Shown here: positions 1-64,000 of the stretch, piece after piece
How positions within the stretch are numbered: position 1 is the first letter of the stretch
How the letters are laid out: each line of letters begins with the position of its first letter
DNA from: Candidatus Gastranaerophilales bacterium
GTDB taxonomy: Bacteria; Cyanobacteriota; Vampirovibrionia; Gastranaerophilales; Gastranaerophilaceae
Length of the DNA: 64,000 nucleotides
Assembly (NCBI GenBank): GCA_944326485.1
Contig: CALVED010000003.1
Location: forward strand, 124,001 to 188,000
Direction of reading: 5' to 3'
Notes under the pieces: generated by a model
Told to the model about the DNA's origin: nothing
What the model saw: the letters and a program-made list of their open reading frames with translations, nothing else
The model's database searches: none
Program-made: the position numbers and the translations under genes

Positions 1-67
1 CCGTAAAAAGAAACTCGATTGCAATTACAGCAAGAATCATTCTTAATATTGTTAACAAATTAGCCAT
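1..67 (-). CDS. pgsA: PgsA-like CDP-alcohol phosphotransferase, N-terminal fragment
   Basis: The first 22 codons of a minus-strand gene that runs off the left edge. The reading begins M-A-N-L-L-T-I-L-R-M-I-L-A-V-I-A, which fits the start of CDP-diacylglycerol-glycerol-3-phosphate 3-phosphatidyltransferase (N-L-L-T-x-x-R followed by a hydrophobic helix). That enzyme makes phosphatidylglycerophosphate in the inner membrane. The ATG at 67-65 has a GGGGAT-type ribosome binding site a few bases upstream and sits 18 nt after the oxidoreductase stop, so the two are probably co-transcribed. Only the N-terminus is visible and the catalytic motif is outside the window, so the call is tentative. Confidence 0.5.
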   Translation of the reverse strand, partial: MANLLTILRMILAVIAIEFLFT

Positions 68-85
68 TATTATCCCCTATACTAA

Positions 86-1084
86 TTATCTCTTACTTCT
101 AGACAAAGCAAAGTTAACATTATCAAGTTTTTTTACTTTTTCACCTAACATAATTTTCTCTGCTTCTTCTAAAACTTTTACAACATTAAACCCATTGTGA
201 CCATCACTTCTAGCTTGTTTACCTTGCTCTATACAATTTAGGAAGTGTTGGCATTCTAATTTTAAAGGTTCTATTTCAATATAATCAAGAACTTCAGTTT
301 TGGATACTTTAGGACTTGAACTTTCAAAAACTTGTAATTTATTTTCTGCAAGAGTGTCGTCAAAAATAGCAGTTGCCTTAGTTCCTCTTACTAATAAATT
401 AACTCTTTTTTGAGGATGTATCCAACTATCAGAAATATGAGCAATAATATTACCTTCGTACTCAATAGTAACATGTGTAACATCCATAATATCATTATTA
501 TCAGAAGAAGCACCAACAGCACTTATAACTCTGACTGGTTCTTTACCTAAAATATAACTTGTCATAGAAACATCGTGCGGAGCTAAATCCCACATTACAC
601 TCCTGTCATTCTTAAAATGATTTATATTTAATCTATCACTTTGAACATACCTTATATCACCCAAAGCACCTTCATTAATTAACATTTTTAATCTATTAAC
701 GGCAGGATGATACATTAATAAATGACCAACCATAAGCACTATATTATTTTTATCAGCAAGTTCTGCAAGTGCCATAGCTTCTGTTGAAACAGTAGAAATA
801 GGTTTTTCTACATATACATGTTTACCTGCTTCAATTGCTTGTTTAACTAATTTATAATGTGTATGACTAGGGGTAACAACAGCAACTGCTTCAATTTCAG
901 GATTATTTATCACCTCATTAGAATCAGCAGTTAGTTCAATATCAGGATATAATTCTCTTAAGTTTTTTCTATTTTCAGCATCTAAATCACAAACTGTATG
1001 TAATGCATTTAAATTATAAAAATTTCTGACAACATTCTTTCCCCAAATACCGCAACCTATTACAGCAACATTATGTGACCTCAT
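86..1084 (-). CDS. Gfo/Idh/MocA family NAD(P)-dependent oxidoreductase
   Basis: Rossmann-fold sugar dehydrogenase. The N-terminal GCGIWG nucleotide-binding loop lies around residues 10-15, the E-K-P motif that places the substrate lysine is near residue 93, and W-D-L-A-P-H-D follows in the second domain, as in WlbA-type UDP-sugar 3-dehydrogenases. The open frame extends to a TTG at 1096, but the GGAG there sits correctly for the ATG at 1084, so I use 1084 (332 residues). This family typically oxidises the 3-OH of a nucleotide sugar or inositol; the actual substrate cannot be read here. It precedes pgsA by 18 nt in the same direction. No aminotransferase or acetyltransferase partner is adjacent, which weakens a specific WlbA call. 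Confidence 0.85.
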   Translation of the reverse strand: MRSHNVAVIGCGIWGKNVVRNFYNLNALHTVCDLDAENRKNLRELYPDIELTADSNEVINNPEIEAVAVVTPSHTHYKLVKQAIEAGKHVYVEKPISTVSTEAMALAELADKNNIVLMVGHLLMYHPAVNRLKMLINEGALGDIRYVQSDRLNINHFKNDRSVMWDLAPHDVSMTSYILGKEPVRVISAVGASSDNNDIMDVTHVTIEYEGNIIAHISDSWIHPQKRVNLLVRGTKATAIFDDTLAENKLQVFESSSPKVSKTEVLDYIEIEPLKLECQHFLNCIEQGKQARSDGHNGFNVVKVLEEAEKIMLGEKVKKLDNVNFALSRSKR

Positions 1085-1182
1085 TTTATACTCCAAAATT
1101 CTTACAACATGTACTATATAACATTATTATTGTAAAAAATAAGAAATAAAAGGTCAAATTAAATATTTATAAAGAAACTATT

Positions 1183-2745
1183 CTATACAATTTGTATTCT
1201 GTTATCTTTTCTCACTTCGAATGGTTGATTAATTGTTTTAATATAGTCAATAGTAACTTTATCTTTATCAAATGCATAACGTTCCAAAATATCATTATTA
1301 TCACGTTTTAACATTTCAAGGTTATCTCCGCCACCAACAAGAAATTCATCATAAACAGCAGTATATACCTTATTAGGATCAGGATTATCTACATCTATAA
1401 ATCTTTTATGTCCTTGTTTATCTACATAAATTAATTCCAACAGATTACCACTTCTATCTAATTTATAAGAAAGACCTGAAACTTGCATTATTCCTGGTTT
1501 AGAATTCTTAGATGTTAGCGATTTTCCACATAATTTAATTGCATCAACCAAATCTTTTTCATTTAATTTAACTTTAAAAAGCTTATTATTAAATGGGAAA
1601 ATACTAGTAATATCTCTTTCTGTAACTCTACCATAATCAACACTTCCTCTGAAATTAGCAGAATTTATTAATACAATATCAGAATCAAGATTTTGTCTAA
1701 GCGCATCTGCAACAAAATCTGCCCAAGGATTTTCTTCAAGTAAATTATTTTTAGGTATTGGATCAACATGTTTTAAATAACCGATTTCAGGAGATTTACC
1801 GAGAATAGAATCAATTGTCTTTGACATAATTAAATTTGGAGAATAAAGATTAGTATCTAAAACATTATTTTGTACATAAGTAATTTGACCATCTTTATTA
1901 AACTCAAGATTTAAAATGCCAAAATGATTACCATCTCTTCCTGCTTGAGTTATAACAACAGGTTCTCCTGTTGGAGAATAAAACATATTTTCACCTGGTC
2001 TAATACTTTCAATTAAATCATGAGAATGTCCGCCTAATATAACATCAATACCGCTTACAGTCTGAGCAATTTCTTTTTCAATAGCGTTTCCTTCATGAGA
2101 CAATAATATTATTTTATTTACACCTTGTTCTTGAAGTTTTTTAACTTCTTCTCTTAATTCTTTAATTGTTTGCTCTTTATCATCTATTGTAATACCTTCT
2201 AAAATTTTCTTATCTTTAAGTCTAGAACCCATATCAGATGGCTGAACACCAATTAAACCATATTTGTCTCCGCTTTCACCCTGAACAACAGTAGATCTAA
2301 GAACCTTCTTCGCTAAATCAGAAGTATTATTAGGGAAATTCATATTCATACCCAGAATATGAGTTTTGGAATTTTTTAATAATTTTCCACAAACAGATGC
2401 AGTAATATCAAATTCATGGTTACCAGGAGCCTCGGCATGAATACCTGCCAAATCTAAAAATTTTGCGGCTACAATATTTCTTTTTTCATCTGAACCTATA
2501 AAAGTATCACCCGAACATAGTTTCAACATATCAGCACCATTTTGTTTTGCAACAAATTGAGCATGTTCGCCTGCTGATAATAATCTCTGCATTTTAGGAA
2601 CTTGACCATGTAAATCATTAATATACATTATTGTTGTTTTAGTTGTTGAGAGAGGATTAACTTTATTTTTTGATGCATTTACTGGCGTTTGCATACCTTT
2701 GTTAGAAAGATTTTGAACGGCTATATTTTGTGTAAGAATATTCAT
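1183..2745 (-). CDS. 5'-nucleotidase/UshA-type metallophosphatase
   Basis: Two-domain nucleotidase of 520 residues. The metallophosphatase core shows N-D-L-H-G (43-47), S-G-D-T-F (78-82), G-N-H-E-F-D (108-113) and G-G-H-S-H-D, the di-metal ligands of the UshA/CpdB family. The C-terminal substrate domain follows, with N-S-A-N-F-R-G in place of the usual N-G-G-G-I-R stretch. UshA homologues hydrolyse nucleoside phosphates in the periplasm, but no conventional signal peptide is visible: the first 40 residues are polar and low-complexity. Such polar N-terminal leaders recur in this window. No clear Shine-Dalgarno precedes the ATG. It has no close same-strand neighbour, so it is probably monocistronic. 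Confidence 0.88.
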   Translation of the reverse strand: MNILTQNIAVQNLSNKGMQTPVNASKNKVNPLSTTKTTIMYINDLHGQVPKMQRLLSAGEHAQFVAKQNGADMLKLCSGDTFIGSDEKRNIVAAKFLDLAGIHAEAPGNHEFDITASVCGKLLKNSKTHILGMNMNFPNNTSDLAKKVLRSTVVQGESGDKYGLIGVQPSDMGSRLKDKKILEGITIDDKEQTIKELREEVKKLQEQGVNKIILLSHEGNAIEKEIAQTVSGIDVILGGHSHDLIESIRPGENMFYSPTGEPVVITQAGRDGNHFGILNLEFNKDGQITYVQNNVLDTNLYSPNLIMSKTIDSILGKSPEIGYLKHVDPIPKNNLLEENPWADFVADALRQNLDSDIVLINSANFRGSVDYGRVTERDITSIFPFNNKLFKVKLNEKDLVDAIKLCGKSLTSKNSKPGIMQVSGLSYKLDRSGNLLELIYVDKQGHKRFIDVDNPDPNKVYTAVYDEFLVGGGDNLEMLKRDNNDILERYAFDKDKVTIDYIKTINQPFEVRKDNRIQIV

Positions 2746-2842
2746 TGCAAGTATCCAATTATCTATTCACATGCACTAAAAAAAAACAATATTTTTTTTG
2801 CCAATATTAAACACTTTTTTAATATATCTTAAAGAATACAAA

Positions 2843-3796
2843 TCATGCAAAATGATTATAAGATTTATTTATAAGTGTATCTGCATTAATTTTAAATTTA
2901 CTATTGCCATCTTTTAAATATACACAAGGGAATATGTCTTTATTAACTACTTTTCCGATACAAGTAAATATGTTATTATCTAGCTTTAAATATATGTTTT
3001 CTGGCACACAGACAATTAATTCATAATCTTCTCCACCCCACATAACAAATTCCTTGTAGTTAAGACTATTTATTTTTGAAAAATGAATTAATTTATCACT
3101 TACAGGCACTTTATTAATATCAACTTCTATTGAATGTTTACTTGATAAAGAAATTTTATATAATGCATCAATTAAACCATCAGAAGAATCCATAACGGCA
3201 ATATTACAATCCAAACAATTTAAAAGCATAGAACTTTCTCTTAATCTTGGAACAGGATTCAGATGAGCAGCCAGTAACTCTTCATCAACATATAAAAAAT
3301 TAGATAAAGCATATAATCCTGCAGAACTAGAACCGTGGAAACCTGTTGTTAAAACATAATCACCTTTTTTAGCAAACTTTCTTGAAGATAAAAAATTTGA
3401 ATTTTTTTTACCAATTGCACATACTGAAATAACAATCTTATCAGAGCCTGTAATATCTCCACCTACAACCTTTACATCATATTCAGTACAAATATCATTA
3501 ACACCTCTATAAAATTCTTCAACAAAATTATTTTTAACATTTGAAGGAAGAGATAATGAAATAGTTATGTATTTTGGTATTGAAAGAGAAGCTGCAATAT
3601 CACTTAAATTGACTGCAACTGATTTTCTGCCTAACAAGTAAGCCGAAGTTGTATACATTGAAAAATGTACATCTTCAACTAAAGTATCTTGAGTAATAAA
3701 TAAATCCAAGTCTGATAAAAATGCACAATCATCTCCCAAATACGAATTGCAAGACAATTTATTATTTATAATTTCTAATATTTCAAATTCATTCAT
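2843..3796 (-). CDS. thiL: Thiamine-monophosphate kinase ThiL
   Basis: Phosphorylates thiamine monophosphate to thiamine diphosphate with ATP, the last step of cofactor synthesis; transketolase encoded at 6.1-7.9 kb needs this product. AIR-synthase-like fold: G-D-D-C-A at 21-25 (metal/phosphate Asp pair), a G-G-D-I-T-G segment, D-S-S-D-G-L, and W-G-G-E-D-Y-E-L near the C-terminal third. The length of 317 residues is normal. No Shine-Dalgarno is present; TAATAT lies exactly 6 nt upstream of the ATG, so the mRNA may be leaderless. It is divergent from pgi. Confidence 0.93.
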   Translation of the reverse strand: MNEFEILEIINNKLSCNSYLGDDCAFLSDLDLFITQDTLVEDVHFSMYTTSAYLLGRKSVAVNLSDIAASLSIPKYITISLSLPSNVKNNFVEEFYRGVNDICTEYDVKVVGGDITGSDKIVISVCAIGKKNSNFLSSRKFAKKGDYVLTTGFHGSSSAGLYALSNFLYVDEELLAAHLNPVPRLRESSMLLNCLDCNIAVMDSSDGLIDALYKISLSSKHSIEVDINKVPVSDKLIHFSKINSLNYKEFVMWGGEDYELIVCVPENIYLKLDNNIFTCIGKVVNKDIFPCVYLKDGNSKFKINADTLINKSYNHFA

Positions 3797-3802
3797 ATTT
3801 AC

Positions 3803-3808
3803 ATATTA
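3803..3808 (-). promoter_or_regulatory. Candidate -10 box of thiL (leaderless start)
   Basis: On the minus strand TAATAT is followed by 6 nt and then the thiL ATG, so transcription would start at or next to the A of the start codon. No purine-rich ribosome binding site is present. The -35 is not convincing. Confidence 0.35.
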
Positions 3809-3857
3809 CAATATAAATAATAAAAATTTAAATATGTTAAATATTAGTTATTTTTTC

Positions 3858-3885
3858 TTTCAAATATTTTGTAAGCATGTACAAT
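3858..3885 (+). promoter_or_regulatory. Candidate promoter of the pgi operon
   Basis: TTTCAA (-35) and TACAAT (-10) are separated by 16 bp, in the thiL/pgi divergent spacer about 57 nt upstream of the pgi ATG. Assigned by eye only. Confidence 0.3.
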
Positions 3886-3941
3886 AAATAAAGGAGATAT
3901 TGGTAAAAAGCCAAACATTAATATAACAAAGCGAGGTATAA

Positions 3942-5339
3942 ATGATAGAGCTAAACTATCGTAATATCAGAGAAGATATCATAGGAAGTGAAAACGGCTT
4001 AGATATAGATAAAGAATTTGACAATTATAAAGATACAATTCACAAAATAATTGCTGATTTGAATTCAAATAAAGATAAGCCGGGTCAAAAACTTAGGTGG
4101 ATGAACTTAGGTTATAATGAGGAAACCATTTGGTATGTAAAAGAATATGCGGCTCTTGTTGAAAATCGTTTTGAAAATTTATTAATTTTAGGTATGGGCG
4201 GATCTTCATTGGGAAGTATGGCTGTTTGTGAAGCACTTTTACCTTCATATTGGAACTTTTTAACAAAAGAACAACGAAATAATTATCCAAGAATATTTTT
4301 CTTAGACAATATTGATCCTGATCAAATGAATTCACTTTTAAATATATTGGATTTGAAAAAGACTCTAGTAAATGTCGTAACAAAATCGGGTTCTACAGCT
4401 GAAGTAATGGCTCAATTTATGATTTTAAAAGACAGAATGGAAAAAGAACTTGGAGAAGACTATAGAAAAAACATTATAGCAACAACAGATAAAAATATAG
4501 GTATATTAAAGCAATTGTCAGATCAAGAAGGATATAAAACCTTTTATATACCTGATGATGTAGGAGGAAGATTTTCTGTTTTTTCAGCAGTAGGATTATT
4601 ACCATTTGCCCTTTTAGGCATTGATATCCAAGAAATAACACAAGGTATAAAAGATATGGATTTAGCCTTGAAGAATACAGATATACACTATAATATAGCG
4701 GCTCAAAATGCATTAATTCATTTTCTAATGGATGTAAAGAAAAGCAAAAACATATCTGTAATGATGCCATATTCATATAGATTAAGATACGTTGCAGACT
4801 GGTATTGCCAATTATGGGCAGAATCATTGGGCAAAGAAAGAGATAAAAATAATAATATTGTAAATACAGGTCAAACTCCTGTAAAAGCAATCGGAGTTAC
4901 AGATCAACACTCACAAATACAATTATATAATGAAGGACCAAGCGACAAAATAATTAATTTTCTAAGGGTAAAAGAATATGATACTACTCTTAATATTCCA
5001 AATATTTTTGAATATACGGGAATAAGCTATCTTGGTGGAAAAACAATAAACCAATTATTTAATGCAGAAGCTGATTCAACAATGGCTTCATTAATTGATT
5101 ATAAAAGACCAAGTGTTACTATAACAGTACCTAAAATTACACCTTATTATATGGGGCAGTTATTATATATGTTTGAAATACAAACCGCAATAACGGGTGC
5201 TCTATATAATATTGATGCATTCGATCAACCCGGAGTAGAGCAATCCAAAAATTATACATATGCACTGATGGGCAGAGTCGGCTATGAAGACTCAGCTCAT
5301 GAAGTAAATTCAAAGTTACAAGACTCAGTTAAAATGTAA
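3942..5339 (+). CDS. pgi: Glucose-6-phosphate isomerase
   Basis: Interconverts glucose 6-phosphate and fructose 6-phosphate. At 465 residues it belongs to the short bacterial PGI form. The sugar-phosphate loop G-M-G-G-S-S-L is at 84-90, a second S-K-S-G-S-T-like loop (T-K-S-G-S-T) is near 147-152, and the family stretch A-E-S-L-G-K-E is near 299-305. The start is supported by GCGAGG about 7 nt before the ATG. It opens a plus-strand run that includes transketolase, so hexose and pentose phosphate exchange is grouped here. The following glycosyltransferase gene begins 18 nt after the stop. Confidence 0.95.
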   Translation: MIELNYRNIREDIIGSENGLDIDKEFDNYKDTIHKIIADLNSNKDKPGQKLRWMNLGYNEETIWYVKEYAALVENRFENLLILGMGGSSLGSMAVCEALLPSYWNFLTKEQRNNYPRIFFLDNIDPDQMNSLLNILDLKKTLVNVVTKSGSTAEVMAQFMILKDRMEKELGEDYRKNIIATTDKNIGILKQLSDQEGYKTFYIPDDVGGRFSVFSAVGLLPFALLGIDIQEITQGIKDMDLALKNTDIHYNIAAQNALIHFLMDVKKSKNISVMMPYSYRLRYVADWYCQLWAESLGKERDKNNNIVNTGQTPVKAIGVTDQHSQIQLYNEGPSDKIINFLRVKEYDTTLNIPNIFEYTGISYLGGKTINQLFNAEADSTMASLIDYKRPSVTITVPKITPYYMGQLLYMFEIQTAITGALYNIDAFDQPGVEQSKNYTYALMGRVGYEDSAHEVNSKLQDSVKM

Positions 5340-5357
5340 GATAGTAATAATAGAGAA

Positions 5358-6134
5358 ATGAATAGAAAAAAACAAAAAGTATTAGGATATGATGTAGATA
5401 TAATCTCTTTTGATGATACTATAAGGTTTCTCATTGAAAGAATTAAAAATAAACAAGGAACTCATGTTGTTACAATCAATCCTGAGATTATTGAACAAGC
5501 ACAAAAAAATAAAGAATTAGATGAAATAATAAGGAAAGCAGAACTTGTTGTTGCAGATGGAATAGGAATACAACTTGCACTAAAATTAAAAGGAATAAAT
5601 CAAGAAAGAATTCCCGGCGTTGATTTAGCTATTGAACTAATAAATCACTGTAATTCACTAAGATATTCTATTGCAATGATTGGAGCAAAAGAAGATGTAA
5701 TTAGATTAGCAGTAAATAATTTAGAAGAAAGATATAGTGATTTAGATATATGCTATTTTAGGAATGGATATTTTACACTACCAATAGAAGAAAAAATTAT
5801 AGACGATTTATCTCAAGCAGAACCTGACGTAATATTAGTAGCACTTGGTTCACCAAAACAAGATTTTTTTATAAAAAAATGCAGAGAAAAAGTGCCTAAT
5901 GCAATATATATAGGTGTTGGAGGCAGCTTTGATGTATGGGCAGGCATTGTAGAAAGAGCGCCTGAATTTTTTAGAATAATGGGTATTGAATGGCTATATA
6001 GAACATATAAGCAACCAAAAAGATTAAAAAGAATATATAAAACTTTGCCACTCTTTGCATTTAAAGCTATAATAGAAGCAATACAATATAGATTATTTTT
6101 GCATCAAAGGGGAAAAAATGATAAATCAAATTAA
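5358..6134 (+). CDS. WecG/TagA/CpsF family glycosyltransferase
   Basis: GT26 family transferase of 258 residues, which usually adds ManNAc-type sugars to a polyprenyl-linked acceptor during envelope polysaccharide synthesis. Family hallmarks: T-I-N-P-E-I near residue 38, V-A-D-G-I-G near residue 64 (catalytic Asp), then A-L-G-S-P-K-Q-D and G-V-G-G-S-F-D-V-W-A-G with A-P-E-F-F-R-x-x-G-I-E-W-L-Y-R. The C-terminus is basic and hydrophobic, as expected for membrane association. It overlaps the transketolase N-subunit start by 17 nt, showing tight coupling. The acceptor and donor cannot be deduced. Confidence 0.88.
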   Translation: MNRKKQKVLGYDVDIISFDDTIRFLIERIKNKQGTHVVTINPEIIEQAQKNKELDEIIRKAELVVADGIGIQLALKLKGINQERIPGVDLAIELINHCNSLRYSIAMIGAKEDVIRLAVNNLEERYSDLDICYFRNGYFTLPIEEKIIDDLSQAEPDVILVALGSPKQDFFIKKCREKVPNAIYIGVGGSFDVWAGIVERAPEFFRIMGIEWLYRTYKQPKRLKRIYKTLPLFAFKAIIEAIQYRLFLHQRGKNDKSN

Positions 6135-6954
6135 TGAACTTGATATTGAACAAACAAAAGACGTATCAAAAAAACTCAGAAGACAAATTTTAATGATGAT
6201 TCATAACGCTCAATCCGGGCATCCGGGAGGTTCATTATCTTGTGTTGATATATTAAATGTTTTATTTACCAAATGTATGAAACATTTTCCTGAAGGTGAA
6301 AAGAATCCAAACTATAAGAATAGAGATAGATTTATACTATCAAAAGGTCATGCATCTGCAGCATTATATGCAATACTTGCTCACTGCGGATACTTCAAAG
6401 AAGAAGAGCTAATGACATTTAGAAAATTTGGTTCAAGGTTACAAGGACATCCTTGTTCTAAAAAATTAAATGGCATAGAAGTTTCAACCGGTTCATTAGG
6501 ACAAGGGCTTTCAATAGGTTGCGGTATGGCTTTAGGATTAAAGCTAGACAAAATAGATAGTAAAGTATATGTATATATGGGCGACGGTGAGCTTGAAGAA
6601 GGCAGTGTTTGGGAAGCGGCTATGAATGCTTCACATAATAAACTTGATAATATAATTGCATTTGTAGATAGAAATAAATTGCAAATTGACGGTTCTACAG
6701 AAAATGTTAAGTCTGTTGGTAATGTCAATGAAAAATTTACGGCATTTGGCTGGAATACTATTGAAATAAATGGACACGATATAATACAAATATATAATGC
6801 TATTGAACAGGCAAAAAAAGCAATAAAACCTACCGTTATTATTGCAAATACCATAAAAGGTAAAGGTGTATCATTTATGGAAAACAATGCTGGCTGGCAT
6901 GGTAAAGCTCCTAATGATGAACAACTAAAAGAAGCATTATTAGAATTAAATTAA
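6118..6954 (+). CDS. Transketolase, N-terminal (TPP-binding) subunit
   Basis: First half of a split transketolase. S-G-H-P-G-G-S lies at 33-39, S-K-G-H-A-S-A-A-L-Y near residue 80, and the thiamine diphosphate motif opens with G-D-G-E-L-E-E-G near residue 157 and closes with the D-R-N about 30 residues later. At 278 residues it has the usual size for this half. It moves two-carbon ketol units in the non-oxidative pentose phosphate pathway together with the next gene, which starts 9 nt after its stop. The start is an ATG overlapping the glycosyltransferase, preceded by AAGGGGA. Confidence 0.93.
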   Translation: MINQINELDIEQTKDVSKKLRRQILMMIHNAQSGHPGGSLSCVDILNVLFTKCMKHFPEGEKNPNYKNRDRFILSKGHASAALYAILAHCGYFKEEELMTFRKFGSRLQGHPCSKKLNGIEVSTGSLGQGLSIGCGMALGLKLDKIDSKVYVYMGDGELEEGSVWEAAMNASHNKLDNIIAFVDRNKLQIDGSTENVKSVGNVNEKFTAFGWNTIEINGHDIIQIYNAIEQAKKAIKPTVIIANTIKGKGVSFMENNAGWHGKAPNDEQLKEALLELN

Positions 6955-6963
6955 GGGGTTAAT

Positions 6964-7902
6964 ATGGACAGAGAATGTAAATCAGTAAGAAGTATATACG
7001 GTAAAACCTTAGTAGAGCTTGGAAAAAAAAATAATAGCATTGTTGTATTAGACGCAGATTTATCTTGTTCTACACAAACGCAGATTTTTGCAAAAGAATT
7101 TCCTGATAGATTTTTCGATGTAGGAATAGCGGAGCAAGATTTAATGACAACAGCAGCAGGACTTGCTTGTACAGGTAAAACAGTTTTTGCTTCAACATTT
7201 GCAATGTTTGCGACTGGAAGAGCCTGGGAACAAATTAGAAATACAATATGCTATTCAAATTTAAATGTTAAAATAGCGGCTACACACGGTGGAATTACTG
7301 TTGGAGAAGACGGAGCAAGCCATCAAGCATTAGAAGACATTTCTCTTATGAGAAGTATACCAAATATGATGGTTATAGTTCCAGCTGATGCAACAGAAAC
7401 AAAACAAGTAATTGAATTTGCTGCATCTCACTATGGACCAGTTTACATTAGGATTGCAAGGACAAATCTCCCTGACGTATTCGATGAATCTTCATATAAA
7501 TTTAATCCGCTAAAAGCTCACATTGTAAAAGAAGGTAATGATGTTTCTTTAATTACAAATGGTGAAACATTGGTAGAAACAATTGATTGTGCTAAAATAT
7601 TATCAGATTATGGGATAGATGCAGAAATTATTAATGTTCCTGTTATAAAACCAATAGATAAAGAAACTATTATAAAATCTGCAAAAAAAACAAATAGAGT
7701 AATTACTATAGAAAATCATTCAATAATTGGAGGTTTAGGCAGTGCTGTTTGTGAAGTTTTAAGCGAAAACTATCCCGTAAAAGTTAATCGGATAGGAACT
7801 AATGATGAATTTGGTCAAAGCGGTAAAGCAAAAGAATTAATGGATTTCTATGGATTAAACGCAAATAAATTAGTACAAAAAATACAGGAATTGGTTAAAT
7901 GA
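6964..7902 (+). CDS. Transketolase, C-terminal subunit
   Basis: Second half of the split transketolase (312 residues), carrying the pyrimidine-binding and C-terminal domains. The catalytic glutamate is in G-I-A-E-Q-D (Glu57), the residue that activates the thiazolium of TPP. The start has GGGGTT upstream. Its last codons overlap ftsE by 4 nt (ATGA type), so the metabolic and division genes share a transcript. Split transketolases are common in bacteria and archaea; I infer that the two polypeptides form the active complex. Confidence 0.92.
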   Translation: MDRECKSVRSIYGKTLVELGKKNNSIVVLDADLSCSTQTQIFAKEFPDRFFDVGIAEQDLMTTAAGLACTGKTVFASTFAMFATGRAWEQIRNTICYSNLNVKIAATHGGITVGEDGASHQALEDISLMRSIPNMMVIVPADATETKQVIEFAASHYGPVYIRIARTNLPDVFDESSYKFNPLKAHIVKEGNDVSLITNGETLVETIDCAKILSDYGIDAEIINVPVIKPIDKETIIKSAKKTNRVITIENHSIIGGLGSAVCEVLSENYPVKVNRIGTNDEFGQSGKAKELMDFYGLNANKLVQKIQELVK

Positions 7903-8573
7903 TTCAACTTAGAAATGTGTATAAAAAATATAAAGATAATTATGCCCTTCAAAATATAAATTTAGATATTATGTCAAGTGAATTTGTATTCTTAACTGGC
8001 TCATCAGGTGCTGGGAAGTCTACATTAATGAAGCTTTTATATAGAGAAGAAGTTCCAACCTCAGGAACTGTGATGATTGGAAATATTAATATAGCTAAAT
8101 TACCGAATGATAGGGTTCCAAATATCAGAAGATGTATGGGAATAGTTTTTCAAGACTATAAACTGCTTCAGAATATATCTGTATATGACAATATAGCATA
8201 CGTAATAAGAACTTTAGGAATGCGTTCAAAAGAAATTCAAGAAAGGGTAACTGGTGCCTTAAAAATTGTAGGATTATTAAATAAAATGAATGCAAAACCT
8301 ACGGAATTATCAGGCGGTGAACAACAAAGAGTAAGTATTGCAAGAGCAATTGTAAATGGACCACCTCTTTTGATTGCAGATGAACCAACAGGAAATCTTG
8401 ATCCGAAGAATTCATTAGAAATTATGCAAATACTTGAACAAATTAATGATAAAGGTATTACCGTAATTGTTTCTACTCATGATAGAGATATTGTTGATTA
8501 TTTTAGAAAAAGAGTAATTACAATGGAACAAGGTCAAATAATAAGGGACGTTCAGGCAGGTACTTATGAATAA
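7899..8573 (+). CDS. ftsE: Cell division ATP-binding protein FtsE
   Basis: ABC ATPase of 224 residues. The Walker A loop G-S-S-G-A-G-K-S-T is at 34-42, the Q-loop lies in V-F-Q-D-Y-K, the signature L-S-G-G-E-Q-Q-R is near residue 138, Walker B is L-L-I-A-D-E-P-T-G-N-L-D-P, and the switch histidine is in S-T-H-D. FtsE pairs with FtsX to control septal murein hydrolases. The adjacent ftsX overlaps it by 8 nt, which makes this assignment much firmer than ABC homology alone. Confidence 0.94.
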   Translation: MIQLRNVYKKYKDNYALQNINLDIMSSEFVFLTGSSGAGKSTLMKLLYREEVPTSGTVMIGNINIAKLPNDRVPNIRRCMGIVFQDYKLLQNISVYDNIAYVIRTLGMRSKEIQERVTGALKIVGLLNKMNAKPTELSGGEQQRVSIARAIVNGPPLLIADEPTGNLDPKNSLEIMQILEQINDKGITVIVSTHDRDIVDYFRKRVITMEQGQIIRDVQAGTYE

Positions 8574-9471
8574 AAAACGACAAATAAAAGAAACCGTTAA
8601 AAAACATATTCCGCAAAGACATCTATCTTCCGTTAGAATAATGTATAGAATTGCAATGGAAACTATATATGGGATTAAAAGAACAGGATTAATTAATATT
8701 GCTATTATCGCAGCAATTGCTGCAATTCTAACGATTTTTGGCGCACTATTCAGAACAAGTTTTTCATTAAGTTCTTATGTAGATAATCTTGGTGATACAT
8801 TTGAAATTTCTGTATATCTTAAACAAAAAAGCGATCCTGTGTTAATGTCTTCAAGAATAAATGATATTGAACACGTAAAAAAAGTTTCTATTAAGACAAA
8901 AGAACAAGCCTGGGAAGAAATGAACAATAACATAGATGTATCCGGAATGGATAATCCCTTACCTGATACAATACATGTTACTGTAGATGATCCTAAAAAC
9001 ATTCTAATTGTATGTGATGAAATAAAAAAACTATCAGGCATTGAAAGCATGAATTATGCACAAGAATTTGCAAAAAAGCTTCAAACCATTACAACTGTAT
9101 ATAATACAGTAACAGTATTTGTATTAATTGCGGTAGCTTTACTAACAATAATAATAATAAATTGTACAATACAACTTGTTATACAATCACGAAAAGAAGA
9201 AATAGAAATTATGAGATTAATGGGTGTAAGTAATTGGTATATTAAAATACCTTTAATTCTTCAAGGGGCTATATATGGATTCGTTGGTGCCATTATTTCA
9301 CTATTACCATTAAATACTGTACAAAATGCATTAGTTAAATTAAATGATTTCTTAAATGTTCCTACATCAGATTTTGCACTTCAGATTGTAGTATTCTGCA
9401 TATTTGTCATAGCAATATTCTTTAGTGCCGGCGGAAGTATGCTTTCAATAAAAAAACATTTACAAGTATAA
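8566..9471 (+). CDS. ftsX: Cell division protein FtsX (permease-like)
   Basis: Membrane partner of FtsE, 301 residues. It has a basic N-terminal cytoplasmic segment, one transmembrane helix around 42-62, an extracytoplasmic domain of about 110 residues that includes the R-I-N-D-I-E-H-V-K-K-V segment, then three further helices around 175-200, 225-250 and 268-292. This four-helix FtsX/MacB-like topology matches the family. It overlaps ftsE by 8 nt and is the last gene of the plus-strand unit; a perfect hairpin follows within 30 nt. Confidence 0.93.
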   Translation: MNKKRQIKETVKKHIPQRHLSSVRIMYRIAMETIYGIKRTGLINIAIIAAIAAILTIFGALFRTSFSLSSYVDNLGDTFEISVYLKQKSDPVLMSSRINDIEHVKKVSIKTKEQAWEEMNNNIDVSGMDNPLPDTIHVTVDDPKNILIVCDEIKKLSGIESMNYAQEFAKKLQTITTVYNTVTVFVLIAVALLTIIIINCTIQLVIQSRKEEIEIMRLMGVSNWYIKIPLILQGAIYGFVGAIISLLPLNTVQNALVKLNDFLNVPTSDFALQIVVFCIFVIAIFFSAGGSMLSIKKHLQV

Positions 9472-9500
9472 ATAATAAAAAATCAAAATAACTTATTAAA

Positions 9501-9530
9501 AAGAGAGAAGCTTTAAATAGCTTCTCTCTT
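9501..9530. terminator. Bidirectional intrinsic terminator between ftsX and rpoD
   Basis: A perfect 12-bp stem (AAGAGAGAAGCT with its complement) closes a 6-nt loop and is flanked by A-rich and T-rich tracts. It lies between two convergent genes and can serve both. Confidence 0.85.
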
Positions 9531-9540
9531 TATTTTTAAT

Positions 9541-10650
9541 TTATACTTCTATATATTCTTTTAATCTTTTACTTCTATTTGGATGTCTTAACTTTCTCAA
9601 CGCTTTAGCTTCAATTTGTCTTATACGTTCTCTTGTAACACCAAACAATTGACCAACTTCTTCCAAAGTACGTTGTCTGCCGTCATCCATACCAAATCTT
9701 AAACGAAGAACATCTCTTTCTCTTGGGGATAAACCACTTAATACTTCAGCTAAGTCTTCTCTTAAAAGTTCTTGAGCAACTGTTTTAACAGGAGCATCAG
9801 CATCTTTATCTTCAATAAAATCACCAAGTCTGGAATCTTCTTCTTTACCTATAGGAGTTTCTAAAGATAAAGGTTCTTGAGCAACTTTAATAATTTCCCT
9901 TAATTTAGGAACTGAAATATTCATTTCAACAGCTAATTCTTCTTCCGTTGGTTTTCTAGAAAGTTCTTGAGCTAATTTTCTAGTTACTTTTTTAAGCTTA
10001 TTTATTGTTTCTACCATATGAACAGGTATTCTTATAGTTCTAGCCTGATCAGCTATAGCTCTTGTAATTGCTTGTCTAATCCACCAAGTTGCATATGTAG
10101 AAAACTTATAACCTCTTTCGTGATCAAATTTTTCCGCAGCTCTTATTAGACCAAGGTTTCCCTCTTGAATAAGGTCTAAAAATAACATGCCTCTACCTAC
10201 ATATTTTTTTGCAATACTTACTACAAGTCTTAAGTTAGCTTGTACTAATTTTCTTTTTGCAATTACTCCGGCATTACCACCTTGTATTATTTTTTTTGCT
10301 AAATCTATTTCTTGATCAGCAGTTAAAAGTTTTATACGACCTATTTCTCTTAAATACATTCTAACTGGATCATCAAAAGACACTCCTTTTGGTAAAAGTG
10401 CGTCAGTAATTGAAACATCATCATCCTCAACTTCATCAGTCAAATCTGTTGAAAACAAATCCTCATTTTCCATAGTATCTATGATTTTGTTTCTCTCTGA
10501 ATTAATAATAACATCCATACCGTCACGGCTAATAGATTCCGGCTCAGTCATGAGTATAATACTTGAAGTATCGCTAGATTCATTTTCCATAGCTTCATCT
10601 CCTTCTAATATTCCGACTACCGATAAATCTGAAATTTTCTTTTTGCTCAT
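9541..10650 (-). CDS. rpoD: Primary RNA polymerase sigma factor (RpoD/SigA)
   Basis: Group 1 sigma factor of 369 residues that directs RNA polymerase to housekeeping promoters. Region 1.2 is near 95-120 ([11 protein letters not shown]), regions 2.1-2.4 include [10 protein letters not shown] and [11 protein letters not shown], region 3 follows, and region 4.2 ends in [18 protein letters not shown]. The region before 1.2 is short, acidic and unlike a full region 1.1. The ATG lies 5 nt after the dnaG stop with CGGAGAA upstream, so it is the last gene of a dgt-dnaG-rpoD operon. Confidence 0.97.
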
Positions 10651-10655
10651 TGAAT

Positions 10656-12539
10656 TTATTCTCCGATTTTATGTTTATTTTTTATTTTTTCACGTAACTG
10701 CATTTGATATTGCATTGACTCTATATCATCATCATTTAATTGTTTATACTTTGACCTTAATTCTTGTTTTTCACAATCAAAATGATATTGTTGAATACTG
10801 TTGACATTATCCCACACCGCAGCCTTAAAGTCACGTTCAGAAAGGTTTTTAAAGCTGTCAGCTATATATATTAAATCTGTTATTATATCCTTTAATTCAT
10901 TATCCTCAGCAAATTGTGTATACAGGGCTTGTATTAATTTTTCCACATCATTATTTATCCGATATAATAATTTGTCAATTGCTTCTTTGATAATAATTAA
11001 ATTTTTATCTATAAATTTAACATTTTGTATAACTTCTTTAAGATAATTTACGTCTACATTACTTCCACCAGTTAGAAACAAAGATAATAAATTTTTTTGT
11101 GCTTTTTCACAATTATTTGAAGATTTTGTTACAATTCTCTCAATTGGCTTTTCTATAAGTTTCTGAGACATTTTAGTTTTATTAATCTCCCTAATCAAAG
11201 CATTTTCATCAACTTCTATTTTATCAGAAATTATCTTTATATATTCATTTTGAACTATATTATTAGGAATTTCCTCAATTAAAGGCATGATTTTTTTTAC
11301 TAATTTTAACTTATCTGTTGGAGATATATTGGAATTATAATCTTTCAATATTTGATTAAGCTCAAAATCTAACAATAAAGGAGCTTTTTTTATGTACTTT
11401 TTATATTTATCAATTCCATACTCTCTAATATATTCATCAGGATCTTTACTATCAAAAGGAGCAATAACTCTAATTTCGCATGTATATTTATCATCCGATA
11501 GTGAAGAATATGTTTGATCAAAAATTTTTAAATTTCCAAGTCCAGAAAATGCTTCTTTTATTACCTCAGTACTTCTCTGTGTTGCTTTTAACCCTGCCTC
11601 ATCAGTATCAAAAGCCAAATATATCTTTCTTGACTTTGAATACTTTGCAATTAATCTTATATGATCAACAGTAAGAGCTGTACCACAAGATGCAACCGTA
11701 TTTTTTAATCCTGCAGCTTGAGCAGAAATTACGTCAAAATAACCTTCCATTATAACTACATAATCATCTTCAATTATTTTATCTTTAGCAACATTAATTC
11801 CGTATAATATTCTACTTTTATTATATAAGATAGTATCAGGTGAATTTAAATATTTTGGATTTTGTCCTTCTTCTATAGCTCTTGCACCAAATGCTATTAC
11901 TTCACCTTTTTCGTCTCTAATTGGAATCATAATCCTATGACGAAATCTGTCTATATAATCTCCCTTTTCGGTTTTTATAACTAGCCCGGCTTTTTCCATT
12001 ATGTCAGGAGTATATTCACTTTTGAATTTATTTTGTAAATCATTATAACTTTTTGGCGAATATCCTAACTTATATTCATTAATAATTTCTTTATCAATAC
12101 CCCTATTTTCAAGATAATTAAGTGCTTTCTTAGCTTCTATTTTTGTTAAAATATTCTCATGATAATATTCACAGACTTTCTTTAATAAATCTTTTACCTT
12201 TTGCTTTTCATCAGTGTCAGATTTTATATTTCCGGAAAAAGAAGGCAACTCTATTCCAAATTGCACAGCCAAATCTTTTATCACATCATTAAATGACTGA
12301 TTATTAATCTTCATCAAAAAACTAATTGCATCACCGCCTTCACCGCAACCAAAACATTTAAATATTCCTTTTTGCACATTTACACAAAATGAAGGGGTTT
12401 TTTCATTATGAAAAGGACAACAACCCCAATAATTATTACCCTTCTTCTTTAGAACAACTCTGGATTGAACAACATCAAGTATATCTAAACGATTTCTTAT
12501 TTCATCAATTACTTCTGAATATGTTTTTTCGGCTGACAT
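10656..12539 (-). CDS. dnaG: DNA primase DnaG
   Basis: Makes RNA primers for replication. The N-terminal zinc finger is of the CHC2 type (Cys41, His44, Cys62, Cys65) with H-N-E-K-T-P-S-F between the pairs. The catalytic core follows, and the TOPRIM part shows E-G-Y-F-D near residue 266 and F-D-T-D-E-A-G near residue 316. The C-terminal third (about 430-627) is the divergent helicase-interaction domain. Length is normal at 627 residues. Its ATG immediately follows the dgt stop codon with no spacer, so translation is very likely coupled; rpoD follows after 5 nt. Confidence 0.96.
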
Positions 12540-13583
12540 TTATTTTAATCCGTTCATTTGCGCAAGTTTAAATAAAAACTCATCATTGTTTTTTTGAATA
12601 AATGGAGAAGGAAGAAAATATTCTTCATACTTAATTAATACATATCTATCAGTCATCCCCGACACATAATCACAAGCTGTTAACATGATATCATTTTTTG
12701 AAGAATTAACATAAGTCTTAGCAAGTTCCTCACAATAATACTCAAATAATCTTTTAATAACATTTTGAGCTTTATCTTCTGCTTCTTTTGCCGGCGAATT
12801 GTTATATACATGTTCAAACATCCAAGTTCGCAACTTTATAAATTGAGAAAAGCACTCATCTGACATTATAATTTTATCTTTTCCCAGACTGTTTTCTACA
12901 ATATCTCCAACTATCTTAGTTAACCTAATTCTATTTGTAGTAGAAAAATACTCGACACTTTCTTTAGGAATATCATCATTAGAAATAATTTTCGCTCTTA
13001 TAGCATCTTGTATATCATGATTTATATATGCAATTTTATCTGAAATTCTTACTACTTGCCCCTCGAGAGTTGATGGCATACACTCATAAGAATGATTTAA
13101 TATTCCATCTATTGTTTCATATGTTAAATTTAAATCTTCAATAAAATCAACAACACGTACACTTTGTTCATTATGTCTATAACCATTTGGCATTAGTTCA
13201 TTTAACACTCTTTCACCACTATGACCAAATGGCGTATGCCCCAAATCATGTCCAAGAGCTATTGCTTCAGTTAAATCTTCATTCAAATCTAAAGCTCTAG
13301 ATATTGTTCTTGCTATTTGTGATACTTCAAGAGTATGAGTCATCCTTGTTCTAAAATGATCATCATATGGAGAAAAGAAAACTTGAGTTTTATGCTTTAA
13401 ACGCCTGAACGCCTTTGAATGAAGAATCCTATCTCTATCTCTTTGGTAGTCAGTTCTTAGATAACAAGATTCTTCCTTGCGTTTCCTACCTCTACTATAA
13501 GCACTTTTTGAAGCAAAAGAAGATAAATATTGATTTTCTCTTTCTTCAATTTTCTCTCTTATCGTTTTATTAACAGACTTCAT
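12540..13583 (-). CDS. dgt: dGTPase-like HD-domain triphosphohydrolase
   Basis: Deoxyguanosinetriphosphate triphosphohydrolase-like protein that cleaves dNTPs to deoxynucleoside and triphosphate. The N-terminal R-D-R-D-R-I-L-H-S and F-R-R-L motifs, then T-H-T-L-E-V, then G-H-D-L-G-H-T-P-F-G-H-S-G-E give the HD metal site. The longest frame begins at a TTG (13598), but GGTGAG sits 8 nt before the ATG at 13583, giving 347 residues and the family's usual start. Its stop directly abuts the dnaG ATG. Linkage with dnaG and rpoD suggests that nucleotide pool control is co-expressed with replication initiation. Confidence 0.92.
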   Translation of the reverse strand: MKSVNKTIREKIEERENQYLSSFASKSAYSRGRKRKEESCYLRTDYQRDRDRILHSKAFRRLKHKTQVFFSPYDDHFRTRMTHTLEVSQIARTISRALDLNEDLTEAIALGHDLGHTPFGHSGERVLNELMPNGYRHNEQSVRVVDFIEDLNLTYETIDGILNHSYECMPSTLEGQVVRISDKIAYINHDIQDAIRAKIISNDDIPKESVEYFSTTNRIRLTKIVGDIVENSLGKDKIIMSDECFSQFIKLRTWMFEHVYNNSPAKEAEDKAQNVIKRLFEYYCEELAKTYVNSSKNDIMLTACDYVSGMTDRYVLIKYEEYFLPSPFIQKNNDEFLFKLAQMNGLK

Positions 13584-13716
13584 ATTCAAACTCACCAATA
13601 TAATTTTATATTAAACTTATAGTATAATCATCATATTTACACATTTTTGTTTAGATTATTTAATATATTATTAAAATGGGACTTGATTATTAGTTATTTT
13701 TCTTATATTATCAACC

Positions 13717-13722
13717 TATAAT
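13717..13722 (+). promoter_or_regulatory. Candidate -10 box of rpmB
   Basis: A perfect TATAAT lies 22 nt before the rpmB ATG. No good -35 hexamer is visible at 16-18 bp. The position fits a short leader carrying the GAAAGGAA ribosome binding site. Confidence 0.45.
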
Positions 13723-13744
13723 GTATATTTGAAAGGAAAATAAA

Positions 13745-13936
13745 ATGTCAGTTGAATGTGCAATATGTGGTAAAAAACCTTTGAAAGCAGCAAAACTTTC
13801 ATTCTCTCATAAACATAACGTATACAGACAAAATCCAAATTTACAGTCAGTTAAAATTGTTGAAAATGGTACTGTAAAAAGAGTTAAAGTTTGTACTTCT
13901 TGTTTAAGAGCAGGAAAAGTTCAAAGAGCTATATAA
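13745..13936 (+). CDS. rpmB: 50S ribosomal protein L28
   Basis: Small basic ribosomal protein of 63 residues. C-A-I-C-G-K-K-P at 6-13 and C-T-S-C-L-R-A-G-K near the end form the two Cys pairs of the zinc-binding L28 form, with S-H-K-H-N-V-Y-R-Q-N-P-N in between. The ATG has GAAAGGAA 8 nt upstream. It is a single-gene unit with its own -10 box and a hairpin terminator 29 nt after the stop. Confidence 0.96.
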   Translation: MSVECAICGKKPLKAAKLSFSHKHNVYRQNPNLQSVKIVENGTVKRVKVCTSCLRAGKVQRAI

Positions 13937-13965
13937 TTGTATAATAGCTACTAATTTTTAGTATA

Positions 13966-13993
13966 AAAAAAAGAACCTAATGGTTCTTTTTTT
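13966..13993. terminator. Bidirectional terminator between rpmB and the HD-GYP-like gene
   Basis: A 12-bp stem (AAAAAAGAACC with GGTTCTTTTTT) closes a 4-nt loop. The right arm contains the stop codon region of the convergent minus-strand gene, so it probably serves both. Confidence 0.75.
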
Positions 13994-14792
13994 ATGCAGC
14001 TATTTGTGATGATAATACAGATTTCAATGCATTCAATACTTCTTCATTTATTTCCCCATTCTGCACTTTTTTATCTAATATATCTAATGTAGTACTATCA
14101 CTTAATGGTTTTTTATAACAACGTTCTTCTCTAAGTGCAGAATATATATCTGCAACTGTAAGAATCTGAGCAAGTATATCATCATTGTGTGTTTCGTAAT
14201 TATGATGATTTTTAACTAATTCTAATACTCTTTTATTCATACCAGCTTGAGATAATAATTCATAACCTAACTGTGAATGCATGTCAATTATTTCTTTTTC
14301 AACATCTGTTAGTTTTGATGATTTATTTAATATTTCTCTGGGAATTAAAACTTTTCCAAAATCATGGAAAACACATGCTTGCTCTAATACTTGTTTCTCA
14401 TAGGGAGTTAAATTCATCTTATTAGCGATTTGCAATGCATAAGCTGCTGTTGTTGTTAAATGAGAGTTAATCATTTCTGAAACATTTTCCGGATAAACAG
14501 AAATATCTATCCCTTTTTCTTTCATCATTGCAGAAATTTTAGGATTACTTTCAATTAATTTTAAGATATATGATTTACTTAAATAAGCATTTAAAAGCTG
14601 CTTTGAATTATAAGTATTATATAATAATTTACTTGTATTTACGGCTGGTTTTGGAGGAGTAACATAAACATTCTTTTGAAAAGAATCCTTATTTACATTA
14701 ATAATCTGACCTATATTACCTCTAAAGGTTTTATTTGAGAATGCCTGACTATTTTCTATATTAAATTTTTCTAAATTACTACTTACCTTCAA
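13992..14792 (-). CDS. HD-GYP-like metal-dependent phosphohydrolase
   Basis: 266 residues. The HD domain spans about 105-260: a first His in H-L-T-T-T-A-A-Y, then H-D-F-G-K, then H-S-Q-L-G-Y-E-L-L (the family's H-P-x-x-G motif), K-N-H-H-N-Y, and A-D-I-Y-S-A-L-R-E-E-R-C-Y-K-K. This order is that of HD-GYP cyclic-di-GMP phosphodiesterases, but the defining G-Y-P after the double His is absent, so c-di-GMP activity is uncertain. The N-terminus has the clade-type motif N-K-T-F-R-G rather than a signal peptide. The start is a TTG; no ATG lies before the HD domain, and the conserved-looking N-terminus supports it. No receiver domain is fused. Confidence 0.75.
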   Translation of the reverse strand: MKVSSNLEKFNIENSQAFSNKTFRGNIGQIINVNKDSFQKNVYVTPPKPAVNTSKLLYNTYNSKQLLNAYLSKSYILKLIESNPKISAMMKEKGIDISVYPENVSEMINSHLTTTAAYALQIANKMNLTPYEKQVLEQACVFHDFGKVLIPREILNKSSKLTDVEKEIIDMHSQLGYELLSQAGMNKRVLELVKNHHNYETHNDDILAQILTVADIYSALREERCYKKPLSDSTTLDILDKKVQNGEINEEVLNALKSVLSSQIAA

Positions 14793-15025
14793 AACAAAAA
14801 CCTTAAAAACCTACCCTATGTATTTATAAAAACATTTAATTCAATTAAATTGCCTATATCTAAATTTTTTTAATAAAATATAAAATACTGTACCATTTAT
14901 AATGAAGTAAGCTTGACAGAATTGAAAAAAGAAAGAAAAATAAATATAAAGCATGTTATAAATTTGTATAATTGTGGAATAGCATTAAAGTTACAATAAT
15001 AATAGAGATTTTAAGGAGAAAGATA

Positions 15026-15544
15026 ATGTATTCAAAAGAAGAACTTGCAGAACTTATTATTAAAAATCCCGAAGAATATAATTCATATAAAAAAACACTA
15101 GAAGAACAATTAGATTTAACAGAACTTGATTTTTCAAATATTACGTTAGAAGAAATAGATTTTTCTAATACAGAACTTGCAGGGACATCTTTTATTGATT
15201 CACATTTATCTAATGTAAATTTTACAGGAAGTGATTTAAATGCAGCTGATTTTACGAGAGCAAATATCGTAGAATGTGATTTTTCAGAATCAATACTCAA
15301 TGGAACAGATTTTAGTTACGCTACTGTTAGTTACTGTAATTTTACAGATGCTGATATGGCTGGTTGTATTGTAAAGGAAGCAGAATTAACAGATTCTGAT
15401 TTTTCTGCAAGTTTAAATTTATCTGCAACAAGAGCAGACGAAACAACAATATGGCCTGACAATGATTTATTACCGGATGATTTTGATACAAATTATTCCA
15501 AAGATGATGTTGATGATGAAGAACAACAATCTATTGAATACTAA
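15026..15544 (+). CDS. Pentapeptide-repeat protein
   Basis: 172 residues from the ATG at 15026, which has AAGGAG 9 nt upstream; the open frame extends 54 nt further 5' but without a site. After a helical N-terminus (about 1-30) there are roughly 18 consecutive A(D/N)LxX-type pentapeptides (for example L-D-F-S-N, V-N-F-T-G, A-D-F-T-R, T-D-F-S-Y), which fold as a right-handed beta-helix. The tail has T-I-W-P, frequently seen at the end of cyanobacterial pentapeptide proteins, then a very acidic terminus. Biochemical roles of such proteins are mostly unknown; DNA-gyrase mimicry is known for some, but nothing here singles it out. Confidence 0.85.
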   Translation: MYSKEELAELIIKNPEEYNSYKKTLEEQLDLTELDFSNITLEEIDFSNTELAGTSFIDSHLSNVNFTGSDLNAADFTRANIVECDFSESILNGTDFSYATVSYCNFTDADMAGCIVKEAELTDSDFSASLNLSATRADETTIWPDNDLLPDDFDTNYSKDDVDDEEQQSIEY

Positions 15545-15547
15545 TTA

Positions 15548-15585
15548 GTTAAAAAATAGCATCAATAAGATGCTATTTTTTTAAC
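15548..15585. terminator. Bidirectional terminator after the pentapeptide gene
   Basis: GTTAAAAAATAGCATC pairs with GATGCTATTTTTTTAAC around a 5-nt loop, with one extra T on the right arm. It lies between convergent genes and covers the stop of the minus-strand TPR gene. Confidence 0.8.
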
Positions 15586-18157
15586 TAAAATTAAATTTAT
15601 TTAATACACTGTATAAATATTTTAAATCAGAATTATTTTTTATATTTTTTTGAAAAATCTTTATAGATTTTTTTATATCTAGAACTTTTATTTTCTCTTC
15701 AGAAGATAAAGTATCTGGTGAAACCTCTTCAAGAAAAGTTATATAATCATCGAGAGCTTTATCATAAACTTTTACATTAAAATAAGCTTTACCTCTATAA
15801 TAATATAATTTGTAATTATCCGGAGTATACATAAGTTGGTCATTAAAATACTCAATTGCATCATTATATTTTTCAATATTCATGAAATTTTCACCTAGTT
15901 TTTTATATAAATCAAACATATAGCTATATTCTGAAATTTCAGAAGATTTAATATAATCAGCGACAGCCCCCTCATAGTCTCCAATTTTTTCTTTTAAGAA
16001 AGCTCTTTCAAAATATAAATCACGTTCATGATCAGCATGTCCAAAAGGAAATATTTTTATCAAATCACTACAAATATTAATTGCTTTCTTATAATCACCA
16101 ATGGATTCATATTCTTTTATTAAAAGATAATTTGAAAATAATCCTAATGGATTTGAATTTGCCACAACTTGAAAATCAGAAGCAGCCTCTTTATGCATAT
16201 TCATATGTTTATATAATAAACCTCTAAGAAGATAATAAGATATATTTTTACTATCAAGACTAATGGCTTTTGAATAATCTTGAAGGGCATTATTCCATTG
16301 TTCTTTTCTTCTATAAAATCTTCCACGAGAAGCCCATGCCCAAGCTTGCTTTTCATTATTCTTTATCAATTCATCATAATTAATCTTTTTATTTTTCATA
16401 TAATTTAAACTTGTAAACCAAAGATTTCGCTTTGAATTAGTACTGATAACATCAATACCTCTTTTCTTTAATTCAGCATTAACTTTACCAATAGAAGTAA
16501 ATTGTAAACTTTCAACATTGACACCATATATATATTTTAAATACAAGAAATAATAATTATCTGTATCATTTTCAAGACCAATAAAATCATTAAAAGAATA
16601 TAATCTTGATTTATCATTATTAATTTCTTGCATTTTTATTTTAAACATTGTTGGAATAGAATTTTGACAATCATAACAAGCAAATTTAATTTGGTATAAT
16701 TCACAGCCATAATACTTATAATACAATATCGGGAGATATATACTCCCATCTAAATTAGCAAATGTAAGTGCTGTTTTATCCGATACATAAGATACTATGC
16801 GCAAATTTTTAGCAAAATTTACATATTGCTTATAATCATCCAGCCAATTATAAAATTTACTACCTATTATATTAAATAAGAAACAAAGAAAAATATAGCA
16901 TAAAATAATATCAGTTTTTATAAAATACCTTCTAAACTCGATAAAAGAAAATATATATCCAAAAATTAAAGTTAGAATTAATAATAGTATTTTAATATAT
17001 GAATATTTAATACCATCATGCATTAGGAAAAATTGACCATTAAATGACATTCCACCAAATAAAATAAACATAATGAATGTAAAAAGTCCTAAAAATATAG
17101 CAATTGAAATTATTATAACTTTTTTGTAATATATTTTCTTTTCTAAGAAAATATATATTAATGATATAGCAATTAGAACATGAAGATAATAATATGGAAC
17201 TACATAATTATTATAATATTGTACTAAGAATGGCAGAAAATTGACATTCAAAGAATTAAAAGCTGACACGAAATCAACAGAATGACCACCACCAACATAA
17301 TTACCTTCACTATAATTTGTAAATAAGAGATATAAAATAAGAGACATTGACATTACAAAGAAACAGACAATAAAATATATAAATTTATTGAATAATTCTT
17401 TTAAAGTACTTGTATTAAAATTATTATTGTAAAATTCAAAAGATAACTGCTTATATTCACTAAAAAAATTTAAATTTAATTTTAAATTGAATTTTCTTAT
17501 TATAAAAATAAAAAATTGCGAAATCGATAAATACAAAAGAAAGAAAAAAGCAGAAACTGCATACATTTCATTTGAAATAGAACATAATATACAAATTAAT
17601 ATAATTAAAAGAGAATCTTTTCTCGAAATTTTCCTTTTTTTTATGAAATTTTTAATTAAAAAATATACAAACAAAGAATAAAATAGTAAAGGTAAACCCC
17701 ATTCAAAATATGTAGTAGAATCTATAATTTGGAATAGATATTTTAAAGGGAGATAATAATTATTAAAAATTAAGAAAAAAACCAACAAAAAAACAATCGA
17801 AAAAGATTTATAATTATAAATTGAATCATTATCTTTTCTAAAAATATAAAATATTTTTACATAAATAAAGATAATAGAAATCAATATTAATATTTTTATA
17901 AAAGAAAATAACGTACACTGCAAATCATTTAAATTAATAAATGGAAAAATATATGGAATAAACTGATATAAAAATAGATTTAATAATTTACCGGGGAAAC
18001 GTCCCAAATAAAGGAATTCTAAAGGATCCTTTTGCGCACACCACCTATCATGAAGGAGTAATATATCATATCTTGTATAATTTATTAAAATAAATATTAC
18101 AAATAAAAATACAACAACATTTAATATTAAAAAGAAATTCTTCTTTAAAGATTTCAT
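15581..18157 (-). CDS. Polytopic membrane protein with C-terminal TPR domain
   Basis: 858 residues from the ATG at 18157 (an in-frame ATG 27 nt upstream lacks a ribosome site, while AGGTAGAGAG precedes this one). Residues about 1-430 contain roughly 10-12 hydrophobic helices with an extracytoplasmic loop after the first helix containing H-D-R-W, a layout seen in polyprenyl-sugar-dependent glucosyltransferase-like (GtrII/DUF6056-type) proteins; this family link is tentative. Residues about 600-860 form at least five tetratricopeptide repeats (for example A-L-Q-D-Y-S-K-A-I-S-L-D). A membrane transferase-like body fused to a TPR suggests a scaffolded envelope-glycan role, but no catalytic motif is certain. 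Confidence 0.7.
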   Translation of the reverse strand: MKSLKKNFFLILNVVVFLFVIFILINYTRYDILLLHDRWCAQKDPLEFLYLGRFPGKLLNLFLYQFIPYIFPFINLNDLQCTLFSFIKILILISIIFIYVKIFYIFRKDNDSIYNYKSFSIVFLLVFFLIFNNYYLPLKYLFQIIDSTTYFEWGLPLLFYSLFVYFLIKNFIKKRKISRKDSLLIILICILCSISNEMYAVSAFFFLLYLSISQFFIFIIRKFNLKLNLNFFSEYKQLSFEFYNNNFNTSTLKELFNKFIYFIVCFFVMSMSLILYLLFTNYSEGNYVGGGHSVDFVSAFNSLNVNFLPFLVQYYNNYVVPYYYLHVLIAISLIYIFLEKKIYYKKVIIISIAIFLGLFTFIMFILFGGMSFNGQFFLMHDGIKYSYIKILLLILTLIFGYIFSFIEFRRYFIKTDIILCYIFLCFLFNIIGSKFYNWLDDYKQYVNFAKNLRIVSYVSDKTALTFANLDGSIYLPILYYKYYGCELYQIKFACYDCQNSIPTMFKIKMQEINNDKSRLYSFNDFIGLENDTDNYYFLYLKYIYGVNVESLQFTSIGKVNAELKKRGIDVISTNSKRNLWFTSLNYMKNKKINYDELIKNNEKQAWAWASRGRFYRRKEQWNNALQDYSKAISLDSKNISYYLLRGLLYKHMNMHKEAASDFQVVANSNPLGLFSNYLLIKEYESIGDYKKAINICSDLIKIFPFGHADHERDLYFERAFLKEKIGDYEGAVADYIKSSEISEYSYMFDLYKKLGENFMNIEKYNDAIEYFNDQLMYTPDNYKLYYYRGKAYFNVKVYDKALDDYITFLEEVSPDTLSSEEKIKVLDIKKSIKIFQKNIKNNSDLKYLYSVLNKFNFS

Positions 18158-18194
18158 ATAACTCTCTACCTTTAATCCATACATAAATTATTAT

Positions 18195-18229
18195 ATAATA
18201 AGAACCGCCATAATGGCGGTTCTTATTAT
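18195..18229. terminator. Hairpin after the membrane pyrophosphatase gene
   Basis: A perfect 16-bp stem (ATAATAAGAACCGCCA with its complement) closes a 3-nt TAA loop, located just after the minus-strand hppA stop. The following tract is AT-rich rather than a pure U-run, so it may be a weak or read-through terminator ahead of the TPR gene. Confidence 0.7.
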
Positions 18230-18237
18230 ATTTATTA

Positions 18238-20658
18238 TTATTTATCTGTTGGAATTCGCATAGCATAAAAAGAACGAACAACAAATATTATTGCAATTAT
18301 AAATAAGATAATTCCTACAATTGGAGCAACTTCTTTAAATGTTGGAGCTATTGCAATTTCCATTGCTAATAAACCAAACAAAGTTGTAAATTTAATAATA
18401 GGATTCATTGCAACAGATGAAGTATCTTTAAATGGATCACCAACCGTATCTCCTACAACAGTTGCATCATGAAGAGGAGTACCTTTTTCATTTAAATCAA
18501 CCTCAACAATTTTTTTAGCATTATCCCAACATCCCCCTGCATTTGCCATAAATACAGCCTGGAATAAACCAAAAATTGCAATACCTATTAAATAACTTAC
18601 AAAGAAAGATACAGGATTAACATTATATTTCATAGGAGCGGACAAACAAGCAAAGGCTAAAGCAAAAGCAAATAATGCAATAAATATATTTAACATACCT
18701 TTTTGAGCATATTCTGTACAAATTTTTACTACTTCTTTTGAATTATCAACGTTAGCTTTTTTATCATCACAATCACCTAGCTTTATATTTTTTGAAATAT
18801 ATTCGACTGCTCTATAAGCTCCTGTAGTAACAGCCTGCATAGATGCTCCCGAAAACCAATATATTACAGCTCCACCCATTAATAGACCTAAAACAGTATA
18901 TGGATTTAATAAGTTTAAAATAGCTTCCGGCATAATACCTAAAGTTTCTTTTATAACTAATATTAATGAAAATATCATTGTAGTTGCACCTACAACAGCA
19001 GTTCCAATTAAAACAGGTTTTGATGTTGCTTTAAAAGTATTTCCTGCACCATCATTTTGCTCTAAATATTTTTTTGCCGTTTCAAAATTTGGGTCAAAAC
19101 CAAACTCATCTTTTATTTCATTAGAAATATTTGGTATTTCTTCAATCAGAGATAATTCGTATACTGATTGTGCATTATCAGTAACGGGGCCATAGCTGTC
19201 TACAGCAATTGTAACAGGTCCCATACCCAAAAATCCGAATGCTACAAGACCAAATGCAAATACAGATGAATATATCATTATCTCCGGCGATATATGAACA
19301 CTTGCAAAATATGAAATTGTCATTAAAACAACAATAACAAGTCCAATCCAAAAACCTGAAAAATTACCTGATACAATACCAGAAAGTATTGTTAAAGAAG
19401 CACCACCTTCTTTTGAAGCAGTAACAACTTCACTTGTATGCTTTGCTTTCGGGCTTGTAAATACCTTTGTAAATTCAGGAATTAAAGCTGCACCCAATGT
19501 ACCACAGCTTATTATTATTGATAATGTTAACCATAATTTATTTGGCATATCACCAATTAAATAATGACTTACACAGAATGTCATAACAATTGATAATACT
19601 GATGTTAACCAAACTAAATTAGTCAAAGGTGCTTCAAAATCAAACTCTTGTTTATTTTTAAACAAAATATTATTTAATATTCCATTTATTCCATAAGCAA
19701 CAACAGATGTTATTATCATTAAATATCTCATTACAAATATCCAAGTTAATAATTGTATTTGATATTCAGGGAATACACCCAAAAGAATAAAACTAACAAG
19801 AGCAACACCAGTAACTCCATATGTTTCAAAGCCATCTGCAGTAGGTCCTATTGAATCACCTGCATTATCTCCTGTACAATCAGCTATTACACCAGGATTT
19901 CTAGGATCATCTTCTTTTATACCGAATTGTATCTTCATCAAATCCGAACCAATATCAGCAATTTTTGTAAAGATACCGCCTGCAACCCTTAATGCTGAAG
20001 CACCTAGTGATTCACCTATAGCAAAACCTATAAAACAAGCTCCTGCCAAGTGTCCTGGAACAAATAATAATATAAATAACATTACAATTAACTCAACGCT
20101 AACAAGCAATACACCAATGCTCATGCCGGCTTTTAGCGGAATATTCAATATATCCAATGGTTTATTTTTTAATGCAGTAAATGAAGTTCTTGCATTAGCT
20201 AAAGTATTCATTCTAATACCGAACCAGGCAACACCATAAGAGCCCAGTATACCAATAACAGATGCCGCTAAAATTATAATAACATTTTTTATACTCATTT
20301 CCTGTAAAAATCCGAAATAAAATGCAATACATATTGCAATTAAAATTTCTAATACAATTAAAAATTTACCTTGTTGTATTAAATAGGTTTTACAAGTTTC
20401 AAAGATTGTATTTCCGATTTCAATCATGCATTTATGAGCTTTTATTGATTTAATTTGTCCATAAGCAATAAGTCCCCATATTAAACCTAAAACCGAAACT
20501 ATAATTCCAGCAACAAGAAGATTGAAATTATTTCCATCTATTTTGGGAACAATAAGATTTGCTTCTCCTGCCATTGCAGGCATACTCACCAAAAATATCG
20601 CAACTAATGCTGCATAAATTTTTGAAATTGAGTTTTGACATTTTTTAAAAAATGACAT
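18238..20658 (-). CDS. hppA: Membrane-bound ion-pumping pyrophosphatase
   Basis: Couples pyrophosphate hydrolysis to H+ and/or Na+ export. It has 806 residues and about 16 transmembrane helices. The catalytic segment reads E-D-D-P-R-N-P-G-V-I-A-D-C-T-G-D-N-A-G-D, then G-P-T-A-D-G-F-E-T-Y, and the C-terminal half has V-V-G-D-T-V-G-D-P-F-K-D-T-S. These are the M-PPase hallmarks, but with C-T-G and A-G in place of the usual N-V-G-D-N-V-G-D. At the position that separates K+-dependent (G-N-T-T-A-A) from K+-independent forms this protein reads G-N-T-F-K-A; the Lys suggests K+ independence. Ion specificity is not assigned. The ATG is preceded by AAAGGAG. Confidence 0.92.
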   Translation of the reverse strand: MSFFKKCQNSISKIYAALVAIFLVSMPAMAGEANLIVPKIDGNNFNLLVAGIIVSVLGLIWGLIAYGQIKSIKAHKCMIEIGNTIFETCKTYLIQQGKFLIVLEILIAICIAFYFGFLQEMSIKNVIIILAASVIGILGSYGVAWFGIRMNTLANARTSFTALKNKPLDILNIPLKAGMSIGVLLVSVELIVMLFILLFVPGHLAGACFIGFAIGESLGASALRVAGGIFTKIADIGSDLMKIQFGIKEDDPRNPGVIADCTGDNAGDSIGPTADGFETYGVTGVALVSFILLGVFPEYQIQLLTWIFVMRYLMIITSVVAYGINGILNNILFKNKQEFDFEAPLTNLVWLTSVLSIVMTFCVSHYLIGDMPNKLWLTLSIIISCGTLGAALIPEFTKVFTSPKAKHTSEVVTASKEGGASLTILSGIVSGNFSGFWIGLVIVVLMTISYFASVHISPEIMIYSSVFAFGLVAFGFLGMGPVTIAVDSYGPVTDNAQSVYELSLIEEIPNISNEIKDEFGFDPNFETAKKYLEQNDGAGNTFKATSKPVLIGTAVVGATTMIFSLILVIKETLGIMPEAILNLLNPYTVLGLLMGGAVIYWFSGASMQAVTTGAYRAVEYISKNIKLGDCDDKKANVDNSKEVVKICTEYAQKGMLNIFIALFAFALAFACLSAPMKYNVNPVSFFVSYLIGIAIFGLFQAVFMANAGGCWDNAKKIVEVDLNEKGTPLHDATVVGDTVGDPFKDTSSVAMNPIIKFTTLFGLLAMEIAIAPTFKEVAPIVGIILFIIAIIFVVRSFYAMRIPTDK

Positions 20659-20762
20659 TTGACTCTCCTTTTTCTATCAATTACAAAAGTCTATTATATA
20701 GTATTATTTAATTTTTAACTACTAATTAAGAAATATATACAAATCTATAATTATATATTTCT

Positions 20763-21137
20763 TTATTCTGCAAAAATATCTAAGCCAATAGCTTGTTTTA
20801 ATGTTTTTTTAACTTCACTAGACCAATCTATACCTTCAATTATTTCACCTTCATGTTCAGATACCGTTTTAATAATATTATCTTTAACTTGTGGATACTT
20901 TCTTATAAATTCACTCAATGGTATTGAACTTCTTAAACCATTCCAACTTCTTTTTACAACCAGGTAATTGGAATATTCATTCTTACCTCCTAATGATACA
21001 GGTATAATATGTTCAATAGTTTTTGTATCATGCTGTTCAAATTTTTCTGCAGAATATGTACAAGTCTTAAATTTTTTTTTAAAAGTCTTTTTAGAAGAAA
21101 ATGGACAATTATATAAACTAATAGATTTTATATTCAT
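20763..21137 (-). CDS. Small HNH-like protein
   Basis: 124 residues. The segment E-H-I-I-P-V-S-L-G-G-x-N-x-x-x-N, followed by a downstream Asn, resembles the beta-beta-alpha metal core of HNH nucleases (His-His/Asn), and I see no other domain. The usual Cys pairs are absent, so it may be degenerate or a non-nuclease relative. The N-terminus (F-S-S-K-K-T-F-K-K-K-F) is basic and resembles the clade-specific leaders elsewhere in the window. AGGAG lies 11 nt before the ATG. It stands alone between hppA and a secreted-protein gene. Function unknown. Confidence 0.5.
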   Translation of the reverse strand: MNIKSISLYNCPFSSKKTFKKKFKTCTYSAEKFEQHDTKTIEHIIPVSLGGKNEYSNYLVVKRSWNGLRSSIPLSEFIRKYPQVKDNIIKTVSEHEGEIIEGIDWSSEVKKTLKQAIGLDIFAE

Positions 21138-21189
21138 AAATATATGTACTCCTATTTGAATAAGGAATCTAAATATATTTTTTGTTAAT

Positions 21190-21858
21190 TTAAAATCTAA
21201 ATTTTGTAGAAAAATTTAACTGTGACTTTGCTGGTAAATTATCAGTAGAATATGTTTGACCAGCACCTAAGTTTAAGTCCATTCTTTCATCTTTAAATGG
21301 TTTTAAAGATAAAACTACTTCATTCTTTTTTTGTCTATTTTGTAAATTATCAGAATACACATTTTTTATGGATACATGATTATTTAATTTTAATTCAGGA
21401 GCAAAAGAAACAGTTCCTGAATTATTAGATTTTAAATCTAACTTATTTGGACTATACGCTGATGTAAAAGAAAATCTATCTTTCTTATATTTAGAATAAA
21501 CAGATAAAGAATCACTCCACTCACCTGACGATGCTGTTGTTTTATATGTTGCGCCAAATAAAGTGTTCTTATTTAAATCTTTCTCTAAAGACTTTGAATA
21601 TGATTTCTTTTGAGGTAATTGTCTATTTACATCTTGATATAATAACTTATCATAGTTTCTTGCCATAGGTGCATCTTTTATACTTATATGATTATAATTG
21701 ACTGTTCCTTTCTTAATATCATCAGACGAAGAAGCATTAATATTATGTGAATCATCTAGATTTAAAAAAACAGCATTTGAATCATCTACATAATATCCAT
21801 GAACTTGCAGCGTAATTCCAAATATACAAAATAGTAATAATAAACATAGTTTCTTCAT
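21190..21858 (-). CDS. Secreted protein, possible outer-membrane beta-barrel
   Basis: 222 residues from the ATG at 21858; the longer frame overlaps the upstream regulator and lacks a better start. A clear signal peptide, M-K-K-L then a hydrophobic run ending near V-H-G (about residue 20), is followed by a polar linker and then, from about residue 100, alternating strands rich in Ser/Asn/Lys. The sequence ends in K-F-R-F, and a C-terminal Phe is typical of outer-membrane barrels. It follows the response regulator by 16 nt and is likely co-transcribed with it. No family recognised; the barrel assignment is an inference from composition. Confidence 0.55.
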   Translation of the reverse strand: MKKLCLLLLFCIFGITLQVHGYYVDDSNAVFLNLDDSHNINASSSDDIKKGTVNYNHISIKDAPMARNYDKLLYQDVNRQLPQKKSYSKSLEKDLNKNTLFGATYKTTASSGEWSDSLSVYSKYKKDRFSFTSAYSPNKLDLKSNNSGTVSFAPELKLNNHVSIKNVYSDNLQNRQKKNEVVLSLKPFKDERMDLNLGAGQTYSTDNLPAKSQLNFSTKFRF

Positions 21859-21874
21859 ATTCACATTATATCTT

Positions 21875-22594
21875 TTATTTTGTCTTTTCAGAAACACCTT
21901 CAGGAATTAAACGGTATCCACCGCCATATATTGTTTCAATATATTTTTTACCATTTGAAATTTTATCAATTTTTGTTCTTATATGTCGCATATGAACTCT
22001 AATAGTTTCCACAGCATCATCTGAAGAATATCCCCAAACATCATTTAATATTTTTGCACTCGAAACCATATTCCCATAATTTTGCATTAATAAATTAACA
22101 ATATCAAATTCAATTGGTGTAACTTTTGCTATTTTTCCATTAATTTCAATTGAATATGTTTCCGGAATTAATGTTATATCTCCTTTTGTAAGAACTTCTT
22201 TTTCAACAAAAGATTTTGGAATATTATTAGAACGTTTTAATAAAGCTTTAATACGAACTAAAAGTTCTTCCATTTCAAAAGGTTTTACCAAATAGTCATC
22301 AACACCAATATTAAAACCTTGAACTTTATTTTGAAGCATATTTAATGCAGTAAGCATAATAATAGGAATATCTTTTGTAGATGCATTTTCTCTTAATCTT
22401 TTTGCTACAGTATACCCATCAACTTCAGGCATCATTACATCTAAAACAATTAGATCAGGTAATTCTTGTTTTGCAAGAGCAAATCCTTTATTACCGTCAA
22501 AAGCTGTTATAACATTATAATATGCTAATTCTAAATTAACTTTAATTAATTCATTTATTGCCTGATCATCATCAATTACTAATATTTTAACCAT
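21875..22594 (-). CDS. OmpR/PhoB-family response regulator
   Basis: 239 residues. The receiver domain (1-120) has the acidic triad D-D-D at 8-10, the phospho-acceptor in V-L-D-V-M-M-P, the switch Thr in M-L-T-A and Lys in L-V-K-P-F. The winged-helix domain (about 135-235) has V-T-P-I-E-F, V-W-G-Y, V-E-T-I-R-V-H-M-R-H-I-R and a wing I-Y-G-G-G-Y-R-L. No kinase gene is adjacent; the nearest is at 48.9-50.6 kb. Its start overlaps the upstream glycosyltransferase by 8 nt, and the downstream secreted protein is 16 nt away, so the three form one transcript. Confidence 0.93.
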   Translation of the reverse strand: MVKILVIDDDQAINELIKVNLELAYYNVITAFDGNKGFALAKQELPDLIVLDVMMPEVDGYTVAKRLRENASTKDIPIIMLTALNMLQNKVQGFNIGVDDYLVKPFEMEELLVRIKALLKRSNNIPKSFVEKEVLTKGDITLIPETYSIEINGKIAKVTPIEFDIVNLLMQNYGNMVSSAKILNDVWGYSSDDAVETIRVHMRHIRTKIDKISNGKKYIETIYGGGYRLIPEGVSEKTK

Positions 22595-23516
22595 ATATTA
22601 CCTTCAACATTATTTTTAGTCTATCATAAAAAGAATGATTACTTACAACATTTTTCTTTCCCTTAGCTATAATCAGTTGAGCTAAATTAGTATTAGTTAA
22701 ATAAAATCTAATTTTATCAATTAACTCAAAGTCAGTACTATAAGTTTCAATTTCTTTACCATTTTCAAAATTTTTAACTAAAATATCACTATAAGGAGCT
22801 ATTAAAAAACCGCCAGAAGCTAATATTTCAAAACATCTATAGTTTATTTTTTTATTTTTATTACTTAACATATCTATATTCACTTTAGAGTGAGAATATA
22901 TATATGATAATTCCTTTTGATTTTCTACATACCCTCTATAAGATTCTCTATATAAATCAATATATTTTGAATCTAAAAAATTATTTTTATAAATTTCGTC
23001 TACACTTTTATAAAAATCATAAGAACGACAAAAAATATTTATTATTCCAAAGTTATAAACAATTTTAGATAATAACTGTTCTCTATTTAAATAAGCAGGG
23101 TTACCTGCAAAAGTTATTAAATACTTATATCCAGTAAATTTTCTTTTATAGTCTTGTGCTTGAACTGCAGGAATTATACTGTATTTTTTCTTTTTATTCT
23201 CATATGAAAAACAATATGAGTTATTTCTATTTCTAAGTTTTGAAGGAATATCTTCTATATCTTCAGCATAATTTATAATTTTTGTTTTCTCACATTTTAT
23301 ACTTTCAAAAAAAGAAATTAATTCGTTAACTTGTTTAACATCACTCCAAAAAATAAAAATGATTTCAGGAGATATCCTATTAATTTCATTTATATTTAAA
23401 TCATAAATTTTTTTCTCAAAAACAAAATATGATAAATCCCGAAATGCAGAAGAAAAACCTTTTGAAATATACTTACTTTTGTTATTATCAGGTATTATTA
23501 CAAGAACTTTATCCAT
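22587..23516 (-). CDS. CgeB-like glycosyltransferase
   Basis: 309 residues. The C-terminal third, with Y-R-C-F-E-I-L-A-S-G-G-F-L-I-A-P near residue 225 and a run of helices ending in S-F-Y-D-R-L, matches the GT-B donor-binding domain of CgeB/spore-maturation-type transferases. The N-terminal half is a divergent Rossmann-like domain (D-K-V-L-V-I-I-P-D). The sugar and acceptor are unknown. It starts the operon with the response regulator and secreted protein. There is no Shine-Dalgarno; TACAAT lies 6 nt before the ATG, a leaderless arrangement. Confidence 0.72.
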   Translation of the reverse strand: MDKVLVIIPDNNKSKYISKGFSSAFRDLSYFVFEKKIYDLNINEINRISPEIIFIFWSDVKQVNELISFFESIKCEKTKIINYAEDIEDIPSKLRNRNNSYCFSYENKKKKYSIIPAVQAQDYKRKFTGYKYLITFAGNPAYLNREQLLSKIVYNFGIINIFCRSYDFYKSVDEIYKNNFLDSKYIDLYRESYRGYVENQKELSYIYSHSKVNIDMLSNKNKKINYRCFEILASGGFLIAPYSDILVKNFENGKEIETYSTDFELIDKIRFYLTNTNLAQLIIAKGKKNVVSNHSFYDRLKIMLKVIYG

Positions 23517-23522
23517 TCTTAT

Positions 23523-23528
23523 ATTGTA
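23523..23528 (-). promoter_or_regulatory. Candidate -10 box of the glycosyltransferase/regulator operon
   Basis: TACAAT on the minus strand ends 6 nt before the ATG at 23516, with no ribosome binding site between. It supports a leaderless transcript. Confidence 0.35.
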
Positions 23529-23560
23529 TCAGTATTTAATTATAAATAAAAGAAAATTTA

Positions 23561-24430
23561 TTATTTCGCATTTTTCTCATAACTCAAAGGTTTACCAAAT
23601 AGCATACGACCCAGCCCCATTCTCTTTTTTAATGTATTTTTTACACCTTCTGTAATCTCATCAACATTTTTAATTGTCATTTGAGTTTGACATAATACTG
23701 AATTGACAATAGGTAAGGTTGTTTTATCTATTTGATTTGTAATTTCATTAAGATTTGATGTAATTTCTTTTATATTTTCTGTTGTATCTTTTATATTGCC
23801 AACTGAAGATGAAACTGTATTACTATCTAAAGAATCGCTTAAATTATCTGAAATTTTTTCTAAATTAGTAGTAGTATTTGAAAGATTTTTAGCTGCAATT
23901 TTAATATCAGGAGAACAATCAGCAATAATTCCTTTTATTTCAACAAAAATATCACTTAAATTTTTAACAGCAGTATTTGCACTTTCTATTAAATTAGTCG
24001 CATCATCAACAATAACATCAATATCATCACCACTGAATTTTTCATCTAACAATGAATTAATATCTTTTGTTATAATTCCTTTAACCTGATCATTATTCTT
24101 TAACTTAATTAATGAAGGATCATCAGGATACAATATACTAACATAGCCATTTGACTTCTTTTTATTAATTCTAACAGTTATATTTGACGGAAAATTAACT
24201 TTACTTGCTTTTAACTTTAATTTTAAGTAAGTATTTATATAATCCTTATCCGGATATATTTTTGTAGTTCTACCGACCTTGAAACCTTTATAATAAACAT
24301 TCATTTGCTTTTCAAAAGGTTCAAGTTCATCAAACTTTACTATTATATTTATAAATGCAAAACGGTTATACAAGAATATAATAGAAAATACTATAAAGAT
24401 TATAATTAATACTATATATATTTTTTTCAT
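23561..24430 (-). CDS. MlaD/MCE-domain lipid-transport protein
   Basis: 289 residues. A single N-terminal membrane helix (about 4-22) is followed by an MCE domain (about 30-125: Y-Y-K-G-F-K-V-G-R near 48-56, G-Y-V-S-I-L-Y near 95). Then comes a long helical region in which N-I-x-x-T-T/N-L-x-x-I repeats recur. MCE proteins form hexameric rings that carry phospholipids between inner and outer membranes, so this implies a diderm envelope. The ATPase and permease partners (MlaF, MlaE) are not in the window. The ATG lacks a Shine-Dalgarno; TATTAT lies 8 nt upstream. Confidence 0.85.
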   Translation of the reverse strand: MKKIYIVLIIIFIVFSIIFLYNRFAFINIIVKFDELEPFEKQMNVYYKGFKVGRTTKIYPDKDYINTYLKLKLKASKVNFPSNITVRINKKKSNGYVSILYPDDPSLIKLKNNDQVKGIITKDINSLLDEKFSGDDIDVIVDDATNLIESANTAVKNLSDIFVEIKGIIADCSPDIKIAAKNLSNTTTNLEKISDNLSDSLDSNTVSSSVGNIKDTTENIKEITSNLNEITNQIDKTTLPIVNSVLCQTQMTIKNVDEITEGVKNTLKKRMGLGRMLFGKPLSYEKNAK

Positions 24431-24486
24431 ACTTATATATAATAAAAATCAAATAAATTTTACTATAACCCAATCAGCTAAACTAA

Positions 24487-25332
24487 CTACCTATTTATTT
24501 TATTTAATTTAAATTTAACAAGATAATTAACAAAAACTAATGGCAATCTTGAAACAAAATCAGCAAGATAAGATAAAAAGCCTACATTATAAGATAATTT
24601 TGGATTTTTAGAATTAATTATTTTTACAACTGTATTAACAACAAAAGAAGAATCAATGCCCTTCATATTGTTTTCAAGTGCATTTTTTTCTAAATAAAGC
24701 ATCTCTTTTTTATACTTAATTAAGTCTTTTTCATTTAATTCAGAAAATAACTCTTTTGTTTTATCAACTGATTTCTTCCATATTGGAGTACAAATAGCAG
24801 CAGGCTTAACTGAAACAACTTTTATATTATCTTTATTTTCAATTAATAATGAGTTAAATAATATATCCAAAGCTCTTTTAGATGCACAATATGCAGATAT
24901 AAAAGGGAATATGCCTGTCGATGCCATTGAACTAACATTAATAATTAATCCATTTTTTAAAAATGGAAGAAATTTTTGAGCAACTGCAACTGCTCCAAAT
25001 GTATTAACATCGAATTGTTCTTTTAATCTTTTTACACTTAAAAATTCAATAGGACCTGCAACTACAATACCCGCATTATTTATTAGTACATCAATTTTAT
25101 CAGTATGCTTAATTATGAACCAAAAAGCTTTATCAATACTTGATTGATTTGTTACATCAATATAGACCCCTGTTATATTTTCATTAAGTGATTCTATTTC
25201 ATTTTTGTCAATTTTTCTTCTTACACCAGCAAAAACTTTATTTCCATCTTTCGCAAGCTTAATTGCAACTTCTCTACCAATACCTGAAGATGCACCTGTA
25301 ATAAAAATTACCTTTGATTTTTTATTTTTCAT
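24487..25332 (-). CDS. Short-chain dehydrogenase/reductase
   Basis: Classical SDR fold with 281 residues. T-G-A-S-S-G-I-G at 12-19 is the NAD(P) loop, N-N-A-G lies near residue 88, a catalytic Ser is in N-V-S-S-M-A-S, and Y-C-A-S-K gives the Tyr-x-x-x-Lys pair. The C-terminal extension is hydrophobic and basic, suggesting membrane association and possibly a lipid substrate. Substrate unknown. Its start codon is only 42 bp from the divergent yraN start, and no Shine-Dalgarno precedes it, so both leaders must be very short. Confidence 0.85.
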   Translation of the reverse strand: MKNKKSKVIFITGASSGIGREVAIKLAKDGNKVFAGVRRKIDKNEIESLNENITGVYIDVTNQSSIDKAFWFIIKHTDKIDVLINNAGIVVAGPIEFLSVKRLKEQFDVNTFGAVAVAQKFLPFLKNGLIINVSSMASTGIFPFISAYCASKRALDILFNSLLIENKDNIKVVSVKPAAICTPIWKKSVDKTKELFSELNEKDLIKYKKEMLYLEKNALENNMKGIDSSFVVNTVVKIINSKNPKLSYNVGFLSYLADFVSRLPLVFVNYLVKFKLNKINR

Positions 25333-25359
25333 AACAAATAATTATTTAACACAAAACTT

Positions 25360-25368
25360 TGATATAAT
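25360..25368 (+). promoter_or_regulatory. Extended -10 promoter of yraN (leaderless start)
   Basis: TGATATAAT is a perfect extended -10 element (TG-n-TATAAT). It ends 6 nt before the yraN ATG, which places the expected +1 on the start codon itself. No ribosome binding site fits in the gap. Confidence 0.55.
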
Positions 25369-25374
25369 CAAATT

Positions 25375-25737
25375 ATGTTTAACAACAATATTGAAATTGG
25401 GAAAAAAGGTGAAGAAATTGCCAAGAATTATTTCATAAATCTTGGCTATAAAATTATTGATACAAATTGGCATTATTCAAAAAATGCAGAAATAGATATT
25501 ATTGCTCTAGATAAAGATTGTATTATTTTTGCTGAAGTTAAAACAAGAACTAACTTAAATTATGGTCATCCTTTTGAAGCTATAGATTACAAAAAATTAG
25601 AGAAAATACATAAAGCAATATTAGGCTATTTATCTAATGCAAAGCAAAAATACAAAAATTACAGAATTGACGGCATTGCAATAATTGGATTAAATAATCC
25701 TAAAATAGAACATTTAAAAAATATTGGACAATATTAA
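25375..25737 (+). CDS. yraN: YraN/UPF0102 family endonuclease-like protein
   Basis: 120 residues. G-K-K-G-E-E-I-A near the start, then A-E-I-D-I-I-A and F-A-E-V-K-T-R give the Glu/Asp/Glu-x-Lys metal site of the restriction-endonuclease-like fold typical of YraN. The physiological role of YraN is not settled; it is often placed near rnhB or the ribosomal/signal peptidase cluster. It is divergent from the SDR and its stop overlaps the surE stop region by 4 nt (convergent). The start is fixed by the conserved distance to G-x-x-G-E-x-x-A. Confidence 0.88.
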   Translation: MFNNNIEIGKKGEEIAKNYFINLGYKIIDTNWHYSKNAEIDIIALDKDCIIFAEVKTRTNLNYGHPFEAIDYKKLEKIHKAILGYLSNAKQKYKNYRIDGIAIIGLNNPKIEHLKNIGQY

Positions 25738-26525
25738 GACCAATCACAAATACCTGAATTACATAATGCTTTTTCAAGTTCTGGAATAACAGAGTCTAAG
25801 GTCATTTCAAAAGTAATAGGCGTAACTGATACTTTATTCCATCTTAAAGCATTAATATCAGAGTCGTCATTATCACAATGTTTAATAAGTTCACCCGCCA
25901 TCCAATAATAAACTTTTCCTCTAGGGTCGACTCTTTTATCATACTCATCAGTAAACATTTTACCGCCAAGACGCGTTATTGCGACTCCAGCCAAATCTTC
26001 CGGCATTAATCCTGGAACATTTACATTTAATATTGTTTTTTTAGGAAAATTAAAATCTTTTATCTTATGTACAAATTTTGACATAAATATAGCGACATTT
26101 TTAAATAGCTCCGGTTCTGAAGACATACTGGCAAGTGACACGGCTATGCTGGGATATCCCATCATAGCACCTTCCATAGCACAACTTACAGTACCAGAGT
26201 ATAAAATATCAGAACCCAAATTAGGTCCGTGGTTAATTCCTGAAATTATTAAATCAGGCTTCTCATTATCATTTAAAATAGCATTAATACCTATTTTTAC
26301 ACAATCTCCAGGGGTTCCGCTTGTTATCCATATTCTTTTTGCACCAAATCTTGAATCTAATTCTTCAACACGAATCGGTGTATGAAGTGTCAATGAATGA
26401 CCTGCCGCACTTCTTTCTCTATCAGGAGCTATAACATAAACATCATGTTCTTTACTTAATTCAGTAGTTAAAGCCTTTATACCTTCAGCCATAACTCCAT
26501 CATCATTTGATAATAATATTTTCAT
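25734..26525 (-). CDS. surE: 5'/3'-nucleotidase SurE
   Basis: 263 residues. M-K-I-L-L-S-N-D-D-G opens the protein, with the catalytic Asp pair at 8-9; A-P-D-R-E-R-S-A-A-G-H-S-L and S-G-I-N-H-G-P-N follow, all diagnostic of SurE. It removes phosphate from nucleoside monophosphates and is linked to stress survival in other bacteria. The ATG is preceded by GGGG at the right distance. It is downstream of aroB on the same strand, separated by 33 nt, so it may be read from the aro operon. Confidence 0.95.
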   Translation of the reverse strand: MKILLSNDDGVMAEGIKALTTELSKEHDVYVIAPDRERSAAGHSLTLHTPIRVEELDSRFGAKRIWITSGTPGDCVKIGINAILNDNEKPDLIISGINHGPNLGSDILYSGTVSCAMEGAMMGYPSIAVSLASMSSEPELFKNVAIFMSKFVHKIKDFNFPKKTILNVNVPGLMPEDLAGVAITRLGGKMFTDEYDKRVDPRGKVYYWMAGELIKHCDNDDSDINALRWNKVSVTPITFEMTLDSVIPELEKALCNSGICDWS

Positions 26526-26558
26526 ATAAACCCCTTTTTTCTTATGACTATATATTTT

Positions 26559-27644
26559 TTATATTCCACTTAAAATATATTTTTTATCAATATTATTTTT
26601 AAAGGCGACTTCTTTAAATCCAACAGGCATAACAAAATTAATATTACCGTCAGAAACTTTTTTATCACTTTTCATTGCATCATAAAATAATTCTTCATCT
26701 AATTTGATTTGAAAATCTGTAACTAAATTATAATCACTTAATAATTTTGTTGCTCTATTATAATAATCTCTGTTTATTGTTCCTGTTTCTAAAGCTAAAT
26801 CAAAGATAATTTTCATTCCTATAGAAACTGCTTCACCATGAGTAAAATACCTGTAATCGGTAACAATTTCTAAAGCATGCGCATATGTATGACCGAAATT
26901 AAGAATTGCTCTTAATCCTTTTTCTTTCTCGTCTTTATTAACAACACTACTTTTTAGCAAACAACATATTTTTATTAATTTTTTAAGAACTTCATGATTT
27001 TTACTGAAAATTTCATTTCTATGAGTTTCAAGAAATTCAAAAAAATGATAATCAACATCAGCTTTACAGCTTTTTTCTATAAATGCATATTTCAATACCT
27101 CAGATAGACCTGTTTTAAATTGTCTGTCATCAAGAGTATTTAAAGTATTAGTATCAGCAATAACCAATTTAGGCTGATAAAAGCTACCAATAACATTTTT
27201 ACTCAATTTATGATTAACTGCAACTTTCCCGCCAACTGAAGAATCAACTTGAGCTAAAAGAGTTGTCGGAACTTGAATATAATCAATACCCCTTTGATAT
27301 ATTGCAGCAGCAAAACCAGCCATATCACCAATTACACCACCACCCAAAGCAATAATTGCATCTTTACGTTCTATTTTTAATTTAAGAGCTTTGTCTATTA
27401 TTAAACCTAAAACTTCTATATTTTTATATTCTTCACCATCAGGTAATACAATGACTTCAGCAAAATCAGTATCAAAAGTACTTCCATACAATGAAAAAAC
27501 TTTTTCATTTGTAACAACTAAAAACCTATTTGCTCTTGTATAATTCTTAATTAATTCATAAGGATTATCAAGTAAATTTTCACCTATTAGTATAGGATAT
27601 GAACTTCCCGGTGTCGGATTAATCTTAACTTGAATATTTTCCAT
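26559..27644 (-). CDS. aroB: 3-dehydroquinate synthase
   Basis: Second step of the shikimate pathway, converting DAHP to 3-dehydroquinate with NAD and a metal. At 361 residues the length is normal. G-G-G-V-I-G-D-M-A-G-F (NAD loop), K-V-A-V-N-H, F-Y-Q-P-K-L-V and the metal-ligand segment N-F-G-H-T-Y-A-H-A-L-E are all present. It overlaps aroK by 20 nt, and the site GGCTGGAAAT precedes the ATG. With aroK and aroC it forms a three-gene aromatic operon. Confidence 0.96.
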   Translation of the reverse strand: MENIQVKINPTPGSSYPILIGENLLDNPYELIKNYTRANRFLVVTNEKVFSLYGSTFDTDFAEVIVLPDGEEYKNIEVLGLIIDKALKLKIERKDAIIALGGGVIGDMAGFAAAIYQRGIDYIQVPTTLLAQVDSSVGGKVAVNHKLSKNVIGSFYQPKLVIADTNTLNTLDDRQFKTGLSEVLKYAFIEKSCKADVDYHFFEFLETHRNEIFSKNHEVLKKLIKICCLLKSSVVNKDEKEKGLRAILNFGHTYAHALEIVTDYRYFTHGEAVSIGMKIIFDLALETGTINRDYYNRATKLLSDYNLVTDFQIKLDEELFYDAMKSDKKVSDGNINFVMPVGFKEVAFKNNIDKKYILSGI

Positions 27645-28146
27645 TTATTTCCAGCCTTCTGATTATTTCTTTAACTATTATATCAGGTGTTTTATTATTT
27701 GTATCAATTATGTAATGTACTTGTTTGTACTTATTTATTCTTTCTTTTAGCAAAGAATGAATTTTGATTTTCATATCACAATCTGATAAAAGAGGTCTGT
27801 CTTTAGAATTTTTTACTCTTTCATATAAAGATTCTTCATCAGCACTTAAATAAAATGTAAAAGATTTTTCATTCAAAATTCTAATATTCTGTTCAAGAAG
27901 AACAATACCTCCACCAGTTGAAATTATTTGATTATCATTATTCAAAACTTCTTTTAATATTTTTGACTCTATTTCTCTAAAATATTTTTCGCCTTTTTTT
28001 AAGAAAATTTCATTTATAGAACATTTTTCATTATTAACAATTAACGAATCAATATCTACAAAAGAAAAATCACCAAGTTCTTCTGACAACAACTTACCAA
28101 TAGTAGTTTTCCCAGCACCCATCATACCAATTAAAGAAATGTTCAA
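27625..28146 (-). CDS. aroK: Shikimate kinase
   Basis: Phosphorylates shikimate with ATP. At 173 residues it has a P-loop G-M-M-G-A-G-K-T-T at 7-15, D-I-D in the shikimate site, S-T-G-G-G-I-V-L near residue 76, and R-P-L-L in the lid. It starts at TTG: there is no ATG before the P-loop, and AAAGGTAG sits about 9 nt upstream. It begins 5 nt after the aroC stop and overlaps aroB, so translation is coupled. Confidence 0.94.
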   Translation of the reverse strand: MNISLIGMMGAGKTTIGKLLSEELGDFSFVDIDSLIVNNEKCSINEIFLKKGEKYFREIESKILKEVLNNDNQIISTGGGIVLLEQNIRILNEKSFTFYLSADEESLYERVKNSKDRPLLSDCDMKIKIHSLLKERINKYKQVHYIIDTNNKTPDIIVKEIIRRLEINGKYSS

Positions 28147-28151
28147 ATGTA

Positions 28152-29330
28152 CTACCTTTCAGAAATTTGCTTAATATAATTAGTAAAATTTTGTTTTATT
28201 TCAAACAAACTATCATGTGAAAATTTTTCGAGGAAAGCATCCGCAATAACTATTGATGCCATAGCTTCGGCAACAACGCTGCAAGCAGGAACAGCACAAG
28301 TATCTGAGCGTTCAAAATGAGCAGAAACTTGTTCTTTTTTATCAATTGAAACAGAATTTAATGCTTTTTTCATAGTTGGAATAGCTTTCATAGAGGCTAT
28401 AATTACAATATCTTCACCATTTGACATACCACCTTCTATTCCGCCAGCATTATTTGTTTTTCTTATATATCTGCCATTTTCAACATATATTTCATCATGT
28501 GTTACAGAGCCAAAAGATGCTGCAACATCTTTTCCCATGCCAATTTCAACAGATTTAACAGCAGGTATACTCATTATTGCTTTAGCAAGAAGACCATCTA
28601 ATTTCCTATCCCAGTGAACATGAGAGCCTAATCCTACAGGAACATTTTTAAATATTACTTTAAAACTTCCACCAACGGTATCTCCTTCTGTTTGTGCTTG
28701 ATTAATCTCTTCTTTCATTTTATTGCATAATTCATCATCATAAGTTCTTAATTCAGACTTCTCAATTTTTTCAATATAATCAAAAGGATTTATTTCTTCA
28801 TTCGAAAATACCTTACCTATTTGATTAACATAGGAAATACACTCTATGTTAAATTCTTTTAGTATAGATTTTGCAACAGCACCAACAGCAACTCTTGTAG
28901 CAGTTTCTCTTGCACTAGAGCGTTCCAATATATTTCTAACATCATAGTGATTATACTTCAAAGCCCCTGAGTAGTCGGCATGTCCCGGTCTTACATTTTT
29001 AATTTCTTTAGATTTTATCTTTGCAATATTTTCTTCTGTAAACTCAACCGGTTCAGTATTCATAGGAATTTGCCAATTTACCCAGTCTTTATTTTCAATT
29101 TCTAAACATATGGGACTTCCTAATGATAAACCATGTCTAACCCCAGAGAGAATTTTAACTTTATCAGTCTCTATTTTCATTCTTCCGCCACGTCCATAAC
29201 CACACTGACGTCTTGCTAATTCTTTATTTATAAAATTAATATCAACTCTAATTCCGGCAGGAACACCCTCAATAATTGCATTTAAACACTTTCCATGAGA
29301 TTCACCCGATGTTAAAAATCTTAAAATCAT
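28152..29330 (-). CDS. aroC: Chorismate synthase
   Basis: Last shikimate step, converting EPSP to chorismate with reduced FMN. The start used is the ATG at 29330, with AAGGATAG upstream, giving M-I-L-R-F-L-T-S-G-E-S-H-G, the exact family N-terminus; the longer frame adds eight residues without support. R-R-Q-C-G-Y-G-R-G-G-R-M, R-P-G-H-A-D-Y-S-G and R-S-S-A-R-E-T-A are all present. 392 residues, normal length. It is the first gene of aroC-aroK-aroB. Confidence 0.96.
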   Translation of the reverse strand: MILRFLTSGESHGKCLNAIIEGVPAGIRVDINFINKELARRQCGYGRGGRMKIETDKVKILSGVRHGLSLGSPICLEIENKDWVNWQIPMNTEPVEFTEENIAKIKSKEIKNVRPGHADYSGALKYNHYDVRNILERSSARETATRVAVGAVAKSILKEFNIECISYVNQIGKVFSNEEINPFDYIEKIEKSELRTYDDELCNKMKEEINQAQTEGDTVGGSFKVIFKNVPVGLGSHVHWDRKLDGLLAKAIMSIPAVKSVEIGMGKDVAASFGSVTHDEIYVENGRYIRKTNNAGGIEGGMSNGEDIVIIASMKAIPTMKKALNSVSIDKKEQVSAHFERSDTCAVPACSVVAEAMASIVIADAFLEKFSHDSLFEIKQNFTNYIKQISER

Positions 29331-29617
29331 TTCTATCCTTAAATTAAATAACAATATTAATTATAACAAATAATAAAGACAAAGATATTAACTATTTTCA
29401 TTTTTTAATAACATACAATTAACATGCCTGTAACAATGAAAAAACTACTATTTTAATAGCAAATAAGCGAATACATACTCCCAATAGAACATGACACTGT
29501 CAAGCAAAAAAAAGCAAAAAGTGTCAAAATTACCATTATTAACGATTGTAAATATTATTTTAATGACATACAAGTAAGCTCTTCATCCATTGTAAAAAAT
29601 AATTAAAAAATATTACC
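29331..29617. other. Intergenic spacer between aroC and the candidate sRNA
   Basis: Nearly 290 bp without an open frame that has a ribosome site. The only structure I see is a TGACACT/AGTGTCA pair (about 29490-29525) around an A-rich loop, which is weak. Part of it must contain the aroC promoter on the minus strand, but no hexamers stand out. Confidence 0.5.
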
Positions 29618-29646
29618 TTGTATGAGTAAGTTATAAGTTTTACTAT
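29618..29646 (+). promoter_or_regulatory. Candidate promoter of the sRNA upstream of deoB
   Basis: TTGTAT and TACTAT are separated by exactly 17 bp, predicting a start near 29653. The combination with a clear terminator about 150 nt downstream is what makes it credible. Confidence 0.4.
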
Positions 29647-29652
29647 AAAGTA

Positions 29653-29806
29653 ACAAAGAAAAACGGCTTTCGGGAAGGAGTGATGGCATAAGCTTTCTTT
29701 ATGGGAGAGAGTAAAAAAGGGAATTTGGTTTAGACTTTAATTAAAAAAGATTTTGTCGGGAAGAGATTAGGGATTTAAAAAGTTCTGGTAAGCAGAACTT
29801 TTTTAA
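29653..29806 (+). ncRNA. Candidate non-coding RNA, purine-rich, about 150 nt
   Basis: The region between a plausible promoter and a strong intrinsic terminator (29777-29804) has no convincing gene; its only SD-led ATG is followed at once by Ala and a stop. It is strikingly G/A-rich and C-poor, unlike the flanking AT spacer, and carries six GGA trinucleotides (29673, 29677, 29704, 29720, 29759, 29771). deoB downstream has its own -10 box after the terminator, so this looks like an independent RNA rather than only a leader. It does not match motifs I know for 6S, SRP, tmRNA, RNase P, TPP, purine or c-di-GMP RNAs. Confidence 0.45.
29777..29804 (+). terminator. Intrinsic terminator upstream of deoB
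   Basis: AAAAAGTTCTG pairs with CAGAACTTTTT around GTAAG and ends in a run of six T. It lies 64 nt before the deoB ATG on the coding strand. Confidence 0.85.
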
Positions 29807-29836
29807 TGCAAAAATAATTATATGATTTATACTAAA

Positions 29837-29842
29837 TATAAT
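29837..29842 (+). promoter_or_regulatory. Candidate -10 box of deoB
   Basis: A perfect TATAAT lies 26 nt before the deoB ATG, downstream of the terminator, leaving room for the GAAAGG ribosome site. The -35 is weak. Confidence 0.4.
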
Positions 29843-29868
29843 GACATTAATTGTTGAAAGGTTAATTT

Positions 29869-31050
29869 ATGAAAAGAGCTATATTAATTGTAATAGATTC
29901 TATGGGAATAGGAGCAATGCCTGATTGTAGAGAATATGGTGATATTCCTGAATGTAATACATTATGTAACGTTGCAAAATATGTTAAAGGTCTAAAAGCT
30001 CCAAACTTTTTTAATTTAGGATTGGGCAACCTTTCAAAAGTTGAAGGTATAAATGAAAATCCAAAAGCAATAGCTCAATATGGGATTATGAAAGAACACT
30101 CTAAGGGTAAAGATACTACAACAGGTCATTGGGAAATGATGGGTCTAATTTTAGAAAAACCATTTAAAGTCTATCCGAAAGGATTTCCAGCTGAAATAAT
30201 AAATAAATTTATTGAAGAAACAAACTGTGGCGGTATACTAGGCAATTATCCAGCATCCGGAACAAAAATAATTGAAGATTTTTATAAAGAACATACAAAA
30301 ACGAAATTTCCAATAATATACACTAGTGCAGACAGTGTTTTTCAAATTGCTGCAGATATTAATGTTATTCCTATAGACACTTTATATGAATACTGCAAAA
30401 TTGCAAGAAATATTTTAACAGATGAGTACAATGTCTCAAGAGTAATTGCAAGACCATACCATATTGTAAATGGAAAGCCGGAAAGAATAGGTGGTTTAAG
30501 AAGAGATTATTCAGTTGAACCATTTAAAAATTCAACTTGTGATGACATTATAAACAACAACGGCATAGTACTTGGAATAGGAAAAATAGAAGACATATTT
30601 GTAGGTAAAGGCATTTCACATGCTATTCATACAGGAGGTAATACCGAAGGATTAAATATTACTCTAAAGGCAGTAAAAAATGAACTTAACTTAAACGAAT
30701 TGAAAACATCAAACTACAATATAGAAAAATATGATAAACAGTTTATATTTACAAATCTGGTAGATACAGATATGTTATATGGACACAGGAATAATCCATT
30801 AGGTTATGCTAAAGCAATAGAAGAAATTGATTCATATTTGCCTAAAATAATAGAGAACATGACAGAAGAAGATTTATTAATTATAACGGCCGACCATGGT
30901 TGTGATCCTACCGTTGAAGGAACAGACCACACAAGAGAACAAGTACCATTAATTATATATTCAAAAAATATCAAACCAGGTAGATTACCTGAAATAAATT
31001 CTTTTGACTATATATCAAAGAGAATAAAAGATTGGTTTAGTTTAATTTAA
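29869..31050 (+). CDS. deoB: Phosphopentomutase
   Basis: Interconverts (deoxy)ribose 1- and 5-phosphates, linking nucleoside salvage to pentose phosphates. Alkaline-phosphatase superfamily, 393 residues. D-S-M-G-I-G-A-M-P-D at 10-19 gives the first metal Asp, G-K-D-T-T-T-G-H-W-E near residue 83 contains the phosphorylated Thr, and T-A-D-H-G-C-D-P-T-V-E-G-T-D-H-T-R-E near the end supplies further metal ligands. The ATG has GAAAGG upstream. It appears monocistronic: a 14-bp hairpin follows the stop by 11 nt. Confidence 0.96.
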   Translation: MKRAILIVIDSMGIGAMPDCREYGDIPECNTLCNVAKYVKGLKAPNFFNLGLGNLSKVEGINENPKAIAQYGIMKEHSKGKDTTTGHWEMMGLILEKPFKVYPKGFPAEIINKFIEETNCGGILGNYPASGTKIIEDFYKEHTKTKFPIIYTSADSVFQIAADINVIPIDTLYEYCKIARNILTDEYNVSRVIARPYHIVNGKPERIGGLRRDYSVEPFKNSTCDDIINNNGIVLGIGKIEDIFVGKGISHAIHTGGNTEGLNITLKAVKNELNLNELKTSNYNIEKYDKQFIFTNLVDTDMLYGHRNNPLGYAKAIEEIDSYLPKIIENMTEEDLLIITADHGCDPTVEGTDHTREQVPLIIYSKNIKPGRLPEINSFDYISKRIKDWFSLI

Positions 31051-31061
31051 TCTAGTATTGC

Positions 31062-31094
31062 ACTTTGTTACCGAGGATGACTCGGTAACAAAGT
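31062..31094 (+). terminator. Strong hairpin after deoB
   Basis: ACTTTGTTACCGAG pairs perfectly with CTCGGTAACAAAGT (14 bp) around a GATGA loop. No pure T-run follows, so it may act as a stabiliser or be the boundary of the dispersed repeat that starts here. Confidence 0.6.
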
Positions 31095-31235
31095 ATTCAT
31101 CTTTTGAAAACACTGCTCACCTTTGGTTAACTAAGGATACAAGCTCACTCAAGAACAAAGTTTTTGGTTCGTTTTGTAAAAAAATTCATTCACACTTTGA
31201 TCTTATTATGAATTTTTTCTCTGACATCATAAAGT
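31062..31235 (+). repeat. Degenerate intergenic repeat, copy 1
   Basis: About 170 bp of non-coding sequence related to 44023-44190. Shared blocks in the same order include ACTTTGT-x-A-x-CGAG, G-x-TAACAAA, CTAaGGATaCA, CTCACT and GTTTTTgGTT, separated by small gaps. Both copies lie just downstream of a plus-strand gene and in the same orientation. A 67-codon frame here starts at TTG without a ribosome site and is not conserved in the second copy. Confidence 0.55.
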
Positions 31236-31253
31236 TTTATTTTAGATTTTTTA

Positions 31254-31262
31254 TGCTATAAT
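31254..31262 (+). promoter_or_regulatory. Extended -10 promoter of the ferredoxin gene
   Basis: TGCTATAAT is a perfect extended -10 (TG-n-TATAAT), which can work without a -35. It predicts a start near 31269 and a leader of about 40 nt that includes AAAGGAG. Confidence 0.55.
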
Positions 31263-31308
31263 AATTCTGTTATTTTTATATATATAGTTAAACAAAAAGG
31301 AGAAAATA

Positions 31309-31485
31309 ATGAAAGTTACAGTTAATGACAGTTGTATAGCTTGCGGCGCATGTGAATCAGTATGTGATGCAGTTTTTTCAGTAGAAGATGTAGCTAAAGT
31401 TAATGAAGCTGGTATCGCTGGAAATGAAGATTGTGTTAAAGAAGCTGCTGATTGCTGCCCTGTTAATGCAATTGAAGTTGAATAA
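31309..31485 (+). CDS. Small [4Fe-4S] ferredoxin
   Basis: A 58-residue electron carrier. Cys9-x2-Cys12-x2-Cys15 and Cys50-Pro form one [4Fe-4S] site. Cys19 and Cys42 sit where single-cluster ferredoxins of the Thermotoga type carry a disulfide or the remnant of a second site. The length and the C-I-A-C-G-A-C / C-C-P-V-N-A-I pattern are typical. AAGGAG lies 7 nt before the ATG. It is a single-gene unit with its own extended -10 promoter and a hairpin terminator just after the stop. Likely serves low-potential redox enzymes; it could supply electrons to radical SAM enzymes, but that is a guess. Confidence 0.92.
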   Translation: MKVTVNDSCIACGACESVCDAVFSVEDVAKVNEAGIAGNEDCVKEAADCCPVNAIEVE

Positions 31486-31500
31486 ATTAATAATAAAATT

Positions 31501-31538
31501 AAAAAAAGAGAGAGATTTAATGTCTCTCTTTTTTTTTT
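31501..31538. terminator. Terminator after the ferredoxin gene
   Basis: AAAAAAAGAGAGA pairs with TCTCTCTTTTTTT around a 9-nt loop and continues into a T-run. The convergent glycosyltransferase stop is inside the right flank, so it can serve both strands. Confidence 0.8.
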
Positions 31539-33147
31539 AATTGTTTTGTATTATAGAATATTTTACACCTTTATATTTCGGTTTTATATTAACTAAGTTT
31601 AAATCTCTATTTCTTATAATTATAAGATTATTTTTCTTTTTAATTTCATTATTAAACCAAATTTCATCTTTAGAATGGAAATCAATATTATCTAAATCCG
31701 AATAGTATAAAAGACTATATCTTTTCCCTGTTAAATATGTTGATATAGTATAATTATTTTCCTTTGCTAATTTTGCATATTTCATTAAATCATTTTGACC
31801 AAATGAATAATCAAATTTATGTACTAAGTAACCTCCAATACACGAAATTAAAGACATAAAAAATGCTATATAAATTAAAGAATATAATCTTTTATTATTA
31901 ATTAATAAAGAAAAAATTAAAAAAGATGAAATAAAGAAGGTTAAAACAATAAATATTTGAAGATTTATAATATTAATATAAATATCTTTTTCCACATAAA
32001 AATAAACAAAACAAGATAATAATGATGCTATAAACATAAATAATGCTAATGTAATTAAAGAATAGTAAACAAAATTTTTATTCTCATTTTCATATATAAA
32101 TGTATAAAAATATCTACCTGTTATAACCGATAAAAATGGAAAAACAGGAAGAATATAAGTAATTAATTTGGTTGTTGATGCTGAAAAGAAAATTAAGATT
32201 AATACTGCAGAAATTATATTTAAAAATATAAATTTATCAAAATTTCTATTTATATCTAAAAATTTAATTTTATAAAAATATATTTTTTTTAAATCAGAAA
32301 CAATACCAAAAATAAAAGTGAATGTATAAGGGAAAAATCCCCATAATATTGTCAAAAAGTAGAAATATATAGGTTGTTGTTTTCCTATAATATCAGAACC
32401 AATAAAACGCATTATATGATGTTTTACAATGTAATCATTAAAAAAATCCATACCATGTATATCAAGCATTATATAATGCCAAGGAATAACTATAATCAGA
32501 AAAATTAATGTTCCTAACAATAAATTAAGAAACAACTTATTATAACTTTTAAAGATAAAAGAAGTAACAATAATTATTGAATAAGGAATAATAACTCCGG
32601 GTATTCCTTTTGCAAGAACCGCAAGTGCAGAGAACATATATATTAAAATATTAAAAATCTTTTTCTTCTTTCCATCTGTATAAAATGTATAAAAAAAACA
32701 CAAAACAGAAGCCACTGTAAAACTTGTAAATACACTATCTAATATAGCCATTTTGGTAAGAATAACATATTCTAACGAGCTCATTAATATAATTAAATTT
32801 ATAAAAGCAAATTTTATATCTTTTACTTTTTTAGAAATACAAAACAATAAACAGCTCGGTAACAATGATAAAATTACAATTGGAAGACGAGCGGTAAATT
32901 CTGAAATTTTACCAAATAACTTAAAAGATAAGCACTCAAGCCAAAAAAATAAAGGTGGTTTTTCAAAAAAATACGCTCCATTTAACTTCAAAGTTAAATA
33001 ATCCTTTGAAAGAAACATCTTTTTAGCTATTTCAACATATCTTGTTTCATCAACATCAATTAATTCATAAGAACCCAGTAAAAAAATATAAGTCATTATA
33101 AAAATAAAAAATAATATTAAGTATAAATAAAAATCTTTCCTTACCAT
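31537..33147 (-). CDS. ArnT/PMT-like membrane glycosyltransferase
   Basis: 536 residues with about 12 transmembrane helices. The first periplasmic loop reads L-I-D-V-D-E-T-R-Y-V-E-I-A (catalytic Asp/Glu region near 32-44) and F-E-K-P-P-L-F-F-W-L near 62-71, the hallmark of GT83 ArnT and related polyprenyl-phosphate sugar transferases. ArnT adds aminoarabinose to lipid A; others in the superfamily mannosylate proteins, so the acceptor here is open. An ATG at 33147 follows a TTG by one codon. It starts 22 nt after the mnmG stop on the same strand, so it may be in the mnmG transcript. Confidence 0.85.
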   Translation of the reverse strand: MVRKDFYLYLILFFIFIMTYIFLLGSYELIDVDETRYVEIAKKMFLSKDYLTLKLNGAYFFEKPPLFFWLECLSFKLFGKISEFTARLPIVILSLLPSCLLFCISKKVKDIKFAFINLIILMSSLEYVILTKMAILDSVFTSFTVASVLCFFYTFYTDGKKKKIFNILIYMFSALAVLAKGIPGVIIPYSIIIVTSFIFKSYNKLFLNLLLGTLIFLIIVIPWHYIMLDIHGMDFFNDYIVKHHIMRFIGSDIIGKQQPIYFYFLTILWGFFPYTFTFIFGIVSDLKKIYFYKIKFLDINRNFDKFIFLNIISAVLILIFFSASTTKLITYILPVFPFLSVITGRYFYTFIYENENKNFVYYSLITLALFMFIASLLSCFVYFYVEKDIYINIINLQIFIVLTFFISSFLIFSLLINNKRLYSLIYIAFFMSLISCIGGYLVHKFDYSFGQNDLMKYAKLAKENNYTISTYLTGKRYSLLYYSDLDNIDFHSKDEIWFNNEIKKKNNLIIIRNRDLNLVNIKPKYKGVKYSIIQNN

Positions 33148-33169
33148 CAATAAAACCTGTTAAATATTA

Positions 33170-35038
33170 TCAAACATTAATTTGATGAGATTCTATCATA
33201 ATCATAAGAACTGAAATATCAGCAGGTTTAACGCCGCCTATTCTTGAAGCCTGTCCCAATGTGACAGGACGAATTTTTGCTAATTTATCACGAGTTTCAG
33301 TAGAAATATGTTTTATTTTTGAATAATCGATATTATCAGGAATTTTTATTTTTTCCAATTTATCTGACATATTAACTTGTTGAATTTGTCTTTTGATATA
33401 GCCATCATATTTAATTTTAACTTCAACTTGCTCATATATATCTTTTGAATAGTTTAAATCACGTGTTTTTTTATCAAGTTCTCTTAAAACTTCATAAGTG
33501 ATGCTAGGTCTTTTTATTAATTCCGAAAGTTTAATTCCTCTATCTATATTTTCATTATATTTAGAAAGAATCTTATTAACTTCAACAGAAGGAGAAATTT
33601 TATCTATCATCAGTCTATGAATTTCATCATCAATAGTTTTTTGCTTTAATAAATAAGCATCATAGCGTTGTTGAGAAATCAATCCTGCATCATAACCTAT
33701 TTTTGTAAGTCTTTCATCTGCGTTATCCTGACGAAGAAGTAATCTGTACTCACTTCTTGAAGTAAGCATTCTATATGGTTCATCTATATCTTTAGTAACT
33801 AAATCATCAACCAAAGTACCAAGATAAGACGATTCACGAGAGAGAGTAACCATATCTTTCTTCTGAAGATATTTAACAGCATTAATTCCAGCAAGAAGCC
33901 CTTGTGCCGCTGCTTCCTCGTAACCGGAAGTACCATTAATCTGACCTGCACAAAATAAACCGCTAACTCTTTTCGTCATTAATGAATGAGATAATTGAAC
34001 AGCAGGCATATAATCATATTCAACAGCATAAGCAGGCTTCATAACATGAACATTTTCCAGTCCCGGAAGTGACTTTAGCATCTTAATTTGAACCTCAGCA
34101 GGAAGACTTGTAGAAAAACCTTGAACATACATTTCGTAAGTATTTTTTCCTTCAGGTTCTATAAAAATATGATGAGAAGGATTATGTGCAAATCTAATTA
34201 CTTTATCTTCGATAGAAGGACAATATCTTGGTCCAATACCATGAATAAGTCCTGAATATAATGGAGATTTATCAAGATTTTCTTTAATTATTTCATGAGT
34301 TTTTGCAGTAGTTCTTGTTAAATAACAAGGATATTGTTTTCTAACAGGCCTATCAGGAAGAAAAGAGAAGAAAGACGGATTTTCATCTCCAGGCTGTATT
34401 ATCATTTCATCAAAATTAATTGTTCTTGCATCAACCCTGGCAGGAGTACCTGTTTTTAACCTACCCATAGTAAAACCAAGTTTTTTTAATGATGGTGATA
34501 AACCTTTAGCACTTGCTTCACCAAGTCTTCCAAATTCTAAATATTGCAGACCTATCCATATTCTTGCTTCTAATGATGTACCTGTTGTTAATATTACACA
34601 AGGCGCTAAATACTCAAGTCCAAATTCATCTTTTAATCCTTTAACACAATTATTTTCAACTAATAGTTCTGTCATTGTACATTGTTTAAGAAATAAATTT
34701 TCTTCACTTTCAAGCAAGTTTCTGACAAATCTCATATATTCTTTTTTATCAGACTGAGCTCTTAATGCTCTTACCGCAGGTCCTTTGGAAGAATTTAGAG
34801 TTTTAAGCTGCATATAAGTAGCATCTGCGGCAATAGCCATTATACCGCCCAATGCATCAATCTCTCTTACAAGACAAGATTTTGCAGGACCGCCTATTGC
34901 AGGATTGCAAGGCATAAGTGCAATATTATCTAAATTTAGCGAAGCTAAAAGAGTTCTTGCACCAAGTTTTGCACAAGCAATTGCGGCTTCACAGCCTGCG
35001 TGTCCAGCTCCAACTACTATTACATCATACTTAAACAT
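33170..35038 (-). CDS. mnmG: tRNA uridine-5-carboxymethylaminomethyl modification enzyme MnmG
   Basis: FAD enzyme that works with MnmE to modify U34 of several tRNAs. 622 residues, normal length. [12 protein letters not shown] near the N-terminus is the FAD loop; [24 protein letters not shown] and [16 protein letters not shown] are all family signatures. The ATG has no Shine-Dalgarno; TATAAT lies exactly 6 nt upstream, a leaderless arrangement. Confidence 0.97.
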
Positions 35039-35044
35039 AATTTA

Positions 35045-35050
35045 ATTATA
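35045..35050 (-). promoter_or_regulatory. Candidate -10 box of mnmG (leaderless start)
   Basis: A perfect TATAAT on the minus strand ends 6 nt before the mnmG ATG, with no ribosome site between. The -35 is weak. Confidence 0.45.
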
Positions 35051-35182
35051 TTCTAAAAAAATCTATAGTCATAAAGTTTTTTAATTTGTAAAAAATTTGA
35101 CAATTTATCTTAATAAATTTTAAAAACTCCATGACAAAAATTTTTCAAAGAATTATTATTATATAGTAATGTTTATACATAT

Positions 35183-35677
35183 ATGGAGATGGGGAAAATT
35201 TCTAATTCAGTTTTAAATAAAAATACTAAATTATTTTTAGAAAGTACAAATTTAAGTTCTTTATCCTGTGATGATGATAAATTTAGTTCATTAAGCATGT
35301 CTGCGATGCTTGCTAGAGGTGAAGTTCCAGAAGTTCATAGAAGAACTGCTGATAATTATATGGTAATAAAAAAAATATATGGAGCACCTGTTGTTCAACC
35401 ACGTATTAATAATAAAGAAAGAGCTTTGCTCGCAAAATATGACTTTAATCCACTCGAATATTCAACAATTAAGCAAATAAATGAAGAACTGTCTTTTCTA
35501 AAAAGATGGTCAATGTCGCTTGAAAAAAATCTAAGAGCAGATGCTAATGAAATAATACAAATAAGGGCAAAAGAATTAAAATTTCTTGTAGCTTCAAGAT
35601 ATGTTAGTGTAACAAGCGAAATTTATCAAGGTTATAAAGCTCTTGAAAGATATTTTGAAGAAATTTCTAAATACTAA
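35183..35677 (+). CDS. Hypothetical protein, helical
   Basis: I do not recognise this 164-residue protein. The first 45 residues are Ser/Asn-rich and polar; residues about 85-164 look alpha-helical and charged, with alternating Lys/Glu and hydrophobic positions. There is no signal peptide, membrane segment or metal motif. The start region is ambiguous: two ATGs, at 35183 and 35189, with GGAG lying between them and thus too close to the second. It sits alone between divergent mnmG and the convergent ldpA-like gene. Codon composition is like its neighbours, which supports it being real. Confidence 0.6.
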   Translation: MEMGKISNSVLNKNTKLFLESTNLSSLSCDDDKFSSLSMSAMLARGEVPEVHRRTADNYMVIKKIYGAPVVQPRINNKERALLAKYDFNPLEYSTIKQINEELSFLKRWSMSLEKNLRADANEIIQIRAKELKFLVASRYVSVTSEIYQGYKALERYFEEISKY

Positions 35678-36643
35678 TTAAAGATACTTTAATAAATCTT
35701 GAGCGAGTTCTTTAGCAACAGCTATTGCTTTTTTCTTCAATAAGTCATTTTCGAAGAAATTATCATATTGAATATAATCCTTAACAATTTTTCTTGCATA
35801 ACTTCCAATAGCAACTCCATTAACATTAACTTCACATTCTTTTGCTAATTTTGTTGACAAAGAATTTGTACCACCTGATAACAATATATATACAGGCAAT
35901 TTGGCATCATTAATTAATTTGGCAAAAGCAACAGTTTGAAGCGTCGAATTATAATTATTTTCTCCACCGGACATTGGTTTTCCGTCAACTTGCAATATGA
36001 CAGAATATGGTTCAGACTTTTTCAACATTTCTTTTAACATATAAATAATATAATCATCACCAAGCTTTGATCTATCTAAACAAATACTTAACAATCCCTT
36101 ATATAAAGACCTTATTTTATACCAATTATCTATTATTTCATTAGTTTTATCACTTGTACAATGAAATTCTACACAATCAATTTTTTCGGAAATTAAAGGT
36201 AAAAGCATTGTATGTGGAGCCTTATACTTATGTTCTGTAATAATTGCAGAATTTTGACATACATCTAAACATTTAAAACACCCTATACATTTTTTTTCAT
36301 CAACACTGCACTTATTATCCTCAATATATATAGCATTTTGAGGACAAACAGATAAACAAATATTGCAATTAATACATTTTTGATTATTAATAACAGCCTT
36401 TGATACATGCACATCATTCTGAAGTCCTATACTCACACAAATATTTGCTTGAGAATCTGCTCTTTTTAAACCGTTTTCAGCTGCAATCAATACATCTTTT
36501 TTTGCACATATATCAAAGAAATTAAATCCAGCCATTGCATAAACATATACAAGTTTTTCAATCTCTTTAATATTTTCATTACCTGCACCGCAAATTAATT
36601 TTAAACATTTTTTATTTTCTAATATATGTTTTAAAGTTTCCAT
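35678..36643 (-). CDS. ldpA: LdpA-like iron-sulfur protein
   Basis: 321 residues. Two adjacent ferredoxin motifs are intact: Cys90-x2-Cys93-x2-Cys96-x3-Cys100-Pro and Cys119-x2-Cys122-x2-Cys125-x3-Cys129. The N-terminal L-K-L-I-C-G-A-G-N with V-Y-A-M-A-G, and the C-terminal Q-V-D-G-K-P-M-S-G-G and G-S-Y-A-R-K stretches, match what I know of cyanobacterial LdpA, a redox-sensing protein that tunes the period of the KaiABC clock to light. No kai or photosynthesis gene is seen here, so in this organism it more likely has an older redox role. The ATG lacks a Shine-Dalgarno; TATAAT lies 9 nt upstream. Confidence 0.78.
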   Translation of the reverse strand: METLKHILENKKCLKLICGAGNENIKEIEKLVYVYAMAGFNFFDICAKKDVLIAAENGLKRADSQANICVSIGLQNDVHVSKAVINNQKCINCNICLSVCPQNAIYIEDNKCSVDEKKCIGCFKCLDVCQNSAIITEHKYKAPHTMLLPLISEKIDCVEFHCTSDKTNEIIDNWYKIRSLYKGLLSICLDRSKLGDDYIIYMLKEMLKKSEPYSVILQVDGKPMSGGENNYNSTLQTVAFAKLINDAKLPVYILLSGGTNSLSTKLAKECEVNVNGVAIGSYARKIVKDYIQYDNFFENDLLKKKAIAVAKELAQDLLKYL

Positions 36644-36694
36644 AATAAAATTATTATATAATAAATTAAAAGATAATAAATTAAAGAGGCAAAT

Positions 36695-37237
36695 ATGAAC
36701 ACTATAAATGAAAAAGATTGTTTATTTTTAATAATAGATATACAAGATAAACTTGTAAAAATGGTTAATAACAAATTAATAACAGATAATGCAATTAAGA
36801 TAGCAAAAACAGTAAGAATATTAAACTTACCAACTATAATAACAGAACAATATCCAAAAGGACTTGGAAATACTATTGAAGAAATAAGAAATGAAATTGC
36901 AGATGCAAAATACATTGAAAAGACTAATTTTAGTGCTCTAAATGAGTTTTCAATAAAAGGTGAAATTAAAAAAACAGATAAAAAACAAATCATTATCTTC
37001 GGAATAGAAACACATATCTGTGTACTTCAAACAGCTTTTGATTTACTAAAAGAGGGTTATGAAGTATTTGTTATAAAAGATGCAAGTGCATCACGAAGTG
37101 ATGAAAATAACAATCTTGCACTTCAAAGATTAATGCATGCCGGAGCACAAATATTATCTACAGAAATGGTTATATTTGAACTTTTAAAAAGTTCAAAACA
37201 TCCTAATTTTAAAGAAGTACAAGCACTAATAAAGTAG
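36695..37237 (+). CDS. Isochorismatase-family cysteine hydrolase
   Basis: 180 residues. The Asp15-Lys76-Cys109 triad of the family is visible in I-I-D-I-Q-D, E-K-T-N-F-S and G-I-E-T-H-I-C-V. Members hydrolyse isochorismate, nicotinamide or other amides; the short helical C-terminus here resembles YcaC-like or mitochondrial isochorismatase-domain proteins, and no substrate is assigned. The ATG has AGAGG upstream. It is divergent from the ldpA-like gene and its 3' end overlaps the first radical SAM gene by 12 nt on the opposite strand. Confidence 0.85.
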   Translation: MNTINEKDCLFLIIDIQDKLVKMVNNKLITDNAIKIAKTVRILNLPTIITEQYPKGLGNTIEEIRNEIADAKYIEKTNFSALNEFSIKGEIKKTDKKQIIIFGIETHICVLQTAFDLLKEGYEVFVIKDASASRSDENNNLALQRLMHAGAQILSTEMVIFELLKSSKHPNFKEVQALIK

Positions 37238-38215
37238 TTTTTCAATTCTTTCATAAAGTTCAAAATAAGTACCAAGTTCAAAAGAACGCTGTTTAGTATA
37301 TTTTAATAAATCAAAAATATACTTAGGAATATTATTCTTATTTTCGTTATACCAATTTTCTTCTATATCCAAAATAGTGTAAGATAAACCATCCTCTTTA
37401 TTAGCAATTAACCAATTATCAATTTCGGAAATATAATCATTTACCCCGGGAATAATAATATATTTAGCACTAACATTTGCAATACCAGATGATGTCTTAA
37501 ATTTTGCATATTGTTTTATATTCTGTCTTACAATATCATAACAATCAACATTTTTTATTTTTTTATAAACCTCTTTACTTCCAGAATCAACAGAAATAAC
37601 AAGATGTATTCTATTTTCAGACAAGCCTCTTTCCAGACAAGAAATATATTTTATACCTGAAGAATGAACTCTAATATTTTGAAAACCATTATCAATAAAG
37701 AAAGAAATCAAATTTTCAAATTCATCAAGTAAAGCAGGTTCTCCTCCACCAAATAAAACTTTAGAATTTCTTTTTAAAATTCCGGTATCACACATTTTTT
37801 TAATTATATCAAATACTTTATATGATTTTTTAGAAAAATCCTCCGGATGAATATTAGAATAACAATACATGCACTTTGAGTTGCATTGTGACCAATGACT
37901 TATATACAAAGAGTCTATATAATTTCTTTCATCCCAAGCATCTAGTTTTAGAGAAGGACAATTCATGCAATTAGTATGAATTTTTCCTTTCTTATGAAAA
38001 TATCTGAACTTATCTTTTATTTTAAAAATTCTTTCTAAATTTAAATTAGAGCCATCAAAATTGTCTTGAACAAGCGTATGATTATTAGTATCACTACCAC
38101 AGAAACAACACATTGTAAGTTTTGAAGGAAAAAAGACAAGCCCATGTTCTATCCAAGGACAACTATAATAAAAACCTTCTTTTCTTGATAAATAATTTTG
38201 ATTTAAAACAAACAT
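37226..38215 (-). CDS. Radical SAM protein with N-terminal Cys module, paralogue 1
   Basis: 329 residues. The radical SAM core has C-N-S-K-C-M-Y-C-Y (the CxxxCxxC cluster for [4Fe-4S]/SAM) and F-G-G-G-E-P. Upstream, residues about 15-95 carry the module shared by all five paralogues: C-P-W-I-E-H-G, then C-C-x-C, then C-x2-C and a Trp. The C-terminus shares D-I-E-E-N-W and E-L-Y-E-R with its siblings and has no SPASM-type Cys cluster. The ATG directly follows the paralogue 2 stop with no spacer (AGAAGG is the ribosome site), so it is the last gene of the operon. Substrate unknown. Confidence 0.85.
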   Translation of the reverse strand: MFVLNQNYLSRKEGFYYSCPWIEHGLVFFPSKLTMCCFCGSDTNNHTLVQDNFDGSNLNLERIFKIKDKFRYFHKKGKIHTNCMNCPSLKLDAWDERNYIDSLYISHWSQCNSKCMYCYSNIHPEDFSKKSYKVFDIIKKMCDTGILKRNSKVLFGGGEPALLDEFENLISFFIDNGFQNIRVHSSGIKYISCLERGLSENRIHLVISVDSGSKEVYKKIKNVDCYDIVRQNIKQYAKFKTSSGIANVSAKYIIIPGVNDYISEIDNWLIANKEDGLSYTILDIEENWYNENKNNIPKYIFDLLKYTKQRSFELGTYFELYERIEKLLY

Positions 38216-39253
38216 TTACCTTCTCTTAAATAATTTTTCAATCCAGTTCTTTTTACGATTATAAAATACATTTTGTAAACGCTCATAAAGTTCAAAATTT
38301 GTATGAAGATCATTCGAACGTTTCTTGGCATATTTCACTAAATCAAAAATATGCTTTGGTATATTATCTTTATGTTCATGATACCAATTTTCTTCGATAT
38401 CTAAAACAGTAGTATATAAGCCAGCCTCCTTATTTGCCAAAATCCATTTTTCTATTTCTTCTTTTGTATCATTTATCCCCGGAATAATAATAAACTTTGC
38501 ACTAACAAGATATCTTCCTGTAAAATTTGTTTGAAGTGCATATTTTCTGATATTTTCACGCACAATATCATAACAAGGAACCTGCTTAACTTTTAGGTAA
38601 GTTTCTTTAGAACCGGCATCAACAGAAACAACAACATAACCTCTGATTTCATTTACTGCTCTTGCTATGGCTGGGCTGTATATTATACCTGAAGTATGAA
38701 CTCTTATTCCCCAATAATAATTATCTAATAAGTAATTCATAATATCTTCAAATTCATCAAGCAAAGTTGGCTCACCACCACCAAAAGAAATATCAGCATC
38801 AGCAGTTAAATAACCTTTTTCAACCATATCTTTTATTATTGGTAATGCAGCATATTTTTTCTTATTATCAAAATCTTCTGGATGTACAGATGAAAAACAA
38901 TATATACACTTTGAATTACAATTAGACCAATGACTTATATATAGATTATTAATATATCTACCGCCATCATTCCAATTATCTTCTTTTAAGAAGGGACAAC
39001 CTATACAATTTTTATGTATTTTTCCTTTCTTATGGAATTTTCTATACATCTCTTTTATTTTAAATATTCTGTCCCAATCTATGTTTTGTCCAACATAGTT
39101 ATTTCTTAAAAGAGTGTGACCACCAGATAAATGTCCACATATACAACAATTTGCAATTTTATATTGAAAAAAAACAAGCCCATGTTCAATCCAAGGACAA
39201 CTATAATAACAACCTTCTTTTTTACTTACATACTCTTCTTTATATATGAACAT
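38216..39253 (-). CDS. Radical SAM protein with N-terminal Cys module, paralogue 2
   Basis: 345 residues and the closest sibling of paralogue 1: both open with a K-E-G-x-Y-Y-S-C-P-W-I-E-H-G-L stretch. The radical SAM cluster is C-N-S-K-C-I-Y-C-F, followed by F-G-G-G-E-P. The N-terminal Cys module is complete. It differs by a short basic C-terminal tail (K-N-W-I-E-K-L-F-K-R-R), which could touch a membrane or nucleic acid. GAGGG precedes the ATG. The gap to the upstream paralogue 3 stop is 26 nt. Recent duplication with paralogue 1 is likely. Confidence 0.85.
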   Translation of the reverse strand: MFIYKEEYVSKKEGCYYSCPWIEHGLVFFQYKIANCCICGHLSGGHTLLRNNYVGQNIDWDRIFKIKEMYRKFHKKGKIHKNCIGCPFLKEDNWNDGGRYINNLYISHWSNCNSKCIYCFSSVHPEDFDNKKKYAALPIIKDMVEKGYLTADADISFGGGEPTLLDEFEDIMNYLLDNYYWGIRVHTSGIIYSPAIARAVNEIRGYVVVSVDAGSKETYLKVKQVPCYDIVRENIRKYALQTNFTGRYLVSAKFIIIPGINDTKEEIEKWILANKEAGLYTTVLDIEENWYHEHKDNIPKHIFDLVKYAKKRSNDLHTNFELYERLQNVFYNRKKNWIEKLFKRR

Positions 39254-39279
39254 TTTTACCCTCGTAATTTAGGTTATCA

Positions 39280-40314
39280 TTAATGTATTTTTCGGTCAAT
39301 TTTAGAATATTTATAAACAATGTTTGCTCTATCATACAAATCTAATTCAATATTATTTAATTTAGACATATCTTTAGCAAATAAAACCAAATCAACTACA
39401 TAAGAAGGTATATTATTCACAATTTCATTAAACCAAGCAATATCAATATCCAGTGCCAATTTTCTAATTCCCAAACTTGAACACAACATAAACCAATCTA
39501 ATAACTCTTTATTATTGTCATTATATCCTTTTAATAAAATAAATTTTAAAATAACTCTCTTCTCACCAATTTGTTGCGATTCCAAATATCTTTTAACATT
39601 ACCCAAAACAACATCAAAAGTATCTGTTCCCTTAATTTTCTTATAAAGAAAAGATGTAGCCGCATCAATTGAAATAACAACTTCAGCTATATTTTTAGAA
39701 ATTGCATCTGCAATAGAATGACTAAATTTTATTCCTGATGAATTTATATTTACATTTTCAATACCATAATCAATTAAAAAATATAATAATTTATCAAATT
39801 CAGGATAAATAGTTGCTTCTCCACCTGCAATAGAAAATTTAGTTTTTTGATTTACTAAACCGGCATCAATTAATTGTTCAATAATAGGAATAATATTATA
39901 ATGATTTAAATCTTTAAGATTATTATCTCTAACAGCAGGACAATATATACATCTTGTATTACAATTTGACCAATGTGTTAATAAAATATTTGAAAAAAAA
40001 CTTTTCTCTTCCCAAAAATCACTTTTTAAAAATTGACAACCGATACAAGAATCAGGAATAATATTATTTCTTACCATATCCTTTAATTCTTGTTTTTTTC
40101 TTAAAATCTTATCAACATCAAGCCAAATACCATTAAAAGAATCTTCAAGTACATAACGACCTTTACCGACATGGCTTTGCTCACAACATACTCTTACGAT
40201 ATTTGCATGGTCAAAAATAATACCATACTCGAGCCAATCACAACTTATATACTTTTTTTCCCCTTTAAGAGAGAGAGAAACATCACGCAAATACTTTCTA
40301 ACTTTTGAAAACAT
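39280..40314 (-). CDS. Radical SAM protein with N-terminal Cys module, paralogue 3 (divergent)
   Basis: 344 residues from the ATG at 40314, which has AGG at a good distance; a GTG three codons upstream gives the longer frame. It has an extra basic N-terminal segment of about 20 residues before C-D-W-L-E-Y-G. The SAM cluster is intact (C-N-T-R-C-I-Y-C-P), but the next motif reads A-G-G-E-A instead of G-G-G-E-P, and a Cys that the other four share in V-x-C-Y/F is a Thr here. It is thus the most divergent copy and may act on a different substrate or have lost activity. Confidence 0.82.
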   Translation of the reverse strand: MFSKVRKYLRDVSLSLKGEKKYISCDWLEYGIIFDHANIVRVCCEQSHVGKGRYVLEDSFNGIWLDVDKILRKKQELKDMVRNNIIPDSCIGCQFLKSDFWEEKSFFSNILLTHWSNCNTRCIYCPAVRDNNLKDLNHYNIIPIIEQLIDAGLVNQKTKFSIAGGEATIYPEFDKLLYFLIDYGIENVNINSSGIKFSHSIADAISKNIAEVVISIDAATSFLYKKIKGTDTFDVVLGNVKRYLESQQIGEKRVILKFILLKGYNDNNKELLDWFMLCSSLGIRKLALDIDIAWFNEIVNNIPSYVVDLVLFAKDMSKLNNIELDLYDRANIVYKYSKIDRKIH

Positions 40315-40326
40315 TAATAACACCTG

Positions 40327-41304
40327 CTAATTATATTTAGTATTATGTTTCATTTCTCTATCTATCTTAAGGTTTGAGGCCCGTTCATATAACTCACAAC
40401 TTTCAATGTTATATTGAGAATAAGACTTATAAACAAAATCAAATATTACATATATATACTGAGGAATATTATCTCTATTCTCCTTAAACCAATTATCTTC
40501 AATATCGAATGCAATATGCTTGATTCCGGACTCGTAAGTTTTTTTCATCCAATTTTTAACTTCATTTAAATCGTCATTAACTCCAGGAATCAAAACATAC
40601 TTTGTTCGAATAAGTCCATTTTTAGCTTTGGCATAATTTGAAAGATTCTTCCATACTCTATCATAACAAGGAACATGTTTTATTTTCTCATATAGCTTTT
40701 TTGAACTTGAATCAACTGAAGTAATTAAAGTAATCTTGCCAAGTTTTAAGCCTTTCTCAATGGCTGGAGAATATTTTATTCCATCAGAATGAATTCTTAT
40801 ATTGTAAACATCATAATCTAATAAAAGATTAACCAAATCTTCAAATTCACTAAGAATAGTAGGTTCTCCACCACCAAATGTAATTGTAGCTTTTTTAGAA
40901 AGGACACCTTTTGCTATCATATCTTTTATTACAGGAAAAATATTATATGTTTTATTATTATTAAAGAAATTCTTATCTTTTTCAGTATAACAATATATAC
41001 AATTACAATTACAATGTGTAAAATGACCAATCAAAACTTCATCAATATAATCATCATCATTCCACTCTTGCTCTTTAAGATAGTAACATTCAAAACATTT
41101 ATCCGGAATAATACCTTTTTTAATATTTTCCCTCATTATTTTTCTATTTTTTAAAAGTTCATCCCAATTTATAAGCTCACCTTTATAATTATTAATTTGT
41201 ATGATGTTACCACCACCAGGATGAGAGCTTATACAACAAATTTGGACTGAATTAGAAAAAAAAGTAATACCATGTTCTAAATGTATACAACTTATATATT
41301 TCAA
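40327..41304 (-). CDS. Radical SAM protein with N-terminal Cys module, paralogue 4
   Basis: 325 residues, first gene of the four-gene minus operon. The start is TTG at 41304: it gives M-K-Y-I-S-C, matching the ATG-started M-K-Y-L-S-C of paralogue 5, and GATGGG lies upstream. N-terminal module: Cys6, E-H-G, Cys23-Cys24, a G-G-G loop, then C-x2-C. SAM cluster C-N-C-N-C-I-Y-C-Y, followed by F-G-G-G-E-P. A promoter with a 17-bp spacer lies 37 nt upstream of the start. It precedes paralogue 3 by 12 nt. Confidence 0.85.
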   Translation of the reverse strand: MKYISCIHLEHGITFFSNSVQICCISSHPGGGNIIQINNYKGELINWDELLKNRKIMRENIKKGIIPDKCFECYYLKEQEWNDDDYIDEVLIGHFTHCNCNCIYCYTEKDKNFFNNNKTYNIFPVIKDMIAKGVLSKKATITFGGGEPTILSEFEDLVNLLLDYDVYNIRIHSDGIKYSPAIEKGLKLGKITLITSVDSSSKKLYEKIKHVPCYDRVWKNLSNYAKAKNGLIRTKYVLIPGVNDDLNEVKNWMKKTYESGIKHIAFDIEDNWFKENRDNIPQYIYVIFDFVYKSYSQYNIESCELYERASNLKIDREMKHNTKYN

Positions 41305-41340
41305 AATTAATACCCATCAACTGTTTTAAATACAATAATT

Positions 41341-41369
41341 ATTATACATATAAGAAAAAACAAAGACAA
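41341..41369 (-). promoter_or_regulatory. Promoter of the radical SAM operon (paralogues 4-3-2-1)
   Basis: Minus strand: TTGTCT, 17 bp, TATAAT. Predicted start near 41334, giving a 30-nt leader with a ribosome site before the TTG start at 41304. Confidence 0.6.
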
Positions 41370-41454
41370 GAATATAATCTGACATAGCAAATTATTATCA
41401 ATTAATCTTGAATCAGTTCTAAAATTATTGTCATAAAACATAAAACAAAGTTTC

Positions 41455-41483
41455 TTGACTAAAAAAAACTAAAATGCTAACTT
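41455..41483 (+). promoter_or_regulatory. Promoter of radical SAM paralogue 5
   Basis: TTGACT, a 17-bp A-rich spacer, TAACTT. It lies 24 nt before the ATG at 41508, with GAGGAAG between. It faces away from the operon promoter within the same 203-bp spacer. Confidence 0.55.
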
Positions 41484-41507
41484 AATAAAAGAGGAAGTTA
41501 TATACAA

Positions 41508-42473
41508 ATGAAGTATTTAAGTTGCAGATATATAGAGCATGGCTTAGATTTTGAGCATACAAGACTTGAGACTTGTTGTTTTACTTGCCATTCGGGCGGT
41601 GGGCACATTACCTTAAAAACAGACTATAAAGGTGAAATGATAGACTGGGAAAAGTTATTTGAGCAGAAACGCAAATATAGAGAAGAACATAGAAAAGGTA
41701 ATATACTTCCAAACTGTAAAGGATGTGTTTTTTTAGAAGAGAAAGAATGGGATGAAGAAGATTATATTAATTTTCTTCAGTTTAACTATTGGGTTCAATG
41801 TAATAGTAAGTGTTCATATTGTTATGAAGTACAGAATAAAAAAATGTTTGATAAAATCAAGCCCTATAATACTGTTCCAATAATAAAAGAAATGATAGAT
41901 AAAAACATATTAAGGACTGGAGGAGAAGTAGCCTTTGGAGGCGGAGAACCAACTATTGCCCCTGAGTTTGAAGATTTAATAAATCTACTTACAAATAGTG
42001 GATTTAGAAATATGAGAATTCACTCTTCAGGTATAAAATTTTCTCCAGCAATTGAAGACGCAATAAAAAAAGGTGTATTAAATGTTGTCATATCAATAGA
42101 TTCTGGATGTGAAAAAACTTATAAGAAAATTAAATCTGTAAACTGTTTCAAAAAAGTAGTTGAAAATATGAAGAAATATGCTGCTGCTAATAAAAATAAT
42201 TATGGCTTAATGACTTCTAAATATATAATAATTCCAAATGTTAATGATAATAGAAAAGAAATTGATTTATGGATTGAAACAGTAAAATCTATAGATGGGA
42301 AATGGTTAGCTGTTGATATAGAAGATGTTTGGTATAAAATAAACAGAGCAACTATTTCGCCATATTATTTAGATCTTATTAACTATATTATTAACAGAGC
42401 TAATGAATATAATATGAAAGTTGAATTATATGATAGAGCTCGAGGATTAAAAGAAGGAAAAAATCAAATATAA
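41508..42473 (+). CDS. Radical SAM protein with N-terminal Cys module, paralogue 5
   Basis: 321 residues, divergent from the other four. N-terminal module: Cys6, E-H-G at 10-12, Cys23-Cys24, G-G-G at 30-32, Cys70-x2-Cys73, Trp81. SAM cluster Cys98-x3-Cys102-x2-Cys105-Tyr, then F-G-G-G-E-P. The C-terminus keeps D-I-E-D-V-W and E-L-Y-D-R-A. It is closest to paralogue 4 at the N-terminus, consistent with an inverted duplication around the shared promoter region. Gene 42581, a candidate cysteine peptidase, follows in the same direction after 107 nt. Confidence 0.85.
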   Translation: MKYLSCRYIEHGLDFEHTRLETCCFTCHSGGGHITLKTDYKGEMIDWEKLFEQKRKYREEHRKGNILPNCKGCVFLEEKEWDEEDYINFLQFNYWVQCNSKCSYCYEVQNKKMFDKIKPYNTVPIIKEMIDKNILRTGGEVAFGGGEPTIAPEFEDLINLLTNSGFRNMRIHSSGIKFSPAIEDAIKKGVLNVVISIDSGCEKTYKKIKSVNCFKKVVENMKKYAAANKNNYGLMTSKYIIIPNVNDNRKEIDLWIETVKSIDGKWLAVDIEDVWYKINRATISPYYLDLINYIINRANEYNMKVELYDRARGLKEGKNQI

Positions 42474-42580
42474 TTTAATTTTCTTTGTTACAAACTGTGA
42501 CTTATTTTCTATTTAATAAAAAAATATGGCAATTTTTTATTATTTAAATTTTTATAATAATAGAAGGTATAAGTATTACT

Positions 42581-43954
42581 ATGTTAAAAATTTCTCAATT
42601 TAATAATATTAATTTTCCAATAACTGAACAAAAGAAATGCAAAGAATTATCAACTAATACAATTCAGAGCAAAGAAGAAAAACAAAATTTTGTTCAATAT
42701 TCTGCTGAAAATCTAAAAGCATACATACCTTCTTTTTCTGCAAAGCAAAAAGAAACAAATAACACGAATAATATACCTTCAAGAAATCAACAAATAAGAA
42801 CAATTAAATCAAAATTAGACAAAAATTCACAACTTTTGCTAAATAGATTAGAGCAAAATGGAATATTAGATGATAATAACTCTAACGACGGTTCAACGGT
42901 TCTTGACAATTTATACAAAATAGCAACAGAACCAAGAATAAGAGGTCTTTCTGATACATTGATAATAACTGAAGTTTTAAAAGCATTAGATAATCCATTT
43001 TCTATTACACAAAAATTTGGAGATATTCCTGAAAATGTAGCTAAGGCAATTGAACAAGAAACAGGAGAAATAATACCTGAAAAAGCAAAAAACGTAGTTT
43101 CATCTTCTTGTGTAGTTGCAAGTATGGAATTTAATCTTGCAAGCAAAAAACCGGCGGAATTTGTAAGATTTGCACAAGGATTATCAAGTAATAATTACTC
43201 TGTAACTAAAAACATTAAAATGTCTGATATTTCAAGCGGAGTAGCAGAAGGGTTATGGAAGCTTAGAGAATTTAATACAGAAAGTGAACTTAATAATTGG
43301 GAAGATATAACAATAAAATTAAAACCAGATAGAAATGCAATTGTAAGAGCTCGTGTTCAAACATCCTATAAAGATCCAAATGAACGTTCTTGCATTGATG
43401 TTTTAATTCAATCAGCATTGCTGAATTTAGGTTCACAAAATACATATGATGCAATCATAGATGAAAGAACAGGTAAATTTAATCCGGATAAAAGCGGTTT
43501 AACAGATTTCGAAAAAACATTTGTTGAAGAAGTTGTATTCGAAAATCCGAAAATTTCTGTTGTATATCAAAACTTAGATGAAAATGGATATTTAACAGGT
43601 TATAATTGTGAACCGCAAGAAACAAAGCAACATATATTAAAATCTTTAGAATTAGGCCAAAATGTAATTGTGGGATATACACATCTTGACGAAAATAACA
43701 AAGTTGATGGTGGTCATGAAATAACAATAATTGGCTATGAAAAAGACGAAAATGGCAAAGGCTTCTTTATTTGTAATGATACAGATGATAATAAAGATGC
43801 ACCTGTAAGTATAAGTGAAGAAACTTTATTACCATTGATTCACCATGCCGGTATTTCAAAAGAAGCACTAAATCAAAATGATTACATTGTTGAACCTTGG
43901 CGTGAATATTTAGAACAAATAAAAAAAGATTTTACTAATAATAAAGCAGCATAA
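42581..43954 (+). CDS. Candidate papain-like cysteine peptidase
   Basis: 457 residues; no family recognised with confidence. The C-terminal half shows a possible papain-type triad: Cys in S-S-S-C-V-V-A-S-M-E-F near residue 177, His in G-G-H-E-I-T-I-I-G-Y near residue 387, and Asn/Asp in I-C-N-D-T-D-D near residue 408, with the H-x-I-x-I-x-G-Y context typical of C1/C39-like folds. The first 75 residues are polar and contain P-S-F-S-A-K, the clade-type N-terminal motif, with no conventional signal peptide. AGAAGG lies 13 nt before the ATG. It sits between radical SAM paralogue 5 and the PTEPT-repeat gene. Confidence 0.55.
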   Translation: MLKISQFNNINFPITEQKKCKELSTNTIQSKEEKQNFVQYSAENLKAYIPSFSAKQKETNNTNNIPSRNQQIRTIKSKLDKNSQLLLNRLEQNGILDDNNSNDGSTVLDNLYKIATEPRIRGLSDTLIITEVLKALDNPFSITQKFGDIPENVAKAIEQETGEIIPEKAKNVVSSSCVVASMEFNLASKKPAEFVRFAQGLSSNNYSVTKNIKMSDISSGVAEGLWKLREFNTESELNNWEDITIKLKPDRNAIVRARVQTSYKDPNERSCIDVLIQSALLNLGSQNTYDAIIDERTGKFNPDKSGLTDFEKTFVEEVVFENPKISVVYQNLDENGYLTGYNCEPQETKQHILKSLELGQNVIVGYTHLDENNKVDGGHEITIIGYEKDENGKGFFICNDTDDNKDAPVSISEETLLPLIHHAGISKEALNQNDYIVEPWREYLEQIKKDFTNNKAA

Positions 43955-44022
43955 TTAATATTTAAAATTTTTAGCTGTCATATTTATGCATTGTCTGAGA
44001 AATTTAATATAATTTCGTACTT

Positions 44023-44190
44023 TGTAAACGAGTCATTCTTGCTAACAAAATTTTATCATTGGGAAACATTATTCTTTTTTCACTATGGATGCACACTCAC
44101 TTAAAAATAATGTTTTTAGTTTGTCTTATAAAATTCCACAGAAATAAATTATGAGTAAATTTTTCAGTCTTTTTAGACGTTTATTTTTTC
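44023..44190 (+). repeat. Degenerate intergenic repeat, copy 2
   Basis: The partner of 31062-31235. It keeps ACTTTGTAAACGAG at its start, CTAACAAAA, CTATGGATGCA, CTCACT and GTTTTTAGTT in the same order, but the second half of the initial hairpin has decayed. It occupies most of the 360-bp spacer between the candidate peptidase and the PTEPT gene; the rest holds an ATAAGTT/AACTTAT palindrome (44249-44262) and a terminator. Confidence 0.5.
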
Positions 44191-44262
44191 ACAATATAAA
44201 ACAATATAATTTTAAAATATATACCCCTATTTTAATTATTTAACTAAAATAAGTTAACTTAT

Positions 44263-44292
44263 AAAAAAGGAGGCTATAAACCTCCTTTTTAT
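44263..44292. terminator. Terminator of the PTEPT-repeat gene
   Basis: AAAAAGGAGG pairs with CCTCCTTTTT around a 7-nt loop, 23 nt after the minus-strand stop. The symmetric A/T flanks allow use on both strands. Confidence 0.8.
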
Positions 44293-44314
44293 CTTTAATT
44301 ATTATATATTATTT

Positions 44315-47257
44315 TTATACATATACATCAATGGAATCTATATTTGCTTTTTTAGAATTTCCCATTTTAGATAATATATAAGATGTTAATTTAGAAGCCA
44401 TTGTTGTTTTTTGTTGTGAAGACTCAGTTGATGAAGCCGAACTATAACTATTAGTCTGTGACAATAATTCTGGTTCATCCTCTTTTTCAGGAGTTTCTAC
44501 TGGAGTTTCATCACAAGTTGGCTCATCTGGCTCGGTTGGTTTTGTTGGCTCATCTGGCTCGGTTGGTTTTGTTGGCTCATCTGGCTCGGTTGGTTTTGTT
44601 GGCTCAGTCGGCTCAGTTGGTTTTGTTGGCTCAGTCGGCTCTGTTGGCTTTGTCGGTTCTGTTGGCTCAGTCGGTTTTGTTGGTTCATCCGGCTCAGTCG
44701 GAGCTGTTGGTTCTGTTGGTTCTGTTGAGCCAGTTGGAAGAGTTGGTTCTGTTTCACCAGTTGGCTCTTGAGTTGGAACAGTTGGACAAGTCGGCTCTGT
44801 TGGTTCAGTAGGTTCTGTTGGTTCCGTTGGTTCTGTTGATTCCGTTGGTTCAGTCGGAGCTGTAGGTTCAGTCGGAGCTGTAGGACCAGTTGGAGCAGTT
44901 GGCGTTGTTGGTTCCGTTGGCTCAGTTGGAAGAGTTGGTTCTGTTTCACCAGTTGGTTCTTGAGTTGGATTTGTTGGACAAGTTGGTTCTGTTGGTTCCG
45001 TTGGTTCTGTTGGTTCAGTCGGACCAGTTGGTGTTGTTGGAGTTGTTGGTTCTGTTGGATCTGTCGGTTCAACAGGATCAACTTCTGAGCCACCCTCCGT
45101 AGGTCTTATAGTTGGGTCTGTCGGTTCTGTTGGAACAGTTGGAGTCGTTGGTTCCGTTGGAGTCGTTGGCTCTGTTGGTATTGTTGGAAGAGTTGGTTCT
45201 GTTTCTTTTGTTGGCTCTTCAGTAGGAACAGTCGGACAAGTTGGTTCTGTTGGAGTCGTTGGCTCTGTTGGAGTTGTCGGCTCAGTCGGTCTTGTTGGCT
45301 CAGTCGGTCTTGTTGGCTCAGTCGGTCTTGTTGGCTCAGTCGGCTTTGTTGGCTCTGTTGGAGTCGTTGGCTCAGTCGGTCTTGTCGGCTCAGTCGGTCT
45401 TGTTGGCTCAGTCGGTCTTGTTGGCTCAGTCGGCTTTGTTGGCTCTGTTGGAGTCGTTGGCTCAGTCGGTCTTGTCGGCTCAGTCGGCTTTGTTGGCTCT
45501 GTTGGAGTTGTTGGCTCTGTTGGTCTTGTCGGCTCAGTCGGTCTTGTTGGTTCAGTTGGTTTTGTTGGTTCAGCTGGTTTTGTTGGTTCAGCTGGTTTTG
45601 TTGGACATTCATAAGGTCTTAATGTAGCACATTCATTAATTCTATAATTAAACTGAGGTAAGTTTAATTTAACTCCATCTTCAAACCTTGAAGCTCCATT
45701 TTCATCAACAAAAGAATATGTCATTAATCTATTAATATTAATTGTGGAGTGTTGAAGAATTTCATCTAAAGTTTTACCTTCAGTATCATAATCTTTATCA
45801 ACATCAAACACACCATAATTATGAATACCATTTTTGTCTTCATACTCTGTTGCGAATATATCTAAATTTGCATATACAACTTGTTGTAATATTTGTGCTG
45901 CAAACTCATCTACATAATTAACATCTTTATTTAATACTAATTCACCATCAACAACAACAGCAAACCTGCCGTTTCCATCCGGAGAATTATAGAATTGAAG
46001 AACATCTGCCAACTTAAATACTTGACCTTCTTCCATCAATCCATCTTCATTATCATTATCAACAATTGAAATAGATAAATCATTTTGTCCATCTACTACG
46101 GCAGATGGAGAAATTTGATAAACAATACCGTCTCTATTTCCAGAGTCAACATCAGCATTTTGTGCTGCAGTTCTTAATGTTGTAACAGTAGGAAGAGAAA
46201 TGCCTAATAATTCTTTATCTGTATTTTCATCAAGAGTTCTATTTAAATCATTTATATTAGCTGTATCAATAATATCATTAAAATTCATTTCATCTAAGAT
46301 GTATTCAAATTCAGCTGCATTTTCCGGAGAATTAACAACAGCATATACAATATCTCTATATGCTTCATCTGAAATATCTTTACCATACATACCATAAATC
46401 ATATCAGAGAATGATGAATATTCACCGTCTAACAACTCACCGCCATCTTTAATTACACTGGCAGAATTAGAAGAAGGTGTATATTGAGATGAAGAATTTA
46501 TAAATGAAACATTATCAGGTTCTTCGCCCTGAACTTGGTAAACAATAGAAGTAGGCATTGTTAATAATCTTGTATCTAAAGATTCATCACTACTAGTAGA
46601 ACCTTTATATAAATCAAGCCCGCTTATTTTTTCATAACTTCTTGCTTTGTCACCCATTTCTTGATGAATATATTCAGCTAAAGATGGATTTGCTTGAATG
46701 ATTTCATCAATAATTTTATTTTTTATAGCTGATTTTTCATCTTCATCATAAGATTCTAAAGCATCTGAATATACTTTTGAAATTATCTCATTTAAAGTAT
46801 TACCACCGGTCGAATCATCTGAAGCATTTTCCGTAATAGTTACAATAATAGTTCCTTCATCGTTTCTTGGTAATTCTTCATTTGGATACAATATAACTTC
46901 ACCATCAGAATTTGTAAAATAAAATTCACTTACAGGAATAGAAAATAGAGAAACATCTGCTAATACTGTTTTATCAATACGTCCTGAATCTTTTAATGCA
47001 TCAGCTTGGGCAGCTATATCTTCAGCTGATTGAGCTGCTGACTGAGAATCAACAATAGAAGCATTTTGATTTGCATTATTTGTATTTACACAACTTACCA
47101 TTGGAACTGTCATTAAAGCTGCAGTACCAAGCAATGCTGCTCTTTTTGCTGTATCTTTCTTCCCTTCAAAAGACACATTGCTTTTTTCTTTATTTATATT
47201 TGCTTTCTCTATTTTTTTATAGTTGTAAATGTTCGGTGTAATATTGCTTATTCTCAT
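44315..47257 (-). CDS. Large PTEPT-repeat surface-type protein
   Basis: 980 residues. Residues 1-60: polar leader with N-V-S-F-E-G-K-K, then a hydrophobic stretch ending A-L-M-T-V-P-M-V-S-C, which could be a lipobox (V-S-C). Residues about 60-550: acidic and globular-looking, with no family I recognise. Residues about 551-914: P-T-E-P-T-[KRT] hexapeptides, with three higher-order blocks containing C-P-T-x-P-T and E-T-E-P-T-L-P-T. Tail: Ser-rich, then a short basic segment, no LPxTG. Thr/Pro repeats of this type usually act as extended, often glycosylated, surface stalks; that role is inferred. AAGGAG precedes the ATG. Confidence 0.75.
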   Translation of the reverse strand: MRISNITPNIYNYKKIEKANINKEKSNVSFEGKKDTAKRAALLGTAALMTVPMVSCVNTNNANQNASIVDSQSAAQSAEDIAAQADALKDSGRIDKTVLADVSLFSIPVSEFYFTNSDGEVILYPNEELPRNDEGTIIVTITENASDDSTGGNTLNEIISKVYSDALESYDEDEKSAIKNKIIDEIIQANPSLAEYIHQEMGDKARSYEKISGLDLYKGSTSSDESLDTRLLTMPTSIVYQVQGEEPDNVSFINSSSQYTPSSNSASVIKDGGELLDGEYSSFSDMIYGMYGKDISDEAYRDIVYAVVNSPENAAEFEYILDEMNFNDIIDTANINDLNRTLDENTDKELLGISLPTVTTLRTAAQNADVDSGNRDGIVYQISPSAVVDGQNDLSISIVDNDNEDGLMEEGQVFKLADVLQFYNSPDGNGRFAVVVDGELVLNKDVNYVDEFAAQILQQVVYANLDIFATEYEDKNGIHNYGVFDVDKDYDTEGKTLDEILQHSTININRLMTYSFVDENGASRFEDGVKLNLPQFNYRINECATLRPYECPTKPAEPTKPAEPTKPTEPTRPTEPTRPTEPTTPTEPTKPTEPTRPTEPTTPTEPTKPTEPTRPTEPTRPTEPTRPTEPTTPTEPTKPTEPTRPTEPTRPTEPTRPTEPTTPTEPTTPTEPTCPTVPTEEPTKETEPTLPTIPTEPTTPTEPTTPTVPTEPTDPTIRPTEGGSEVDPVEPTDPTEPTTPTTPTGPTEPTEPTEPTEPTCPTNPTQEPTGETEPTLPTEPTEPTTPTAPTGPTAPTEPTAPTEPTESTEPTEPTEPTEPTEPTCPTVPTQEPTGETEPTLPTGSTEPTEPTAPTEPDEPTKPTEPTEPTKPTEPTEPTKPTEPTEPTKPTEPDEPTKPTEPDEPTKPTEPDEPTCDETPVETPEKEDEPELLSQTNSYSSASSTESSQQKTTMASKLTSYILSKMGNSKKANIDSIDVYV
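44512..45607 (-). repeat. 18-bp coding tandem repeat (PTEPT hexapeptides)
   Basis: About 1.1 kb of near-perfect 18-bp units inside the surface-type gene, coding P-T-E-P-T plus Lys, Arg or Thr. Three longer blocks with the C-P-T and E-T-E-P-T-L-P-T variants are spaced through it, so it grew by both unit slippage and segmental duplication. Copy number is likely to vary between strains. Confidence 0.93.
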
Positions 47258-47284
47258 ATAAAGTTACTCCTTATAGTAAAATTA

Positions 47285-47300
47285 TCTTACAAACGTAAGA
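47285..47300. promoter_or_regulatory. Inverted repeat upstream of the PTEPT gene
   Basis: TCTTAC-AAAC-GTAAGA, a 6-bp inverted repeat, lies 28 nt before the start codon and overlaps a weak GATAAT -10 candidate on the minus strand. It could be an operator; the evidence is only symmetry and position. Confidence 0.25.
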
Positions 47301-47431
47301 CATCTGAAAGTAAAAATTTGCGTTATTTAAGGTTTTATAAAATTTATTTTTACAAATTTTAACAAATTAAATTATTTATATAACTTGTATTTACTAAGAA
47401 ATAACATTAAAATAAAAAAAGAGTTTACACT

Positions 47432-47656
47432 ATGGGGAAATCAAAAAAAAGAATTTTTAATAGAAATACAGATGAAAAAGGTCTTATTTTAAAAAGAGAT
47501 GAGGTTGTTTCACTTGTTTTACATGCAATTAAATCAAATAATATAAATGAAGATATTTCTAAATATATAAGTTTGTTTGGAATTACAACAGAAGAACTGT
47601 TAGAAGAAGGTGCCGACTTTGAAGAGGTATCAGCAGTCAAGCACCTTTTTATTTAA
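47432..47656 (+). CDS. Small hypothetical protein
   Basis: 74 residues, not recognised. It begins M-G-K-S-K-K-R with a basic N-terminus, followed by two or three amphipathic helices (D-E-V-V-S-L-V-L-H-A-I and T-T-E-E-L-L-E-E-G). It has no Cys and no signal peptide. The ribosome site is weak (AAGAG about 9 nt upstream). It is alone on the plus strand between the divergent PTEPT gene and the convergent hisS, and a minus-strand frame covers the same bases; the helix-friendly, Lys/Glu-rich composition makes the plus frame the better choice. Confidence 0.5.
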   Translation: MGKSKKRIFNRNTDEKGLILKRDEVVSLVLHAIKSNNINEDISKYISLFGITTEELLEEGADFEEVSAVKHLFI

Positions 47657-47673
47657 AACAGTTAATCAACTTA

Positions 47674-48897
47674 TTATCTATTTAAATTTTCAAGTAACAC
47701 TCTTTCTTGTTCTGAAGTTTCAAGATTTTTAATAGTAATATAATTATTCTTTATTTCATCTTCACCTAATATAATAGCCTTTTTAGCAATTTTAGATGCT
47801 TTTTCAAGCTGTTTAGAGAATTTCCTGCAAGTATAATCAAATTCAACACTATAACCATTTTCTCTTAACTTTGAAGCGAGTTTAACAGCTTCAACAGAAT
47901 TATCAGAAACAACAAAATAATCTATTTTAGAAGGTTCTAATTGAGGAATTAGAGAGTTAAGTCTTTCAACGCCCATTGCCCATCCTACTGCAGGTGTATG
48001 CGGACCTCCAAGAGTTTCAACTAAACCATCATAACGGCCACCACCACATACGGCATTTTGTGATCCTAAATTATTTGATTTTATCTCAAATACTGTTTTA
48101 GTATAATAATCAAGACCTCTCACTAAAAATGTATTTTCAACATATTTAATATTTAATGCATCTAAATACATTTTAAGTTTTGTATAATGATCTGAACATT
48201 CAGGACATAGTTTAATTCCGGAAACTTTTTCCTTTAAATTATATTCTTCAAAAAGTTTATTACAATTTTCATTTTTACAATCAAGAATTCTTAACGGATT
48301 TTTTTCATATCTGCTTTTACAGTCATCACACAAATTATCGAGAAATGGTAAAATTGCCTCTTTTAATCTTTCTTTATATTCTTTTCTACATACACTGCAA
48401 CCAAGAGAATTTATTTCAACAATCAAATCACTTAAACCAATTCTCTTTAGAAATTCTGTAGCAAGTAAAATACACTCTGCATCAGCAGACGCATCTTGAA
48501 TACCAAACATTTCAACACCTATTTGATGAAATTGTCTTTGTCTGCCAGCTTGAGGTCTTTCATATCTAAACATTGGCCCTTTATACCATAATTTAACAGG
48601 GGGACTTTCTCTGAACATACTATGTTCTAAATACGCTCTTACAACTCCTGCTGTATTCTCAGGTCTTAATGTTAGTGAACGATCACTTTTAACAAAAGTA
48701 TACATCTCTTTATTAACTATATCAGTTGTATCACCAACTCCTCTTTCAAATAATGCGGTATCTTCAAAAATAGGTGTTCTTATTTCCTTAAAATTTGCTT
48801 TTGAAAAAACATCGCTTGCTATTTTCTCAATATTTTGCCAATTTATAATTTCCGAAGGTAAAATATCTTTTGTTCCCTTTTGTGCTTTTATACTCAT
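47674..48897 (-). CDS. hisS: Histidyl-tRNA synthetase
   Basis: Class II synthetase of 407 residues. Motif 2 is in F-R-Y-E-R-P-Q-A-G-R-Q-R-Q-F-H-Q, the histidine-specific loops are R-G-L-D-Y-Y-T-K-T-V-F-E and G-G-G-R-Y-D-G-L, and motif 3 is G-W-A-M-G-V-E-R-L. The first ATG (48912) is less likely: GAGAGG sits 6 nt before the ATG at 48897, giving M-S-I-K-A-Q-K-G-T-K-D, the family's usual start. It is the last gene of a run rsgA-prenyl synthase-PAP2-kinase-hisS, 51 nt after the kinase stop. Confidence 0.96.
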   Translation of the reverse strand: MSIKAQKGTKDILPSEIINWQNIEKIASDVFSKANFKEIRTPIFEDTALFERGVGDTTDIVNKEMYTFVKSDRSLTLRPENTAGVVRAYLEHSMFRESPPVKLWYKGPMFRYERPQAGRQRQFHQIGVEMFGIQDASADAECILLATEFLKRIGLSDLIVEINSLGCSVCRKEYKERLKEAILPFLDNLCDDCKSRYEKNPLRILDCKNENCNKLFEEYNLKEKVSGIKLCPECSDHYTKLKMYLDALNIKYVENTFLVRGLDYYTKTVFEIKSNNLGSQNAVCGGGRYDGLVETLGGPHTPAVGWAMGVERLNSLIPQLEPSKIDYFVVSDNSVEAVKLASKLRENGYSVEFDYTCRKFSKQLEKASKIAKKAIILGEDEIKNNYITIKNLETSEQERVLLENLNR

Positions 48898-48948
48898 ACA
48901 TACCTCTCTCATTTGAAATTATATAATAAAAAAAATATACTTTACTAT

Positions 48949-50631
48949 TTAATTCTTATTTAATATTGGAATAGTAATAATAAATTCAGTGCCAACATTT
49001 TCTTTTGAAATAAAATTTATACTACCTTTGTGAAGTTCAATAATTTTTTTTGAAATAGAGAGTCCAAGACCAGTCCCAACTCCTATTTTTTTTGTAGTAA
49101 AACCAACATCAAATATTTTATTTTGAATTTCTAAAGGAATACCAACACCATTATCTTTAATCTTAACAATCAAATTACCTTCACGTACAATTGTGCTTAT
49201 TTCAATTATACCTTCTACATCTTTCTGGGCTATACTATGACAAGCATTCACTAATATGTTCATAAATACTTGATTTAACATATTTACACTACAATATACA
49301 GGAGGCAACTGAGAATAGTTTTTTACAACACGTATTTTATTTTTTAATTCATGAGTAATTAGTTTAAGAGTTAAATCTATTTCTTTGTTTATATCAGTTT
49401 TTTGAAATTCTGCTTCATCAAGTCTAACAAACCTTTTTAATGATTTAACAATATTTGAAATTCTATTAGATGCTTCTATATCAATATTATTTAAATCTTT
49501 TATAATATTAATTTGCTCAATTGTTAAATTATCACTATTAGTAATAATTCTTTTAATCAAGTTATTATTTGAATTAATTGAAGCCAGAGGAGTATTAATT
49601 TCGTGAGCAACACCAGATATAAGCTGACCTAAAGATGCCATTTTTTCAGAATTAATTAATTGTAATTGAGTTTCTTTAAGTTCATTTAATGTTTTTTGCA
49701 GTTTTTTATTTTTTTTATTTAATTGTGTAATTAACCCAGCTTGTATTATTGAGCTGGCGAGCTGAACGGAGATTGATTGCAAAATTTCTCGATTATCATC
49801 AATTGAAATTTTTTGTTTTGTAAAAGTAACAATGATTCCAAGCAGTCTATTTTTATTATAAACAGGGATAATAATACGAGTTGCACCATTTGATATAAAT
49901 CTGCTTGCATTAACATATTCTTTTAAACAAGAAGAAATAAAAATATCTTTATTTCTAATGTTTTGAACAACATCACTTTCATATTCACAAAATAAGTTTA
50001 TGTCAGATTTATCTGCAACAGAATATATAATTCTAAATCCATTTTTTTCTTTCATAGAAAAATAAGTTTTAAACGAACCCAATAAATTATGAATTTCTTC
50101 CAAGGCTGAAGATAAAATTGTTTCCATATCATTTGTTTCTCTTATTACAAGAGAAATTTTATTGATAATTCCCATTTTAAGAACTTGAGTTTGAGCATGT
50201 TCTTGCAACTTATAAAATTTTTTTGTAGATTCTTTAACTTCATTATATTTAGATTCAAGTTCATTATATTTTTTTATTAAATTAGATAAAGAATCTTCCT
50301 TTGTAATATCTTTAAAAATAACTACTTTATAATCAAAATAAGTAAATGAATATATATATAAATAAAGAAATTCACCGTTCGATTTTTGATATGAAGCAAT
50401 GGTATGGAAATTTTCTTTAGATTTTAACAATATATCAATGGGAGTAAGAGAAGTAATATTTTCAGAAGACAAAAAACAAAGATTAAAATTAAATTTTGTT
50501 TTAAATTTATCTAAAGTTTTAAAGTCTAAAAAAGTAGAAATAAATCTATTATTTTTGAAAATAATTTCATTATTTATTGAGAAAATACAAACAGCATCAG
50601 CGTAATTATCGAAAAAAGATAAATCCAGCAT
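48949..50631 (-). CDS. Cytosolic sensor histidine kinase (PAS-GAF-HisKA)
   Basis: 560 residues, with no membrane segment, so a soluble sensor. A PAS-like domain spans about 5-110, a coiled coil about 115-150, and a GAF domain about 155-305; a second coiled coil leads to the phospho-acceptor in S-G-V-A-H-E-I-N-T-P near residue 343. The ATPase has N-I-L-V-N-A-C-H (N box), D-N-G-V-G-I-P and G-T-G-L-G-L-S-I. No response regulator is adjacent; the only one in the window is at 21.9-22.6 kb. It starts 6 nt after the PAP2-like gene stop. Confidence 0.92.
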   Translation of the reverse strand: MLDLSFFDNYADAVCIFSINNEIIFKNNRFISTFLDFKTLDKFKTKFNFNLCFLSSENITSLTPIDILLKSKENFHTIASYQKSNGEFLYLYIYSFTYFDYKVVIFKDITKEDSLSNLIKKYNELESKYNEVKESTKKFYKLQEHAQTQVLKMGIINKISLVIRETNDMETILSSALEEIHNLLGSFKTYFSMKEKNGFRIIYSVADKSDINLFCEYESDVVQNIRNKDIFISSCLKEYVNASRFISNGATRIIIPVYNKNRLLGIIVTFTKQKISIDDNREILQSISVQLASSIIQAGLITQLNKKNKKLQKTLNELKETQLQLINSEKMASLGQLISGVAHEINTPLASINSNNNLIKRIITNSDNLTIEQINIIKDLNNIDIEASNRISNIVKSLKRFVRLDEAEFQKTDINKEIDLTLKLITHELKNKIRVVKNYSQLPPVYCSVNMLNQVFMNILVNACHSIAQKDVEGIIEISTIVREGNLIVKIKDNGVGIPLEIQNKIFDVGFTTKKIGVGTGLGLSISKKIIELHKGSINFISKENVGTEFIITIPILNKN

Positions 50632-50637
50632 TTTTAC

Positions 50638-51087
50638 CTATTGAAATAAATAATAATGATTAACATAAGCAATATAGATACCCAAAAGAGCACCAACAAA
50701 AACCTCAAATGGAGTATGTCCCAATAATTCTTTTAATCTTTCTGCTGGCATTTGACCATTAGCATAAAAATCATCTCTTATTTTATTAAGACAAGCAGCA
50801 ATTTTACCAGTAGAACGTCTTAAACCTGCCGCATCATACATAACAACTAATGCATAGCCTAATGCAATAGCAAATTCAACAGACTCAAAACCGCATATAA
50901 AGCCTACCGTAGTAGAAAGAGATACAACTCCTGCTGTATGTGCACTTGGCATTCCACCTGTAGTTGCTAAAACTTGAAAATCAACTTTTCTAGTTTTTAT
51001 TATATGACCTATAAATTTTAATAATTGTGCCACTATGGCAGACTCAATACCATTAACTATAATTTCATAACTTGTATTTAAGAACAT
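50638..51087 (-). CDS. Divergent PAP2 (DUF212/YuiD-type) membrane protein
   Basis: 149 residues with three to four hydrophobic helices. G-G-M-P-S-A-H-T-A matches the phosphatase S-x-H segment of the PAP2 fold, and L-G-H-T-P-F-E-V-F-V-G-A-L-L-G carries the later His, as in the DUF212 family. It overlaps the prenyl synthase by 10 nt, which suggests an isoprenoid-diphosphate or lipid-phosphate substrate, an inference from context only. Confidence 0.85.
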   Translation of the reverse strand: MFLNTSYEIIVNGIESAIVAQLLKFIGHIIKTRKVDFQVLATTGGMPSAHTAGVVSLSTTVGFICGFESVEFAIALGYALVVMYDAAGLRRSTGKIAACLNKIRDDFYANGQMPAERLKELLGHTPFEVFVGALLGIYIAYVNHYYLFQ

Positions 51088-51974
51088 TTTTTTATCCCCT
51101 CTGAAAGATCAGATACAACACCTTCAAAAATAACAGAATTTATTTTGTTGTTTTTAAGTATATCACAAGCTTGTTCACAAAGAAATAAAACTTGTTTTTT
51201 TGCTTCATCAATACCAAACATAGATACAAATGTTGATTTTTCAACATTTGCATCTTTTCCTGGAGTTTTACCAATTTCTTCTAATGTCGAAGTAACATCT
51301 AAAATATCATCATAAATTTGAAAAGCATGTCCATAATACTGAGCAAAAAGAGTCAATTCATCTAACATTTTTTGATTAACACCGCCTAAAATAGCACCTG
51401 ATCTTATAGCAAGTTTAAATAATTTTGCCGTTTTATATTCATAAATAAAATTTAAAGTCTTTTCAGATATTTTCTTTTTTTCAGAATCTATATCGACAAT
51501 TTGTCCGGAAATAATACCATCAACTCCGGCAGCTATAAAAAACTCCTTTAAAATTTTTAAAACAACATCAGGAGGAATTATTTCAGATGACTTATCTATT
51601 ATAAGTTTTGGAGCAAAACTTAATAAAGCATCACCTGCAAGTGTTGCTGTCGATTCTCCGAAAACTTTATGATTGGAAAGTTTACCTCTTCTATAATCAT
51701 CGTTATCCATACAAGGCAAATCATCATGAATAAGACTTTGACAATGAAGCATTTCTATTGCACAAGCTATAGGCATAACACATTCAATATCAATATTGAA
51801 AAGAGAAGCAGTTTCAATGGCCAAAACAGGCCTTAATCTTTTTCCTCCCGCCAAGAGAGAATATCTCATAGATTCATAAATGCTTTCAGGGTAACAAACT
51901 TGTATACATTTATCTAAATTTTCTTCAACTAATTTTCTAAAACTATTAAATCTTTCTTTTGCAATTTCTTTCAT
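51078..51974 (-). CDS. Polyprenyl (farnesyl/geranylgeranyl) diphosphate synthase
   Basis: 298 residues. The first Asp-rich motif is in D-D-L-P-C-M-D-N-D-D and the second in D-D-I-L-D-V, with G-G-K-R-L-R-P near residue 40 and G-K-T-P-G-K-D after the second. The two residues inserted in the first motif are typical of bacterial type II FPP/GGPP synthases (IspA/CrtE). Product length is not assigned. It sits between rsgA (8 nt) and the PAP2-like gene (10-nt overlap). Confidence 0.93.
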   Translation of the reverse strand: MKEIAKERFNSFRKLVEENLDKCIQVCYPESIYESMRYSLLAGGKRLRPVLAIETASLFNIDIECVMPIACAIEMLHCQSLIHDDLPCMDNDDYRRGKLSNHKVFGESTATLAGDALLSFAPKLIIDKSSEIIPPDVVLKILKEFFIAAGVDGIISGQIVDIDSEKKKISEKTLNFIYEYKTAKLFKLAIRSGAILGGVNQKMLDELTLFAQYYGHAFQIYDDILDVTSTLEEIGKTPGKDANVEKSTFVSMFGIDEAKKQVLFLCEQACDILKNNKINSVIFEGVVSDLSEGIKKCS

Positions 51975-51982
51975 TATTCACA

Positions 51983-52987
51983 CTACATTTCTTCTTTATA
52001 CATATTTTGTTTATTTGTTTTTCTTGATGCACTTCTTTTCTTATTTGAGATTTTTGTCAGAATTTTATTTTTATTATATTTTACTTTGGACTCATTTTTT
52101 AGAGATTCAACTGAAATTTTTTGCTCATACTCTTTTGCCTCACTTATAAATTTTTTATAACTAAAAAATCTTGATGCAGGTATATTCTTTATCAGTGAAG
52201 TTAAAGAACAACCTTCTTCATCTATATGCAAACAATTATTATATTTACAAGACTTATCAGTATTCAAAAATTCTCTAAAAAGTTTTTGCACTTCTGTTGG
52301 AAGTAAAAAATCAAATTTAAGATGAGAAAAACCCGGAGTATCTACAATAAAGGAATTATTATCAATTTCTAATAATTCACAGTGTCTAGTTGTATGAACG
52401 CCTCTTTTTGTTTTTTCACTAACTGGTAAAGTTTTTAAAATAGAAGATTTTAAAATAGCATTTATTAAAGAAGATTTGCCGACACCTGATGCTCCACAGA
52501 GGATAGATGTATTATTCTTTAAAATTGGTTCTAGTTCATTTATACCTGTTTTTTTTAATGCTGAAGTAAAAATAATTTGATAACCAATTTTTGAGTATAC
52601 TTCATTAATTTCATCTTTTAATTCATTATTATCATTAATATCTTCTTTATTAAAGCAAAGAATAGGTTTTATATTATGATATTCACAATGAGCAATATAT
52701 CTGTCTAACTGTTCATAATTAAAATCAGGTTCTTTTAAAGCAGATACAATAATAAATTGAGATACATTAGCTACTTTAGGACGTTTAATTAAATTAAATC
52801 TATTTACAATACCAGTAATAAAAGCTTGCATAGAATTAGTATCAACGCTTTCTAATTCAACAAAATCACCTGTAACTACATCAAGATTTTGTTTTTTTAA
52901 AACCGTTTTAAGTTTTGCTTCAATAACACCAATTGAAGTTTCAACATAATAAAAATCAGAAAATATCTTAATAATACGCCCTTTCAT
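51983..52987 (-). CDS. rsgA: Ribosome-maturation GTPase RsgA
   Basis: Circularly permuted GTPase that helps mature the 30S subunit. The OB-fold N-terminus is followed by N-K-E-D (G4), G-A-S-G-V-G-K-S-S-L (G1) and D-T-P-G-F (G3), then the zinc knuckle C-K-Y-N-N-C-L-H-x-x-E-x-x-C. I use the ATG at 52987 (334 residues, M-K-G-R-I-I-K-I-F as in homologues). The upstream ATG at 53014 has no better signal; neither has a Shine-Dalgarno, and TAATAT lies 7 nt before 52987. Confidence 0.93.
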   Translation of the reverse strand: MKGRIIKIFSDFYYVETSIGVIEAKLKTVLKKQNLDVVTGDFVELESVDTNSMQAFITGIVNRFNLIKRPKVANVSQFIIVSALKEPDFNYEQLDRYIAHCEYHNIKPILCFNKEDINDNNELKDEINEVYSKIGYQIIFTSALKKTGINELEPILKNNTSILCGASGVGKSSLINAILKSSILKTLPVSEKTKRGVHTTRHCELLEIDNNSFIVDTPGFSHLKFDFLLPTEVQKLFREFLNTDKSCKYNNCLHIDEEGCSLTSLIKNIPASRFFSYKKFISEAKEYEQKISVESLKNESKVKYNKNKILTKISNKKRSASRKTNKQNMYKEEM

Positions 52988-53050
52988 ACAAATGATATTA
53001 CAACAATAATTCATAAAAAGGAATAAATATACATAAAAAAATATTTAAGT

Positions 53051-53056
53051 TATAAT
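53051..53056 (+). promoter_or_regulatory. Candidate -10 box of pnp
   Basis: A perfect TATAAT lies 48 nt before the pnp ATG. It would give a leader of about 42 nt rich in A and G, with AGAG repeats as the likely ribosome site. Confidence 0.4.
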
Positions 53057-53104
53057 AAAACAGAAATTATAAGTGTATAAAAAGAAAAGAGAAAAGAGAA
53101 AAAC

Positions 53105-55240
53105 ATGGTAGAAACAAAAAAAATTGAAATACCTGTAGGAAGTAAAACAGTAACAATAGAAACAGGTAAATATGCAAAATCAGCTACCAGCTCAGTTACA
53201 GTAAGATGTGGAGATACAATGTTATTTATACATTGTTGTGTAAGCCCTGAACCAAGAGTTGGTATAGACTTTTTCCCATTATTAATTGATTATGAAGAAA
53301 GAATGTCTGCAATAGGTAGAATTCCAGGTGGCTATAATCGAAGTGAAGGGAAAGCCAGTGACAAAGCAATATTAATTTCAAGACTTATAGATAGACCAAT
53401 TAGACCATTATTTCCAAAAGGTTATAGAAATGATATTCAAATTGTTGCACAATTATTTAGTTATGATCAAGAAAATCAACCTGATACATTGGCAATGCTT
53501 GGAGCATCTTGTGCATTAATGCTATCCGGTGCACCGTTTGAAGGTCCTATCGGAGCAGTAAGAGTATCAAAAATTGATGGTCAGTTAATAGCAAATCCAA
53601 CTCATCAAGAAGCAGCTAAATCAAATTTAGATATAGTTGTAGCCGGTACCCACGATAGTGTAATTATGGTTGAAGCCGGTTGTAAATTTGTGACAGAAGA
53701 TGAAATTATGGAAGCAGTTGAATTTGCTCAAGTTGAAATAAGAAAACAATGTGAAGCTCAACTTCAGTTCGCTCAAGAATGCGGTATTGTAAGGGAAGAA
53801 TTTGTAAATCCATATGACACAACTGAATTAAAAAATATAATTAATGAAGTTGCACATGATATGATTTTTGATGCATATCATAATTTTGACAGAAAATACA
53901 GACAAGACAAACTGGATGAAGCCAAGAAACTTGTAAAAGAAAAAGTAGAAGCTTTACCTGAAGATCACTATATACACAAAATTATTGAAGAAACAGGTAT
54001 AGACTTTGTGGCTGAAGAATTCAAAGCAGCTGAAAAGAAAATAATGCGAGCAATGATTCTTGATGAAGGAGTCAGAGCAGACGGAAGAAAACCAAATGAA
54101 GTTCGTCCAATATGGTGCGAAGTAGGTGTTATACCTAGAGCTCACGGAAGCGCAGTATTTACGAGAGGACAAACACAAATTCTTTCAGTAGCTACTTTAG
54201 CCGGTCCTGGAATGAAGCAGGAATTAGACGGAGTTGACCCTGAAAAAGAAAAAACCTATATGCATAAATATATATTCCCAGGCTTTTCTGTAGGAGAAGT
54301 AAAAGCATTAAGAGGTCCGGGGAGAAGAGAAGTTGGTCACGGACATTTAGCAGAAAGAGCCAATATCCCAGCGCTTCCATCTCAAGAAGAATTCGGTTAT
54401 ACAATAAGAGTAACATCTGATGTATTAGAATCTAACGGTTCAACATCAATGGGATCAACCTGCGGAAGCTCAATGGCATTGATGAATGCAGGTGTGCCAG
54501 TAAAATGTATGATAGGTGGCGTTGCAATGGGTATGATTACAGAACCCGGAAGAGAACCTGTTGTATTAACTGATATTCAAGGCATTGAAGACTTCCTTGG
54601 AGATATGGATTTTAAAGTAACAGGAAATGATGATGGCATAACAGCTTTACAAATGGATATGAAAGCAAAAGGAATTGCAAATGAAACATTAAGGAAAGCT
54701 TTAGCCCAAGCAAAAGAGGGAAGACTTCACATTTTATCAAAAATGAGAGAAGTTATTACTGAACCAGCAAAAGAATTATCTCCATATGCTCCAAGAATAT
54801 TTACTATGAATATTCCAGTTGAAGATATAGGCGCAGTAATAGGACCTGGTGGTAAAAATATCAGAGGTATTATTGACGCATCTGGTGCTGAAATAGATAT
54901 ACAAGATGATGGAAGAGTAACTATTACATCAAATGATAAAGAAGGTGCAGACATTGCAAAGAAAATGATAAATCAAATCACTTTCAAGCCTGAAGAAGGG
55001 ATGGTTTGTAAGGGTAAAGTTGTTAAAATTGTTCAATTCGGAGCATTTGTTGAACTAGCACCAGGTAAAGATGGAATGGTTCATATTTCACAAATTTGCA
55101 AAGAAAGAATAGATACAATAGAAGGCAGACTAAATGTTGGAGATATAGTAACTGTCAAAATAATTAAAGTAGACGATAAAGGTAAAATCAGTCTAACTAT
55201 TAAGGGAGTTACAGAAGAAGAAGCCGCAAATTGTCAGTAA
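53105..55240 (+). CDS. pnp: Polynucleotide phosphorylase
   Basis: 3'-to-5' exoribonuclease of the RNA degradosome, 711 residues. Two RNase PH domains (first about 10-140; second about 320-545 with R-A-H-G-S-A-V-F-T-R-G-Q-T), a KH domain near 560-620 (I-G-P-G-G-K-N-I-R-G-I) and an S1 domain near 625-700 (G-K-V-V-K-I-V-Q-F-G-A-F-V) are in the normal order. Catalytic D-I-Q-G-I-E-D-F-L-G-D-M-D-F-K-V-T-G is intact. It is a single-gene unit closed by a terminator. Confidence 0.97.
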   Translation: MVETKKIEIPVGSKTVTIETGKYAKSATSSVTVRCGDTMLFIHCCVSPEPRVGIDFFPLLIDYEERMSAIGRIPGGYNRSEGKASDKAILISRLIDRPIRPLFPKGYRNDIQIVAQLFSYDQENQPDTLAMLGASCALMLSGAPFEGPIGAVRVSKIDGQLIANPTHQEAAKSNLDIVVAGTHDSVIMVEAGCKFVTEDEIMEAVEFAQVEIRKQCEAQLQFAQECGIVREEFVNPYDTTELKNIINEVAHDMIFDAYHNFDRKYRQDKLDEAKKLVKEKVEALPEDHYIHKIIEETGIDFVAEEFKAAEKKIMRAMILDEGVRADGRKPNEVRPIWCEVGVIPRAHGSAVFTRGQTQILSVATLAGPGMKQELDGVDPEKEKTYMHKYIFPGFSVGEVKALRGPGRREVGHGHLAERANIPALPSQEEFGYTIRVTSDVLESNGSTSMGSTCGSSMALMNAGVPVKCMIGGVAMGMITEPGREPVVLTDIQGIEDFLGDMDFKVTGNDDGITALQMDMKAKGIANETLRKALAQAKEGRLHILSKMREVITEPAKELSPYAPRIFTMNIPVEDIGAVIGPGGKNIRGIIDASGAEIDIQDDGRVTITSNDKEGADIAKKMINQITFKPEEGMVCKGKVVKIVQFGAFVELAPGKDGMVHISQICKERIDTIEGRLNVGDIVTVKIIKVDDKGKISLTIKGVTEEEAANCQ

Positions 55241-55250
55241 TATAAAAGTT

Positions 55251-55287
55251 AAAAGCCCAAATCTTTGTATTAAAATTTGGGCTTTTA
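55251..55287 (+). terminator. Intrinsic terminator of pnp
   Basis: AAAAGCCCAAAT pairs perfectly with ATTTGGGCTTTT (12 bp) around a 12-nt loop, 10 nt after the pnp stop. Confidence 0.85.
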
Positions 55288-55303
55288 TATATAAAAGGAA
55301 AAA

Positions 55304-56512
55304 ATGACAAATAATATAAAATATAATTGCATATTCGGTGGTGGTGGCATTCGAGGAATGTGCTATATAGGAGCAATAAAAGCTCTAAAAGAATTTAACA
55401 TAGAACTTAATTCTATTGCAGGTTCTTCAGTCGGTGCAGTATTTGCTGCATTATACGCAATCGGATACAATGAAGATGAGATAAGGGACTTATTTTTTGA
55501 TTTTAACCTAAATATGTTTAGAGACTTAAATATATCAATATTCACAACTGATATATCAATAAGTAAAGGTGAAATCTTTTTAGAGTGGCTAAGAGAGAAA
55601 ATTGAAAAAAAGTTTTATGGAGAAAAATATAAAAAAGGTAAAAATAAACCTGTAAAATTTAAAGATATATCAAAAAATCTTTTTATCTTAACAATTGATT
55701 TAAACACCAATTCACCATTTATATTTTCTAAAGAATCTACGCCGGAAGAAGAAATTGCATTTGCGGTTAGAGCTTCAGCAAGTTTACCAGGCTTAATGAA
55801 ACCAATAAGTATGGGGGATGCAATATTAGTTGATGGTGATTTAATAAAGAGTTGGCCGGCTTGGAAAGTATATAATTCATTAGACAATTCAAGCTCAAGA
55901 ATTTTAGAGTTCAGACTTGAAGGCTCCAGAAAAGACAGAGACATTAAAAATCCGATGGACTATTTAAGTTCAATAATTAATACAATTTGGTATCTATCAA
56001 CTGAAAATGTATTTAATATGAATCATACAAACGATAGATACGATTACATTGTAATAGATACTAAAGATATAATACTATTTGATTTCAATATAGAAAAAAA
56101 TATCAAAAATGAATTAATAGAAAAAGGATATAATGATACAAAAAAATATTTGTGTGAAATTTTACCAGAAAAGAAAAAAATAATAATAGAAAATTATAAA
56201 GACATATTAAATAATTTAATAATTTATAAAAAATATATAAAAGAGGGTAATATAGATAAAGCTCTTTACATTATTAATGATATTTTATCAGAAATGCCAC
56301 AAAAAACAGATTATATAGACAAGTATTTTTATAATCAGATCAATGATTTAAAAGAAATATTACAAGTTAACACAAAGAAATTATTCTTTTTTAAGCAAAG
56401 AATTGATAATGAAAAACAAATTATTACCAGAATTGAATTCGTCGAAAACATGTTAAAAGAAAGAATAATAGAATTAAAAACATATATTACAAACTTTTGT
56501 AATAATTTTTAA
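55304..56512 (+). CDS. Patatin-like phospholipase
   Basis: 402 residues. The oxyanion loop G-G-G-G-I-R-G-M is at 12-19, the nucleophile Ser42 is in G-S-S-V-G, and the catalytic Asp is in V-D-G-D-L near residue 182. The patatin fold occupies about 1-300. The C-terminal 100 residues are a charged helical region of unknown role. There is no signal peptide, so it acts in the cytosol or is exported by another route. AAAGGAAAA precedes the ATG. It follows the pnp terminator by 16 nt. Confidence 0.88.
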   Translation: MTNNIKYNCIFGGGGIRGMCYIGAIKALKEFNIELNSIAGSSVGAVFAALYAIGYNEDEIRDLFFDFNLNMFRDLNISIFTTDISISKGEIFLEWLREKIEKKFYGEKYKKGKNKPVKFKDISKNLFILTIDLNTNSPFIFSKESTPEEEIAFAVRASASLPGLMKPISMGDAILVDGDLIKSWPAWKVYNSLDNSSSRILEFRLEGSRKDRDIKNPMDYLSSIINTIWYLSTENVFNMNHTNDRYDYIVIDTKDIILFDFNIEKNIKNELIEKGYNDTKKYLCEILPEKKKIIIENYKDILNNLIIYKKYIKEGNIDKALYIINDILSEMPQKTDYIDKYFYNQINDLKEILQVNTKKLFFFKQRIDNEKQIITRIEFVENMLKERIIELKTYITNFCNNF

Positions 56513-56588
56513 AAATATAAACATTATCTAACAAATTATTTTATAATTAGTGTTTATATGAATAAATTATTAAAGAGTGGAGATAAAA

Positions 56589-57446
56589 ATGACAAGCGAA
56601 AGCATCATAGAGAAAGAGAATTATAAAGATAATCATACAAACTATGACGATAAAAGTATTGTTATTTTCAAAATAATTGATGGCATAAAAGAAATATTAG
56701 AAGAAGACAGACAACAAAAACAACCATTATTCCTATCTGTAAACGAAAAATTAATAATAAAAACAGTAAAAGAGTTCTTAAATGATAAACAAAAGAACTA
56801 TTTAATAGGAATAACAGGAGAATCAGCATCAGGGAAAACAACACTCGTAAATTATGTATCAAAAGCATTGAGAAAAAAATTATATAATGAAACATATACT
56901 TCTCTATGTTGTGATGACTATTACAAAGATACATCAGACCTATTAAAAGAAGCCGGAAGTTATGAAAACTTATATAAAACAGGTTTTAGCTTTGATAAAC
57001 CTGATGCTATTAACTTAAACTTAATGAGAGCCCATTTAATAAGTTTAAAAAATGGATGCGGAGTAAATGCTCCAGAATATGATTTTGTTACATGCGAAAG
57101 TATACCAAATAGAGCATACAAGAATCCAACAAAAGCAATTTTAGCAGAAGGATTATATGTTTTAGGTGAAGAGCTAGTTGATTTATTTGATATAAAAGTA
57201 TACGTATTCACTCCTTTTGATAAAATAAAAGAACGTTGGTTTACACGTGCAATATTAAGAGGAAAGACAGGAGCTGCAGCAGAACATCAATTTAATGATG
57301 TAAACACAACAGCTCAAATATATATACGCCCAACAATGCAAAATGCTGATATTGTAATAAACGGATTAACCTCCGCAGAATACATTGAAGAAATTACAAC
57401 TAAAATTATTAATACAATTAATGACATTATTAATTTTTATAAATAA
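56589..57446 (+). CDS. Uridine kinase-like P-loop kinase with N-terminal extension
   Basis: 285 residues from the ATG at 56589; GTGGAG upstream is the ribosome site, though the frame stays open to a GTG. The P-loop G-E-S-A-S-G-K-T-T is near residues 80-88, C-D-D-Y-Y-K-D lies in the substrate loop, and the C-terminal half fits uridine kinase/phosphoribulokinase folds. The first 75 residues are an extra helical and acidic region; standard Udk is about 210 residues. Uridine/cytidine phosphorylation is likely but the substrate is not certain. Confidence 0.75.
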   Translation: MTSESIIEKENYKDNHTNYDDKSIVIFKIIDGIKEILEEDRQQKQPLFLSVNEKLIIKTVKEFLNDKQKNYLIGITGESASGKTTLVNYVSKALRKKLYNETYTSLCCDDYYKDTSDLLKEAGSYENLYKTGFSFDKPDAINLNLMRAHLISLKNGCGVNAPEYDFVTCESIPNRAYKNPTKAILAEGLYVLGEELVDLFDIKVYVFTPFDKIKERWFTRAILRGKTGAAAEHQFNDVNTTAQIYIRPTMQNADIVINGLTSAEYIEEITTKIINTINDIINFYK

Positions 57447-57475
57447 AATTAATAATTATTAATTTGCAAAATTAG

Positions 57476-57511
57476 AATTTACATTTTTGTAAAAAAATGT
57501 AAATTTTTTTT
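57476..57511 (+). terminator. Terminator after the uridine kinase-like gene
   Basis: AATTTACATTTTT pairs with AAAAATGTAAATT (13 bp) around GTAA, followed by a run of six T, 29 nt after the stop. Confidence 0.75.
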
Positions 57512-57684
57512 GATAAAAAAAATCAAATAATTAAAGAAAAAAAGATACAAAACCGATATTAATACTAAATAAAAGTACATTTGGGAAAACAAAAAACAAG
57601 GCATAATGAATATTAATAAAAAGGCAATAAAAATATAATAAATGTTTTAGTATTCATGTAGTCTTGTCAGCAAAGGAGAACCTG

Positions 57685-57969
57685 GTGGCAAAACAAACCT
57701 CAGCGACAAAACTACAACTTCATATAAATCGGTTGAAAAACTTTTTAAACTTCACAAGAGCTTTTCTAAAGAAAAAGAATCCAATAAAAATGTGTATTAA
57801 CCAATTTATAACAACAATAAATGAATTAATCACAGTAAGGAAGAAGTTAGAAAAAATTGAAAACCGAATAAATTATGAAAAGTACAAACTTAAGAAAACA
57901 GAACTAATTCTTGCCCAGAATTCAGAACATGTTTTTTTAAGAGGAAGGTCACTAAACCAAACAAGGTAG
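57685..57969 (+). CDS. Small basic helical protein (coiled-coil pair, first)
   Basis: 94 residues, not recognised. I start it at the GTG at 57685, which has AAGGAG 6 nt upstream; the longer frame has no site. Lys/Arg-rich throughout, with a predicted coiled coil around 55-85 (T-V-R-K-K-L-E-K-I-E-N-R-I). No signal peptide. It is followed after 4 nt by a second small coiled-coil gene, and the pair is bounded by terminators, so they form a two-gene unit. Function unknown. Confidence 0.55.
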   Translation: MAKQTSATKLQLHINRLKNFLNFTRAFLKKKNPIKMCINQFITTINELITVRKKLEKIENRINYEKYKLKKTELILAQNSEHVFLRGRSLNQTR

Positions 57970-57973
57970 TAAA

Positions 57974-58309
57974 ATGGGTTTCTTAATATCATTTAACAGA
58001 AAAATGTATCTAACAAATTATGTCAACCAACTTGAAACAAGAATAAATGACATAACAACACAAAAATTAAATTTAACAGATACAATAACACAATTGGCGT
58101 CACAAATAAGTGATATAGGAAATACTGATTCTCCAGCAGTAAAGAAACTGGAAGCAAGAAAAGTTGAACTTGAGAATTTCGAGAAACAACTTGACTTAAG
58201 AATGCAAAAATATCAAACACAACTTCAAGCAGCAAATACAGAACTTCAATCCGCAGACCAAATGCTTGAACAAAATTTACAACGTTCTTTTTCATATAAA
58301 GCTGGATAA
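57974..58309 (+). CDS. Small coiled-coil protein (pair, second)
   Basis: 111 residues, not recognised. After M-G-F-L-I-S-F-N-R-K-M-Y almost the whole length is heptad-like coiled coil (N-Q-L-E-T-R-I-N-D-I and later L-E-A-R-K-V-E-L-E-N-F-E), rich in Gln, ending F-S-Y-K-A-G. The ribosome site AGG is only 4 nt past the preceding stop. It resembles in shape small structural or export-apparatus helical proteins, but no family match is claimed. Confidence 0.6.
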   Translation: MGFLISFNRKMYLTNYVNQLETRINDITTQKLNLTDTITQLASQISDIGNTDSPAVKKLEARKVELENFEKQLDLRMQKYQTQLQAANTELQSADQMLEQNLQRSFSYKAG

Positions 58310-58344
58310 TTAATTAATAATAAATAGGTTAGTCTATATTATAA

Positions 58345-58369
58345 AAAAGGAGATTTAAAATCTCCTTTT
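58345..58369 (+). terminator. Terminator after the coiled-coil pair
   Basis: AAAAGGAGATT pairs with AATCTCCTTTT (11 bp) around a 3-nt loop, 36 nt after the stop. Confidence 0.8.
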
Positions 58370-58373
58370 AAGT

Positions 58374-58401
58374 TTGACAAAATATAACTTCAAATTAAAA
58401 T
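58374..58401 (+). promoter_or_regulatory. Promoter of the yceD-fab operon
   Basis: A perfect TTGACA, a 16-bp spacer and TAAAAT. The expected start is about 2 nt before the yceD ATG (58410), leaving no room for a ribosome site; leaderless start predicted. Confidence 0.65.
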
Positions 58402-58409
58402 AAGTATAC

Positions 58410-58904
58410 ATGAAGATATTAATTTCAGAAATAGAAAAAAAGGAAAATAAAAAAGATATATTAAATTTTTCAGAAATAATAGAAGAATTTAATAATGAAA
58501 AGCCAGTTACTGCAAAATTAGAAGTAGAAGTTTTAGATACTACAATAATATTAACTGGAAAAATTCATGCAGAAGTAAATCTTACATGTGATATGTGTTT
58601 AAAAGACTTTACAAAAGTTTTAGATTTTAATGTAAAAGAAGCTTATACAAGATACAATCTAAATGAAGGCTACAATGCAGAATACGAAGTAAAATCAAAC
58701 AACTTTACAGAAGATTTAAACGGAAGTGATGAAATAGATATAACAGATTTTATTTATCAATGTGTAATATTACATATACCAAATAAACTTGTTTGTGATA
58801 TAAATTGTAAAGGAGACGAAAAACTTAGTGAATATTTAAACACTACAAAAACGGATCCAAGATTAGAAATATTTAAAAATATAAAAATAGAAAAGGATAA
58901 GTAA
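58410..58904 (+). CDS. yceD: DUF177/YceD-family protein
   Basis: 164 residues. C-D-M-C near residue 68 and a second Cys pair near the end (C-D-I-N-C) with D-I-T-D-F-I-Y-Q match the DUF177 family, which is almost always encoded next to rpmF, as here. A role in 23S rRNA/ribosome accumulation is reported for plant and bacterial homologues. The ATG has no Shine-Dalgarno. It opens the fatty-acid operon; rpmF starts 2 nt after its stop. Confidence 0.88.
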   Translation: MKILISEIEKKENKKDILNFSEIIEEFNNEKPVTAKLEVEVLDTTIILTGKIHAEVNLTCDMCLKDFTKVLDFNVKEAYTRYNLNEGYNAEYEVKSNNFTEDLNGSDEIDITDFIYQCVILHIPNKLVCDINCKGDEKLSEYLNTTKTDPRLEIFKNIKIEKDK

Positions 58905-58906
58905 TT

Positions 58907-59113
58907 ATGGCAGTACCAAAGAAAAGAACAGGTAAATCAGCACAAGGTCACAGAAGAGCAAATTGGAAAGGAACAGTACCAGAAACAACAATATGCCCAA
59001 CTTGTGGAGCAACTGTATTAACACACACTGTATGTACAGAATGTGGTTCATATAAAGGAAAAGTAGTAAGTAACAAAACAGTAAAAGCAACTACAGAAAA
59101 AGAAGCTGAATAG
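58907..59113 (+). CDS. rpmF: 50S ribosomal protein L32
   Basis: 68 residues. A-V-P-K-K-R-T-G-K-S at the N-terminus, R-R-A-N-W-K in the middle, and C-P-T-C-G with C-T-E-C-G as the zinc ribbon are classical L32. It is followed by plsX after 31 nt. The tail after the ribbon is Lys/Thr-rich and a little longer than usual. Confidence 0.97.
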   Translation: MAVPKKRTGKSAQGHRRANWKGTVPETTICPTCGATVLTHTVCTECGSYKGKVVSNKTVKATTEKEAE

Positions 59114-59144
59114 ATAAAAAGAAAAAATGGGGATATAAAGTAGT

Positions 59145-60206
59145 ATGACTAGGATAGCTATAGATGCAATGGGAGGAGATAACGCTCCAAAAGCAATTGT
59201 AGAGGGAGCTGTATGGGCGGCAATGGAATATAATATTCCCATTGAACTTGTCGGGAAGCTATATGATATAGAAAGAGAACTTGATAGAATAGATCAAGAA
59301 GGTATATTATGTAGTGTTGGCGGAGGAATATTTCCACCAAAAAGAATAAAAGTAAATACAAAAAGTCTAGATATAAAAAAGACACATGCTTCGGAAGTAA
59401 TTGAAATGGGAGAAGCACCTGGTCAAGCTATAAGGAAAAAGAAAAATTCATCAATAGTTTTAGCGGTAAATGCAGTTGTAACTGGCAGCTCTGATGCAGT
59501 TGTAGCAGCCGGTTCAACCGGAGCTGCAATGGGTGCAAGTTTATTTGGACTGGGAAGATTACATGGTATTGAAAGACCTGCAATTGCAACGGTAATACCA
59601 ACAATGAAAGGTCCATTAGTATTAATTGACTCAGGTGCAAACACTGATTGTACACCTGAAATGCTTTATCAATTTGGATTAATGGGTTCAACATATGCAA
59701 AATCAGTTTTAGGCATAAATAATCCAAGAATAGCTCTTTTGAATATAGGAGAAGAAGCTGGTAAAGGTGATGAACTTGCAAAAGATACATATAAACTTTT
59801 TGATGAAAATAAAGATGAATTAAACTTTATAGGAAATGCAGAAGGTAAGGAAATCTTTTTAGGAAATTGTGATGTAATAGTATGTGATGGTTTTGTAGGT
59901 AATGTAACGTTAAAAACAATTGAAGGTGTTGCAAGAATGTTATTTTATATGATAAAACAAGAGTTTTATCATGATATTTTTTCAAAACTTGTAGGATTAT
60001 TAGTACGTCCAATATTAAAAAGAATATATGTAAAAATAAATTATGAAGAGTTTGGCGGAGCTTTATTACTTGGAGTAAAAGGAATAACAGTTATATGCCA
60101 TGGCCGTTCTTCTGCGTATGCAATAAAAAATGCTGTAAAAGTAGCATATAATGCGGTAGAAGCAGGAGTAAATAAGAGAATAGCATCATATTACGGGGAG
60201 ATATAG
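59145..60206 (+). CDS. plsX: Phosphate acyltransferase PlsX
   Basis: Makes acyl-phosphate from acyl-ACP for phospholipid synthesis. 353 residues. I-A-I-D-A-M-G-G-D-N-A-P at 4-15, A-G-S-T-G-A near residue 125, I-D-S-G-A-N and C-D-G-F-V-G-N are the family stretches. GGGGAT precedes the ATG. It is followed by fabH after 2 nt. Confidence 0.95.
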   Translation: MTRIAIDAMGGDNAPKAIVEGAVWAAMEYNIPIELVGKLYDIERELDRIDQEGILCSVGGGIFPPKRIKVNTKSLDIKKTHASEVIEMGEAPGQAIRKKKNSSIVLAVNAVVTGSSDAVVAAGSTGAAMGASLFGLGRLHGIERPAIATVIPTMKGPLVLIDSGANTDCTPEMLYQFGLMGSTYAKSVLGINNPRIALLNIGEEAGKGDELAKDTYKLFDENKDELNFIGNAEGKEIFLGNCDVIVCDGFVGNVTLKTIEGVARMLFYMIKQEFYHDIFSKLVGLLVRPILKRIYVKINYEEFGGALLLGVKGITVICHGRSSAYAIKNAVKVAYNAVEAGVNKRIASYYGEI

Positions 60207-60208
60207 AA

Positions 60209-61207
60209 ATGGATATTCCGGTAAAAATAGCCGGTGTTGGCTTTAATGTACCAGAAGCAGTTGTAACAAATGACGATTTAACAAAAATAATAGACACATC
60301 GGATGAATGGATAAAAACAAGAACCGGTATAGAAAGAAGACATGTATTGTCGGGAAACGAAACAGCTGTTGAAATGGGAATTAAAGCAGCTGAAAAGGCA
60401 TTAGCGAAATCAAAAATAGACGCAGAAAAGATAGACTTAATAATTGCAGCGGCAAGTGTAGAGACACATGCTTATCCATCAAGTGCTTGTGAAATACAAG
60501 CAGCAATAGGTGCAATGAATGCAGCTTGTTTTGATATTACAGCTGCATGTTCCGGCTTAATCTATGGAATGGGGATAGCAAGAGCATTTATAAAATCAGG
60601 TTCAGCAAAAAATGTATTGATAGTAGCAACTGATGCTATATCAAGATGTTTAGACTGGACGGACAGAACAACATGTGTATTATTTGGAGATGGTGCCGGA
60701 GCAATGGTATTGACAGTATCTGATGATGACCAAGATGATATACTTGCAATAGAATTAAAGGCTGAAGGTAATTTAGGTGACTTCATAAAAATGCCAATTC
60801 CAGGAAAAAATTGTCCATTAGTTGAGCCTAATGATGAAGAAAAAATGTTTGTTAAAATGGATGGAAAAGAAGTATACAAATATGTAGTTACAAAACTTCC
60901 AGGATACATAGAAGAATGTGTAACAAAATCTGGTTTAAAAATGAATGAAATTGATTATTTAGTACCACATCAGGCCAATATGAGAATTATTGAAGCTTTA
61001 GAGAAACGATTAGATTTTAATCCAAGTCATGTAATATCAAATATTCAAGAATATGCAAATACATCTGCAGCTTCAATACCAATAGCATTAGTAGAAGCAA
61101 TTGAAAAAGGAACTATGAAATTACCTTGCAGTGCTATACTAACAGGTTTTGGAGCAGGAATGACAGTAGGAACAGCAGTTGTTAAATTAAGAGAAGGTAT
61201 TGCTTAA
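60209..61207 (+). CDS. fabH: 3-oxoacyl-ACP synthase III
   Basis: Starts fatty-acid synthesis by condensing an acyl-CoA with malonyl-ACP. 332 residues. The catalytic Cys is in T-A-A-C-S-G, His in V-P-H-Q-A-N, and Asn in Y-A-N-T-S-A-A-S; all three are present. R-T-G-I-E-R-R and the C-terminal G-F-G-A-G-M-T complete the KAS III pattern. The stop codon overlaps the fabD start by one base (TAATG). Confidence 0.97.
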   Translation: MDIPVKIAGVGFNVPEAVVTNDDLTKIIDTSDEWIKTRTGIERRHVLSGNETAVEMGIKAAEKALAKSKIDAEKIDLIIAAASVETHAYPSSACEIQAAIGAMNAACFDITAACSGLIYGMGIARAFIKSGSAKNVLIVATDAISRCLDWTDRTTCVLFGDGAGAMVLTVSDDDQDDILAIELKAEGNLGDFIKMPIPGKNCPLVEPNDEEKMFVKMDGKEVYKYVVTKLPGYIEECVTKSGLKMNEIDYLVPHQANMRIIEALEKRLDFNPSHVISNIQEYANTSAASIPIALVEAIEKGTMKLPCSAILTGFGAGMTVGTAVVKLREGIA

Positions 61208-62157
61208 TGAATAAAGTAGCATTAATATTCCCTGGTCAAGGGGCACAAAAGTCAGGGATGGGAAAAGATTTATATGAAAATTCTAAAGCTGCAAAAAATG
61301 TTTTTGATACAGCAGATAAAGTTTTAGGATACAGTATTTCCGATTTATGTTTTAACGGAAGTGAAGAAGATTTAATGAAAACAAAAAATTCACAACCCTG
61401 TATATTAACAGTATCTATAGCAGCATTAGAAGCATTTAGAGAAAGATGTAATATTGATATATATTGTGCAGCTGGACATAGCTTAGGCGAATATGCTGCA
61501 TTATATAGTGCAGGAGTTGTTGATTTAGAAAGTGTAATGCTGTTAATATCAAAGAGAGCAAATCTTATGAATCAAGCAGCTGAAAGTACAAATGGAACAA
61601 TGGCTGCAGTATTAGGATTAGATAATAACACAGTAATTAATTTAACAAAGAAATTAAAAAATGTTTATGTCGCAAATTTTAACTCTCCAGGTCAGGTTGT
61701 AATAACAGGTGATAAAGAAGAAATTTTAAATAACATCAACTTATTTAAAGAAGCTGGTGCAAAAAGAGTATTACCATTAGCAGTATCAGGAGCATTTCAT
61801 TCTCCTTTAATGCAAGAAGCAGAAAAAGAATTTGTTAATTTTGTAGATAAATTTAATTTCAATGACGCAAAGTATGATATATATACAAATGTTGATGCTA
61901 ACGCAACAACAAAAGGCATTGATTTTAAATCAAAATTACCTGTGCAAATATGTTCTTCTGTATTATGGACTCAAACAATAAATAATATGGAAGCAAACGG
62001 AGTTAATAAATTCATAGAAATAGGGCCAGGTAAAGTTCTTTCCGGTTTAAACAAAAAAATAAATCCAAATTTAATAACATTTAATATATATGATTGGGAA
62101 TCACTAAATATAGTATGTGAAGAGCTTTCAAAATGCGAAGAAAAGGAGCTTGTATAA
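61207..62157 (+). CDS. fabD: Malonyl-CoA-ACP transacylase
   Basis: Loads malonyl groups on ACP. 316 residues. F-P-G-Q-G-A-Q-K-S-G-M-G near the start, the nucleophile in G-H-S-L-G-E-Y-A-A-L, the substrate-gating R-A near residue 117, and the catalytic His in G-A-F-H-S-P. Both its start and its stop overlap neighbours by one base, so fabH-fabD-fabG translation is coupled. Confidence 0.97.
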   Translation: MNKVALIFPGQGAQKSGMGKDLYENSKAAKNVFDTADKVLGYSISDLCFNGSEEDLMKTKNSQPCILTVSIAALEAFRERCNIDIYCAAGHSLGEYAALYSAGVVDLESVMLLISKRANLMNQAAESTNGTMAAVLGLDNNTVINLTKKLKNVYVANFNSPGQVVITGDKEEILNNINLFKEAGAKRVLPLAVSGAFHSPLMQEAEKEFVNFVDKFNFNDAKYDIYTNVDANATTKGIDFKSKLPVQICSSVLWTQTINNMEANGVNKFIEIGPGKVLSGLNKKINPNLITFNIYDWESLNIVCEELSKCEEKELV

Positions 62158-62885
62158 TGACAGATAATAAAGTAGCTTTAGTAACAGGAGCATCTAGAGG
62201 AATAGGTAAAGCTTGTGCTATTGAGCTAGCAAAATCAGGATATAATGTTGCTATAAGTTATGCTGGAAACGATGAAGCAGCAAATAAAACAATAGAAGAA
62301 TTAAATGCATTAAAAGTTAAAGCAAAAGCATATAAATTTAATGTAGCAGATAAAGATGCCTGCCAAAAAGCGGTTGAAGAAGTTATAAATGATTTTGGAA
62401 AAATAGATGTACTTGTAAATAATGCCGGAATAACAAGAGATGGCTTATTTTTAAGAATGAATTCAGAAAACTGGGAAGCAGTTATAAATACAAATTTAAA
62501 TAGTGCATTTTACATGACAAGTCCTGTTATAAAGATAATGATGAAACAAAGATCAGGATGTATAGTAAATATGTCAAGTATAGTAGGAATAATGGGAAAT
62601 GCAGGGCAAGCTAATTATTCAGCAGCAAAAGCAGGCTTAATAGGATTTACAAAATCATTAGCGAAAGAGCTTGGTTCAAGAAATATAAGAGTAAATGCAA
62701 TTGCACCTGGATTTATACAAACAGATATGACAAAAGACTTAGACACCGAAAAAATAACTGAACATATTCCTTTAAAAAGACTTGGATTGCCTGAAGATAT
62801 AGCAAAAACTGTTAAATTTTTAGCAGAAGATGCTACATATATAACAGGACAAGTAATAGGTGTTGATGGCGGACTTGTTATATAA
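62157..62885 (+). CDS. fabG: 3-oxoacyl-ACP reductase
   Basis: SDR of 242 residues; the longer frame to 62133 is rejected because AAGGAG precedes the ATG at 62157. T-G-A-S-R-G-I-G is the NADPH loop, N-N-A-G-I-T-R-D follows, S-S near residue 140 and Y-S-A-A-K give the catalytic triad, and the C-terminus V-I-G-V-D-G-G is typical of FabG. It is followed by acpP after 86 nt, the largest gap in the operon. Confidence 0.96.
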   Translation: MTDNKVALVTGASRGIGKACAIELAKSGYNVAISYAGNDEAANKTIEELNALKVKAKAYKFNVADKDACQKAVEEVINDFGKIDVLVNNAGITRDGLFLRMNSENWEAVINTNLNSAFYMTSPVIKIMMKQRSGCIVNMSSIVGIMGNAGQANYSAAKAGLIGFTKSLAKELGSRNIRVNAIAPGFIQTDMTKDLDTEKITEHIPLKRLGLPEDIAKTVKFLAEDATYITGQVIGVDGGLVI

Positions 62886-62971
62886 TTTACAAATTTGCAA
62901 AATTATATGTAGATAGTATAATAATTTCATAATAAAAAAATAATGTATTAGTTAAAGTGAGGTAGAAAAAA

Positions 62972-63205
62972 ATGAGTGACGTACTTGAGAGAGTAAAAAA
63001 AGTTGTAGTAGAACAATTAAGCGTTGATGAAAGCATTGTTACTCCTGAAGCTAGTTTTACAGCAGATTTAGGTGCTGATTCTTTAGATACAGTTGAATTA
63101 GTAATGGCATTTGAAGAAGAATTCGGATGCGAAATTCCTGATGAAGAAGCAGAAAAAATAACAACTGTACAAGATGCGGTTAATTATATTGAAGCAAATT
63201 CATAA
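62972..63205 (+). CDS. acpP: Acyl carrier protein
   Basis: 77 residues, acidic four-helix carrier. Ser37 in G-A-D-S-L-D is the phosphopantetheine site. GAGGT precedes the ATG. The 86-nt spacer from fabG has no obvious terminator. An imperfect hairpin follows the gene, before fabF. Confidence 0.97.
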
Positions 63206-63231
63206 TCGCTCAAAAATTAGTTAAATATTTT

Positions 63232-63264
63232 ATGAGGGGTTCTTGATATGCAAGTTCTCCTCAT
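63232..63264 (+). other. Hairpin between acpP and fabF
   Basis: ATGAGGGG pairs with TCTCCTCAT-side bases (8 bp with one G-T), then a 2x2 T-T internal loop, then CTTG/CAAG around ATATG. A short T-rich stretch follows. It could be a partial terminator or an RNA-processing/stability element that favours high acpP expression. Confidence 0.45.
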
Positions 63265-63292
63265 TCTTTATAAGATAATATAGGTGAAAAAA

Positions 63293-64000
63293 ATGACAAA
63301 AAGACGAGTAGTAATAACAGGTATGGGAGTAGTTTCTCCATTTGGAGTCGGCTCTAAAAAATTATGGGATAACGTAGTCGCAGGAAAGAGTGCTGTTTCC
63401 AAAATTGAGAATATGGAAGATATGAGCGGACATACTGTATTAATCGGCGGTGAAATAAAAGAATCAGTTTTTAATCCTATTGATTATTTTGAACCAAAAG
63501 AAGCAAAAAGACTTGACAAATTTTTACAATATGCGATAGTTGCAGCGAGGGAAGCCGTTGAAGATTCTGGAATAAATAAATCAGACATAGACCCTTATAG
63601 ATTTGGAGTAATAGTAGGTTCTGCTGCAGGCGGATTTCACACAATAGAAAAAAGTTATGCAGCTATGCTTCAGAAAGGTCCAACAAAATGTTCTCCATAC
63701 ACAATTCCAATGCTCATAACAGATATGGGAGCAGGTAAAATTTCTATAGAATTTGGAGCAAAAGGGGTAAATAAAGCAGTAGTTACAGCTTGTGCGACTT
63801 CAGCACATTGTATTGGAGATGCTTTCAGAGCAATTCAATATGATGAAGCTGATGCTGTTATCGCAGGTGGCAGTGAAGCAGCAATATGTACAATAGGTTT
63901 AGGGGCCTTTACAGCAGCAAAAACCCTTTCAAAAAGAAATGATGAACCAGAAAAGGCATCAAGACCCTATGATAAAGATAGAGATGGTTTTGTAATGGCT
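63293..64000 (+). CDS. fabF: 3-oxoacyl-ACP synthase II, 3'-truncated by the window
   Basis: The first 236 codons of an elongating condensing enzyme. M-T-K-R-R-V-V-I-T-G-M-G-V-V-S-P-F-G is the exact KAS II N-terminus, and the nucleophile Cys lies in T-A-C-A-T-S-A-H-C near residue 165. The two active-site His residues are beyond the window. TAGGTG precedes the ATG, 87 nt after the acpP stop. Confidence 0.95.
   Translation, partial: MTKRRVVITGMGVVSPFGVGSKKLWDNVVAGKSAVSKIENMEDMSGHTVLIGGEIKESVFNPIDYFEPKEAKRLDKFLQYAIVAAREAVEDSGINKSDIDPYRFGVIVGSAAGGFHTIEKSYAAMLQKGPTKCSPYTIPMLITDMGAGKISIEFGAKGVNKAVVTACATSAHCIGDAFRAIQYDEADAVIAGGSEAAICTIGLGAFTAAKTLSKRNDEPEKASRPYDKDRDGFVMA

Follow-up and report, generated by a model that had tools for sequence, protein, structure and literature searches.

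The LdpA family of clock-input proteins extends to non-photosynthetic, clockless relatives of Cyanobacteria

The closest described systems for the protein studied here are LdpA of Cyanobacteria (PF12617; NF045992), known as a light and redox input of the circadian clock, and Ycf23 (DUF561, PF04481). Passages of two papers state that LdpA senses redox by an Fe-S cluster, co-purifies with CikA and KaiA, and controls the level of CikA (PMC13421787, PMC6378743). Where it treats the ldpA mutant of Synechococcus elongatus, the second of these describes it only as a period mutant whose CikA level is insensitive to light, with no hint of an enzyme (PMC6378743). A 2026 review lists, in its section on the matter, the action of LdpA on CikA as unresolved (PMC13421787), and a survey published in 2017, which covered 11,264 genomes, has a passage calling LdpA exclusive to Cyanobacteria (PMC5520375). 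According to the parts of two papers on Melainabacteria that deal with these regulators, RpaA and RpaB are kept and SasA is missing (PMC3787301; also PMC4040986); a term search in the accessible text of each found LdpA unnamed. Our literature searches found no paper on LdpA in Melainabacteria, none linking LdpA with "TIM barrel," and none on DUF561.

We analyzed a stretch of 64,000 nucleotides, hereafter the window, from the genome of a Candidatus Gastranaerophilales bacterium (1.9 Mb, 97% complete). An earlier note, made from the letters of the sequence, had recognized in it an LdpA-like protein with ferredoxin and LdpA motifs. This was borne out: the interval it gave is exactly one reading frame, on the minus strand, which the note had left unstated, and both motifs that it quoted are present (Table 1). 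The search it had proposed with the LdpA C-terminal domain model returned this gene as the sole match of the genome, at 73.5 bits for a Pfam gathering cut-off of 22.2. Several Fer4 models also match the protein, and LdpA_Fe-S-bd (PF25160) remains under its cut-off (22.1 vs 27.6). Eight cysteines make up two 4Fe-4S motifs (residues 90-100 and 119-129) lying between the N-terminal strands and LdpA_C, which, with the score, places the protein in the LdpA family in the wide sense. A chance ferredoxin match was considered and rejected, since the PDB sequence matches listed cover approximately residues 50-145 and LdpA_C lies mostly outside that part.

Table 1. Features of the LdpA-family gene and its two direct neighbors (positions in the window)
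Feature	Position	Strand	Evidence or remark
164-aa convergent neighbor	35183..35677	plus	Pfam: no match
LdpA-family CDS	35678..36643	minus	321 aa, ATG at 36643; frame fills interval exactly
GSYARK motif, residues 280-285, end of strand 8	35789..35806	minus	sequence, predicted model
LdpA_C region, residues 151-293, barrel strands 4-8	35765..36193	minus	PF12617 E=2.1e-20
QVDGKPMSGG motif, residues 218-227, end of strand 6	35963..35992	minus	sequence, predicted model
Ferredoxin insert, two 4Fe-4S motifs, residues 81-138, between strand 3 and helix 3	36230..36403	minus	Fer4 models, predicted model m83372b0250ac, Cys conservation
Barrel strands 1-3, DUF561/Ycf23-like, residues 4-71	36431..36634	minus	PF04481; hhalign with Ycf23 98.7%
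Isochorismatase-family hydrolase, divergent neighbor	36695..37237	plus	PF00857 E=4.5e-32

Calling the gene LdpA in the strict sense, as the note did, does not hold. The NCBIfam model CircClkLdpA (NF045992) matches residues 7-296 with E=9.8e-44, but its 149.9 bits stay below the curated 450; the protein belongs to a clade separate from oxyphototroph LdpA, and it has no ycf45 neighbor. With the same model, the single phototroph protein tried reaches 589.9 bits, and seven proteins from non-phototrophs or Omnitrophota range from 87 to 174 bits. From these sequence comparisons we class the window protein as an LdpA-family member and not as an LdpA equivalog. It shares with cyanobacterial LdpA a full-length homology, the two 4Fe-4S motifs, and the same near-invariant residues. 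It differs in the first cluster loop, CX2CX2CX3CP here and CX3CX3CX3CP in 40/40 oxyphototroph rows, and in a host genome without KaiA or KaiB. All 40 oxyphototroph rows, which come from 36 genomes, have the CX3CX3CX3C loop, and 0 of the 97 other rows do; a clock-linked change was considered. Neither is the protein a Ycf23: PF04481 matches residues 4-71 only (E=3.8e-5, 23.4 bits vs a cut-off of 21.6), there is no full-length insert-free match, the ferredoxin insert is present, and the genome has a separate Ycf23 of its own (2.4e-71).

The divergent arrangement of the gene with the isochorismatase-family hydrolase is common to four genomes of the window's genus (G000, G196, G226, G228). Nearby, at 37226-42473, are five adjacent paralogous radical SAM genes (PF04055), four on the minus and one on the plus strand, of about 320-350 aa each. 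Two further frames, at 44315-47257 (minus, 980 aa) and 42581-43954 (plus, 457 aa), are without any Pfam match.

How widespread is this family? LdpA_C is present in 286 of the 292 genomes sampled from the phylum, in a single one of 14 control genomes (Synechococcus elongatus), and in 9 of 285 genomes of Omnitrophota, a phylum sampled as that of the first matching Omnitrophota genome. A scan of named genomes with two narrow peptide patterns, which says nothing on absence from other phyla, gave 13 loci; these include Tanganyikabacteria, Sericytochromatia, S15B-MN24, UBA7694, UBA8530, RYN_339, Vampirovibrionales, and two Candidatus Omnitrophota. Hence, a family known only as a light and redox input of the clock extends to non-photosynthetic relatives that have no clock. 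The earlier note had seen no kai or photosystem genes around the window gene, and this now applies to the whole genome (97% complete), where KaiA, KaiB, and Photo_RC gave no match and a strong two-domain KaiC was not found. PF06745 matches there at best over a fragment of 74 positions (2.4e-11), compared with 1e-77 to 1e-83 in phototrophs; at low score PF06745 is uninformative for KaiC, since it matches in all 14 control genomes. The Kai oscillator that accompanies circadian LdpA is thus lacking in this genome. We rejected the idea of a photosynthetic remnant or a contamination because there are no reaction-centre genes, the gene is in the interior of a 206-kb contig, and close relatives have it in the same setting.

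The same genes were sought in 36 chosen genomes, 5 with reaction centres and 31 without, the latter being the window's genome and 30 picked among LdpA_C-matching genomes (a further set of 63 genomes was likewise picked from genomes matching LdpA_C). Photo_RC was found in 0/31 non-phototrophs vs 5/5 phototrophs, KaiA in 0/31 vs 4/5, and KaiB above the cut-off in 2/31 (G013 and G096) vs 5/5, with two more non-phototrophs below the cut-off. Kai-like genes are not wholly missing from the non-phototrophs, since G044, G013, and G001 have multi-domain KaiC-like matches. The distribution of the family fits an origin before the clock or independent of it, and the clock role of LdpA is probably a later addition. 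The suggestion that the fold predates its use by the clock, made in the earlier note, is in part sustained: the family occurs in nearly every sampled genome, including non-phototrophs without reaction centres or KaiA, and clade I shares both the fold and the ldpA-ycf45 order. Yet, the absence of kai genes could also reflect loss, given the KaiB-like matches in 2 of 31 genomes.

Phylogenetic trees split the family in two. Clade I contains oxyphototrophs, Sericytochromatia-type families, and one family (f3) of the window's class; clade II contains the window's own family (f1), f2, f17, and Omnitrophota. Both f17 and Omnitrophota share a single clade with the window's family (support 100/100), in a tree that used 10 of the 30 oxyphototroph rows and omitted the very long branch f1_G156; another family tree was made without f1_G156 and the short omni_G490. 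The window protein therefore does not group with oxyphototroph LdpA. A single row of Vampirovibrionales, L090, falls with the oxyphototrophs, on a branch that is long and of unsure placement. In AU tests on groups named after the tree was seen, Omnitrophota as one clade was rejected (p=0.001), as was f1+f2+f3 without Omnitrophota and f17 (p=0.0001), whereas f1+f2+f3+f17+Omnitrophota was not (p=0.445). These trees indicate that clade II was exchanged with Omnitrophota. Since the class-only group is rejected and the larger one is not, vertical descent in the class plus later exchange and import are both allowed. Because its clade was exchanged with another phylum, the window gene alone cannot date the family. 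Recent transfer across phyla had been named beforehand as an outcome that would count against an old fold; an exchange was indeed seen, but the branches are long, so it was not recent.

Gene order separates the same two clades. It was compared at 109 of 110 loci (omni_G324 gave no LdpA match), using mechanical frames and BLAST grouping, with which false frames may arise in G+C-rich genomes. A Ycf45-like gene, AAA/SpoIIIAA-like by Pfam, lies directly downstream at 18/26 clade-I loci vs 0/83 clade-II loci; within clade I this order occurs in phototrophs, in Sericytochromatia-type genomes, and in one family of the window's class. A simple vertical ldpA is unsupported for the window copy in view of its clade with Omnitrophota, the AU tests, and this missing linkage. 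On the strand of LdpA and at a distance of no more than three genes, genes named by Pfam as HAD, HMGL-like or HpcH/HpaI aldolase, or cytidylyltransferase are found at 22/72 loci of the window's family and 8/8 of Omnitrophota, and at 0/2 of f17, 0/1 of f2, and 0/26 of clade I. In 21 of 25 occurrences the HAD (phosphatase) gene is directly downstream of LdpA on the same strand, with gaps of -89 to +10 bp. The window copy has none of these neighbors and faces the isochorismatase-family gene. Elsewhere in its genome (G000:C2:225001-241000, L239) there is a polysaccharide-type cluster, most of it named by eye, with an HMGL-like gene beside cytidylyltransferase-like and HAD-like genes and no LdpA.

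Other settings were seen within the window's family. At nine loci with divergent LdpA sequences (G130, G142, G152, G156, G261, G267, G283, G288, G290), LdpA is followed on the same strand by genes that we named by eye as TilS-like and Hpt-like. A beta-lactamase-like gene (PF13354 1.3e-56 in one member) is directly upstream on the same strand at 25/72 loci. Three genomes (G182, G271, G152) have two clade-II copies in differing gene settings.

What kind of protein is it? The predicted model of the window protein, built with 14 sequences (mean pLDDT 92.0, pTM 0.91), has strands at residues 13-17, 42-46, 67-73, 157-161, 184-190, 215-220, 252-256, and 276-279, alternating with helices. According to this model the protein is a complete (beta/alpha)8 TIM barrel interrupted by the ferredoxin. 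The same architecture, in the same order, is predicted for a Sericytochromatia protein of clade I (pLDDT 89.3, pTM 0.87). Profile alignment with 19 Ycf23 proteins (hhalign, 98.7%, E=1.9e-16, 229 aligned columns) leaves the ferredoxin as a gap, so that LdpA appears, from alignment and model together, to be a Ycf23-type barrel carrying a ferredoxin insert. The two barrels correspond end to end, with K, D, S, E, Q, D/E-G, and GG/GS positions aligned, and differ in that Ycf23 is without the insert. Among structures, the best VIA-align neighbor is ribulose-5-phosphate epimerase (Z 17.6, rmsd 3.1, 201 residues), and hexulose-6-phosphate synthase, KDPG aldolase, TrpA, and Pdx1 come within about 1.2 Z units of it; barrels that handle phosphate make up most of the highest-ranked rows (Z 16-17.6), and the likeness seen with them is one of fold, at 10-15% identity. 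Predicted models and structural neighbors thus agree on the (beta/alpha)8 fold of phosphate-binding TIM-barrel enzymes. Likeness between TIM barrels is frequent, and the firm structural claim is "TIM barrel" only, since the Foldseek list is headed by other barrels (pyruvate kinase) at low TM-scores.

The pattern of conservation suggests more than a scaffold. In an alignment of 138 rows (133 distinct; the window protein and four oxyphototroph genomes appear twice), identity reaches at least 98.5% at 24 positions, of which 7 belong to the ferredoxin and 17, none of them Cys, to the barrel. The median identity between clades is about 30%, and these barrel residues match the cluster cysteines in constancy. 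The zone at the C-terminal ends of the strands (87 of 259 positions) holds 16 of the 17 (hypergeometric p=1.2e-7) and the N-terminal zone 1, a test that rests on predicted strand limits, with the pocket geometry taken from strand positions. The polar ones are K15, D44, S71, D77, H79, E159, H161, Q218, D220, and R284. It is at the C-terminal strand ends that TIM barrels have their active site. Our best reading, to which we give a little better than an even chance, is that the LdpA family is one of Fe-S TIM-barrel enzymes and that the clock role is derived. The candidate activity is inferred from conservation and predicted structure. The inserted clusters would sit on the active-site side of the barrel, and the glycine motifs of strands 7 and 8 resemble the phosphate-holding ones of such barrels. 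The barrel may act on a small phosphorylated substrate, either receiving electrons from the clusters or being gated by their redox state, as an oxidoreductase or redox-gated enzyme; the type of substrate is a guess. In phototrophs the clock would later have come to read out the same protein, via CikA and KaiA, and in heterotrophs the enzyme alone would remain. For the clade shared with Omnitrophota, the neighbors suggest keto-acid or sugar-acid chemistry, and against this stand the 50 of 72 loci of the window's family, the window's included, that have no cassette genes within three genes, as well as the HMGL/HAD/cytidylyltransferase cluster of the window's own genome, which is without LdpA.

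The earlier note had presented LdpA as a redox sensor, and the enzyme-like pocket suggests that sensing may not be its basic activity. The contrary possibility is that LdpA is purely a redox sensor or adaptor, in which the barrel is a scaffold, the clusters sense quinone or redox state, and in heterotrophs regulators of the RpaA/RpaB type receive the output in place of the clock. The cyanobacterial work cited at the outset agrees with it, as does the retention of RpaA, RpaB, and NblS in Melainabacteria reported in parts of two papers (PMC3787301, PMC4040986). But it is not obvious why a scaffold would require ten near-invariant residues, polar or charged, at the C-terminal ends of its strands, and the pattern is kept in Omnitrophota, with aldolase, phosphatase, or cytidylyltransferase neighbors at 8/8 loci, so we regard a pure sensor as unlikely. 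A clock ancestral to the whole phylum and lost in heterotrophs, with LdpA as its leftover, could explain the KaiB-like matches above cut-off in two non-phototrophs and the multi-domain KaiC-like ones in three; we consider it highly improbable, as pocket residues conserved across all lineages with an identity of 100% or close to it are unexpected of a leftover and KaiA occurs in none of the 31.

A further alternative concerns the window gene and is silent on the ancestry of the cyanobacterial one: the gut family may have imported it, from Omnitrophota or an unsampled lineage, replacing a vertical clade-I copy. Such an import is compatible with the enzyme reading. The fully supported clade with f17 and Omnitrophota, the rejection of the class-only group, the exact order LdpA-HAD-HMGL-HpaI common to G182, G194, and Omnitrophota G544, and the missing ycf45 linkage all point this way. 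The Omnitrophota gene, however, is present in only nine of the 285 genomes sampled and does not form one clade, while nearly all genomes of the window's family have it, which makes export equally simple; the larger group that the AU test did not reject fits vertical descent plus export. Import is thus a serious possibility that we would still sooner doubt than accept. Returning to the enzyme, the fullest version that we can propose is more tentative and falls somewhat short of an even chance: LdpA would be primarily a phylum-wide and so far undescribed Fe-S TIM-barrel enzyme, arisen by ferredoxin insertion into a Ycf23-type barrel, with the redox input of the clock as its readout; a second clade would have been exchanged with Omnitrophota along with genes of a surface-sugar pathway that code for an aldolase and a phosphatase.

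That the family occurs in another phylum and in almost every relative sampled, those without a clock too, and that a pocket like that of an enzyme is conserved throughout, opens the way to a direct test by the search for a ligand and by mutations of the pocket compared with mutations of the cysteines. If LdpA is an enzyme, the clock of Cyanobacteria would have its redox input coupled to a metabolic reaction.

Follow-up and report, generated by a model that had tools for sequence, protein, structure and literature searches.

A radical SAM enzyme family expanded in one gut genus of Gastranaerophilales, with a predicted Twitch domain ahead of the core and a probable link to surface sugars

Five radical SAM genes that lie side by side in a 64,000-nucleotide stretch of DNA from a Candidatus Gastranaerophilales bacterium (hereafter the window) belong to a family with 37 full-length copies in the 1.9 Mb source genome, and each encodes, ahead of the radical SAM core, a cysteine module that several lines of evidence strongly suggest to be a Twitch, or half-SPASM, domain. 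The size and phylogeny of the family were established, and the fusions and gene context of its relatives point to a probable role in the modification of surface sugars.

Four of the genes run head-to-tail on the reverse strand, namely P1 (37226..38215, 329 aa), P2 (38216..39253, 345 aa), P3 (39280..40323, 347 aa, GTG start) and P4 (40327..41304, 325 aa, TTG start), and the fifth, P5 (41508..42473, 321 aa), is encoded on the forward strand beyond a 203-bp divergent promoter spacer (41305..41507) that holds no precursor-like small ORF. All five are intact radical SAM genes, as an earlier note on this DNA had claimed: each matches Pfam Radical_SAM (E-values of 1.6e-13, 3.3e-14, 5.5e-16, 1.9e-15 and 8.5e-18 for P1 to P5), the PF04055 scores of 51.6-65.5 bits exceed the cut-off of 29.5 and place them in the radical SAM superfamily, and the Pfam match puts the core at about residues 95-260. 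Of the intergenic gaps previously given as 0, 26 and 12 nt, the first two hold and the third is 3 nt, since P3 had been counted from an ATG and not from the upstream GTG. Purifying selection acts on four of the genes (median dN/dS of 0.117 for P1, 0.103 for P2, 0.062 for P4 and 0.069 for P5), the exception being P3 (0.339), a fast-evolving slot with a mean orthologue identity of 48% in which the cysteines of the N-terminal module are absent in some species. Orthologues of P1 are present in genomes G014 and G020. The neighbours of the five genes encode an isochorismatase-like hydrolase, an LdpA-like protein and a 457-aa protein without known function, and no sugar gene is found among them.

The N-terminal module maps to 37934..38170 in P1 (residues 16-94), 38972..39208 in P2, 40012..40251 in P3 and 41062..41298 in P4, all on the reverse strand and delimited by alignment, and to 41514..41750 on the forward strand in P5, where an AlphaFold model and homologue conservation agree with the alignment on C6, C23 (followed by C24) and C70-x2-C73, that is, C-x16-C[C]-x46-C-x2-C ahead of CxxxCxxC. 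In P1 numbering, C19, E23, G25, C36, C37, C83, C86 and W94 are invariant in all five proteins, as is the CxxxCxxC motif, which bears out the earlier observation that the extra cysteines precede the core. The absence of a C-terminal cluster was likewise confirmed, with no conserved cysteine column after the core, and the family thus departs from the classical SPASM/Twitch layout, in which the auxiliary domain is C-terminal. The adjacent Cys-Cys is real in all five window proteins but does not extend to the family, in which only the first cysteine of the pair is invariant. Among 276 distinct homologues the module cysteines are kept at 97-98%, 268-270 of the proteins keep the four, and retention is all-or-none, with the four kept or lost as one, so that the conservation of the module is far beyond chance. 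Pfam and NCBIfam searches returned no model over residues 1-90 of the five proteins.

The window's five genes are a small part of the family, and the earlier count, although correct for this locus, understated its size. Across 20 other species of the same genus we found 11-42 copies each, and sister genera have 1-2, the genomes compared being mostly MAGs. Genomes G008 and G019 have no member of the family. The CxxxCxxC motif is retained in 37/37 copies of the source genome, and the same loci and orthologous groups are kept across species; as the copies are old and have been conserved separately, the suggestion that they serve parallel substrates is a fair reading. Searches of phages, plasmids and viral contigs recovered no close relatives; in a BFVD structure search, phage radical SAM proteins align over approximately the full length (TMq 0.64). 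In the open-access literature we found no paper on a radical SAM expansion in Gastranaerophilales.

A surface-sugar role is probable because sister-genus relatives are joined to sugar-handling enzymes in fusion proteins or encoded next to them. Some of these homologues carry a fused GT2 glycosyltransferase (7.8e-23) or hexapeptide acyltransferase (6.8e-10), and others sit within surface-polysaccharide operons whose genes encode NeuB, a TPP carboligase, an AroB-like sugar-phosphate cyclase, an epimerase, a GT2 enzyme, a CMP-sugar cytidylyltransferase and GLF. In the source genome, 16 of the 37 copies lie in one array of 45 kb that also contains genes for GDP-mannose dehydratase, DegT and GT2, and the arrays of the genus combine these same three functions with a WxcM-like cupin. 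Copy number follows the presence of the array's ApbA-like gene, at 34.6 in genomes with it and 15.4 in those without it (Mann-Whitney p 1e-4). Against a sugar role, the five window genes adjoin no sugar gene, and roughly half of all copies stand alone or in small groups amid housekeeping genes. The AroB-like cyclase was considered as a partner in the expanded genus and rejected, only ordinary AroB being present there.

At another locus, a conserved pair of a family member and a MATE exporter gene suits a small exported product equally well, and the main alternative to a sugar substrate is that the enzymes modify peptides or small molecules exported by MATE, as in tryglysin-type clusters, which we regard as unlikely. 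One family member is followed immediately downstream by a MATE gene at some 20 related loci, a second member is fused to it in four genomes, and early-branching rumen species have three radical SAM genes with a MATE gene; moreover, the best structural matches of the core include SuiB and SkfB. The exporter, however, best matches the general model TIGR00797 and WgkD weakly. No family of small precursor ORFs was found nearby, where intergenic space is scant, although some could escape the Shine-Dalgarno filter. Pfam and NCBIfam gave no recognised RRE in the N-terminal module and no C-terminal SPASM match, with nothing conserved C-terminally, and the sister-genus fusions are to sugar enzymes. The source genome has two YcaO genes next to family members, and all 10 genomes with YcaO also have the family, yet in other species it is mostly non-adjacent; a YcaO partnership, as a RiPP or S12-type lead, was therefore dropped.

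The reading of the N-terminal module as a Twitch domain ahead of the core, with one auxiliary cluster predicted per module, is strongly suggested by its cysteine spacing, its modelled element order, stepwise profile links and the joint retention or loss of its cysteines. The spacing C-x16-C-x46-C-x2-C, or C-x17-C-x45 if the second cysteine of the pair is used, corresponds to that of the four-cysteine auxiliary site of BtrN (C169-x17-C187-x44-C232 in our alignment). In the AF2 model of P5 (pLDDT 90.1, pTM 0.87) the module runs hairpin, Cys, helix, CxxC, which fits a Twitch domain and is the order described for SkfB and BtrN (PMC6231123). The profile links pass through sister-lineage modules, which match SPASM TIGR04085 (0.0014) and align by hhalign both with the modules of the genus (P 1.3e-7, 94%) and with those of a second, N-terminal SPASM family (P 1.3e-4, 54%), whose best PDB match is in turn the BtrN Twitch (3.4e-8). 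The modules of the genus gave no match in a direct PDB profile search, nothing significant in a direct hhalign comparison with the N-SPASM modules and no significant direct sequence match to SPASM.

The weakness of this direct similarity, together with Foldseek and VIA searches in which the isolated module matched no PDB fold, would suit a zinc-binding or structural four-cysteine module that is unrelated to SPASM and carries no iron-sulfur cluster. As the module is small and irregular, the fold-search result is compatible with a Twitch domain, and given the BtrN-like spacing, the matching element order, the stepwise links and the SPASM/Twitch matches of sister homologues, we consider a zinc or structural module quite improbable. 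The Twitch reading also has precedent. The arrangement had been thought undescribed, but a Twitch domain before the core is catalogued in NCBIfam as the subfamily NF033640 (N_Twi_rSAM), so the layout is not new; 3 of 22 N-terminal modules match this model, with a best E-value of 0.0021 from the sister lineage. In a second family of the same genome, Pfam clearly recognises an N-terminal SPASM domain (E 1e-15 to 1e-11), and on these two precedents the module is most likely a relocated known domain. No paper on an N-terminal Twitch or SPASM domain was found in the open-access literature.

It seems similarly doubtful that the enzymes modify proteins at the cell surface in this genus, such as the numerous ones that have an SFxG-like motif at the N-terminus: one of these, a 457-aa protein with an SFxA motif (42581-43954), adjoins P5 and is syntenic with it throughout the genus, but unrelated flanking genes are equally syntenic and the fusions indicate sugars. 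A mobile or selfish gene family might also have spread neutrally, most of its copies having little function. This could account for the scattered solitary copies next to housekeeping genes and for the decaying P3 slot with its module lost in some species, and is very improbable in view of the catalytic cysteines retained in all 37 copies, the low dN/dS of the four other window genes and the loci and orthologous groups maintained between species.

Returning to sugars, we give about even odds to the proposal that the family tailors glycans or activated sugars by oxidation in the manner of BtrN, with one substrate or position per paralogue. That the substrate is a sugar is suggested by the relatives; an oxidative reaction, and the extension of the relatives' sugar role to the five window copies, may be supposed more cautiously. 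On this proposal the core cluster (C98, C102 and C105 in P5) would bind and cleave SAM, C6, C23, C70 and C73 would fully coordinate a single auxiliary [4Fe-4S] cluster, and the 5'-deoxyadenosyl radical would remove a hydrogen from a sugar carbon, the auxiliary cluster accepting the second electron as in BtrN; a glycan, a lipid-linked sugar or a nucleotide sugar might in this way be oxidised, dehydrated or epimerised. The roughly 40 copies in the genus may descend from an ancestral surface-polysaccharide enzyme, every copy now having a substrate or position of its own.

Most knowledge of radical SAM chemistry on sugars comes, enzyme by enzyme, from antibiotic pathways. We tentatively advance the picture that about 2% of the genes of one gut genus encode some 40 radical SAM enzymes with an N-terminal Twitch domain, and that each of these introduces its own kind of radical modification into surface sugars, as a toolkit for glycan diversity. 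If true, surface glycans would rank among the main arenas for such chemistry in the gut, a view prompted by the 11-42 copies, several of them separately conserved, and by the single-copy relatives fused to a glycosyltransferase or acyltransferase. The fusions and orthologous groups offer starting points for working out substrates, and the family could serve as a test case for a Twitch domain operating from the opposite chain end.

Among named systems, MoaA (GTP 3',8-cyclase) is also a Twitch enzyme and provides the top NCBIfam matches to the core, but none of these exceeds 56 bits, where the cut-offs are 231-325, and its Twitch domain is C-terminal with three cysteine ligands. The core fold resembles SuiB (Z 17.2, rmsd 3.6 over 209) and SkfB (Z 15.0, rmsd 4.6 over 219), whereas RiPP maturases of this type have an N-terminal RRE, a C-terminal Twitch or SPASM domain and a precursor peptide, none of which was seen here. 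The N-terminal SPASM (PF13186) and Radical_SAM family of the same genome likewise places the auxiliary domain before the core and is interleaved in the same arrays, but it has a clear Pfam SPASM match and 8 copies in the regions examined, compared with 37, and its identity with the present family was rejected on sequence. BtrN (2-deoxy-scyllo-inosamine dehydrogenase), a Twitch radical SAM enzyme, shares the core with one four-cysteine auxiliary cluster (predicted here), the C-x17-C-x44-C spacing and a sugar-related setting, to which sister lineages add an AroB-like cyclase close by; it differs in that its Twitch domain is C-terminal, whereas the predicted one is N-terminal, and the modules of the genus have no direct sequence match to it. 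NF033640 shares the order of Twitch first and core second (profile positions of about 2-63 and 103-299), but P5 reaches 28.4 bits where the cut-off is 170, with the match on the core, and the family described here is a separate, genus-expanded branch.

The five radical SAM genes pointed out in the earlier note (37226-42473; P1-P4 on the minus strand, P5 on the plus strand) are present and intact as open reading frames, and the N-terminal cysteine motif it described is indeed common to all, with C19, E23-x-G25, C36-C37, C83-x2-C86 and W94 (P1 numbering) invariant in the alignment. In all five proteins Pfam assigns the radical SAM core to roughly residues 95-260, and residues 1-80/90 have no convincing model coverage in Pfam, NCBIfam or PHROG. 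Purifying selection acts on four of the genes (median dN/dS 0.06-0.12, some pairs being close to dS saturation); the third, P3 (39280-40323), is fast-evolving (median 0.34), and its orthologues in some species have lost the module cysteines while retaining CxxxCxxC, as at 6747-7625 of locus L085 and 11323-12189 of locus L088.

Among 276 distinct homologues, C6, C23, C70 and C73 (P5 numbering) are retained in 268-270, against just 225 for the second cysteine of the adjacent pair. Six sequences, some of which may be short contig-end reading frames, lack all module cysteines jointly but keep CxxxCxxC. This joint retention or loss of C6, C23, C70 and C73 is the pattern of four putative ligands of one cluster. 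Their spacing, C-x16-C-x46-C-x2-C, is close to that of the BtrN Twitch domain in the BtrN profile alignment (C169-x17-C187-x44-C232); the fourth ligand in BtrN is C235. In the AlphaFold model of P5 (pLDDT 90.1, pTM 0.87), the module consists of a helix (7-11), two strands (12-15 and 19-21), a cysteine, a second helix (47-62) and the CxxC, elements that recur when it is folded alone (pLDDT 88.5) and that follow the same order in SkfB and BtrN (PMC6231123). Evidence against a Twitch identity is that the module alone has no fold match in the PDB, and that modules of the genus have no direct profile match to PDB profiles or to N-SPASM modules, those of a second family in this genome with Pfam SPASM before the core. 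Instead, the connection to the BtrN Twitch runs stepwise, from the genus to sister lineages (P 1.3e-7), from these to N-SPASM modules (1.3e-4) and thence to BtrN (3.4e-8); sister-lineage modules also match TIGR04085 and NF033640 at E 0.001-0.002.

The family is expanded in this genus as in no other genus seen. Searching the 1.9 Mb genome with a profile built from P1-P5 yields 37 full-length members, all with CxxxCxxC, C6, C23 and C73, and 36 with C70. At E up to 1e-30, 21 of the 23 genomes of the genus, this one included, carry 11-42 copies and two carry none. Copies number one or two in some sister genera of the same taxonomic family and in a single genome from another family. When 84,980 species genomes were scanned, the relatives among the 70 loci listed came from records labelled Candidatus Gastranaerophilales or from gut/rumen bacterial MAGs. 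Members of the genus stand apart from sister homologues in the tree (support 99/96), and since orthologous groups of the window genes extend across the species sampled (P1 in only three), the duplications are older than those species. Two members of 464-466 aa (L021:8401-9801 and 9855-11249) show another match to the core's second half in their C-terminal part, apparently a partial duplication.

Sixteen of the 37 members lie in a 45-kb array at 198-243 kb of contig C1, interleaved with N-SPASM enzymes, GDP-mannose 4,6-dehydratase, DegT aminotransferase, a WxcM-like cupin, two GT2 glycosyltransferases and large membrane proteins. Similar arrays occur in two other genomes (G006 and G014), and copy number is higher where the array's ApbA-like gene is present (34.6 vs 15.4). 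YcaO proteins adjoin family members at L021:11389-13152 and L026:8908-10653; across 38 genomes searched, YcaO is restricted to those with the family (10 of 21). The copies outside the array, P1-P5 included, are single or in small clusters adjoining housekeeping genes.

Near P1-P5, an SFxG/SFxA-like motif (SFSAK, SFEGK) closes a 30-60 residue N-terminal stretch in the products of 42581-43954 and 44315-47257; such N-termini, which might direct sorting or modification, also occur in proteins of other Gastranaerophilales loci. The 980-aa product of 44315-47257 has a long Pro-Thr repeat tract (EPTKPTEPTRPT), and its orthologues vary in length among species. An LdpA-like Fe-S protein (35678-36643; 149.9 bits vs a cut-off of 450) adjoins an isochorismatase-like gene and is missing at the equivalent position in several other species.

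The chemistry of these enzymes is a prediction. Of the candidate roles, the tailoring of sugars has the strongest support, given that relatives are fused to sugar enzymes or share operons with them. Sister-genus homologues include fusions with GT2 (L189 and L188; PF00535, 7.8e-23 and 2e-19) and with a hexapeptide transferase (L182, PF00132, 6.8e-10; L183 and L194 assigned by sequence). Operons of unfused homologues encode NeuB, a TPP carboligase, an HpcH/HpaI aldolase, an epimerase, GT2, an ABC exporter, CMP-sugar cytidylyltransferase, UDP-galactopyranose mutase and an AroB-like sugar-phosphate cyclase (TIGR04425, 400.8 bits vs a cut-off of 400). The main rival is that their product is a peptide or small molecule, with MATE as its exporter: a MATE transporter lies directly 3' of one family member in about 20 related loci, four genomes have a second member fused to it, and early-branching species have MATE with three radical SAM genes. 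At L025:7749-10043, an N-Twitch radical SAM enzyme and a MATE exporter form a single-frame fusion of 764 aa; most other species encode the exporter separately, by a gene lying downstream. For P1-P5 themselves, sugar tailoring is predicted by family membership.

The AroB-like cyclase (L193:3040-4119 and L192:1746-2846) lies a few genes upstream of the sister-lineage homologue. As no more than a lead, a cyclase encoded close to a Twitch enzyme is reminiscent of BtrC/BtrN. The earlier note knew of no described system with this arrangement, but a Twitch placed N-terminal to the core, as the module is predicted to be, is a known kind of layout, that of NF033640 (N_Twi_rSAM); the family presented here is separate and falls below its curated cut-off.
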